Shown here piece by piece: positions 1 through 27,722 of a DNA stretch of 27,722 nucleotides (positions are counted from its first letter, which is position 1; the number at the start of each line of letters is the position of its first letter). This DNA comes from a virus: IMG/VR virus record IMGVR_UViG_3300044621_000681, positions 1 through 27,722 of that record. One strand, 5' to 3'. Both the position numbers and the translations under genes were made by a program. The notes beneath the pieces were generated by a model. The model was not told the DNA's origin, did no database searches, and saw only the letters and a program-made list of their open reading frames with translations.

Positions 1-1101
1 TTAAAAGCTGATAACGCAGTAGCGGTAGACAGTTTAAAATCAGAATTAGAAGAATTAAAATCTCAAGTTGCTGTAGTAAAAGATGCTGCTGACAAATTAG
101 AGGCAAAAAACAATCGTAAGACAATGAATGAAAATCAAGCAAAAGGGTTCAACGCATCCCTTGCTGAAGCAATCGAAAAGAATGCTGACAGTATCGCAAA
201 ATTAGGTCGTGGTGAACAGAAGCGTTCTGGCTTTATCTTAGACACTAAGGCAGTAGGCAACATGACAGAAGCAGTTAACTTAACAGGTGACATCCCAAGA
301 CAATATGCTCCTCAAGTATATGCTCTTCCTTCTCGTAAGGTGCATTTGAGAAGTTTATTACCAGTAGGAACTATTTCTACAGGTTTATTTACTTTCCCTA
401 AGGAATCAGGTGGTGAAGGTGATGTAGCTCCTCAAACACAAGGTAGTGCAAAAGCTCAAGTAGATTTCGATATCACAATGACTGATGCTCCTGCTCAATA
501 CATCGCTGGTTTCGTAAGAATCTCTCGTCAAATGTTAGATGATGTACCTGCTATGACCTCTTTCTTACAAGCTCGTTTGTTAGAGAAGTATTTATTAGCT
601 GAAGATGCTCAGTTATTGAACGGTAATGGTACTGCTCCTAACTTGACTGGTTTAACAATCAATGCTGCTGCTTTCAGTGGTGCTGCTACAGTTGATGTTG
701 AGCAATTAGTACAAGCTATTGCACAGGTTTCTGCTAGTAACTATTCTGCTAATGGTATCTTAATCAACCCAACTGATTGGGCTGCTATCATGAATACTAA
801 GAATACTAACGCTGCTTATAGCCTTCCAGGTTCTACAGTTGTTACTACTGATGGTACTGTTACTATCGCTGGTATCCCTGTGTTCCAATCTACAGCAATC
901 GCTGCTGATAAGTTCTTAGTAGGTGACTGGTCAATGGGTGCTCAAATCATGCAAAATCAAGGTATCTCTGTTCAGTTCTCTGAAATGGATAGCGATAACT
1001 TCCAAAAGAACTTGATTACTGTGAGAGTTGAAGCTCGTATTGCATTCCCTATCTACTACAACAGTGCGTTTGTATACGGAGATTTCGGTAACGTAGCTTA
1101 A
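1..1101 (+). CDS. Major capsid protein, HK97 fold (5' partial)
   Basis: The reading frame is open from the first base, so the gene begins before the window; the Met at 124 is internal, not the start. The first 50 or so visible residues are a charged heptad-like helix (LKSELEELKSQV), as expected for the N-terminal delta/scaffold domain of HK97-type capsid proteins that is usually cleaved in maturation. From about residue 80 the chain looks like Phage_capsid-family shell protein: a conserved stretch around RQYAPQVYALPSRKVHLRSL, then alternating beta segments, an invariant-looking ARLLEKYLLAEDAQLLNGNGT helix-turn, and the C-terminal NLITVRVEARIAF strand. It forms the icosahedral shell. Codon use differs from the rest of the arm (many CGT, ATC, TTC and AAC codons), as expected of a very highly expressed gene. 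A strong terminator follows directly. The family call is from pattern recognition. Confidence 0.9.
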   Translation, partial: LKADNAVAVDSLKSELEELKSQVAVVKDAADKLEAKNNRKTMNENQAKGFNASLAEAIEKNADSIAKLGRGEQKRSGFILDTKAVGNMTEAVNLTGDIPRQYAPQVYALPSRKVHLRSLLPVGTISTGLFTFPKESGGEGDVAPQTQGSAKAQVDFDITMTDAPAQYIAGFVRISRQMLDDVPAMTSFLQARLLEKYLLAEDAQLLNGNGTAPNLTGLTINAAAFSGAATVDVEQLVQAIAQVSASNYSANGILINPTDWAAIMNTKNTNAAYSLPGSTVVTTDGTVTIAGIPVFQSTAIAADKFLVGDWSMGAQIMQNQGISVQFSEMDSDNFQKNLITVRVEARIAFPIYYNSAFVYGDFGNVA

Positions 1102-1122
1102 TCCTAGATTAATCTAAAATAC

Positions 1123-1153
1123 AAGGGGTAGCCTAAAAAGCTGCCCCTTTTTT
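1123..1153 (+). terminator. Intrinsic terminator after capsid gene
   Basis: A 10-base stem (aaggggtagc with gctgcccctt, one G-U pair) around a 7-base A-rich loop is followed by a run of T. It starts 22 bases after the capsid stop codon. It probably separates abundant capsid mRNA from the downstream head-tail genes. Confidence 0.85.
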
Positions 1154-1172
1154 ATGTCCGCTATATTTTAGT

Positions 1173-1180
1173 TATTTTTG
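1173..1180 (+). promoter_or_regulatory. Candidate Bacteroidota -7 box
   Basis: TATTTTTG matches the Bacteroidota -7 consensus TAnnTTTG exactly and lies between the capsid terminator and the next start codon at 1197. A transcript starting 4-7 bases downstream would have a leader of only about 10 bases. No clear TTG -33 element is visible at the usual distance, so this is a candidate only. Confidence 0.45.
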
Positions 1181-1196
1181 TAAAAACAATGGCATA

Positions 1197-1742
1197 ATGC
1201 AAATAGTAAGAGATATTACAACCACAGTAGCACCTTCAGCCACAGTGGTTACTTTAGCGGAAGCTAAGAATTACCTTAGAGTAGATTATAGTGAAGATGA
1301 TACTTTGATTACATCTTTAATCAATACAGCTCAAACAAGACTTGAGCAATATGCAGGTGTCGCTATGACTCCTAGAACTTTGAGAGTTGTAGCTTATGTA
1401 GATAGCTTTATAGAGTTGCCTTATGTTCCTACAAACACAATATCAGCAGTAGAATATTGGGATAGCACAGCTTGGGTAGCAATGTCTGTTGGGGATTACC
1501 AAGTATTAGGTGAAACAACTAAAAAAGTCTACATGACTAGCATTTACGATAACGAGTTTAGGTTCACTTACACTTGTGGTTATGCTACGACTCCTACAAC
1601 AATGAAGACTGCCCTTTTAAAGATGGTTTCAGACCTATACGAGTACAGAGAGTCTTCAGTTGAGGCAACCAAGCCTTCAGCTAATTTGCTGACCGCATAC
1701 GAGCTAATGAAGCCATTTAAACGCATAAACGTTATTTTATAA
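1197..1742 (+). CDS. Head-tail connector protein, gp6-like
   Basis: This 181-residue protein has the layout of the phage gp6-like head-tail connector family (Phage_connect_1). It has an N-terminal VTLAEAKNYLRVDYSEDDTLI helix pair, followed by ITSLINTAQTRLEQYAGVA, a beta-rich middle (FIELPYVPTNTISAVEYW), and a C-terminal helical segment (ALLKMVSDLYEYRES). Members form a ring under the portal that joins head to tail. Its place right after the capsid gene and before the adaptor gene is the canonical position. The start follows the weak promoter by about 17 bases. The stop codon overlaps the next ATG by one base (TAATG), which suggests coupled translation. Confidence 0.85.
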   Translation: MQIVRDITTTVAPSATVVTLAEAKNYLRVDYSEDDTLITSLINTAQTRLEQYAGVAMTPRTLRVVAYVDSFIELPYVPTNTISAVEYWDSTAWVAMSVGDYQVLGETTKKVYMTSIYDNEFRFTYTCGYATTPTTMKTALLKMVSDLYEYRESSVEATKPSANLLTAYELMKPFKRINVIL

Positions 1743-2062
1743 TGATAGGAAGATTAATGAATAGGATTACTTTTAATAGTAAGACTGGAGCTTCTGACGG
1801 TGCTGGTGGCTTTGTAAATACCCTAGCTGCTTATTATACTTGTTGGGCTGAGATTGTTACAGATAGTAATACTAGAACTAATATAGCTGGTACAGATGGC
1901 TTTGCTGCTGATATTACATTTAGAATCAGATATACAACATCTAAGGTATTTGATAAGAAACTGACAATTACCTTCCAAAACAAATTATATATGATAAATT
2001 CTATCATAAACGAAAATGATCGTAATAAATATTTTTTAATAGGTTGCTCAACACTAAAGTAA
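1742..2062 (+). CDS. Head-tail adaptor (SPP1 gp16-like joining protein)
   Basis: This is a small 106-residue beta-rich protein beginning MIGRLMNRITF, the usual opening of the phage head-tail joining family (Phage_H_T_join, related to SPP1 gp16). That family starts with a short loop, then a strand carrying R-x-R/T-x-F, then a conserved tryptophan strand (here YTCWAEIV), and ends in paired strands (KLTITFQNKLYMINSI, then NKYFLIGCSTLK). It seals or extends the connector ring after DNA packaging. It is joined to the genes on both sides by one-base TAATG overlaps, so all three are probably translated from one message. Confidence 0.8.
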   Translation: MIGRLMNRITFNSKTGASDGAGGFVNTLAAYYTCWAEIVTDSNTRTNIAGTDGFAADITFRIRYTTSKVFDKKLTITFQNKLYMINSIINENDRNKYFLIGCSTLK

Positions 2063-2550
2063 TGGCATCATTTACAATAGATACTAAGGCTTTAAACCAG
2101 ATACAAGATAAGTTTAAGAATTCAGCAGAATTATATAAGGCTTATGCAGTACAAGAGGTTAATAAAGCTGTAATGGCAATGCAAGTTGAAGCTACAGCAA
2201 AAGCAGGTAATTTGCCTAGAGTTAAATCTAAGGCGAAAAAACCATACGAAAGAACAGGTAATTTATCAAGAAGTATATCATCAACCCCTTATAAAAATGG
2301 ATATGCTTCATTCTCAATGGGTAATGAAACAGTTAAATATGCCCCTTATGTAGAATTTGGAACTGGTGGAGGTTTCCGTATACCTAATTATAAGTTTAGC
2401 ACAAGAAAACCTCTAAAGAATTTAGCTTCAGAATTTAAAGGCTCAGGATTAAGAAATTATAATATGAAATATAGACCATTCTTTTTCAACACATTTGATG
2501 AGAAATTTGCAACATTATTAAATACTTTAAAAAGCTTTAAAGTAAGATAA
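2062..2550 (+). CDS. HK97 gp10-like tail component
   Basis: This 162-residue protein resembles HK97 gp10/minor tail component family proteins. It has an N-terminal helix (ALNQIQDKFKNSAELYKAYAVQEVNKAVMAMQVEATAKAG), a basic segment with YERTGNLSRSIS (the typical tG-Lr-si motif), and a strand YAPYVEFGTGG (typical A-xYVEfGT). The C-terminus is basic (RPFFFNTFDEKF). I chose the ATG at 2062 because it overlaps the previous stop codon as TAATG, as the two upstream genes do. An upstream TTG at 2044 would add six residues but has no support. The protein acts at head-tail joining or tail completion. Confidence 0.8.
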   Translation: MASFTIDTKALNQIQDKFKNSAELYKAYAVQEVNKAVMAMQVEATAKAGNLPRVKSKAKKPYERTGNLSRSISSTPYKNGYASFSMGNETVKYAPYVEFGTGGGFRIPNYKFSTRKPLKNLASEFKGSGLRNYNMKYRPFFFNTFDEKFATLLNTLKSFKVR

Positions 2551-2571
2551 TCCTATATAAATATATTTCAT

Positions 2572-2579
2572 TAAATTTG
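2572..2579 (+). promoter_or_regulatory. Candidate -7 box before 50-codon gene
   Basis: TAAATTTG fits TAnnTTTG exactly and sits in one of the few real gaps of the late region (2551-2594), 16 bases before the ATG at 2595. No convincing -33 element was seen. It may boost transcription of the tail genes. Confidence 0.4.
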
Positions 2580-2594
2580 TACAAAATCAATACC

Positions 2595-2747
2595 ATGACA
2601 ATTACACTAAACGAAGAGCAGGTAAAACAATTAGACGCATTTATCCAAGAATTGCCAACTAAGTATGGTTTACCTTTAACTCAGTTCTTATCAAAGCTTG
2701 CTCAAGAGCAAAATCCTGAGGAAGTAAAAGAGGAAACGGAAGCTTAA
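2595..2747 (+). CDS. Small hypothetical protein (50 aa) in tail operon
   Basis: This short open frame begins ATG ACA ATT and encodes MTITLNEEQVKQLDAFIQEL, then a proline-containing turn, a second short helix (LTQFLSKLAQEQ) and an acidic tail (EEVKEETEA). It ends with TAATG, sharing one base with the next start, exactly as its neighbours do. A candidate -7 box and an A/C-rich leader lie in front. It looks like a two-helix acidic protein. Function is not recognised; its position between the gp10-like and tail-terminator-like genes suggests a role in tail assembly or simple co-expression. The start, overlap and leader support it being real. Confidence 0.65.
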   Translation: MTITLNEEQVKQLDAFIQELPTKYGLPLTQFLSKLAQEQNPEEVKEETEA

Positions 2748-3175
2748 TGAAAGATTGCGGATTAGCTATACGAAAGGCTTATGTAGATAAGTTAGCATCA
2801 CAAAGTTTTTCTTTGGGTGTTTACGATACTATTGCACCTGACGATGTAGAACCTCCGTTTTTACTCATAAGCAGTCAAACAACAGCAGAAAATAGCGACA
2901 AACAGAGTTATAACTTTGATGTTACTATTCAATTTGATGTTGTGTATAGAACCTTTAAGTCAGGTGAAGTAGGGCAGAAATCGGTAGACCAGTGGGCTAA
3001 CGAGTTGTTAGTGATCATAGGCGTTAATGTGCCAGATTACCCAAGTGCTTCTCCTGACTTTAAAATAGTTACTCGTAAGATGACAAGCAATATTGCTACA
3101 TTTGACTATGTAGATGAGGCTTATGTTTTTAGAAGAGTAATTACAATGGATCACTTTGTAACACAAATATTATAA
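2747..3175 (+). CDS. Tail terminator/completion protein (DUF3168-like)
   Basis: The 142-residue protein fits the alpha/beta layout of the DUF3168/gpU-like tail terminator group. It has an N-terminal helix (LAIRKAYVDKLA), a strand with PPFLLISSQTTAENSDKQSY and a central strand FDVTIQFDVVYRT. A helix SVDQWANELLVII follows, and a last paired-strand region (DFKIVTRKMTSN, then EAYVFRRVITMDHFV). Such proteins cap the head-proximal end of the tail tube. Its location immediately before the tail tube gene is canonical. The call is by layout and order, not by a diagnostic motif. Confidence 0.65.
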   Translation: MKDCGLAIRKAYVDKLASQSFSLGVYDTIAPDDVEPPFLLISSQTTAENSDKQSYNFDVTIQFDVVYRTFKSGEVGQKSVDQWANELLVIIGVNVPDYPSASPDFKIVTRKMTSNIATFDYVDEAYVFRRVITMDHFVTQIL

Positions 3176-3194
3176 AAAATTAAAATAAAATAAA

Positions 3195-3629
3195 ATGCCA
3201 ACAACAGGAATTTTTAACGGTACAAACCTAGTAGTTCTAGTAGGAACTGAAGTTGTAGCTCACTCTACATCTTGCTCTTTATCAGTAAGTGCTGACTTAC
3301 CAGATGCAACAACTAAATCAAGTGGTGGATGGGCTGATCAAATCGCAGGTTTGCGTTCTTGGTCTTTGACTACAGATGGTCTTACTACAGTTGAACCAAC
3401 AGGTACAAACTATGTAGTAGGAGATATTTTCTCTGCTTTAAACGGAAGAGGTGTAGTTACAGTTAAGTTTACTACAGTTACTGGTTCAACTCCAATAGTA
3501 GGCGACTTAATTTGGTCTGGTTCTGCATTTGTAGAAAGCTTAGATATTACTGCTGATATGGAATCTCCAGTTACTTACTCTGCTTCTTTTACAGGACAAG
3601 GTCAATTAACTCAGGCTACTAACGCATAA
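3195..3629 (+). CDS. Major tail tube protein
   Basis: This 144-residue beta-rich protein stands directly before the tail chaperone pair, the standard place for the tube subunit, and has TP901-1/lambda-V-type tube features. It opens with a GTNLVVLVGTEVV strand and a CSLSVSADLPDATTKSSGGW segment, then RSWSLTTDGL. The C-terminal strands are VVTVKFTTV, FVESLDITADMESPVTYSAS and FTGQGQL. Hexameric rings of this protein stack around the tape measure. The same fold reappears in the tip gene at 8772-9947, where the CS-xxVS, SWxxxxDG and xVSLQGSG-like blocks align. Its A-rich leader lacks a Shine-Dalgarno sequence. Confidence 0.85.
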   Translation: MPTTGIFNGTNLVVLVGTEVVAHSTSCSLSVSADLPDATTKSSGGWADQIAGLRSWSLTTDGLTTVEPTGTNYVVGDIFSALNGRGVVTVKFTTVTGSTPIVGDLIWSGSAFVESLDITADMESPVTYSASFTGQGQLTQATNA

Positions 3630-3650
3630 TAACACCAAAAACACCAAAAT

Positions 3651-4022
3651 ATGAGAGGACATTTTGAACTATCCCTAAGCGATGGGACTAAGATACCTAT
3701 GAGGTTTTGTACATGGTCTTTAAAAAGATTCTGTCAACTACAGGGTATAGGACCATCGGATATATCAGAAGCATTATCAGGTAATCAGTCTTTAGATGCT
3801 ATTACTAATTTGCTTAAATCAGCAGCAGAGTACCCATTGTATAGTCAAGGGATAACTCCAAGCTTTACAGACATAGAAGTATGTGATTGGATTGACGATA
3901 TGGGTGGATTAGGAAGTAAGAAGTTTCAAGATGTTATGGCTGCTCTTGCTGAAAGTATGAATAGTGGTGTTGAACAACCTACTAATAAGAAAGCTGCAAA
4001 AGACGCTGTAAAAAAAAATTAG
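3651..4022 (+). CDS. Tail assembly chaperone, G-type
   Basis: This 123-residue alpha-helical protein lies between tail tube and tape measure, the position of lambda G. It starts MRGHFELSLSDGTKIPMRF, has a helix LKRFCQLQGIG typical of this group (Phage_TAC-like), and ends in a lysine/alanine-rich tail encoded by a run of nine A residues just before the TAG. That A-run is the expected slippery site, allowing a minority of ribosomes to enter the -1 frame and make the longer GT product (about 226 residues). The proteins coat the tape measure during tail assembly and are not in the virion. The assignment rests on order, size and the frameshift layout. Confidence 0.8.
   Translation: MRGHFELSLSDGTKIPMRFCTWSLKRFCQLQGIGPSDISEALSGNQSLDAITNLLKSAAEYPLYSQGITPSFTDIEVCDWIDDMGGLGSKKFQDVMAALAESMNSGVEQPTNKKAAKDAVKKN
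4010..4016 (+). promoter_or_regulatory. Programmed -1 frameshift slippery site
   Basis: A AAA AAA (zero frame shown) fits the X XXY YYZ heptamer and is part of a nine-A run 4 bases before the G stop codon. In the -1 frame translation continues as K-L-E-W-I-D-I-E-R-Y-T-M-G-E-C. The -1 frame is open back to 3986. An 8-bp hairpin (4050-4057 with 4067-4074, loop 9 bases) lies 33 bases downstream, farther than usual for a stimulator, so its role is unsure. Confidence 0.75.
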
Positions 4023-4330
4023 AGTGGATTGATATTGAAAGATATACAATGGGGGAGTGCCAAGTGCTTCCCCATTTGTTTTGGGATATGACGATGGCTG
4101 AGTTAGATTTTATTTGGTATGGTTACCGTCATAAAGAAGAACAAGAATGGATAAGAGCAAGATGGCAGACTACTCTTTTAATTAATATGCAATTACCAAA
4201 AGGTAAAAAGATTAAACCAAATGAGCTTTTACCACTTGACTGCGATAATCGTAACTTTGTGAAGCAAAGAGTGATGACACCTGAAGAGCTTAAAGAGGTC
4301 TTAAAAAAATACGATAATATAAAGAAATAG
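4016..4330 (+). CDS. Tail assembly chaperone T domain (made by -1 frameshift)
   Basis: This -1 frame region is open from 3986; the coordinates given start at the base re-read after slippage. An internal ATG at 4049 exists, but the residues before it (LEWIDIERYT) continue the protein sensibly, which favours synthesis as a GT fusion with the upstream gene. The T part is about 104 residues, rich in Trp and basic residues (FWDMTMAELDFIWYGYRHKE, then EQEWIRARWQT). The motif of an aspartate-rich start followed by a W-x-G-x-x-K/R-x-E segment is common to T domains that contact the tape measure or tube. Only 4 bases separate it from the tape measure gene. Confidence 0.8.
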   Translation, partial: KLEWIDIERYTMGECQVLPHLFWDMTMAELDFIWYGYRHKEEQEWIRARWQTTLLINMQLPKGKKIKPNELLPLDCDNRNFVKQRVMTPEELKEVLKKYDNIKK

Positions 4331-4334
4331 GATA

Positions 4335-6785
4335 ATGGCAGATAATCAAGTAGACTTAAAATTAAACCTCGATTTCAAAGGGGTTAATGATGCGTTATAT
4401 CAGATGATTGGTGATTTTAAAGGCACCGATAAAGAATTTGAAAAAATTGCTGCTAGTATACAAAAAAATGCTAATAAGCTAGAAGCTGCTATTTTGGTTT
4501 TTGGTCCTGCTTCAAAACAAGCTGCTAGTGCTCAAAAAGCTTTACAAGCTAATATGTTATCTCTTGTTGCAAATGGGGTTAATCCACAAATTGCAGCTAT
4601 TGCTACTTTGTCGCAAAATTATAATTCATTAAATGGTATTTTAGCAACAACTCAATCAGCTACAAATGGAGCTACATCTGCAATAGGTAATAGTGGAAAT
4701 AGTTTAAAACAATCAAATAAACAATGGTCTGCATTAGCTTTAGTTGTACAAGATTTGCCTTATGGATTTAGAGGTATTCAAAATAACTTACCTGCTTTAT
4801 TTGGTAGTTTAGCAACTGGTGCTGGTGCTGCATATTTTGCATTTTCCGCAGTTGTAGCAGTTATAACTGCAATGGATATGGGTCTTATTAAATTTGGTAA
4901 CTCTGTAAAACTTACTACAGATTATTCAAAAGAAGCAGCCGATACATATGCAACAGAAACAGTACAATTAGATTCTCTTTATAGAGTTTCACAGGATGTA
5001 ACTGTATCAATGGATGATAGACTAAGTGCTGCTCAATCTCTTATAAAAGAATATCCAGGATTATTAGAAAGTTATTCTGCTGAGGATATTGCTCTTGGAA
5101 AAGCTGCTGAATCTTATGATAAGTTAAGAGAAGCTGTTTGGGCATATGCAAAAGTAAAAGCTGCTGAAAAAGTTTTAATTGAACTTGGAGGGAAGCAAAA
5201 TGAACTTACAATTAAGCAAAATAAAGTTACAGCTCAACAAAATAAAGCAGATATAAAAGCTTTAACAGCTGTAAATTATGCGATGTATAATAATCTTAGT
5301 ATTACTGAGCAATTTTATAAGTTTGTAAATGATTTACCTGTAAACGGAGCATTTGGACCTATTGTAAATGCTTTGCCAGAAATGCAAAAGACCACAGAAT
5401 TATTAAGTGGTATTAAAAAAGAGCAAGAAGACTTAAACGATGAAACTAAGCTTTATCAAGATATAATAGATAATAATATAGTATTTGCTAAATTATTTGA
5501 AGATAGTAAAACTGGTGGCAAAAAAGGAGCTAAAGAAAAAGTAGATACATCTGCATTAGATAATTTAAAAACACAACAAAAAATATATAAGGATGATTTA
5601 GATATGTTTTTTTATTATGGTAGTTTGATTATTAATGAAGAAGAAAGAATTGCTAAAGAAAGAGCAAGAATAGAAGGTACTTTAGGAAAGGAATTAGCTA
5701 ATATTGAATCCAATTATGAAGGTCAAAGGATTATAAATAAACAGGAATTTGGTAGAAAATTAATGGAACAGGCTGATAAAAATACCAAATCTCTTGAAAA
5801 TAGTGAAAAAGAAAGTAATGCTAAGATTTTAAATGATACTAAATCATTTTATGATAATTTAAAATTATATTCATCTGATAATTTGGATCAACAAATTATA
5901 AATTTAGGTTTAGAACAACTTGCATATGACCAATTACTTGATTTAAAAATTATTTCTGATACAGAATATGCAAATAAATCTGCTCAAATTTATAAAGATT
6001 TAAATGATATTAAGAATAAGCAAGATACAGCTTTATATAAAGAAAATATTAAAAATGTTCAATTAGCATTACAACAAACTTTAAAAGCAACAAGGGGAAA
6101 TTATAACGCACAAAAGGAAGCTTATCAATTAGCTATAGATAAACTAAAAGAGAAAAAAGCGGCTTTAGACGCAGCTGGAAAATCAGCTGTAGAATATGAT
6201 AATGCAATAAATAATTTAGAAGCTGGAATGGGTGGATTAGTTGATCCATTAGAGCAGTTAGCTCAAACACTACAAAGCACATTCAATCAATTAAATATTG
6301 ATATGCTGACAGCATTTGGACAACAATTAGGAGAATTAATGTCAGGTAAAGAATTTGATTTTACAAAATTAGGTACAATATTAGCAGATGCTTTATCATC
6401 AATAGGTAAAGCACTGATTGCTTATGCTGTTACTAATGGTGCAGTTGCTGAGTTATTTAAGAATCCTGCTACATGGCCCCTAGCTATTGCTGCTGGTATT
6501 GCAGCAGTTGCAGCAGGATCTGCTTTAAAGAATAAATTAAGTAGTCAAAAAGCTACTGCATTTGCTAATGGTGGTATCGTATCAGGACCAACTATGGGTC
6601 TTGTAGGAGAATATCCAGGTGCTGCTAATAACCCTGAGGTTATCGCACCTTTAGATAAATTAAAATCAATGATTGGTGGAGGAGGAGGTGGTACATTTGT
6701 ACTTAGAGGACAAGATTTATTATTGGCTACAAATAGAGCACAAAAGGCATCTAATCTTAAAGGACAAAATATTAGCTTAGCATAA
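4335..6785 (+). CDS. Tape measure protein
   Basis: At 816 residues this is the long helical protein that sets tail length. It has an N-terminal coiled-coil region, a hydrophobic stretch at about 155-180 (LFGSLATGAGAAYFAFSAVV), and a long charged helical middle. A second hydrophobic region lies near residues 695-735 (KALIAYAVTNGAVAEL, then WPLAIAAGIAAVAAGSAL). The C-terminus carries FANGGIVSGPTMGLVGEYPG and NPEVIAPLDKLKSMI, characteristic of tape measure proteins in many phages. By the usual rule of about 0.15 nm per residue it predicts a tail near 120 nm, an estimate only. The last base of its TAA is the first of the next ATG. Confidence 0.9.
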   Translation: MADNQVDLKLNLDFKGVNDALYQMIGDFKGTDKEFEKIAASIQKNANKLEAAILVFGPASKQAASAQKALQANMLSLVANGVNPQIAAIATLSQNYNSLNGILATTQSATNGATSAIGNSGNSLKQSNKQWSALALVVQDLPYGFRGIQNNLPALFGSLATGAGAAYFAFSAVVAVITAMDMGLIKFGNSVKLTTDYSKEAADTYATETVQLDSLYRVSQDVTVSMDDRLSAAQSLIKEYPGLLESYSAEDIALGKAAESYDKLREAVWAYAKVKAAEKVLIELGGKQNELTIKQNKVTAQQNKADIKALTAVNYAMYNNLSITEQFYKFVNDLPVNGAFGPIVNALPEMQKTTELLSGIKKEQEDLNDETKLYQDIIDNNIVFAKLFEDSKTGGKKGAKEKVDTSALDNLKTQQKIYKDDLDMFFYYGSLIINEEERIAKERARIEGTLGKELANIESNYEGQRIINKQEFGRKLMEQADKNTKSLENSEKESNAKILNDTKSFYDNLKLYSSDNLDQQIINLGLEQLAYDQLLDLKIISDTEYANKSAQIYKDLNDIKNKQDTALYKENIKNVQLALQQTLKATRGNYNAQKEAYQLAIDKLKEKKAALDAAGKSAVEYDNAINNLEAGMGGLVDPLEQLAQTLQSTFNQLNIDMLTAFGQQLGELMSGKEFDFTKLGTILADALSSIGKALIAYAVTNGAVAELFKNPATWPLAIAAGIAAVAAGSALKNKLSSQKATAFANGGIVSGPTMGLVGEYPGAANNPEVIAPLDKLKSMIGGGGGGTFVLRGQDLLLATNRAQKASNLKGQNISLA

Positions 6786-8752
6786 TGGCATACGGATTAA
6801 GATATACATTAAGTCAGATACTTAAAAATGGTAATACTCAAGTTATTGAAATATATCAAGAGGATTATACAGGTAGTGTAAAAACATACATACCGACATC
6901 TATAAGTTTACAGCCTAATTCATCAAACGAATATCCATATCCTGCTATTATATCAACTCAGTTACAATTCTCGTTTATCCTTGAAACTGAAGATGACTAT
7001 AATCAATATCCAAACGTATTATCATCTAACGCTAGATTATACTATGTATTATTAAAAGAAGGTTCTACAGTAATATGGAGAGGTTATTTATTTAATGACT
7101 ATTCAGAAGTAGGATTCTCTACAGGTATATCACAATCATCTCTAATTGCTATAGATGGTATATCCTTTTTACAAGATCAAGAATTTGTAGTAAGTAATAG
7201 TATTAACTATTTGAAACAACATCTTGAAGTAATTGCTGAAGGTTTAAGATATTTAGCCTATCCTTCAGACTTATATCTTAACATAGCTTGTTCGTTTTAT
7301 GCTGATGGCATGGTTGATAGGACTGATAATGTAGCAAATGAACCTTTTAGTCAGATATATCAATATCCAAGAGATTTTGTAGGAGTTAGTTATTATGTTA
7401 TACTAGAAAATATACTTAAAACGTTTAACTGTAGAATGTACCAAGCTAATGGAGATTGGTATATATCAGCAACTATGGAAACTGCTGCATCTACAAGATA
7501 CTTTACCAGATATGCAATTGGAGCATCTACAATAACTATAGCATCATCAGGTGTACTTAATAATACTATTAATATTGCACCTTATACAAGCAATAATGTT
7601 CACTTTATTAATAACTCTCAAACTAAAATATTGAGAAAAGGCTTCTTTGATATACAAGTAAGAAATGAATATAGAAGTCCTATTAATCTTTTACATAATG
7701 CTGACTTAAAGATAATATCTGGTACTGCACCTAATATATCAGCAACTGGATGGAGAACTACTTTGACTGGTACAGCAGCAGCAACAGTAATAGAGGCAAC
7801 AGATCAACAATTTAATGATTATAGTTTAAGTGCTGGAACAGGCATTGCTGATTTAGAAATATTACAAATACTTACACAATATTTGTACACTCCTTATATG
7901 GGAGGTGTGCCAATCACTTTTAGTTGTCAGCATAGAAATAATGCTGCAATAAAATTACAAATTGCTTTATTAGATACTGGTGCTGGAAATAAATACTTAG
8001 ATAATAGTGGTAATTGGCAGACATCATCAAGTACTTATATTACATTTCCTGCTGCTACTCAAGGTAAGGATTACGATACTTTTACTTTAAATATAAAACC
8101 ATTTTATACAAATTTTGCTTTAAAGGAGTTTTTAATGGGCTATATAAATGTAAAAATAAGATGTGATGCAGGGTCTACAGTTCTAAGAAACTTTAAATTA
8201 GTACAAGGAGAAACAGAAGTTAAATATGCTGTTGTACAAAATAGCACATCACCAGATAGAAGTACGGTTGAAGTTTTTGAACAACCTTATGGTCAAATAT
8301 ATCCAGTTAATACATCACAACAGATTTTAACTTATGGTTCATTATTTGACAGCTCAGGTGTATTCTTAAAGAATTGGAATTTCTTTGACATTGGTTTAGT
8401 TGTAGGTAATATCTTACCAATAGGTTTTTTAGCAACTCAATATATAAAAATATACCAAAGAAACATATCAACTCTTGAGGCTGACTTAGGAGCTATAAAA
8501 GGTACAAATGGGTATGTATATTTAGATAAGGTATTTACTGTTACTGATTCTAGTACAGGTAGTCTAAGCTATAATGGTAAAAAGTTTACTGCTAATAGGC
8601 TTACTTTATCTCCTTATGCAGATGAAACAAACTCATTACAATTAATTGAAATATATTATGATGATTCTTTGTTGTTCTTAGTTCCTAATTATATCACAGA
8701 TGTAGGTCAACTTGGTCCTTTCTGGAATCTAAACTTTAATATAAATCTATAA
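6785..8752 (+). CDS. Tail tip/baseplate protein with carbohydrate-binding-like domain
   Basis: This 655-residue protein directly follows the tape measure, where distal-tail or baseplate hub proteins are coded. The N-terminal 240 residues are beta-rich (RYTLSQILKNGNTQVIEIYQ, then WRGYLFND) and include a helix-strand unit VILENILKTFNCRMYQANG, seen in Bacteroidota phage tip proteins. Residues about 300-475 begin NLLHNADLKI and look like a jelly-roll carbohydrate-binding module (FNDYSLSAGTG, then PITFSCQHRN). The final part is again beta-rich. No protease or lysozyme motif was found. I infer that it forms the tip and may touch surface glycans; which tip component it is cannot be told from sequence alone. 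Confidence 0.65.
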   Translation: MAYGLRYTLSQILKNGNTQVIEIYQEDYTGSVKTYIPTSISLQPNSSNEYPYPAIISTQLQFSFILETEDDYNQYPNVLSSNARLYYVLLKEGSTVIWRGYLFNDYSEVGFSTGISQSSLIAIDGISFLQDQEFVVSNSINYLKQHLEVIAEGLRYLAYPSDLYLNIACSFYADGMVDRTDNVANEPFSQIYQYPRDFVGVSYYVILENILKTFNCRMYQANGDWYISATMETAASTRYFTRYAIGASTITIASSGVLNNTINIAPYTSNNVHFINNSQTKILRKGFFDIQVRNEYRSPINLLHNADLKIISGTAPNISATGWRTTLTGTAAATVIEATDQQFNDYSLSAGTGIADLEILQILTQYLYTPYMGGVPITFSCQHRNNAAIKLQIALLDTGAGNKYLDNSGNWQTSSSTYITFPAATQGKDYDTFTLNIKPFYTNFALKEFLMGYINVKIRCDAGSTVLRNFKLVQGETEVKYAVVQNSTSPDRSTVEVFEQPYGQIYPVNTSQQILTYGSLFDSSGVFLKNWNFFDIGLVVGNILPIGFLATQYIKIYQRNISTLEADLGAIKGTNGYVYLDKVFTVTDSSTGSLSYNGKKFTANRLTLSPYADETNSLQLIEIYYDDSLLFLVPNYITDVGQLGPFWNLNFNINL

Positions 8753-8771
8753 AATATATAACTTATAAATA

Positions 8772-9947
8772 ATGGCATCAGTAATAAATGGAACGAACAT
8801 AGTATTATATAAGTACGACACAAATAAGCAATACTATTTCAATGGTTCTATAAATCAAGGAGTAACAGTAAATGGCTTTGCTTGTAGAGAGTTAAGCACA
8901 ACTCAAATAGTTGCTAGTTCAACTGATTTTGGTAAGACTGGAGCAGGGGTAATAGCTTCTTTTATAACAGATGCTAGTGATCCTAACATTACTGAGATTA
9001 CGGCTGGTACATGGACTATATCAGCATATTATTCTATAGCTACTGCCTTTGCAGGTGCTAAAGTGCAATACAAGTTATATAAATATGCTGGTTCAACAGC
9101 TACCTTAATAACTACTTCAGAAGAAACTACATTAACATCTCTTAGTAAGACATTATATACTACTTTTATGGCTGTTCCTACAACAGCTTTGTTAAATACT
9201 GATAGAATAATCATAGAGGTACTTTACTTAGGTACAACTACTAATGAAATCACTTTATACACTCAATCAACTAATCCTGGCATAACAACCACTAATATCT
9301 CTGTAGGTATCCCATTTGGAGCAGCTACAAACTGTTCTTTTGAGGTTTCAGTAGATCAGGTAGAAGTTACTTCGGCATCTTCTGCATGGTTTAAGGAGTA
9401 TAAGAATGATGTAGCTTCATGGACTATCAATGCTGATGGTTTTGTTGCTTTAAGCGACTATTCTTACTTATTCTTAGCTAACCTTCAGTTAACTAGACAA
9501 CCTATATTAATCAAGTTTCAAGTAGATAATGATAATGGGGATGGTAGTGGTACTCTAGGATACTCTATATTCACAGGTACAGCCAATTTAAGCTCACTTA
9601 GCATAAGTGCAGGGGTAGAGGCAGCATCAACATATAGCGTGTCACTACAAGGCTCTGGTGCTTATACATTAACAGGTACTCAAGTTACTCCTGCTGGAGT
9701 GGTAATAGAAACATCAAATGTGATTATGTATCAATATACAGCTACTGGTGGTGAAACTACAGTTACGTTTACCGCAGCAATTGGTGGAACTTGCTTATCA
9801 GTTACAAGAGGTGGTATGGAAGTTAGAACGATACAAACAACAGGTGTACCTACAGGCGACAATGTTACATTTAATGCTACGACAGGAGTTGTTACCTTTG
9901 GCAGAGCTTTAGAGGCTGATGAGTTTGTTAGAATAATTGCAAAATAA
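8772..9947 (+). CDS. Tail-tube-fold protein with inserted fibre-shared domain
   Basis: The protein has 391 residues. Residues 4-17 (VINGTNIVLYKYDT) match the first strand of the tube protein at 3195-3629. Tube-like sequence resumes at about 186-301 (NCSFEVSVDQVEVTSASSAW, SWTINADGF, ILIKFQV, then ASTYSVSLQGSGAYTL). Between them sits a domain of about 160 residues, closely like residues 58-217 of the next gene's fibre protein (shared blocks: ACRELS/AYRELS, VASY/IASF-LTDA-DP, KLYKYAGS/ELYKYDGT, LTDR/LNTDR). The C-terminal 90 residues form another small beta domain (VTFNATTGVVTFGRALEADE). Proposed role: a ring at the end of the tube that carries an adhesin-like domain. The homologies are read by eye. 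Confidence 0.65.
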   Translation: MASVINGTNIVLYKYDTNKQYYFNGSINQGVTVNGFACRELSTTQIVASSTDFGKTGAGVIASFITDASDPNITEITAGTWTISAYYSIATAFAGAKVQYKLYKYAGSTATLITTSEETTLTSLSKTLYTTFMAVPTTALLNTDRIIIEVLYLGTTTNEITLYTQSTNPGITTTNISVGIPFGAATNCSFEVSVDQVEVTSASSAWFKEYKNDVASWTINADGFVALSDYSYLFLANLQLTRQPILIKFQVDNDNGDGSGTLGYSIFTGTANLSSLSISAGVEAASTYSVSLQGSGAYTLTGTQVTPAGVVIETSNVIMYQYTATGGETTVTFTAAIGGTCLSVTRGGMEVRTIQTTGVPTGDNVTFNATTGVVTFGRALEADEFVRIIAK

Positions 9948-9967
9948 TAGTTAAAATTTATATATAA

Positions 9968-12900
9968 ATGAGTTCACAATTACAAGTAACAGGCGAAGCG
10001 AAGATTAGGGATATACAAGGTCCAGTAGTGGCTAATAGTGGTGTTATAACCGCTTTAGATGGTGCTGCTTCTCAATATGTACGAGGGGATGGTACATTAG
10101 CTGACTTTCCAACATCAAGTGGTGGTGGTAGTTCGGTTTCTTACTATCTTAACTCAAGTGTAAGTCAGGGTACAATAGGTGGGGTAGCTTATAGAGAGTT
10201 AAGTAAAGAACCAATCATAGGTGCTGGAACTGATATTGCTATTTCAACAACAGGATATGTGGCAAGTTATTTAACGGATGCTAATGACCCTGATGTATTA
10301 TCAATTCCTGGCGGTAACTTTAATTGTGAGTTCTATTTTAGTGTAAATAACAATACAGGTGACCCTTTCTTCTATGCAGAACTTTATAAGTACGATGGCA
10401 CAACTTTTACCTTATTAGGTAGTAGTGTTGGAGTTCCAGAATATATCAATCAAGGAACTATAATAGCACCTTACTATTTTGCTATTCCTGTCGCTACTGC
10501 TGCCTTAGCTTTAACGGATAGATTAGCAATTAGAATCTATGTAAATGTAGATGGTAGAACAGTTACTTTACATACTGAGAATGGTCATTTGTGTCAAGTT
10601 GTAACGACCTTATCTAAGGGTATGGTTTCTTTAAATAACTTAACAGATCAATCACAATTTATAACCACAGGTACAAGCGGAACAAACTTTAACATTGTTT
10701 CAAGTGGTGATACGCATACTTTTAACCTACCTGTGGCTTCGGCTGCAAATACAGGTAAGTTAAGTTCATCGGATTGGTCAGTATTTAATGCGAAAGAACC
10801 TGCTATTACTGCTGGTACTACATTACAATATTATAGAGGAGATAAGACATTCCAAACTTTAGATACAACGGCAGTTATAGAAGCAACAAACCTTTACTTT
10901 ACGGATGCAAGAGCAAGAGCAGCTTTATCTTTTGCTGCTGGTAGTGGTGCTTACAATAGCACAACAGGGGTAATTACAATACCTACAAACACTAACCAAC
11001 TTACTAATGGTGCATCTTTTATAACCTTAACTTCTTTAAGTGCAGGTACAGGAATAAGCTACAATAATACAACAGGAGTAATTACTAACTCTGCTCCAGA
11101 TCAAACTGTTTCTTTAACGGCAGGTGCAGGGATATCAATTACTGGTACTTATCCTTCGTTTACTATAGCTTCAACGATTACTCAATATACAGATGCATTA
11201 GCAAGAGCAGCGATTAGTTTAACTACAACAGGTTCAAGCGGTGATGCAACTTATAACAATACAACAGGGGTATTTAATATACCTAATTATGGTTCTGCTT
11301 TAAGTGCTTATTTACCTTTAGCTGGTGGTACAATGACTGGTCAGATTGTACTAAAAGAAGGTACAAACTCAACTGATTATACTAAAGGATTAAGATTCCC
11401 TAATGACCCTTATGGTGGTGGTGGAGATACAAGTGGATTGAGATTATATCCAGACACATCAACAGGTACAGAAGCTCAAATATTAGAACTTTATTGTACA
11501 AATGACACAGGAGGTATTTCACAAGATAAAATAAATTTATCAGTTCCTTCTAATGATTTTGCAATGGTAAATGGTTTTAAGATTTGGAACGCTGGTAACT
11601 TAACTCCACAAACACAATTAAACGGAACAGGATTTGTAAAGGCTTCTGGCACTACAATTAGCTATGATAATAATACATACTTAACAACAAGTGCAGCATC
11701 TTCAACTTATGTTCCATACACTGGTGCTTTATCAGATGTTAATTTAGGAACTCGTGCATTTTCAGCAGGTAATATATTAGGTACTACATTAAATGCGAGT
11801 CAAAATTCAAATACTCAAGCATCTTTAATTGTTGGTAATGCAGGAACATTTAGAATTGCTGATTTTAGTAATTCTGGTGCATTGGTTGCTTATATTACTA
11901 ATTCAGGAAGTATTTTTGGTTCTTCATTTGTAAAAAGTGGAGGTAGTTCTAATCAATTCTTAAAGGCAGATGGTTCAGTAGATTCTACATCTTATTTTTC
12001 TACAAGTGGTGGAATTATATCAGGAAATATCTATATGCAAAGTTCTGGTAATCCAAGTCAATTATTGGCTAAAGGAGTTAATACTGAATTTTGGGTAGAT
12101 TCACAATATGGTGGTGGTACTGCAAGAGCATTCATAAATAGAAATACTACAGGTAATCAAGCTACTTTAATGTTTAGCACAGGAGTTGTAGTTACAAATG
12201 GTACTGCTTGGGCAGGTGTTTGTGATTATTCAATGGGTATGACAAACGATGGCACAGGTAATTTCTATATAGGAGCAGGGGATTTATTTAGTAGTAGTAA
12301 TAGAGCATTAACTATTACATCAAGTAGAAACATTGGAATCGGAACGAGTAGTCCTAATGGAAGTTCTGTTGAAAGAACATTACATTTAAGTAGTGGCTCT
12401 TCAAATTATGCAACATTATATGTTACAAATGGCGCAAATTCAGTAAAAGGTATTATTGCTACACAAAGTACTGAGCAAGTTGTACTTATTGGTTCACAAT
12501 CAAATAATCCTTTACTATTTGTTACTAACGATACCGAACGAATGAGAATCACAAGCGGTGGTAACGTCGGAATTGGTGATAACAATCCAACCGAAACTTT
12601 AGTTTTAAAAAGGTCAAGTTATCCAACAATTAAATTTATAGATACAACTGATAACTTTAGTGGTTATCTTCAATATCATACTGATGCTAACGAGTTTAGA
12701 TTGGTTACAATTACAAGTCATCCATTAATATTTAGTACTAATGATACCGAAAAAATGAGAATCAGCTCGGGGGGATATGTTGGAATTAATACTCAATCAC
12801 CAAGAGGATATTTTAATGTTAAAAATGGTTCAGGAGAATTAGTTTTATCACAAGGAAATGGTAGAGATATACAAGCTATTTTTAATGGTTCTCAAGGAAA

Positions 12901-13297
12901 TATGGACTTAAGTTGTAATAATCTTTATATTTCATATTTAGGTACAGGAACAGTATATTCAAATGGTGGTGTATTAACAAATACAAATCCATCAGATGCG
13001 AACTTAAAAGAGAATATTACTGATTTAACATTTGGATTAAATGAAATACTACAACTTAGACCAGTTTCTTATGATTGGAAAAATAATGTAGCAAATCAAT
13101 CTACTCAATATGGATTTATAGCTCAAGAGGTGCAAAAGGTATTACCACAATTAGTAACTGAATTTGATTCATACGAAGATGAAAAAAGGGAAGTTTCAAT
13201 CAAAAGATTAGGCTTAGACAAGGATGCAATATTTGTTTCTTTAGTAAAAGCCATTCAAGAATTAGAAGCAAGAATTAAACAATTAGAAAATAAATAA
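9968..13297 (+). CDS. Tail fibre with C-terminal S74 self-cleaving chaperone
   Basis: The protein has 1109 residues. The N-terminus (QLQVTGEAKIRDIQGPVV, DGAASQYVRGDGTL) is a fibre-type attachment region, and residues 58-217 share a domain with the previous gene. The middle holds degenerate beta repeats (YNSTTGVITIP/YNNTTGVFNIP preceded by TDARARAAL/TDALARAAI). Further on are ERMRITSGGNVGIG- and EKMRISSGGYVGIN-type repeats common in trimeric fibres. From residue 1009 the sequence SDANLKENI, then LRPVSYDWK, YGFIAQEVQKVLPQLV and a final coiled coil form the peptidase S74/intramolecular chaperone domain. The Ser1009 and Lys1014 positions fit the known Ser-Lys dyad, so cleavage is predicted just before Ser1009. 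This is the likely receptor-binding protein. Confidence 0.85.
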   Translation: MSSQLQVTGEAKIRDIQGPVVANSGVITALDGAASQYVRGDGTLADFPTSSGGGSSVSYYLNSSVSQGTIGGVAYRELSKEPIIGAGTDIAISTTGYVASYLTDANDPDVLSIPGGNFNCEFYFSVNNNTGDPFFYAELYKYDGTTFTLLGSSVGVPEYINQGTIIAPYYFAIPVATAALALTDRLAIRIYVNVDGRTVTLHTENGHLCQVVTTLSKGMVSLNNLTDQSQFITTGTSGTNFNIVSSGDTHTFNLPVASAANTGKLSSSDWSVFNAKEPAITAGTTLQYYRGDKTFQTLDTTAVIEATNLYFTDARARAALSFAAGSGAYNSTTGVITIPTNTNQLTNGASFITLTSLSAGTGISYNNTTGVITNSAPDQTVSLTAGAGISITGTYPSFTIASTITQYTDALARAAISLTTTGSSGDATYNNTTGVFNIPNYGSALSAYLPLAGGTMTGQIVLKEGTNSTDYTKGLRFPNDPYGGGGDTSGLRLYPDTSTGTEAQILELYCTNDTGGISQDKINLSVPSNDFAMVNGFKIWNAGNLTPQTQLNGTGFVKASGTTISYDNNTYLTTSAASSTYVPYTGALSDVNLGTRAFSAGNILGTTLNASQNSNTQASLIVGNAGTFRIADFSNSGALVAYITNSGSIFGSSFVKSGGSSNQFLKADGSVDSTSYFSTSGGIISGNIYMQSSGNPSQLLAKGVNTEFWVDSQYGGGTARAFINRNTTGNQATLMFSTGVVVTNGTAWAGVCDYSMGMTNDGTGNFYIGAGDLFSSSNRALTITSSRNIGIGTSSPNGSSVERTLHLSSGSSNYATLYVTNGANSVKGIIATQSTEQVVLIGSQSNNPLLFVTNDTERMRITSGGNVGIGDNNPTETLVLKRSSYPTIKFIDTTDNFSGYLQYHTDANEFRLVTITSHPLIFSTNDTEKMRISSGGYVGINTQSPRGYFNVKNGSGELVLSQGNGRDIQAIFNGSQGNMDLSCNNLYISYLGTGTVYSNGGVLTNTNPSDANLKENITDLTFGLNEILQLRPVSYDWKNNVANQSTQYGFIAQEVQKVLPQLVTEFDSYEDEKREVSIKRLGLDKDAIFVSLVKAIQELEARIKQLENK

Positions 13298-13298
13298 T

Positions 13299-13616
13299 AT
13301 GAAGACAATACAACCTGTATTAATTTGGCAAAATGGACAAAATGTTCAAGCCATATATTTAAAAGCAGAAGTACAATCTGATAATCTTATAGATTACGCA
13401 TCTTTTGCTTATATGCTTTTAGATGCTGATTTTATTAATGTAAACAATGGTATTGTAGGTATTTCAGGTCAAGATTATATTGACTATCAAACTAATCAAT
13501 ATGCTTGGGATTATATATCATCTAAACTTAATCTAACAATCACAGGTGATTATGTACCTCCTGTACCTCCACAACCAGAGCCAATTGTTGAAGAAACTAT
13601 TGAAACTGCTGAATAA
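13299..13616 (+). CDS. Hypothetical protein after tail fibre (105 aa)
   Basis: This small protein starts MKTIQPVLIWQNGQNVQAIY. It has alternating strands and helices (SFAYMLLDADFINVNNGIVG, DYIDYQTNQYAWDYISSKLN) and ends in a proline-rich then acidic tail (PPVPPQPEPIVEETIETAE). It starts one base after the fibre stop codon and shares a base with the next ATG, so it is co-translated with the fibre and lysis genes. The location is that of fibre assembly or accessory genes in many phages, but no family motif is recognised and no function is assigned. Confidence 0.7.
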   Translation: MKTIQPVLIWQNGQNVQAIYLKAEVQSDNLIDYASFAYMLLDADFINVNNGIVGISGQDYIDYQTNQYAWDYISSKLNLTITGDYVPPVPPQPEPIVEETIETAE

Positions 13617-14200
13617 TGACTACAATTAAGGACTATTTAATCATTATCCTTGCGTTCTTTGCTATGGTTTGGCTATATGAGTCATGCCATAAATCAAGTG
13701 CTGTTATAGAGTCTGTAAAGACCGATACTGTGTATCAAACAAAAGTGACCTCCAGGTGGCTGAAAGGAAACTCGATTCCTTATGTTATAATAGCTACTGA
13801 TACCGTACATGATTCTGTACAATATTTGGTACATGATACTATACGCATAGTAAGCGATTATATGCGTACTTATGCGTATTCTGATACGATTAATGTAGAT
13901 TCTAATACCTTTGTCATTAACGACACTATAAGCCAAAATAAGATTCAATCAAGGGGATTTGAGGCTAAAATAACCGAAAAAACCATACTTACCACCATTA
14001 CTAAGGAAGCTAAAGCTAAGAATAGTCTTTATTTGGGCTTTAGAGGCGATTTAAGCGGCTCAAATGGCTTAGAAGTACTAAGTCCTGGAATCATGCTTAA
14101 TGCCAAAAATAAGGCTCTAATAGGGCTTAATGTAAATATTAGTAAAAACTTTAATATAGGCTACTCAGGTAGTGTATATTTTAAATTAGGTAAAAAATAA
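13616..14200 (+). CDS. N-terminally anchored envelope protein, unknown
   Basis: The protein has 194 residues. Residues 5-22 (KDYLIIILAFFAMVWLYESC) are a membrane segment. Cys24 follows it, but with Glu and Ser before it this is not a good lipobox. The external part has repeated TDTV/HDTI-type strands (TDTVYQTKV, TDTVHDSVQYLVHDTIRIVS) and a helical link (ITEKTILTTITKEAKAKN). The final 60 residues consist of alternating amphipathic strands with Gly turns (LYLGFRGDLSGSNGLEVLSP, LIGLNVNISKNFNIGYSGSV), like outer-membrane strands. It heads the block that leads to holin and endolysin, so a lysis role spanning the periplasm is possible, but that is inference. Confidence 0.65.
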   Translation: MTTIKDYLIIILAFFAMVWLYESCHKSSAVIESVKTDTVYQTKVTSRWLKGNSIPYVIIATDTVHDSVQYLVHDTIRIVSDYMRTYAYSDTINVDSNTFVINDTISQNKIQSRGFEAKITEKTILTTITKEAKAKNSLYLGFRGDLSGSNGLEVLSPGIMLNAKNKALIGLNVNISKNFNIGYSGSVYFKLGKK

Positions 14201-14204
14201 GTAA

Positions 14205-14510
14205 ATGGCAGCTAAAAAAGATGTTAATGTAAGTGCTAATCCTCTACCGATTAGCTTTTCTCAGTTTAGTAAAGACCCAATAAAAGGAACTATGTTCCTA
14301 GTTATCATAGGTATAACTGTCCTTTATGTTGACATTAGGGGCAATTTCAACAATCAGATAAACTCTCAAGACGCTAGGATTACTAATCTTGAGTATAAGG
14401 ATAGCCTAAAAACTCAGGCTTTAATAGAGTGTAAAACAGCATTAAGTTCTACTACAACTAAGCTTGAAACCTTAGATGCTTTAGGAGCTATTAAATCAAC
14501 AGTTAAATAA
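14205..14510 (+). CDS. Small single-TM protein with coiled coil
   Basis: This 101-residue protein has a short polar N-terminus, one membrane helix at about residues 30-45 (TMFLVIIGITVLYVDI), then a polar coiled-coil-like region (INSQDARITNLEYKDSLKTQ, LIECKTALSSTTTKLETLDA). The predicted topology is N-in with the coiled coil in the periplasm, as in inner-membrane spanins (Rz type). It lies 4 bases after the upstream envelope gene and 6 before the next. There is no sequence motif to prove a spanin role; the topology and gene order are the evidence. Confidence 0.65.
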   Translation: MAAKKDVNVSANPLPISFSQFSKDPIKGTMFLVIIGITVLYVDIRGNFNNQINSQDARITNLEYKDSLKTQALIECKTALSSTTTKLETLDALGAIKSTVK

Positions 14511-14516
14511 AAGGCA

Positions 14517-14861
14517 ATGAAATCTATTCTTTTGATATTTGGTTTTTTAACAGTTACAGCAACTACTATAAATGTTACAGCTAAAAAAGAAGATAAGGCA
14601 GTAACTGAAGATAAGGAGTTCGAGCAATTTATGACTGAGTTTAATAGCACTATGACTAAGAACAAAGCTGTTCAAGTTAAAGCTGATCAGGCTAAAGAAG
14701 CTATAGTAACTTCTACCGTTAGTAAGTTCGCTGAGATTAAGCAAGAGATAACAACACTAAAAACCGAGCTAAATGAAGTTAAAGCAACTTTGGATAGTGT
14801 TAGCAATGATACTGCTGTCAGTTTCAAGCTACTCCCAATACCCCATAATAAAGAAAATTAA
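14517..14861 (+). CDS. Secreted coiled-coil protein overlapping the next gene
   Basis: The protein has 114 residues. The N-terminus MKSILLIFGFLTVTATTINV is a signal peptide or uncleaved anchor, followed by a highly charged coiled coil (FAEIKQEITTLKTELNEVKA). The last 89 bases overlap, out of frame, the start of the next gene, so its C-terminal residues (LDSVSNDTAVSFKLLPIPHN) share DNA with that gene's signal peptide. Such out-of-frame overlap between two envelope proteins just before a holin/endolysin pair is typical of spanin pairs. A periplasmic location is likely; a lysis role is inferred. Confidence 0.65.
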   Translation: MKSILLIFGFLTVTATTINVTAKKEDKAVTEDKEFEQFMTEFNSTMTKNKAVQVKADQAKEAIVTSTVSKFAEIKQEITTLKTELNEVKATLDSVSNDTAVSFKLLPIPHNKEN

Positions 14862-15153
14862 AGATGATTCTGTAGTTATTATGACTGTAAAGCAAGGTAA
14901 TGAAATAAATGCTTTGTATTTACGTTACAATGAAACTATAGACTCGTTAAAATCTAAAACAATAAAAGATGATTCTATTCTCAATGTCTACATTAATAAA
15001 GCTAATAAGCTCGAAAATTACAAGTTTCGCTACGAAGCAAACCTCGAAGTTTACCAAACAAGGGAAAGAGAACTTGACAAAATGGATAAATACCATGCTT
15101 GGCAAAAAATAATCTTAATATTCCTAGTCATTTTCCAATTTAGTCAATTATAA
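14773..15153 (+). CDS. Signal-peptide plus C-terminal TM protein, spanin candidate
   Basis: This 126-residue protein has a clear signal peptide (MKLKQLWIVLAMILLSVSSY, with an SYSQ cleavage region) but no lipobox cysteine. The middle is charged and helical (NEINALYLRYNETIDSLKSK, NKANKLENYKFRYEANLEVY), and the C-terminus is a hydrophobic helix (WQKIILIFLVIFQFSQL). Its first 89 bases lie in the +1 frame inside the end of the previous gene, like Rz1 within Rz. The layout suggests a periplasmic rod tethered by its C-terminus, a spanin-like topology in reverse order. It could also be an unrelated envelope protein. The ATG is preceded by an A-rich stretch. Confidence 0.65.
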   Translation: MKLKQLWIVLAMILLSVSSYSQYPIIKKIKDDSVVIMTVKQGNEINALYLRYNETIDSLKSKTIKDDSILNVYINKANKLENYKFRYEANLEVYQTRERELDKMDKYHAWQKIILIFLVIFQFSQL

Positions 15154-15156
15154 TTT

Positions 15157-15372
15157 ATGAAACAGTTTTTCCAAGAAGATAGCGGTAGATTTAGCATGAA
15201 ACGTTTATGTGGTTTATTATGTGTAATAACCTTATGTGTTACCATGTATCACAATAGTTTTAGTGAAGAGCATATAGCTCCAAGTACGATTCTTGTAGAA
15301 TCAGTAGCTTTGTTAGCGTTCGGTTGTTTAGGTTTAACCTCAATAGAGAAAATATTTAAGAAAGATGCCTAA
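15157..15372 (+). CDS. Holin candidate, two membrane helices
   Basis: This 71-residue protein has a basic N-terminal part (DSGRFSMKRL), a first membrane helix at about 16-31 (RLCGLLCVITLCVTMY), and a short polar loop. A second helix lies at about 43-62 (STILVESVALLAFGCLGLTS), and the charged C-terminus is IEKIFKKDA. This size and topology fit class II holins, and the next enzyme is an endolysin without a signal peptide, which needs a holin. The GRFSMKRL start followed by two helices is common in small Bacteroidota phage proteins beside M15 endolysins, as far as I recall. It overlaps the next mini-gene by 8 bases. Confidence 0.7.
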   Translation: MKQFFQEDSGRFSMKRLCGLLCVITLCVTMYHNSFSEEHIAPSTILVESVALLAFGCLGLTSIEKIFKKDA

Positions 15373-15451
15373 AAGCGAAAAGATAATATTAACAGTTGGC
15401 TTCCTATTATGGTTGCTAGGATTAGCATATTTTGTAAATCAAATGATTTAA
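15365..15451 (+). CDS. 28-residue single-TM peptide in lysis block
   Basis: A short frame of 28 codons begins inside the end of the holin gene and stops one base before the endolysin ATG. It encodes MPKSEK, then a hydrophobic run (IILTVGFLLWLLGLAYFV), then NQMI. The positive N-terminus and single helix predict a type of membrane micro-protein sometimes seen as a holin partner or antiholin. Support: it fills the only gap in a tightly packed operon, overlaps its neighbour as other genes here do, and is strongly hydrophobic rather than random. Function unknown. Confidence 0.55.
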   Translation: MPKSEKIILTVGFLLWLLGLAYFVNQMI

Positions 15452-15452
15452 G

Positions 15453-15911
15453 ATGAAATTAACAGCACACTTTGCATTAGCAGAATTTACACGCAGTGAA
15501 TCAGCTAAAAGACATGGAGTATCTAACGAACCAACTCCTGAGCATTTACAGAACCTTATCGTTCTATGTGAGAAAGTATTAGAACCAATCAGAATGAAGT
15601 TTGGTCCTATTAATATTTCTTCTGGATACAGATCCAAGACTCTGAACCATTACATTGGAGGAAGCTTAAATTCACAACATTGTGAGGCTAAAGCGGCAGA
15701 TATTGATATGGATGGAATGGGTGGACCAACCAACAAAGAGATTTTTGACTTCATTAAAGATACTTTAGAATTTGATCAGTTAATTTATGAGTTCGGTACT
15801 GCAACTAATCCTGATTGGGTTCACGTTAGCTATAATGCAGGTAAGAATAGAAAACAAGTGTTGAGAGCACTAAAGGTAAATGGCAAAACAGCCTACGCAC
15901 CTTACAAATAA
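15453..15911 (+). CDS. Endolysin: M15 family zinc peptidase
   Basis: This 152-residue protein is of the Peptidase_M15_3 type. It opens LTAHFALAEFTRSESAKRHG (the usual F-x-x-x-E-F-x-x-S-x-x-A pattern). Next is INISSGYRSKTLN with the conserved S-G-Y-R-S, then SQHCEAKAADID supplying the zinc ligands H76 and D83. The acidic catalytic residue is likely within LIYEFG, and WVHVSY carries the third ligand H124. Such enzymes cut D-Ala or cross-bridge peptide bonds in peptidoglycan. There is no signal peptide, so release through the adjacent holin is expected. An A/C-rich stretch separates it from the phosphoesterase gene. Confidence 0.88.
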   Translation: MKLTAHFALAEFTRSESAKRHGVSNEPTPEHLQNLIVLCEKVLEPIRMKFGPINISSGYRSKTLNHYIGGSLNSQHCEAKAADIDMDGMGGPTNKEIFDFIKDTLEFDQLIYEFGTATNPDWVHVSYNAGKNRKQVLRALKVNGKTAYAPYK

Positions 15912-15932
15912 CCAAAACCAAAACCACACATA

Positions 15933-16637
15933 ATGAGCAAGAAAAATGTCCTAGTAATAGGCGACACTCATGAGCCATTTTGTCATCCAGGATACAAGAA
16001 CTTTTGCTATGAAGTAGCGAATAAGTTTCAATGTTCTGAGGTAGTACACATTGGAGATGAAGTTGACAATCATGCCATCAGTTATCACGAATCTAAACCT
16101 GACGGACATGGAGCAGGTAGAGAAGCAGACTTAGCACAAGCTGCTATGTACAAATGGTACAAGACTTTCCCTAATGTAAAAGTATGTATTGGTAACCATT
16201 CAGCCCTTCATAAAAGAAAGGCTCAAACAAGCGGTTTACCAGAACGTTTCATTAAATCCTATGAACAAGCTTGGGATGCTCCTAGAGGCTGGAAATGGGC
16301 TTTAGAATGGGAAATAGATAGTGTTCTATATACTCATGGTACAGGATCATCAGGACAGGCAGGTGCAATCAATAGAGCAAGAGATGCTCGACAATCAACA
16401 GTAATAGGTCATATACATAGCTTTGGAGGTGTTCTTTATAGTTCATCTGACAAGGATATGATATTTGGCATGAATGTAGGCTGTGGCATAGATATAGATG
16501 CCTATGCTATGGAGTATTCACGACCTTTCCCCAAAAGACCCACATTAGGCTGTGGAGTTGTTCTAGATGGTGGAAGAGTTGCTATATTTGTTCCAATGCC
16601 ACTAGGCAGTAAGATTATTAGGTTACCTAAAAAGTAA
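15933..16637 (+). CDS. Calcineurin-like metallophosphoesterase
   Basis: This 234-residue protein has all the signature blocks of the family: GDTH (residues 10-13), GDEVDNH (41-47), GNH (87-89), H135 in YTHG, and GHIH (159-162). These residues bind two metal ions and hydrolyse phosphoesters. Substrates in the family range from nucleic acids and cyclic nucleotides to serine/threonine phosphate. Its closest look-alikes are phage stand-alone phosphoesterases of unknown substrate. It is the last sizeable gene of the late arm, after the endolysin and an A/C-rich leader, and is followed by a long hairpin terminator. A role in lysis is not implied by the motifs. Confidence 0.85.
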   Translation: MSKKNVLVIGDTHEPFCHPGYKNFCYEVANKFQCSEVVHIGDEVDNHAISYHESKPDGHGAGREADLAQAAMYKWYKTFPNVKVCIGNHSALHKRKAQTSGLPERFIKSYEQAWDAPRGWKWALEWEIDSVLYTHGTGSSGQAGAINRARDARQSTVIGHIHSFGGVLYSSSDKDMIFGMNVGCGIDIDAYAMEYSRPFPKRPTLGCGVVLDGGRVAIFVPMPLGSKIIRLPKK

Positions 16638-16659
16638 CTATAGTTTAGTAAATATAAGA

Positions 16660-16703
16660 AAGTGTGTATTACATTGATATTCAATGCAGTATGCACTTTT
16701 TAT
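16660..16703 (+). terminator. Hairpin terminator after phosphoesterase gene
   Basis: A 17-base imperfect stem (16660-16676 with 16682-16698; three G-U pairs and one mismatch) is followed by a T-rich run. It sits about 20 bases after the stop codon. Confidence 0.7.
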
Positions 16704-16722
16704 TTCAGTATCAATTAAATCG

Positions 16723-16730
16723 TAAATTTG
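16723..16730 (+). promoter_or_regulatory. Candidate -7 box for the last two late genes
   Basis: TAAATTTG is an exact match to TAnnTTTG and lies between the terminator and the next gene. The ATG at 16732 begins only one base after it, so a normal transcription start would fall within or after that ATG. Either the true start is the in-frame ATG at 16768, or initiation is atypical. Confidence 0.45.
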
Positions 16731-16731
16731 T

Positions 16732-16893
16732 ATGAACAGAGAAGTAGACATCAAGATTAACCAATTAATGAAAGAAAAGACTCATTTAGAAGCTAGGCTT
16801 GAGTTGATTGTTAGGGAATTACGACTTACTGTACTTAAAAATAGTATCACAAATGTTAATGCACATCATACAACTGACCGAAGAGGAAGATGA
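16732..16893 (+). CDS. Small helical hypothetical protein (53 aa)
   Basis: This open frame encodes MNREVDIKINQLMKEKTHLE, then ARLELIVRELRLTVLKNS and a basic end. It appears to be one long amphipathic helix with heptad-like leucines, so a coiled coil is possible. Its end overlaps the start of the next gene in another frame (16853-16893). The start is uncertain: if the -7 box at 16723-16730 is real, translation probably begins at the ATG at 16768, giving 41 residues. No family recognised. Confidence 0.5.
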   Translation: MNREVDIKINQLMKEKTHLEARLELIVRELRLTVLKNSITNVNAHHTTDRRGR

Positions 16894-17125
16894 AAGCTAC
16901 GAGTTCCAGGATAATTCTGAGGAATCAGATGCTTATATCAACATCTATCAGGTGGCGAGTGTAACGGCTGATGAAGAAAATAGTGATAGGTGTTTTGTAT
17001 ATATGGCTAATGAAGATTATTTCTATGTGAATGAAACAGTAGAAAGCTTTATTGGTAGGTATCAAGCAGTCCTTTACGGATCAGTATTGACAAAGTTTTA
17101 TGACACTAGAAATAGTCATAATTAA
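16853..17125 (+). CDS. Acidic small protein, possible LytTR/FlbD-like beta fold
   Basis: About 90 residues: MLMHIIQLTEEEDESYEFQD, then a beta-strand series (AYINIYQVASVTADEE, CFVYMANEDYFYVNETVESF) and IGRYQAVLYG. The pattern of strand, I-x-x-I/V-x-V-T, strand, loop, then YFYVNETVESFI resembles the small FlbD/LytTR-like beta proteins, but this is a loose visual likeness. The ATG at 16853 is favoured because it follows ATCACAA (A/C-rich); ATG 16859 is two codons later, and a TTG at 16808 would be far into the previous gene. It is the last + strand gene before the convergent terminators. Confidence 0.6.
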   Translation: MLMHIIQLTEEEDESYEFQDNSEESDAYINIYQVASVTADEENSDRCFVYMANEDYFYVNETVESFIGRYQAVLYGSVLTKFYDTRNSHN

Positions 17126-17168
17126 AATAGCTCTCATGTGTGGTGTGTGATTGTGTGTAGTTTTGGTT

Positions 17169-17197
17169 AACCCTCAGGTAAAATCTGGGGGTTTTTT
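17169..17197 (+). terminator. Terminator closing the + strand late arm
   Basis: The stem aaccctcag/ctgggggtt (one G-U pair) with a 7-base loop is followed by six T. It ends the rightward late transcripts just before the leftward early region. Confidence 0.85.
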
Positions 17198-17203
17198 ATT
17201 ACG

Positions 17204-17232
17204 AAAAGACCCCACTATGAATAGCAGGGTCT
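17204..17232 (-). terminator. Terminator closing the - strand early arm
   Basis: Read on the - strand, agaccctgct pairs with agtggggtct (two G-U pairs) around a 6-base loop and is followed by four T. It lies 28 bases past the last leftward gene and 6 bases from the + strand terminator, forming a back-to-back convergent pair. Confidence 0.75.
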
Positions 17233-17259
17233 AACTTATTAAACTACAAACAAAACATA

Positions 17260-17448
17260 CTACTTTTTGTTATATACCGATGAAGCATAACCTATAGTTG
17301 CTACAACTGCTATAACGTATAAACATCTTTCGTACCATTCCCAACCTAATGGGTTGTACTTATTAATAATAAATGCAAATGGTAGATACAAACCTACTAA
17401 TAAAAGTGATAGGTTAATGATTATTTCTTTGTAAATTTTTGGATTCAT
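17260..17448 (-). CDS. Small two-helix membrane protein (62 aa)
   Basis: This is the last gene of the leftward arm. It encodes MNPKIYKEIIINLSLLLVGL, YLPFAFIINKYNPLGWEWYE and RCLYVIAVVATIGYASSVYN, then KK: two membrane helices at about 9-27 and 42-58 with a short loop. It starts two bases after the stop codon of the upstream gene, so it is co-transcribed with early genes rather than with the lysis block. A second holin or a superinfection-exclusion membrane protein is possible, but nothing in the sequence decides. Confidence 0.6.
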   Translation of the reverse strand: MNPKIYKEIIINLSLLLVGLYLPFAFIINKYNPLGWEWYERCLYVIAVVATIGYASSVYNKK

Positions 17449-17450
17449 AA

Positions 17451-17705
17451 CTAAAATGGTAATTTTTTATCCGTTGGTTTATAATCACCTGCTTTAAATG
17501 TATCCATTTCACAATAGAAATCACTTTGTTCAGGTCCTGCGTTCTTTTTGTCTTTGATAAGGATAGAACACCATCCTTTGTTAGAAGCTGCGAACTCATT
17601 TAGTTTCTTTAAGTCCTCTGGACCGAATGATACTTTTCTGAATGATCCGTAAGCTGATCTAAGTGTGAAACATCTTCCTAAGAAGTTCTCTTTTTGCGTT
17701 GCCAT
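17451..17705 (-). CDS. Conserved hypothetical early protein (84 aa)
   Basis: MATQKENFLGRCFTLRSAYG, then SFRKVSFGPEDLKKLNEFAA, WCSILIKDKKN, a beta strand and an end in DYKPTDKKLPF. It is a compact alpha/beta protein with Phe and Arg around two strand-like stretches. A small helix (PEDLKKLNEFAAS) and a Cys at FYCEMD are visible. Its leader ACCAAAACAAATATC is A/C-rich, a start context used throughout this arm. No catalytic motif was found; function unknown. I recall similar short proteins in Bacteroidota phages but cannot name the family. Confidence 0.7.
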   Translation of the reverse strand: MATQKENFLGRCFTLRSAYGSFRKVSFGPEDLKKLNEFAASNKGWCSILIKDKKNAGPEQSDFYCEMDTFKAGDYKPTDKKLPF

Positions 17706-17720
17706 GATATTTGTTTTGGT

Positions 17721-17924
17721 TTATAAACTATTTTTAATTCCTTCTTTGAATTTCTCTAAGTATAATACAGCATCCATAAGTTCTTGCTGTAAATGCTCAG
17801 CCCATTCTTTTGTGTTTAAGTCAGTCCTATCAAGATTAGTTCCGTATTTAGTAAAGCCTAAGTTAGCTCTATCTTTATACTTTGTAATTACAGACTCGAC
17901 TATACTATCATAATTATTCTCCAT
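17721..17924 (-). CDS. MazG/dGTPase-like short helical protein
   Basis: This 67-residue all-helical protein has the pattern KYG-x-L-x-R-x-D-L, then EWAEHLQQELMDAVLYLEKF. The E/E-x-x-D helix resembles the N-terminal domain of phage dATP/dGTP pyrophosphohydrolases (dGTP_diPhyd_N/MazG-like). It would sanitise or deplete a nucleotide pool if active, but at 67 residues it has only one helix pair and may need to oligomerise. It overlaps the start of the preceding gene by 11 bases, so the two are translationally linked. The likeness is from recall of motif order. Confidence 0.55.
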   Translation of the reverse strand: MENNYDSIVESVITKYKDRANLGFTKYGTNLDRTDLNTKEWAEHLQQELMDAVLYLEKFKEGIKNSL

Positions 17925-18126
17925 TCCCTTTATATTTTCTTACTTGTTCTTTAAGTTGTGCTCTCCATTTGATGTCTACTGTACCATCGTTTAAGATGTC
18001 TTCTACTAACTTAATAGTTTCAGCAGTTACAAACTTGTTTTCCTTAGGAACTACAGTAACCTTAACTTCTTTTGTAGTTGTCTTAGATACTTTTTCTGAT
18101 TTGTTTTCTAATTCTAGATTTTCCAT
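17914..18126 (-). CDS. Hypothetical early protein (70 aa)
   Basis: MENLELENKSEKVSKTTTKE, then a strand (VKVTVVPKENKFVTAETIKL), a helix VEDILNDG, and a basic C-terminal helix WRAQLKEQVRKYKGN. The N-terminus is probably disordered (Lys/Glu/Ser/Thr-rich) and the C-terminus amphipathic. It lies between the 32-residue basic peptide and the MazG-like gene, overlapping the latter by 11 bases. No family recognised. Confidence 0.6.
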   Translation of the reverse strand: MENLELENKSEKVSKTTTKEVKVTVVPKENKFVTAETIKLVEDILNDGTVDIKWRAQLKEQVRKYKGNGE

Positions 18127-18136
18127 AATTGTTGTT

Positions 18137-18235
18137 TTAACGCCCTTGACCTCGATATACTTTAGGTCTTGGACTATGTTTGTTATAAGATTTCTTTGCT
18201 CTTCCTTCTTTACGCTTCCCGAAACTCACCTTCAT
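18137..18235 (-). CDS. Very basic 32-residue peptide
   Basis: A short frame running ATG (18235) to TAA (18137) encodes MKVSFGKRKEGRAKKSYNKH and SPRPKVYRGQGR. About 12 of 32 residues are Lys or Arg. It overlaps the end of the VRR-NUC nuclease gene by 26 bases out of frame, and an 11-base gap follows before the next gene. The KVYRGQGR ending matches tiny peptides I recall from other Bacteroidota phages, so it looks conserved. A nucleic-acid-binding role fits the charge, but this is inference. Confidence 0.6.
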   Translation of the reverse strand: MKVSFGKRKEGRAKKSYNKHSPRPKVYRGQGR

Positions 18236-18581
18236 ACTCGTTCCAGATGCTGATTTTGCTTTCGCCATTGTCTAAAAATATTGTTAAATTAATTGTTCCG
18301 TCTGATACTTGTTGACATACAATAGATGTGCCACCACACATGCCTAAGTGAGTTAAGAAACTTGTCTGTGATACGCTTAGTCTATCACCTATAGCTTTAA
18401 TCTCACAAGCAATGAACTGACCATAGTTCTTATGATAACCTATGATGTCAGGTAAACCTTTCTTACCAATGAAAGACCTTCCCTTAACTGCTAGGTTATT
18501 ATTCCTCCATACTTCATAACCTAAACTATCTAAATATTCTAGCATCATCTTGGTTAAGTCACTTGCTGTTTTGTATGTCAT
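18210..18581 (-). CDS. VRR-NUC nuclease (PD-(D/E)XK)
   Basis: The 123-residue protein shows the VRR-NUC layout: an N-terminal helix with Glu15, GKKGLPDIIGYH containing Asp45, then GQFIACEIKAIGDRLSVSQ containing E60-x-K62 as the PD-(D/E)XK active site, and QTSFLTHLGMCGG as the typical closing helix. Such stand-alone VRR-NUC proteins are metal-dependent nucleases that act on branched DNA in phage replication or recombination. It sits downstream of helicase, methyltransferase and HTH genes. The family's substrate here is unknown. Confidence 0.85.
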   Translation of the reverse strand: MTYKTASDLTKMMLEYLDSLGYEVWRNNNLAVKGRSFIGKKGLPDIIGYHKNYGQFIACEIKAIGDRLSVSQTSFLTHLGMCGGTSIVCQQVSDGTINLTIFLDNGESKISIWNEYEGEFREA

Positions 18582-18600
18582 ATAAACGAAATTACATTAA

Positions 18601-18972
18601 TTAATCGAAACGGATCATCTCGACAGTTGGAACTTTTACATATCTTATGCCCTCAACTATCTTTGTTTTACCCCATTTAAAGTGTCTTCTTGCCTTTATT
18701 CTAAGCATCTCAGCTCGTATAAAGTAGATTCTATCTTTAAGGTCAAAGTTGATAGCAAAGAACTCTACTCTTGTATCAGCTATACCACTAGGTTTACCAT
18801 TATTCTCATATTCAAGCCACATGAATTTTTGCTTGAGTGCTTTTGGCTGTTGGATGACCAAGATTTTTGTGTTCCTAGCAAACAATAACAATGCCTGGTA
18901 AGTGCCATCAGCAGCCTTAGCTTGTTCTATGTCGAACTTACGAGTATTCTTATAGTTCCTATTTAAGTCCAC
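18601..18972 (-). CDS. Hypothetical early protein with GTG start (123 aa)
   Basis: The only start that fits is GTG at 18972, overlapping the preceding gene's end by 14 bases; the next in-frame ATG lies 50 residues later. The sequence runs MDLNRNYKNTRKFDIEQAKA, then YQALLLFARNTKILVIQQPK, FMWLEYENNGK and VEFFAINFDLKDRIYFIRAE. A basic segment (MLRIKARRHFKWGK) follows, and the end is VKVPTVEMIRFD. The strand pattern in the second half (VEFFAINFD, RIYFIRAE) could be part of a nuclease fold but has no complete catalytic triad that I can see. Function not assigned. Confidence 0.65.
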   Translation of the reverse strand: MDLNRNYKNTRKFDIEQAKAADGTYQALLLFARNTKILVIQQPKALKQKFMWLEYENNGKPSGIADTRVEFFAINFDLKDRIYFIRAEMLRIKARRHFKWGKTKIVEGIRYVKVPTVEMIRFD

Positions 18973-19168
18973 TTCGTCTTGGTAGTTTTAGTTTCTTAGC
19001 GTAAAAGTAAAGTGTTCTAGTTCCCATACCGATACCAACTGCAACGTCAGTAATCTCATTAAACCTTGCAGTATCATACCAAGCTTTTGTTATAATACGT
19101 TCTTTCATGTTCTCTATATTAAGGTCTTCGCCTTCTATTAACTCAACCTCGATAGATTTTTGCTTCAT
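18959..19168 (-). CDS. Small HTH-type protein (69 aa)
   Basis: The C-terminal half (NEITDVAVGIGMGTRTLYFY, then AKKLKLPRRSGLK) has the look of a helix-turn-helix with a basic recognition part. The N-terminus (MKQKSIEVELIEGEDLNIEN) is acidic. It starts two bases after the DnaB helicase stop codon and overlaps the next gene by 14. A tandem ATAGTTT repeat lies across this junction. A transcriptional or replication accessory DNA-binding role is likely but unproved. Confidence 0.6.
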   Translation of the reverse strand: MKQKSIEVELIEGEDLNIENMKERIITKAWYDTARFNEITDVAVGIGMGTRTLYFYAKKLKLPRRSGLK

Positions 19169-19171
19169 AGT

Positions 19172-20509
19172 TTATAGTTTATAGTCTTCAAATGTGGTTG
19201 TTTCTCCAATAAATCTAATAGGTATGTTACCAGTCTTACCATGTCTGTTCTTTTCTACCTTAACGATAACTAGGTCGTCAGGATGATATTCCTTACCACC
19301 AATCTCTACAGGCTCTTTCATTTCGTAGTAAGATGGTCGCATAAGCATAATAACAATGTCAGCATCTTGCTCAATACTACCTGACTCTCTAAGATCAGAT
19401 AACATAGGTAACTTATCAGCTCTTTCTTCTACCTTTCTAGATAACTGCGATAAAGCAATGATTGGTACTTCCAACTCTTTGGCTAAGGCTTTAAGGCTTC
19501 TGCTTATAAAACTTACTTCCTGCTCTCGGTTTTGGTTTTGTTTGCCTTGTCCACTCATAAGCTGAAGATAGTCTAGGAATATTACCTTAATACCATACTT
19601 CTGCTTAAGAATAGTAGCCTTAGCTCTGAGTTGTGAGATACTGATTCCTCCAGTATCCTCTATGTAGATGGGTGCTGTGATTATCTTGTCATCGGTCTTT
19701 AAAAGTAGCTTACGTTCATAGTCATTCAAATTATTGGTTCTAAGGCGTTTTAAGGGCACTTGACTCGTTATTGACTCTAACCTTTCAACAAGCTGTTCGG
19801 AGCTCATTTCAAGGCTAAAAATAGCCGTAGGAACGCTATTTAAGATAGCTAAGTGATAAACACTTGAAAGCATCATTGCTGTTTTACCTGCACCAGGTCT
19901 TGCAGCTATAATACATAGGTCAGGTTTACACCATCCTGCTATAGTCTTGTTTAATTCATCAAAACCAGTATTAAATCCTAAAAGTTCGCCATTACTTGCT
20001 AAGTCCCTAGCAAAGTTGATAGCCATAACTACGTCTGTTATGCTTTTTTCATATAAATTACCATATTCAAGTAAACCTATAAGTTGACTATTTAAGTCAG
20101 AAAGTAAATCTAAAGCTTGACTATCGTTGTCTAAACAACTATTCTCAGCTATTCTAAGTACTTTATATGCTTCACGCTTTTTGTACATCTCAATAACAAT
20201 CTCAATATGAGTGTTTATATGAGCTGTTGTAGTTACATTATCAGTTAACTTTGATAAGTAGTAAGCACCACCTTCTCTTATTATGTCCTCATCTTGTGAA
20301 AGTTTTTGAGCTACGGTAGTTAAGTCTATAGATATGTTACTATCATACATTTCCTTAATAGCGTTAAAGATTTTTTGGTGCTTTAAATCATAAAATATGT
20401 CAGTTTTTAGATGACCTATAACCAATGGGATAGTTCTTTTGTCTAAAAGCAAAGCTCCAAGTATGTTAGATTCAATATCTAAAGCTTTTGGTAGGTTTAT
20501 AGCTATCAT
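19172..20509 (-). CDS. dnaB: Replicative DNA helicase, DnaB family
   Basis: The protein has 445 residues. The N-terminal domain is helical (ALDIESNILGALLLDKRTIP, then IDLTTVAQKLSQ). The C-terminal RecA-like motor carries Walker A ARPGAGKT at 203-210, SLEMSSEQL, Walker B KVIFLDYLQL at about 308-317, and DLRESGSIEQDADIVIML at 372-389, the DnaB pattern. It unwinds DNA at the replication fork as a hexamer. Length is near the family norm (about 450). It is coupled to the methyltransferase gene by an ATGA overlap. No dedicated primase or polymerase was seen in the window, so the phage probably recruits host enzymes or codes them elsewhere. Confidence 0.95.
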   Translation of the reverse strand: MIAINLPKALDIESNILGALLLDKRTIPLVIGHLKTDIFYDLKHQKIFNAIKEMYDSNISIDLTTVAQKLSQDEDIIREGGAYYLSKLTDNVTTTAHINTHIEIVIEMYKKREAYKVLRIAENSCLDNDSQALDLLSDLNSQLIGLLEYGNLYEKSITDVVMAINFARDLASNGELLGFNTGFDELNKTIAGWCKPDLCIIAARPGAGKTAMMLSSVYHLAILNSVPTAIFSLEMSSEQLVERLESITSQVPLKRLRTNNLNDYERKLLLKTDDKIITAPIYIEDTGGISISQLRAKATILKQKYGIKVIFLDYLQLMSGQGKQNQNREQEVSFISRSLKALAKELEVPIIALSQLSRKVEERADKLPMLSDLRESGSIEQDADIVIMLMRPSYYEMKEPVEIGGKEYHPDDLVIVKVEKNRHGKTGNIPIRFIGETTTFEDYKL

Positions 20510-21144
20510 AATGTTTCTAATCTGTTTTTAATAATCTTTATATAATTTTCATCAATTTCATAACCTATATAACTATAACCTAATTCTTTTGCAACCTTTA
20601 ATGTCGTACCGCTTCCTGCAAATGGGTCAATTATTAGTTCATCATTTTTAGCAGTTGTTAGTATGATTCTTTTGATAATTTCTTCTGGTATTTGACATGG
20701 ATGTTCAGTTTTTTGTTTGCTAGTATTTTTTACTTGCTGAACTTCCCACCAATCATATAATTTAGCACCGTTTTTACCAGTTCTGTTTATATATGATTTT
20801 ATTCTTCTGTCATTAGGGTTTTTAAAAGGTTGTAATACTTTGGTAAAATCTGGTTTACAACCCCACCAACTTATAGTTCTACTTTGCTTACCAGTATTAG
20901 AATTATAAACCCATGTTACAACTTGTTCGCAATTATCAAAGCATTTTGATAGAATGTTTATTGTTTCTTCAGGATAATGAATAATTACACAAGGAGTTTT
21001 TATACATTTTAACAATTCTATATATTCATCTAATTTTAAATTATCCTTATAACTAGAATATCTATAGCTCTGATTATATGGAGGATCAGTTATTGTTAAT
21101 CCTTTAGGGTAATCGTATTTTCTAAAATCATCATTTATAATCAT
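20506..21144 (-). CDS. DNA N4/N6 methyltransferase (orphan)
   Basis: The protein has 212 residues. TDPPYN at 19-24 is the catalytic motif IV, and DPFAGSGTT at 173-181 is motif I, which binds S-adenosylmethionine. This order (catalytic motif before SAM motif) is the beta class. Other visible parts are YSSYKDN and TEHPCQIPEEI (145-155, motif near the FGG/target region). No cognate endonuclease was found nearby, so it is an orphan that probably guards phage DNA against restriction or marks replicated DNA. It overlaps its neighbours by one and four bases. Confidence 0.9.
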   Translation of the reverse strand: MIINDDFRKYDYPKGLTITDPPYNQSYRYSSYKDNLKLDEYIELLKCIKTPCVIIHYPEETINILSKCFDNCEQVVTWVYNSNTGKQSRTISWWGCKPDFTKVLQPFKNPNDRRIKSYINRTGKNGAKLYDWWEVQQVKNTSKQKTEHPCQIPEEIIKRIILTTAKNDELIIDPFAGSGTTLKVAKELGYSYIGYEIDENYIKIIKNRLETL

Positions 21145-21797
21145 TATTTAAGTTTTATTTGTGTAGTTATTTTGTTTGTAGGTACTTGGTTAAAATCCTT
21201 AGGCTTAATTATCTCATCATAGAATGATTCGTTATTTAAGTATGTATCAGGATTCTTTCTATATTGTTTATCAGGTTGTGCAATTTTATATTCCTTAGTA
21301 TGCTTAATAGCTTGTGTTCTTTGATCGTCAGTTAGTTTATTCCATTTACTTTCTAGTTTACTTTTACTACCAACCTTCTTATCATATAAATCCCACCAAG
21401 TATCAAAAGATATATTTATAGATTTATTATTAATTGTATTATTAAGTATTGTATTATTATCCTTCGCCTTTTCCGAATACCCCTCTTCGACTTTCCGAAT
21501 ACCTAATTCTCTTTTCCGAATAGGTACTGTAGGTGTCAAAATCCTTTGTTTTACTTGCTTACCATCATACAAAAGAAAGGTAGTTATATAGCCCTTACTA
21601 ACCAACTGGCTTACTAACTCACTAATCCTTGATGGACTCAACTGAAAAAACTCGGCAAAATACTTGTTACTCGCAAAGCAACCTTTCTCTTTATCTAAGC
21701 TATCTATCTCTACCAATAATAGCTTTTCCATCCATGTAAGGTTTTCGTCTAACCATACTTCTTTGGGAATCCAAACTCCCTTAAAATCTCTTTCCAT
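21144..21797 (-). CDS. Winged-helix replication protein (DnaD/O-like)
   Basis: Taken from the ATG at 21797, the protein is about 217 residues. The N-terminus (FKGVWIPKEVWLDENLTWME) plus FQLSPSRISELVSQLVSKGY is a winged-helix domain found in phage replication initiators and helicase loaders. The C-terminus has KVGSKSKLESKWNKL, then QYRKNPDTYLNN and FYDEII, a motif set typical of DnaD/DnaT/O-like loader tails. It lies directly upstream of methyltransferase and DnaB, supporting a helicase-loading role. An ATG at 21848 would add 17 residues, encoded by a GC-rich hairpin and unlike family starts, so I prefer 21797 but am not sure. Confidence 0.7.
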   Translation of the reverse strand: MERDFKGVWIPKEVWLDENLTWMEKLLLVEIDSLDKEKGCFASNKYFAEFFQLSPSRISELVSQLVSKGYITTFLLYDGKQVKQRILTPTVPIRKRELGIRKVEEGYSEKAKDNNTILNNTINNKSINISFDTWWDLYDKKVGSKSKLESKWNKLTDDQRTQAIKHTKEYKIAQPDKQYRKNPDTYLNNESFYDEIIKPKDFNQVPTNKITTQIKLK

Positions 21798-21822
21798 AAA
21801 ATAAAAGTGCCCTATCAAGTTC

Positions 21823-21888
21823 CCCCTACATTGCAGATAGGGGTTCATCTCAAGGGCAATAAGTTCTTAATGAGTCTGCAATACTCAT
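21823..21888 (-). promoter_or_regulatory. Paired hairpins with complementary loops (candidate kissing RNA or dyad operator)
   Basis: Read on the - strand, hairpin 1 (21888-21870) has arms ATGAGT and ACTCAT and loop ATTGCAG. Hairpin 2 (21843-21823) has arms CCCCTA and TAGGGG and a loop containing CTGCAAT. The two loops are exact reverse complements over 7 bases, so the hairpins could kiss in the mRNA. They span the ATG at 21848. The -7 box TATATTTG lies 2 bases before hairpin 1, so the transcript should begin at it. A repressor-bound dyad is an alternative. Confidence 0.5.
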
Positions 21889-21890
21889 GA

Positions 21891-21898
21891 CAAATATA
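21891..21898 (-). promoter_or_regulatory. Candidate -7 box for replication operon
   Basis: On the - strand this reads TATATTTG, an exact TAnnTTTG match, directly after the stop codon of the small gene 21899-22111. A start 4-7 bases on falls at the base of hairpin 1. No clear -33 element was found, so confidence is moderate. Confidence 0.5.
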
Positions 21899-22111
21899 CT
21901 ATTTATCCTTTACTATCCTAAAAACCACATCTCTATTATTGTGCTTAAATTTCCTCTTTAGTAATGGGTTAAGTGATTTTTTTATTGAGTCTTGTGTGAT
22001 CCTTGTATTCCTTGCTGCATGAGCTAAAGATTTAAACAATACTTCACTTTTGTCGTCAACATAAATCATCCTCACTGGTACTGAGTTCTCTAATCCTGCA
22101 ATCTCCATCAT
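21899..22111 (-). CDS. NUMOD1-like small protein (70 aa)
   Basis: MMEIAGLENSVPVRMIYVDD, then a NUMOD1-like segment: VLFKSLAHAARNTRITQDSI, KKSLNPLL and a basic C-terminal strand (KRKFKHNNRDVVFRIV). In homing endonucleases and small phage proteins NUMOD1 is a helix-turn-helix DNA-binding module. No nuclease domain is attached, so it may act as a regulator. It overlaps the upstream 38-residue membrane gene by 4 bases (ATGA) and is followed at once by the promoter and hairpins of the replication gene. Confidence 0.65.
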   Translation of the reverse strand: MMEIAGLENSVPVRMIYVDDKSEVLFKSLAHAARNTRITQDSIKKSLNPLLKRKFKHNNRDVVFRIVKDK

Positions 22112-22224
22112 ATATTCTTGAATTTACTAATTATGGTTAATGTTACAAATAGCAATATTGCTAATGGTACTGATATTACTATAAACTTTACCAACTCGTA
22201 TAAAAATATTATCGATTGTTTCAT
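22108..22224 (-). CDS. 38-residue single-TM protein
   Basis: A short frame from ATG (22224) encodes MKQSIIFLYELVKFIVISVP, then LAILLFVTLTIISKFKNI. It is one long hydrophobic helix with short polar ends. Its stop codon overlaps the next ATG as ATGA, a typical coupled pair, and its leader (AAACTACAAAC before the ATG) is A/C-rich as elsewhere in this arm. That supports a real gene in an otherwise empty 198-base gap. Function unknown; small early membrane peptides often act on the host envelope or block superinfection, but this is conjecture. Confidence 0.55.
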   Translation of the reverse strand: MKQSIIFLYELVKFIVISVPLAILLFVTLTIISKFKNI

Positions 22225-22234
22225 GTTTGTAGTT

Positions 22235-22300
22235 TAAAAAACCACCCCAAGTTTTGTATAAATTACTATCAGGTTATTAATATTGGTATCTTGAGGTGGT
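22235..22300 (-). terminator. Terminator or attenuator with a long loop
   Basis: On the - strand, accacctcaag (22300-22290) pairs with cttggggtggt (22251-22241; one G-U pair), and TTTTTT (22240-22235) follows at once. The 38-base loop is unusually long. It lies 10 bases after the stop codon of gene 22310-22774. Because the next gene starts 11 bases later with no promoter seen, it may be leaky or an attenuator. Confidence 0.6.
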
Positions 22301-22309
22301 GGAGGATTT

Positions 22310-22774
22310 TTATTTCTTTAAGCTTATCTTAAAGGTTGTTGTACTTATTCTAGGTGCTGGGTGGACCATCTCTCCTGATTCAGGATCAACCATAGCGGTT
22401 GGCAATGTTCTAAGCATCTTTTCTCTTTCCTTTAAAGCAAACTTTAATGACTCTATCTCTTCATTCATTTTGCTCCAAGTATAGTCTTGGTCATAGATAT
22501 ACTTTACTCCTGATTCAAACTTAGCCATTTCGCTTCCTAAGACCTCAGCCTTGCCTCCAGGATACTTACTAAGCTCATCTAGTACTAACTCCTTTAAATC
22601 GGCTCTAATGCCTTCTAAAAGCTGTACAACAGCCTCTGACTTAACGAGTAGTTCTAATGGTGACTCACCAGTTTGTGTAAAGTGATCAACTATCTGCGAC
22701 TTGATTAACTCAATAGCAAATTTGTTCGGTTCTATAGAACTAAGTTCTACTTTTGGTAATAATGTTAAATTCAT
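22310..22774 (-). CDS. Conserved hypothetical early protein (154 aa)
   Basis: A mostly helical, charged protein: LPKVELSSIEPNKFAIELIK, a middle helix LLEGIRADLKELVLDELSKY, a region with WSKMNEEIESLKFALKEREK resembling a coiled coil, then MVDPESGEMVHPAPRISTTT and FKISLKK. The N-terminal FAIELIKSQIVDHFTQTGES and C-terminal HPAPRISTTTFKI blocks look conserved and remind me of phage proteins encoded beside recombination genes, but I cannot name the family. It begins one base after the stop codon of the annealing-type protein gene, so the two may work together. Confidence 0.65.
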   Translation of the reverse strand: MNLTLLPKVELSSIEPNKFAIELIKSQIVDHFTQTGESPLELLVKSEAVVQLLEGIRADLKELVLDELSKYPGGKAEVLGSEMAKFESGVKYIYDQDYTWSKMNEEIESLKFALKEREKMLRTLPTAMVDPESGEMVHPAPRISTTTFKISLKK

Positions 22775-22775
22775 A

Positions 22776-23453
22776 TTATTTTAGGTTTTCTTTTTTCATT
22801 TTTAATACCTTCATCAATGTTTCATCTGAATCAAATGATTGCTTGTATGTAAAGTATATATCAGTTAATTGCTTAACCTTAGTACACTTAGCTACCTCCA
22901 TCATGATTTCTTCTCTTGTAGGCTCTTCTTCTAAGATTTCAGCTACAACTGTTTGTACTGGCTTAGAGGTTTTTTTTGGCTCATCATGTACAAAGTCCAT
23001 CTCTTCAGCAGGTGTTGCTTCGAATCCAGCAGCTTTCATCAACCATGCTAACTGATTACGGAATGCTTTACCTACTGCTCTAGTTTGTGCCATAGATAAG
23101 ATAGCATACTCATCAAAGAATTTTTTGCTACCCTCTTTGTTTGAGCATATTGCGATACCTACAGATACTAACTTATTGTCTTGATATGATCTAACTTCGC
23201 AAGTAGCCATGTACTTAATCTCTTTTTCACTTGATAAGTCTTGTACGCTTGTAATGATAGGAAACAATCCTAGTGAAGCTCCAGCCATCTGCCAGGCTTC
23301 TACATTACAATAGTCCTTTCCTTTAATGTTAGATACTAAGTGTGCATCCTTTACAAAGCGTTTAAGCTCGTTAGATAAGGATAGCATTGAGTCCTTGTTG
23401 ACCATTTGGTAACTAGGTGCTTGAATTTGATTGTTAGTTGTTTGCAGTTCCAT
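22776..23453 (-). CDS. Recombination-type protein (putative ssDNA annealing)
   Basis: The protein has 225 residues. The core MVNKDSMLSLSNELKRFVKD, then GKDYCNVEAWQMAGASLGLF, YMATCEVRSYQDNKLVSVGI, FFDEYAILSMAQTRAVGKAF and RNQLAWLMKAAGFEATPAEE, matches a phage protein type with the signature S-M-A-Q-T-R-A-x-x-K-A-x-R. That type is often found where ERF/Rad52-like annealing proteins occur. No Walker motif, so it is not RecA-like. The acidic tail after residue 155 is variable. The neighbouring conserved gene and helicase fit a DNA-recombination role. Annealing activity is inferred from recall and location, not from a known domain. Confidence 0.5.
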   Translation of the reverse strand: MELQTTNNQIQAPSYQMVNKDSMLSLSNELKRFVKDAHLVSNIKGKDYCNVEAWQMAGASLGLFPIITSVQDLSSEKEIKYMATCEVRSYQDNKLVSVGIAICSNKEGSKKFFDEYAILSMAQTRAVGKAFRNQLAWLMKAAGFEATPAEEMDFVHDEPKKTSKPVQTVVAEILEEEPTREEIMMEVAKCTKVKQLTDIYFTYKQSFDSDETLMKVLKMKKENLK

Positions 23454-23631
23454 TTGTTAATTGATTTTGTTGTGTAAAAAATTGTGCCTTTCTGATAGGG
23501 TATTGTTCCCACATTTTAACTATAGCCTCCATAGTTTCAAAACTTGATTGGCTGTAGCTCATGTTGTGGATGATTTTTGCGACAAAGATTCTTTTGTCTG
23601 TTTCGTTTAAATGTGCGAATGATGATAGCAT
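23434..23631 (-). CDS. Hypothetical early protein (65 aa)
   Basis: MLSSFAHLNETDKRIFVAKI, then IHNMSYSQSSFETMEAIVKM and WEQYPIRKAQFFTQQNQLTN: a short helical protein. Its last 20 bases overlap the start of the annealing-type gene in another frame, and it begins 5 bases after the stop codon of the DnaA-like gene. No family recognised; the regular packing suggests it is a real gene. Confidence 0.6.
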   Translation of the reverse strand: MLSSFAHLNETDKRIFVAKIIHNMSYSQSSFETMEAIVKMWEQYPIRKAQFFTQQNQLTNGTANN

Positions 23632-23636
23632 AATGT

Positions 23637-24011
23637 TTAGTTTGATGTTAAAATATTTAGTTTTTTGTTGTTTGTGTGTAATCCTAATGTTTGTTGTACG
23701 TCTAAGAACTGAGTTTTATAAAACTTGATACATTCTATATCATTTTGGAATGTTACAAGTCCATGAATAACTGTAGTGTGATCTCTGTCAAAAGCTTGTG
23801 CTATTTCTTTTAGTGTCATCGAAAAATAACGTCTAAAAATAAAGTAGCACATATTTCTACCAAAAACCAAGTTTTTACTCCTGTTTGGCGTAACTAACTT
23901 ATATCTATCAATTTTCATGACTTCACATACTGTTTTAATTACTTGGTCAAATCTTACTTCTCTTTGTTTTAATCCTGGCATAACGTAATAGCTTATTTCT
24001 GATGCTCCCAT
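23637..24011 (-). CDS. DnaA domain IV-like DNA-binding protein
   Basis: The 124-residue protein aligns with the C-terminal DNA-binding domain of DnaA: VIKTVCEVMKIDRYKLVTPN (helix 1-2), RSKNLVFGRNMCYFIFRRYF (the R-x-x-x-V-x-x-R-Q-x-A/M-x-Y pattern), TLKEIAQAFDRDHTTVIHGL containing DRDHTTVIHG at 75-84, the DnaA signature. The AAA+ ATPase domain is missing, so it cannot load helicase by itself. It might bind an origin with DnaA-box-like sites or antagonise host DnaA. The gene-free A-tract region at 25015-25147 lies about 1 kb upstream. Confidence 0.8.
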   Translation of the reverse strand: MGASEISYYVMPGLKQREVRFDQVIKTVCEVMKIDRYKLVTPNRSKNLVFGRNMCYFIFRRYFSMTLKEIAQAFDRDHTTVIHGLVTFQNDIECIKFYKTQFLDVQQTLGLHTNNKKLNILTSN

Positions 24012-24190
24012 ATTTGGTTTTTAAGTATTTCAAGTTTTTTGTCATAGAATGTTTTGATTAACTCGGTCATCTCGTAATCATTGTTTTTAAGTCTTGTTTC
24101 TATTACATAACGACTATAGCCTGTTATTTCCATAATCTTCTTCATGTCGCCATACTTAAATAGGCTTTTGTAATCTGTAATCTCTAGCAT
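23993..24190 (-). CDS. Small helical protein, possible HTH (65 aa)
   Basis: MLEITDYKSLFKYGDMKKIM, then EITGYSRYVIETRLKNNDYE and MTELIKTFYDKKLEILKNQI: a short all-helical protein. The stretch DMKKIMEITGYSRYVIETRL resembles a helix-turn-helix (helix, G-Y-S turn, recognition helix), followed by a long charged C-terminal helix. It overlaps the DnaA-like gene by 19 bases, so the two are probably co-translated. A regulatory role is plausible; function not shown. Confidence 0.6.
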   Translation of the reverse strand: MLEITDYKSLFKYGDMKKIMEITGYSRYVIETRLKNNDYEMTELIKTFYDKKLEILKNQIWEHQK

Positions 24191-24423
24191 TTGTTTGTGT
24201 TTTTAAAGTGATTGATATGTCTGTCTATTCCTTGAACTGCTGCATCTAAAGAAGCGTAATAACTTGCTCTCCAGTAATACCATTTGCCATGTAGGATTTG
24301 GTTATCCCATGTTATAAACATCCCTTTGTAGGTGTATTGTTTTGACATTCTTCCGTTACTGTTTACATAGGTAAACTCTTCTTTGATACCTTTTTTCTTT
24401 TGTTCGAGGGTTAGTTTCAGCAT
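24184..24423 (-). CDS. Conserved hypothetical early protein (79 aa)
   Basis: MLKLTLEQKKKGIKEEFTYV, then NSNGRMSKQYTYKGMFITWD, NQILHGKWYYWRASYYASLD and AAVQGIDRHINHFKNTN: strands followed by a C-terminal helix. Rich in Tyr and Trp around a KYYWRASYYASL-like segment that could face a ligand. The overlap of 7 bases with the next gene and the A/C-rich leader support it. No function recognised. Confidence 0.6.
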   Translation of the reverse strand: MLKLTLEQKKKGIKEEFTYVNSNGRMSKQYTYKGMFITWDNQILHGKWYYWRASYYASLDAAVQGIDRHINHFKNTNKC

Positions 24424-24434
24424 TGGTTTGGTTT

Positions 24435-24641
24435 TTACTCTTGCGAGGGTTTTTGATAGATTTTTGTTTCTAGGACTTCTGTAATCCTTAATGGGATACC
24501 ATTACTTAGCTTTTCAAAGATGGCATAAGCTTCATCCTTATCCTTGTTAAATGATCCACTAATGATGATACCTTCTTGCTTTGTGTAGTACATTGTACTA
24601 CCTAAAATTAAGTCTGTGTCTTGTACAAATTCGAATTTCAT
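24435..24641 (-). CDS. Hypothetical early protein (68 aa)
   Basis: MKFEFVQDTDLILGSTMYYT, then KQEGIIISGSFNKDKDEAYA and IFEKLSNGIPLRITEVLETK: an alternating strand/helix small protein. It lies between the zinc-ribbon peptide gene and the 79-residue gene, with 11-12 base gaps. A/C-rich leader (AAAACATACAACAC). No motif or family recognised. Confidence 0.6.
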   Translation of the reverse strand: MKFEFVQDTDLILGSTMYYTKQEGIIISGSFNKDKDEAYAIFEKLSNGIPLRITEVLETKIYQKPSQE

Positions 24642-24653
24642 GTGTTGTATGTT

Positions 24654-24776
24654 TTATTGTTTAATAATAGTTTCTTCTTCTTCATCCTCTTCCCAATCGC
24701 AATGTTCTAAGCAGTCAGGACAAATATCTATTTCAGGATAATTGGTATGTGCTCCACAGCAAGTTGAGAATGGCAT
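24654..24776 (-). CDS. 40-residue zinc-ribbon-like peptide
   Basis: A short frame beginning at ATG 24776 encodes MPFSTCCGAHTNYPEIDICP, then DCLEHCDWEEDEEEETIIKQ. The cysteines CC-GAH and C-P-D-C form a zinc-binding ribbon-type knuckle pair, followed by a strongly acidic tail. The stop codon of the upstream gene and this ATG share a base (TAATG). Small zinc-ribbon proteins with acidic tails are common in phage early regions. Exact role unknown. Confidence 0.65.
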   Translation of the reverse strand: MPFSTCCGAHTNYPEIDICPDCLEHCDWEEDEEEETIIKQ

Positions 24777-24973
24777 TACTTATTAAGTTTTTGGAGTCTT
24801 GTAAAGTAGGTTTTTGGATCACCAATCTTAACCTGGCTCATGTTCCTTTCGTATTCTACAGGATGAATGCAGGTTTTTGTCTGATGATTGTAATAGGCTT
24901 GTTCGCCTTTGTCGATGACTGTGCCAGTAATACCGCACTTCATCTGGTAGCTGAGTGTGATTAATTCGTGCAT
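24776..24973 (-). CDS. Small hypothetical protein with treble-clef-like start (65 aa)
   Basis: MHELITLSYQMKCGITGTVI, then DKGEQAYYNHQTKTCIHPVE and YERNMSQVKIGDPKTYFTRL: a C-x-x-T-G-x-x-I-x-K-G-x-x-A/Y-Y pattern and one further Cys, reminiscent of the small treble-clef or ribbon proteins in which C-x-x-C is degenerate. It is the first gene of the replication block after the gene-free region. Its leader (ACACAAACAAAACAAAAAACCC) is A/C-rich. Function unknown. Confidence 0.55.
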   Translation of the reverse strand: MHELITLSYQMKCGITGTVIDKGEQAYYNHQTKTCIHPVEYERNMSQVKIGDPKTYFTRLQKLNK

Positions 24974-25014
24974 GGGTTTTTTGTTTTGTTTGTGTTGAGT
25001 GTAAAATTAGGAAG

Positions 25015-25147
25015 TTTTTGGATATATTTAAAGTTTTTAGCAGGTTTTTTGTTAAGGAAATCATAAAAGATTTTTGCTGGATTTTTGCGTAACAGATTTT
25101 TGTGGGGTTTTTGGGGAGTTTTTGCATAGGGTTTTTGGCAGGTTTTT
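25015..25147. repeat. Phased A-tracts, candidate replication origin
   Basis: Ten T-runs of 5-6 bases on the + strand (A-runs on the - strand) start at 25015, 25034, 25045, 25071, 25082, 25097, 25108, 25119, 25132 and 25143. Five of nine spacings are exactly 11 bases, and most sit in a GGTTTTTG or GATTTTTG context. Phasing near one helical turn predicts bent DNA. Because 11 is not a multiple of 3, the periodicity is not a protein repeat. It lies in the only gene-free tract over 300 bases and near the DnaA-IV gene, so an origin or regulatory bend is likely. Confidence 0.6.
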
Positions 25148-25323
25148 GGGTGCAACTGAAATTTAGTTGCATAGTCAATCAATGTTCAAACATGGATATT
25201 TTATGCCATATATTGACCTATTGACTAAAATCAATTTAAACGCTATTTTAAGCCGTTTCTAGCTTGTTTAATATGTTGGTAAGGTACTTACATAGTTTTG
25301 TATTTTTAGTGTCTTATTTCGTC
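25148..25323. promoter_or_regulatory. Gene-free control region: dyads and ATTGAC repeats
   Basis: No coding frame is convincing here. Visible elements are: a perfect 7-base inverted repeat TGCAACT (25151-25157) and AGTTGCA (25165-25171); an inverted AGTCAAT (25173-25179); two tandem 8-base copies TATTGACC and TATTGACT (25211-25217 and 25219-25226); and a 5-base dyad GTAAG-gta-CTTAC at 25279-25291. Three copies of ATTGACYA-like sequence are reminiscent of operator or iteron sites. A + strand TAGTTTTG (25293-25300) fits TAnnTTTG but points away from the - strand genes. Confidence 0.45.
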
Positions 25324-25551
25324 TTATTTTGCCAAATACTCCGCCTCTTTTATTTTTGCTATCCTTTCGGCTAATTGGTCAGTATTGTAAGATTGAAACG
25401 CAATACCTCCGCCAAATTGCTTATTGTGAAACTTACGCCCTCCTAATTGACGAGCTAAAAAAAGAGCTCTTGCGTATGTGTCAGCTAATTGCAAAAAGTG
25501 AACTACATAACGTGGGTTTCCGTTTGTGTCATTGTTAATCCTTGTAAACAT
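25324..25551 (-). CDS. Conserved hypothetical early protein (75 aa)
   Basis: MFTRINNDTNGNPRYVVHFL, then QLADTYARALFLARQLGGRK, FHNKQFGGGIAFQSYNTDQL and AERIAKIKEAEYLAK: an N-terminal strand pair, a helix and a G-G-G turn, then a C-terminal helix. This opening (R-I-N-N-D-x-N-G-N-P-R-Y-V) is one I recall from small proteins of Bacteroidota phages and mobile elements; its function is unknown. It is framed by the terminator at 25572-25594 and the control region, so it is an operon of one gene. Its promoter was not identified. Confidence 0.65.
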   Translation of the reverse strand: MFTRINNDTNGNPRYVVHFLQLADTYARALFLARQLGGRKFHNKQFGGGIAFQSYNTDQLAERIAKIKEAEYLAK

Positions 25552-25571
25552 TGTCTTTTGTTTTGGTTAAT

Positions 25572-25594
25572 ATAAAAGCCCAAATTAATGGGCT
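25572..25594 (-). terminator. Terminator after 297-residue gene
   Basis: On the - strand AGCCCA pairs with TGGGCT (loop of 6 A/T bases), followed by TTTTAT. It lies 37 bases after the stop codon of the gene at 25631-26524 and 21 bases before the ATG of the next. A second, weaker stem (gctgaatttaacagc) lies just before it. Confidence 0.7.
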
Positions 25595-25630
25595 CTTATT
25601 TCGCTGAATTTAACAGCTCATCAGTTAACC

Positions 25631-26524
25631 CTACAAAACAGCCACAATACTATTTATTTCAGTCATGGGTATTTTATGACAGCCTACCGATACGATATCG
25701 CCATCTACTCCGTTAAATGTATATCTATCGACATGCTGACCTCTTAAAAGTTCGTTATTAATTAGACGTTGATAAGCTGACAAAAACAAGTCTTTTGACA
25801 TTTTTACCCCTCCGCTTGTCTCAATATTGTCCGTTTCTTTATTGTATCTTAATAGATAGTGCCCCAAATTTGCATAAATAGATGATATTTTAAACTGACG
25901 AAAAGCCTCAATTTTTTCCTTTGCTTCAATTAGTGCCTTTGCCTCCGCTTTCTTTTTGTTCTCATCTTGTTTTATTTGCCATTGCTTAAACTCTTTTGAC
26001 TCTTGATATTCAAAAAGCCAATTATTTAATTCAGCGTATTTGTTTTGCAATGTTGGATATTCCCACAATAATTGAGCTAAATCAAAAAATTTTACATATT
26101 TATCAAATACGTCAATGGCTATTTTTGTTTGACTTATATAGCCATTTTTTAATTTGGTTGCATATATTGTCTTTTGTTGACTACCCTTTGCGTATTCTAA
26201 ATAACTTTTTAAGTTCTCTAAATGTGCGGTTGTTGATGTTTCAATATCATTAAAAAAACTTTGTACCTTAAAAAACTGAATATTTGCGGGTATTGACCTG
26301 TAAACGAGTGCTTGTTGTTTGCTTGTTGAGTTTGAATAGTGCCTATCGTTAAAAAATACACACTTTTCCCCTTGCTTGTTGGTAATGTGTTGAGCCAATT
26401 TGAAATGATAGCCGTACGAATAAATACTATCATATTCAAAAAACATGTTTGAGCCTTTGCCATGTGTTTGAGTTTGGTTCGCCCAAACGTGTGTTAATTC
26501 GCTGTTGTTAAATTTTGTTTTCAT
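25631..26524 (-). CDS. Conserved phage protein of unknown function (297 aa)
   Basis: KFNNSELTHVWANQTQTHGK opens a protein with motifs IYSYGYHFKLAQHI and FFNDRHYSNSTSKQQALVYR (H-Y-S-x-S-T-S-K-x-Q-x-x-V-x-R-x-I). These match a conserved phage family that I recall without a function. A helical middle (EFKQWQIKQDENKKKAEAKA) and a C-terminal ETSGGVKMSKDLFLSAYQRL, then VDGDIVSVGCHKIPMTEI follow. No active-site motif was identified. It is the longest gene of the right-end block. Its leader (ACAAACACA before ATG) is of the shared A/C type. Confidence 0.7.
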   Translation of the reverse strand: MKTKFNNSELTHVWANQTQTHGKGSNMFFEYDSIYSYGYHFKLAQHITNKQGEKCVFFNDRHYSNSTSKQQALVYRSIPANIQFFKVQSFFNDIETSTTAHLENLKSYLEYAKGSQQKTIYATKLKNGYISQTKIAIDVFDKYVKFFDLAQLLWEYPTLQNKYAELNNWLFEYQESKEFKQWQIKQDENKKKAEAKALIEAKEKIEAFRQFKISSIYANLGHYLLRYNKETDNIETSGGVKMSKDLFLSAYQRLINNELLRGQHVDRYTFNGVDGDIVSVGCHKIPMTEINSIVAVL

Positions 26525-26558
26525 TGTGTTTGTATTTTGTAGTGTTTAAATAGATGTT

Positions 26559-26774
26559 TTATAATTCCTCCCCGTTTGTTAAAAACATGATTGTTTCAAG
26601 TATTGAGTTTGTTTCCATGTCGTACAAATCCTCCTCCGCTTCATATATTAATTCCTCGTCGCTGTCCCTATCATATCTATACAATAAATGTATTTTATTT
26701 AAATCCTCTCCATTTTCGTTTAATTCGATTAAAAAGTCAAGTAGCTTTTTTGCTGTTAATGGTTTTTTTGTCAT
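26559..26774 (-). CDS. Acidic hypothetical protein (71 aa)
   Basis: MTKKPLTAKKLLDFLIELNE, then NGEDLNKIHLLYRYDRDSDE, ELIYEAEEDLYDMETNSILE and TIMFLTNGEEL. After a basic start, it becomes very acidic and alternates helix and strand. It has the AACTTAACACA leader shared with its neighbours. DNA-mimic or anti-defence proteins are often acidic and early, but the sequence does not prove this. Confidence 0.6.
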   Translation of the reverse strand: MTKKPLTAKKLLDFLIELNENGEDLNKIHLLYRYDRDSDEELIYEAEEDLYDMETNSILETIMFLTNGEEL

Positions 26775-26796
26775 TGTGTTAAGTTTATAAGGTTTG

Positions 26797-27057
26797 TTAA
26801 TGTGTTTTTAAAATTGTATTCCCTTGCTCGTTAATTATATCTATTTCGTCCATTTCTCTTAATGAGTCGTAAACATAGACAAAGTCGGTAAGGTTTTCGA
26901 ATAGTTCGCCTTTGTGGTACATATCAATGGCTAATTTGTCGGCCTCCTCTTGTGTGGTTGCCTCAATTATTTTTATGCTAGATGTCCAAATTGTACAAAG
27001 TTGGTCAACTTGTACCTTAAATTCTTTTGTTTCTGTTTGTGTTTGTGTGTTTGTCAT
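26797..27057 (-). CDS. Hypothetical early protein, alpha/beta (86 aa)
   Basis: MTNTQTQTETKEFKVQVDQL, then CTIWTSSIKIIEATTQEEAD, KLAIDMYHKGELFENLTDFV and YVYDSLREMDEIDIINEQGN. The strand (KEFKVQVDQLCTIWTSSIKI), helix (TQEEADKLAIDMYHKG) and strand pattern suggests a small two-layer sandwich like DpnD/PcfM- or other phage regulators. It carries the leader ACCTTAACACA. No family was firmly recognised. Confidence 0.6.
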   Translation of the reverse strand: MTNTQTQTETKEFKVQVDQLCTIWTSSIKIIEATTQEEADKLAIDMYHKGELFENLTDFVYVYDSLREMDEIDIINEQGNTILKTH

Positions 27058-27068
27058 TGTGTTAAGGT

Positions 27069-27296
27069 TTATTTGTTTAGTTTGGTATTTTGTAGATATG
27101 TTTCTATTTTATCTAATATGTTATTAAAATCATCTTGTACAAAGTCGGTATAAATCATATCACCATTTTCACAATGTTCCCAAATGGGTTGCGTTGTGTG
27201 TTCGTAGGTATGCTGAATAAATAACTCGGCTAATTCACAACTCAATTCATTGAGGTAAAATGTAGCCTTTGGGGTTGCGTCTAAAATGTTTTCCAT
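27069..27296 (-). CDS. Acidic hypothetical protein (75 aa)
   Basis: Starting at ATG 27296, the protein is MENILDATPKATFYLNELSC, then ELAELFIQHTYEHTTQPIWE and HCENGDMIYTDFVQDDFNNI, LDKIETYLQNTKLNK: mostly helical and acidic. The longer frame beginning at 27353 is rejected as the start because it would overlap the membrane gene 27323-27430, and because the ATG at 27296 has the ACAAACACA leader shared with three neighbours. No function recognised. Confidence 0.6.
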   Translation of the reverse strand: MENILDATPKATFYLNELSCELAELFIQHTYEHTTQPIWEHCENGDMIYTDFVQDDFNNILDKIETYLQNTKLNK

Positions 27297-27322
27297 TGTG
27301 TTTGTGTTTGTAGTGTTAAAGA

Positions 27323-27430
27323 TTATTTTTTGTAATTGGTTAACTCTTGCCATATTGTTAACGCAAGGGTATAAACTAAGATGCCGCCAATAAATAGGCT
27401 GATAAGTTCTAAAAGTGTAATGTGTGTCAT
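27323..27430 (-). CDS. 35-residue single-TM protein
   Basis: ATG at 27430 encodes MTHITLLELISLFIGGILVY, then TLALTIWQELTNYKK. One hydrophobic helix with a polar, Lys-ended C-terminus. The preceding gene stops one base before this ATG, and the next gene begins 26 bases after its stop codon. This places it as the second of two consecutive membrane micro-proteins at the head of the leftward early arm. Function unknown. Confidence 0.55.
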   Translation of the reverse strand: MTHITLLELISLFIGGILVYTLALTIWQELTNYKK

Positions 27431-27431
27431 G

Positions 27432-27542
27432 TTATTTAATTTTAGTTAATAAATAGTCAGTTAATAATTTAGCCATATTCCCTAAGATTAGAACGAATAA
27501 GACTAATTGGAATAACAAAAGAAAGTTGCTTAAGTGTTGCAT
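27432..27542 (-). CDS. 36-residue single-TM protein, first early gene seen
   Basis: ATG at 27542 encodes MQHLSNFLLLFQLVLFVLIL, then GNMAKLLTDYLLTKIK. The hydrophobic helix is at about residues 5-22 and the tail is basic. The A-rich leader (AACCAAAATCAAAACATT) lacks a Shine-Dalgarno sequence. The stop codon is one base before the next ATG, which indicates coupling. It is the most upstream - strand gene found in the window. Small membrane peptides at the start of early transcripts sometimes affect host membrane or entry, but nothing here proves that. Confidence 0.55.
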   Translation of the reverse strand: MQHLSNFLLLFQLVLFVLILGNMAKLLTDYLLTKIK

Positions 27543-27583
27543 AATGTTTTGATTTTGGTTATTAATAGATCCTAAAGATATGT

Positions 27584-27602
27584 AAACAATTGCAAACAAT
27601 TG
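27584..27602. repeat. Tandem AAACAATTG repeat
   Basis: Two copies of AAACAATTG (27584-27592 and 27594-27602) at a 10-base spacing lie about 40 bases upstream of the first early gene. The CAATTG core is palindromic. On the - strand a TATCTTTA sequence, close to TAnnTTTG, follows, so an early promoter with operator-like repeats is possible. Confidence 0.4.
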
Positions 27603-27652
27603 TAAATATTTATAAGTTATTTGTTAAGGAAATGTTAAAATTGATATAAGAG

Positions 27653-27700
27653 TATAAGTATTATATTATCCATTGTTTAATTAATAATTTAATACTTATA
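27653..27700. repeat. 11-base inverted repeat in AT-rich right edge
   Basis: TATAAGTATTA (27653-27663) and TAATACTTATA (27690-27700) are exact reverse complements with a 26-base spacer. A similar AGTATTATA is repeated at 27711. The last 120 bases are almost wholly A/T. No gene is seen from 27543 to the end; this may be a promoter/control or replication region. Confidence 0.4.
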
Positions 27701-27722
27701 TTATATAATTAGTATTATAATA

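Follow-up and report, generated by a model that had tools for sequence, protein, structure and literature searches.

An array of ten short direct repeats occupies part of the 350-nt gap between two minus-strand genes (24776-24973 and 25324-25551) of the virus contig analyzed here, which is 27,722 bases long and is called the window below. The same array recurs at the same place throughout a clade of related phages. We tentatively propose that it is an iteron-like platform, that is, 5 to 12 direct-repeat putative protein sites of 9 to 10 bp (VCAAAAAYYY) with a pitch floor of about 11 bp. By its appearance it looks like a multi-site operator or docking strip. The features of the window that bear on this proposal are as follows.

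21144 to 21848, minus strand: O-like replication initiator gene (phrog_270, HTH_36), the likely origin, with three internal iterons and then AT-rich DNA
23637 to 24011, minus strand: gene for a DnaA domain IV protein (PF08299), of which the clade has at least five divergent types beside the same array
23993 to 24190, minus strand: gene for P65b, a 65-aa helix-turn-helix-like protein found clade-wide, a candidate binder
24776 to 24973, minus strand: K65, a 65-aa gene downstream of the array, absent in some array-bearing relatives
24974 to 25014, minus strand: leader of the K65 gene, with a TAATTTTAC element and an A6 by the start codon
25015 to 25147, minus strand: the array of ten direct-repeat sites, consensus VC-AAAAA-YYY on the coding strand, with repeat units under selection
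25151 to 25171, no strand assigned: inverted repeat TGCAACT-N7-AGTTGCA, directly 5′ of the array in the transcript sense
25324 to 25551, minus strand: TreK-like gene (PF24229, 75 aa), located upstream of the array; some array-bearing relatives lack it or have it displaced

Repeat units, relatives, and selection

On the strand as given, T-runs of 5 to 6 bases start at 25015, 25034, 25045, 25071, 25082, 25097, 25108, 25119, 25132, and 25143. This is the densest T-run cluster in the window, with ten runs in 135 nt, and it is well beyond chance (1000 order-2 Markov sequences, each of 2.5 kb, gave at most 7 runs). The initial annotation had counted ten such runs between 25015 and 25147, had likened the units to iterons, and had pointed to relatives as a place to see whether the tract is kept. 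All of this was borne out: the spacings of 19, 11, 26, 11, 15, 11, 11, 13, and 11 were reproduced exactly, the units are direct repeats under strong purifying selection, and in 209 testable loci the tract is conserved and not replaced by unrelated sequence. Read on the minus (coding) strand, the array runs CCCAAAAACCTGCCAAAAACCCTATGCAAAAACTCCCCAAAAACC and so on, and the surrounding genes all point leftward. A T6 at 24977-24982 (A6 on the coding strand), just upstream of the next start codon, belongs to the same site family, and the TAATTTTAC element of the K65 leader (25001-25009) is conserved at the same place in relatives. Most relatives also have a hairpin or palindrome where the window has its inverted repeat, directly before the first array unit.

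Related contigs were gathered by scans with the DnaA-domain protein, K65, and TreK. A sense array was recovered in 209 of 209 testable loci, mostly with 5 to 12 sites; 10 of these loci had only 2 to 4 clustered units under a 21-nt chaining rule. Its orientation is always the sense of the leftward early genes, and antisense runs never exceeded 3 in these loci. All 39 distinct gaps between TreK and the next gene contain it, including those of relatives whose K65 is only 46 to 54% identical. When 13 long records were searched with an exact pattern, 9 matched, each at essentially one place. Across the clade relatives, then, the array has a single place, a single orientation, and independence from neighboring modules.

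A pattern scan of the viral collection found the array nowhere outside this clade, apart from fragments that plainly bear it; most of the unrelated matches were perfect 11-bp tandem repeats. Matches in the bacterial and archaeal collection were limited to near-perfect 11-bp tandem repeats and to hits of chance-like quality, and none came with genes of the clade. Such near-perfect 11-bp tandem repeats holding an A5 occur in bacterial and archaeal genomes of many unrelated phyla (L291-L315). Cultured relatives were sought with three queries (the array DNA, K65, and the conserved 225-aa protein), and none was found; nor was any known RNA family found to match the array. Within the collections searched, the array is so far clade specific and undescribed.

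The A-run of the unit is nearly always five long (767 A5, 89 A6, and 31 A4), and a run of six is often followed by a spacer of five, so that the pitch remains 11. Selection was separated from array-finding bias by aligning 77 independent pairs, with columns defined from one member only. In these pairs the A-tracts changed at 1.2%, the spacers at 8.1%, and the flanks at 9.1% (p about 1e-50). Each of the five A's changed at 0.2 to 0.6%, compared to 5.0% for control A3-A4 runs. Positions −1 (C) and +2 each changed at 4.7% and position +3 at 6.8%, the latter almost exclusively between C and T; other spacer positions changed at 9 to 12%, comparable to neutral flanks. Positions +1 to +3 are almost free of purines; TT is disfavored at +1/+2 and T at −2. 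That the A5 cores are far more constant than spacers or flanks implies selection on the sites themselves and not on the intervening DNA. The site is thus V-C-AAAAA-Y-Y-Y, apparently recognized base by base, with spacers that are free apart from their length.

Genome layout and gene exchange

The capsid protein of the window is closest to those of Cellulophaga and Flavobacterium phages. In near-complete relatives, late genes, among them a terminase-like gene that we assign from reading its sequence, run rightward. The early genes point leftward, starting from a divergent region that is AT-rich, and the array lies about 1.5 kb into this leftward block. After the array come K65 and small genes, the DnaA-domain protein, the 225-aa protein, the O-like initiator, and DnaB. 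The stand-alone DnaA domain IV protein of this locus comes in five or more types that are about 30 to 40% identical, with neighbors that stay similar, a sign of frequent swapping of the gene. In one relative (L034:4226-4636), P65b and the DnaA-domain gene are apparently fused in one frame, through an internal deletion or an assembly join. Outside this clade, the phage records with members of the TreK-like family are mainly those of Staphylococcus phages, and 47 to 49 bp of the gene match two Staphylococcus phages at 88 to 89% DNA identity. A likely intrinsic terminator (AAAAAACCCCCAGATTTTACCTGAGGGTT) lies at a convergent gene junction in the region of position 17198 of the window, and in relatives too.

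Many relatives carry one or more cassette genes between the array and the K65 leader, with an array-K65 distance of up to 1.85 kb; some of these genes look methylase-like, from our reading of their sequences. Several cassettes begin at an ATG right behind the last unit (AAAAATCTTTTATG; L044, L139, L122, L076, L120, and others), and one methylase cassette (L025/L056/L021) also ends at the AAAAATCTTTTATG 14-mer. With the last unit directly against the cassette start codon, transcription of the array as a leader is very likely in those lineages. Sequence comparison marks the 3′ edge of the array as a hot spot for the exchange of genes.

Several candidate partners and roles were set aside. Neither K65 nor TreK fits as a partner, because for each there are array-bearing relatives in which it is absent or displaced, and the DnaA-domain protein does not covary with the array over its five types. 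A role as upstream activator of the K65 leader was rejected because the array can stand 1.85 kb off, behind cassette genes, and one as a general translation-start element because a site lies at the start codon in only a few genes.

Spacing and the alternatives at the DNA and RNA levels

The spacing between units has a floor of about 11, which is the commonest pitch, and 13 to 21 are also common. In 115 distinct arrays, the values are mostly 11, 13, 15, 17, 19, and 21. Odd spacings are favored over even ones, 53 versus 16 among clustered distinct units (p about 1e-5) and 45 versus 15 beyond 11 (p about 1e-4). Spacings beyond 11 show no helical-phase preference (mean resultant, 0.08). This would be unexpected for a rigid cooperative filament and counts against a protein platform, as does the lattice of odd spacings (11, 13, 15, 17, 19, 21).

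The main rival to the platform is that the transcribed array is a single-stranded RNA site, for Rho at a rut-like site, for S1, or for another RNA-binding protein, and that the bound factor regulates the downstream genes through termination or translation. The lack of helical phasing suits this reading, as do the single orientation relative to transcription, the hairpin ahead of the array in most lineages, and, in several, the last site abutting a cassette start codon. The sense RNA is also among the most C>G stretches of the window and nearly unfolded (minimum free energy [MFE], −0.3 for 78 nt), and C exceeds G in the sense RNA in 6 of 6 genomes. Rut predictors ask for a C every 11 to 13 nt (PMC6407284), and the sense RNA has one at this interval; under a strict criterion of C/G > 2 with regular C, the array ranked first or second in three of six genomes and tenth in one, and it was missed in two, including the window. 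The case for Rho looked strong at first, and two tests then weakened it: G at free spacer positions is 0.22 to 0.23, i.e., not depleted, and RNA of the arrays folds slightly more than that of spacer-shuffled controls (mean z, −1.17). Moreover, the invariant part is the A5, which rut sites do not need, and the YC-containing triplet TTC is avoided (3 occurrences versus 39 expected). Taken together, we consider an RNA-level role rather unlikely. It is because G is undepleted, the arrays are more folded, and A5 and not YC is conserved that we would, with modest confidence, prefer double-stranded protein sites over RNA reading. For such protein sites, 9-bp repeats with 2-bp gaps are a geometry established by experiment (the stbDRs of plasmid R388; PMC3098194).

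At the DNA level, the initial annotation had predicted a strong bend from helical phasing of the runs and had suggested an origin near the DnaA-domain gene; neither a bend of that kind nor an origin served by the DnaA-like protein was supported. Curvature was computed with two wedge models, together with phase tests. In favor of phased A-tracts that bend the region upstream of a promoter are the A5-A6 tracts with 11 as the commonest spacing and the fact that bending within the window, taken over 66 bp, peaks at 24991-25056, where the array borders on the K65 leader. However, the spacings show no tuning to 10.5 bp, with a phase coherence of 0.46 versus 0.51 when the order of spacings was shuffled (37 distinct spacing patterns) and the resultant of 0.08 given above; the array windows, mostly at the 84th to 99th percentile of predicted curvature, are nowhere the most compact, other regions of the window being more so; and in cassette-bearing relatives the array can be far from the K65 leader. 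The sharpest local bend of the window adjoins the array, the array itself is not top ranked, and intrinsically curved DNA seems to us a very improbable explanation. A phage replication origin, at which the DnaA-domain protein or the initiator would open the DNA, is improbable as well, despite the iteron-like units and the replication genes nearby. The array is constant over four initiator types and five DnaA-domain types, and the DnaA box TTWTNCACA occurs once in the whole window, at 23471, and not in the array. As to the GC-skew switch that had been proposed as a check, in seven genomes the array lies within a broad cumulative trough, but the minima fall −1.8 to +1.9 kb from it and shift when the array is masked. 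Initiator-type-specific iterons and AT-rich DNA are found inside the initiator gene itself. In the window, three (C/G)TATTCGGAAA iterons at a 21- to 22-nt pitch occupy about 21470-21523, and iterons plus AT-rich DNA make up a putative lambda-type origin at about 21398-21523 on the minus strand. This repeat is kept in close relatives of the window's initiator type and is absent from the two distant initiators (52 to 54% identical); other initiator types have different, shorter internal repeats. Because it has iterons of its own, we infer that the initiator gene would be a better origin candidate than the array. Finally, repeated sites or a Chi-like function might promote exchange of the cassettes directly behind the array. 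Methylase-like and other cassettes at its 3′ edge in many relatives, several starting at AAAAATCTTTTATG and one bounded at its end by the same 14-mer, are consistent with such a recombination hot spot, and so is the conserved 225-aa protein of the operon, which we take from its look to be a putative Erf-type recombinase; no Pfam match backs that assignment. The idea is improbable in our view, as the 14-mer stands at both cassette ends in some lineages only, and base-level selection on A5 and YYY in cassette-free lineages would be left unaccounted for.

A candidate binder and comparison with known systems

We return to the protein platform. It would sit where the early genes give way to the exchangeable cassette and replication genes of a Bacteroidetes-type siphophage clade. 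One can envision a protein that recognizes the sequence and occupies neighboring sites of the double-stranded DNA in a row. The complex so formed would act as an operator or a road-block, gating the passage of leftward transcription out of the early genes and on to the cassette genes and the replication genes; alternatively, it might otherwise structure the genome at the array. Given that the array is constant across the clade, the binder must be constant too, which points either to a host factor or to a phage protein from the small universal set, e.g., P65b. Besides the DnaA-domain and initiator proteins, P65b is the only DNA-binding-like protein present clade-wide, and its predicted structure is helix rich and HTH-like. 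Searches found no match of P65b to any structure or family, and across the clade the site motif does not covary with its putative recognition helix. For these reasons we do not treat P65b as the established binder; it stays a candidate.

A more specific version seems quite unlikely to us, namely, that the array is an early-to-middle gate of Bacteroidetes phages, built as a ladder of VCAAAAAYYY sites in two-nucleotide steps and read by a conserved host or phage factor that ignores the helical face. Being indifferent to the helical face, such a factor would use a measure other than ordinary DNA phasing. If true, this would be a new kind of phage early-to-middle gate.

To our knowledge, little is known about how Bacteroidetes phages time their genes. 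A cis-element kept while proteins diverged to about 40 to 50% identity and flanking genes were exchanged suggests a control point. The array could serve as bait for finding its factor and as a marker for an uncultured clade, and the strict site and the odd-spacing rule are specific, testable facts.

The closest geometry that we compared is that of the stbDRs of plasmid R388, direct repeats of a 9-bp site with 2-bp gaps (11-bp pitch), five per set, which lie upstream of an operon, have the sequence TTGCATCAT, and are bound by StbA (PMC3098194). The two have in common short direct repeats, here too most often at an 11-bp pitch, a place upstream of an operon, and a unit that also occurs at other leaders. 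They differ in that the sequences are unrelated, the pitch of the array is also 13 to 21 bp, and the system here is phage borne, with one array only and no StbA or StbB recognized. The shared geometry (PMC3098194) would fit a partition or centromere-like site of a phage-plasmid, of the ParR/parC or StbA/stbDR class. We regard that as highly unlikely, since no partition ATPase or integrase was recognized in the scanned window genes or in the partly scanned open reading frame lists of near-complete relatives.

Rut sites partly resemble the array, in C>G composition, in a C every 11 to 13 nt (under the strict criterion in only some of the genomes), and in weakly structured sense RNA, whereas the array has an invariant A5 and free positions without G depletion. 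Phased A-tract curved DNA likewise has A5-A6 tracts with a commonest spacing of 11 bp; here, in contrast, the array is not phase tuned, the pyrimidines after the A-run are also selected, and predicted curvature is high without being the highest in the window. Lambda-type initiator iterons are, like the array, direct repeats close to replication genes, but in this clade they lie inside the O-like initiator gene, and the array stands 3.5 kb away, independent of initiator type.

Follow-up and report, generated by a model that had tools for sequence, protein, structure and literature searches.

The window, by which we mean the whole 27,722-bp stretch of the virus record, has the layout of a tailed phage, with head, connector, tail, and fibre genes running rightward and replication and small genes running leftward. 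The best matches of its capsid protein are in Cellulophaga phage phi10:1 (38%) and Flavobacterium phage 11b (36%), and phages of other phyla score slightly below these; a Bacteroidota host is likely from this comparison. An annotated isolate phage with the same region was sought and rejected, as blastn of 24000-27722 against annotated isolate phages returned nothing beyond two short matches (49 and 47 bases) to Staphylococcus phages. A small protein encoded at 23637-24011 (minus strand) carries a DnaA C-terminal DNA-binding domain (PF08299, E 2.1e-17). Short TTTTTG-rich direct repeats form an array at 25028-25150, between a TreK-like gene and the next gene, and this array may be a replication origin or a binding array.

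Near the right end, four genes lie in one leftward run and probably form an operon (Table 1). The original prediction held that all four begin right after AACACA, and this was confirmed: AACACAATG has exactly four matches in the window, all on the minus strand and at the starts 26524, 26774, 27057, and 27296, compared with a mean of 0.36 and a maximum of three in shuffled sequence. Matches with one mismatch were not in excess in the window (12 found, 11.07 expected). The stop-to-start spacers, calculated from the coordinates, are 34, 22, 11, and 26 nt long, and A occupies positions -3, -6, and -12 in all four leaders and -13 in three. One conserved sequence thus directly precedes the starts of F0 and of three other gene families; the four genes belong to different BLAST families, and their paralogy was rejected on this ground as the origin of the common leader. 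For the background we hand-picked 25 ATG starts on the minus strand and used the 21 leaders other than these four; two of the listed starts are those of microproteins, while GTG/TTG starts, doubtful ORFs, and the ATG at 27353 that is the alternative to 27296 were excluded. Under position-specific frequencies with pseudocounts, AACACA is expected 0.038 times per 25 leaders and the probability of at least four in 25 is 6.6e-8 (5.4e-7 for four such leaders with plain A and C frequencies). The leader is therefore enriched over the A/C-rich background of the other minus-strand leaders, against which the original prediction had proposed to check it.

Table 1. Genes, leaders, and promoter-like element of the leftward run.
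Feature	Coordinates	Strand	Remark
Promoter-like element AATTGTTTACATATCTTTA, upstream of microA	27573..27605	-	Recurs in several relatives
microA, 36-aa hydrophobic microprotein gene, operon head	27432..27542	-	
microB, 35-aa hydrophobic microprotein gene, stop precedes the 27296 leader	27323..27430	-	
Leader of the 75-aa gene, TCTTTAACACTACAAACACAAACACA, probable transplanted copy of an F0 leader	27297..27322	-	Probable joint at the start codon
75-aa gene, true start 27296	27069..27296	-	
Leader of the 86-aa gene, ACCTTAACACA, starts directly after the upstream stop codon	27058..27068	-	
86-aa gene, inserted before F0	26797..27057	-	Relatives in other loci
Leader of the 71-aa gene, ends AAACCTTATAAACTTAACACA	26775..26796	-	
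71-aa gene, inserted before F0	26559..26774	-	No match in PHROG/Pfam searches
F0 leader, ends AAACACTACAAAATACAAACACA then ATG	26525..26558	-	Also before F0 homologues
F0, 297 aa, phrog_7247 (unknown function), owner of the leader	25631..26524	-	

The usual gene order at the operon head is microA, microB, variable small genes, and F0. Both microproteins fall under a 50-aa ORF cut-off. Sequence conservation suggests that they are real genes, since in both codon position 2 is least variable and position 3 most variable. We reached microB in 34 of 41 gene chains and found it in four more (the window, L003, L010, and L011); it is absent from L018, L026, and L046 in the gene chains examined. The leader links microB straight to F0 in L007, L009, L012, L014, L015, L016, L020, L021, and L024. 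The arrangement also bears on the start of the 75-aa gene, which the original prediction had placed at 27296 on the strength of the leader. This start is correct: the in-frame ATG at 27353 falls within microB in another frame, and in four relatives (L001, L002, L025, and L060) the microB stop codon is in frame just upstream of the equivalent gene, so that a longer form is impossible there.

Upstream of microA, the stretch 27573-27605 holds AATTGTTT repeats and TATCTTTA, and recurs before microA in several relatives. The Flavobacterium sigma-A promoter is described as having a -7 box TAnnTTTG (PMC9723704), and TATCTTTA at 27573-27580, upstream of the operon head, is one base off this box. A promoter within the leaders themselves was rejected: unlike the sigma-A promoter described there, they have no G in their last 20 nt, and no exact TAnnTTTG occurs on the minus strand of about 26423-27722.

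Relatives of the window F0 with 65-95% identity were found in 25 contigs, type 2 F0 proteins (28-30% identity) in 12 more (10 of the 12 aligned), and a wider alignment-based scan yielded 312 F0 relatives. In the window and its relatives, the leaders that end in AACACA number 25 of 32 distinct 30-nt ones for F0 (41 F0 loci), 8 of 36 for genes inserted before F0, and 1 of 131 for ten downstream families. The AACACA leader belongs to F0 and to some of the genes inserted before it rather than to the arm in general. The 36 inserted-gene leaders take in a few genes upstream of microB or in microB-less loci, and one inserted gene was dropped (L024, start 3630); the ten downstream families were hand-picked out of 86 BLAST families, many of the remainder having the appearance of antisense or chance ORFs. 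Three of the 41 F0 loci (L026, L046, and L036) entered via the leader pattern, and without their leaders the count is 22 of 29; two of them, L026 and L046, were later recovered by protein search too. When only the window protein served as query, the loci recovered, together with the window itself, had 19 distinct leaders, of which 13 contain AACACA and 14 contain ACACA. L072, a more distant relative whose leader lacks ACACA, was left out of the leader counts.

Scanning viral contigs for the extended leader AACACTACAAAN{3,14}ACACAATG returned 28 stretches, 22 of which coincide exactly with F0 starts; in seven of these cases the protein that follows is 25-29% identical, and in two it is about 48% identical. 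A control pattern with ATG changed to AGT gave nine stretches in viral contigs, none encoding an F0 relative. In the alignment-based scan, where leader counts rest on 80 of the 312 relatives (79 loci), ACACA occurs in 16 of 23 distinct viral leaders at F0 identities of at least 60%, in 3 of 8 at 45-59%, and in 13 of 29 below 45%, the last becoming 9 of 24 when type-2-like proteins are removed. The corresponding counts for the CACTACAAA block in the same 80 relatives are 9/23, 2/8, and 2/29. Before other genes of distant F0 loci, ACACA is found in 9 of 185 leaders, and in 8 of 98 G-free ones. These figures depend on distant gene starts that were set by rule and are not proven, and on a search alignment (A1) that contains type 2 and L026; type 2 itself was reached through the protein of L039, a leader-pattern match, and is thus a clade chosen for carrying the leader. 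F0 spacers of the G-free, Shine-Dalgarno (SD)-less kind recur at about 25-30% protein identity, also beneath unrelated upstream genes.

Sequenced genomes yielded no F0 in the single-protein scan and nine distant relatives (25-30%) in the alignment scan, and none of the nine leaders of F0 relatives in genome_contigs has ACACA. The start of the F0 homologue is preceded by AAGGAG in Rhizobium phage RHEph01 and by AAGGA in Synechococcus virus S-ESS1, and the homologues of csAssE-Sib and CcrKarma have other leaders, the CAAGGA of CcrKarma lying further up; from these sequences, the leader type appears to follow the host.

F0 had no match in Pfam and NCBIfam and none in the PDB at E <= 0.001. Ten BFVD entries matched it at this threshold, all of them phage proteins without a name or a characterised function; one carries the label DUF8033. 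VIA-align rows reached Z 8.5, mainly over helices 91-189, which is within the range of unrelated helical models, and with no PDB match a fold assignment was rejected. A terminal-repeat label is found at the F0 match in 14 of 31 phage records, all 14 being Caulobacter phages, and the homologue lies 1.1 kb from the genome end in RHEph01 and 1.3 kb in S-ESS1. It is about 9.5 kb from the end in csAssE-Sib and internal in Brevundimonas phage BabaJaga, Pseudomonas phage PMBT3, and Limnohabitans phage YIMV22061. The gene after F0 (25324-25551, minus strand) encodes a relative of the Staphylococcus phage terminal-repeat protein TreK (PF24229, E 9.9e-21). By analogy only, the labels, the near-end homologues, and the adjacent TreK relative point to early expression of these genes. 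This relative of a Staphylococcus phage protein is found here in a likely Bacteroidota phage.

The likeness of F0 leaders exceeds what base composition gives. When type 1 F0 is paired with type 2 F0 and the genes upstream differ, the leaders have an average identity of 0.748 (190 pairs; the type 1 set included L026 and L046), compared with a mean of 0.618 and a maximum of 0.634 in 100 sets of shuffled leaders in which the last three bases were held fixed. The type 1 versus type 2 medians are 0.77 for the leader, 0.57 for the upstream flank, and 0.62 for the downstream flank, and where both loci have the same gene upstream (52 pairs), the medians are 0.85 for the leader versus 0.66 and 0.63 for the flanks. 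Among homologous genes at 24-55% protein identity, a comparison whose distant set also included pattern-derived loci, median leader identity is 0.65 for F0 (730 pairs) versus 0.59 for non-F0 genes (547 pairs), and identities of at least 0.8 occur in 16% versus 2.9% of pairs. The F0 leader excess among diverged homologues is real but modest. As pairs are not independent, we give no pair-based p-values as probabilities, save for one null result: leaders of F0 and inserted genes of the same locus (40 pairs) are no more alike than those of different loci (1600 pairs; median 0.63 in both, p = 0.55). This result lends no support to concerted evolution among the leaders of one genome.

Several comparisons reveal sharp changes of identity at start codons. 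Over the last 100 nt before the window 75-aa gene, identity to the sequence preceding F0 is 0.85-0.90 for L012 and L015 and 0.67-0.92 for L020, and further upstream it drops to about 0.65. Compared with the equivalent gene of L001, the gene itself is 0.92-0.94 identical, the leader 0.62, and the upstream sequence 0.53. Since the upstream part resembles the F0 region of L012 and L015 and the gene resembles that of L001, a joint at the start codon is the simplest reading, and it is well supported by these alignments that the 27296 leader is an F0 leader that moved with the preceding microB. A similar joint separates L063 and L014, where the last 100 nt before the leader are 0.98-1.00 identical, the leader 0.85, and the downstream sequence 0.67 and then 0.56. 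The 86-aa gene of L004 (2708) and a gene of another family in L022 (4755) share a leader at 1.00 identity, with 0.53 downstream, and identical 40-nt leaders precede different F0 types in two cases (L110 versus L126/L132, and L117/L118 versus L135). Leaders of 30 to 40 nt that are identical before unrelated genes or different F0 types thus represent joints at the start codon. The original prediction had offered recent duplication of leaders as a possible origin. This is well supported for one pair, 26524 and 27296, and fails as a rule: leaders of the same locus are not more alike, and AACACA is present in only 1 of 10 distinct leaders of the 86-aa gene (2 of 3 for the 71-aa gene and 1 of 4 for the 75-aa gene). 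Because same-locus leaders are generally no more alike than cross-locus ones, the window's row of four AACACA leaders is an exception.

The composition of the leaders fits SD-independent initiation. None of the 32 distinct F0 leaders has a G in its last 20 nt, and AGGA/GGAG is absent from the last 20 nt of these and of the 36 inserted-gene leaders. The original prediction that SD sequences are missing holds for the four window leaders but does not extend to all genes of the group, as 7 of 131 downstream-gene leaders have AGGA/GGAG-type strings. F0 leaders carry A at -3 (97%), -6 (94%), -12 (100%), and -13 (84%), versus 63%, 63%, 85%, and 70% in the downstream-gene leaders, and conserved C at -2 (94%) and -4 (88%). 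Mean folding energy over -30..+20 is -0.12 kcal/mol at F0 starts (32) and -0.18 at inserted-gene starts, compared with -1.37 at downstream starts (157) and -5.42 inside F0 (164).

Profiling and reporters in Flavobacterium johnsoniae identified A at -3, -6, -12, and -13 as positive determinants (Baez et al. 2019, PMC6847099), and Bacteroidia ribosomes are reported not to recognise SD sequences, since bS21, bS18, and bS6 form a pocket that retains the 16S tail (PMC9976891). The Kozak-like regions described for F. johnsoniae and the F0 leader are alike in lacking an SD sequence, in A at these four positions, and in having little structure near the start (PMC6847099). In F. johnsoniae, what is described is a statistical preference over genes, whereas the F0 leader is a specific spacer, about 20-35 nt long and favouring C at -2 and -4, that tracks one family; the adenine rule leaves these C residues and the CACTACAAA block unexplained. 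The start-associated sequence (SAS) of cluster K mycobacteriophages resembles the leader in being a short conserved sequence before the starts of non-structural genes of different families, and its role in translation is presented as proposed rather than demonstrated (PMC3203893). That element is given as GGGATAGGAGCCC with an SD core, in 11-19 copies per genome (PMC3203893). The leader described here differs in being G-free and SD-less, and its four copies in the window all lie at a single operon head; the SD-core consensus GGGATAGGAGCCC is not matched by F0 leaders, which have no G in their last 20 nt.

Taken together, we consider it probable that the leader is a Kozak-like, SD-independent initiation region that also marks recombination joints. 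Each of the four AACACA-ATG sites would form the downstream end of a short G-free spacer within a single leftward run of genes, and in the cell the leader may act as a strong initiation region that brings about early translation at a high level. The well-supported joint at start codon 27296 would have placed an F0 leader before the 75-aa gene. Because such leaders recur, they could double as homologous seams at which small genes are swapped, gained, and lost. The copies at 26774 and 27057 sit in short spacers and may have acquired the same ending through the same preference plus chance, or through an older exchange. The specific translation signal of the original prediction is in this respect favoured by sequence comparison, given its fit to SD-less initiation in Bacteroidota and its retention at about 25-30% F0 identity; such comparison cannot separate selection for translation from factor binding, nor fully from exchange.

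The sharp joints (L063 versus L014, L004 versus L022, and the window 75-aa gene versus L012/L015 F0), the two instances in which different F0 types share an identical 40-nt leader, and the similar leaders before unrelated gene families would also be expected if the leader were mainly a homologous recombination seam, evened out by earlier exchange, with no translational role beyond A-richness. We regard this as unlikely, since F0 leaders remain alike beneath unrelated upstream genes (0.748 versus a shuffle maximum of 0.634) and, in the 52 pairs with a shared upstream gene, exceed both flanks, a pattern not predicted by simple hitch-hiking, although exchange at an earlier time may have made the leaders more uniform. 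Slightly less likely again is a binding site for a trans-acting factor, through which, for example, F0 would repress its own translation or a host or phage RNA-binding protein would act. The conserved bases outside the adenine rule (C at -2 and -4, and CACTACAAA in 9 of 23 close leaders) and the tracking of one gene family through deep protein divergence speak for it, but CACTACAAA is missing in many leaders, the BFVD matches offer only uncharacterised proteins, and F0 has no recognised RNA-binding fold, although the lack of a PDB match does not exclude one.

Chance agreement among A/C-rich leaders could draw on the absence of an excess of one-mismatch matches, the shortness of the 26774 and 27057 leaders, and the poor retention of AACACA before the 86-aa gene (1/10, with 2/3 for the 71-aa gene). 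Set against a probability of about 7e-8 relative to the other arm leaders and the recurrence of AACACA before F0 in relatives, we find chance very improbable, and for the F0 and 27296 leaders it is largely refuted.

The favoured reading, a Kozak-like initiation region that also marks joints, has a broader form, which is speculative and to which we give a low probability: the leader would be a start-associated element for SD-blind ribosomes, a G-free sequence read by the host machinery or by a trans factor, possibly F0, that gives the head of an early operon priority in translation and offers the standard plug-in joint for small host-takeover genes. To our knowledge, little is known about how phages of Bacteroidota secure ribosomes without SD pairing. 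Our literature search returned no paper on such a leader in these phages, which is weak evidence of absence, and the nearest case was the mycobacteriophage SAS. A leader that is kept while the F0 protein diverges to less than 30% identity provides a ready test element, aids start calling in these phage genomes, and reveals a joint for gene exchange.
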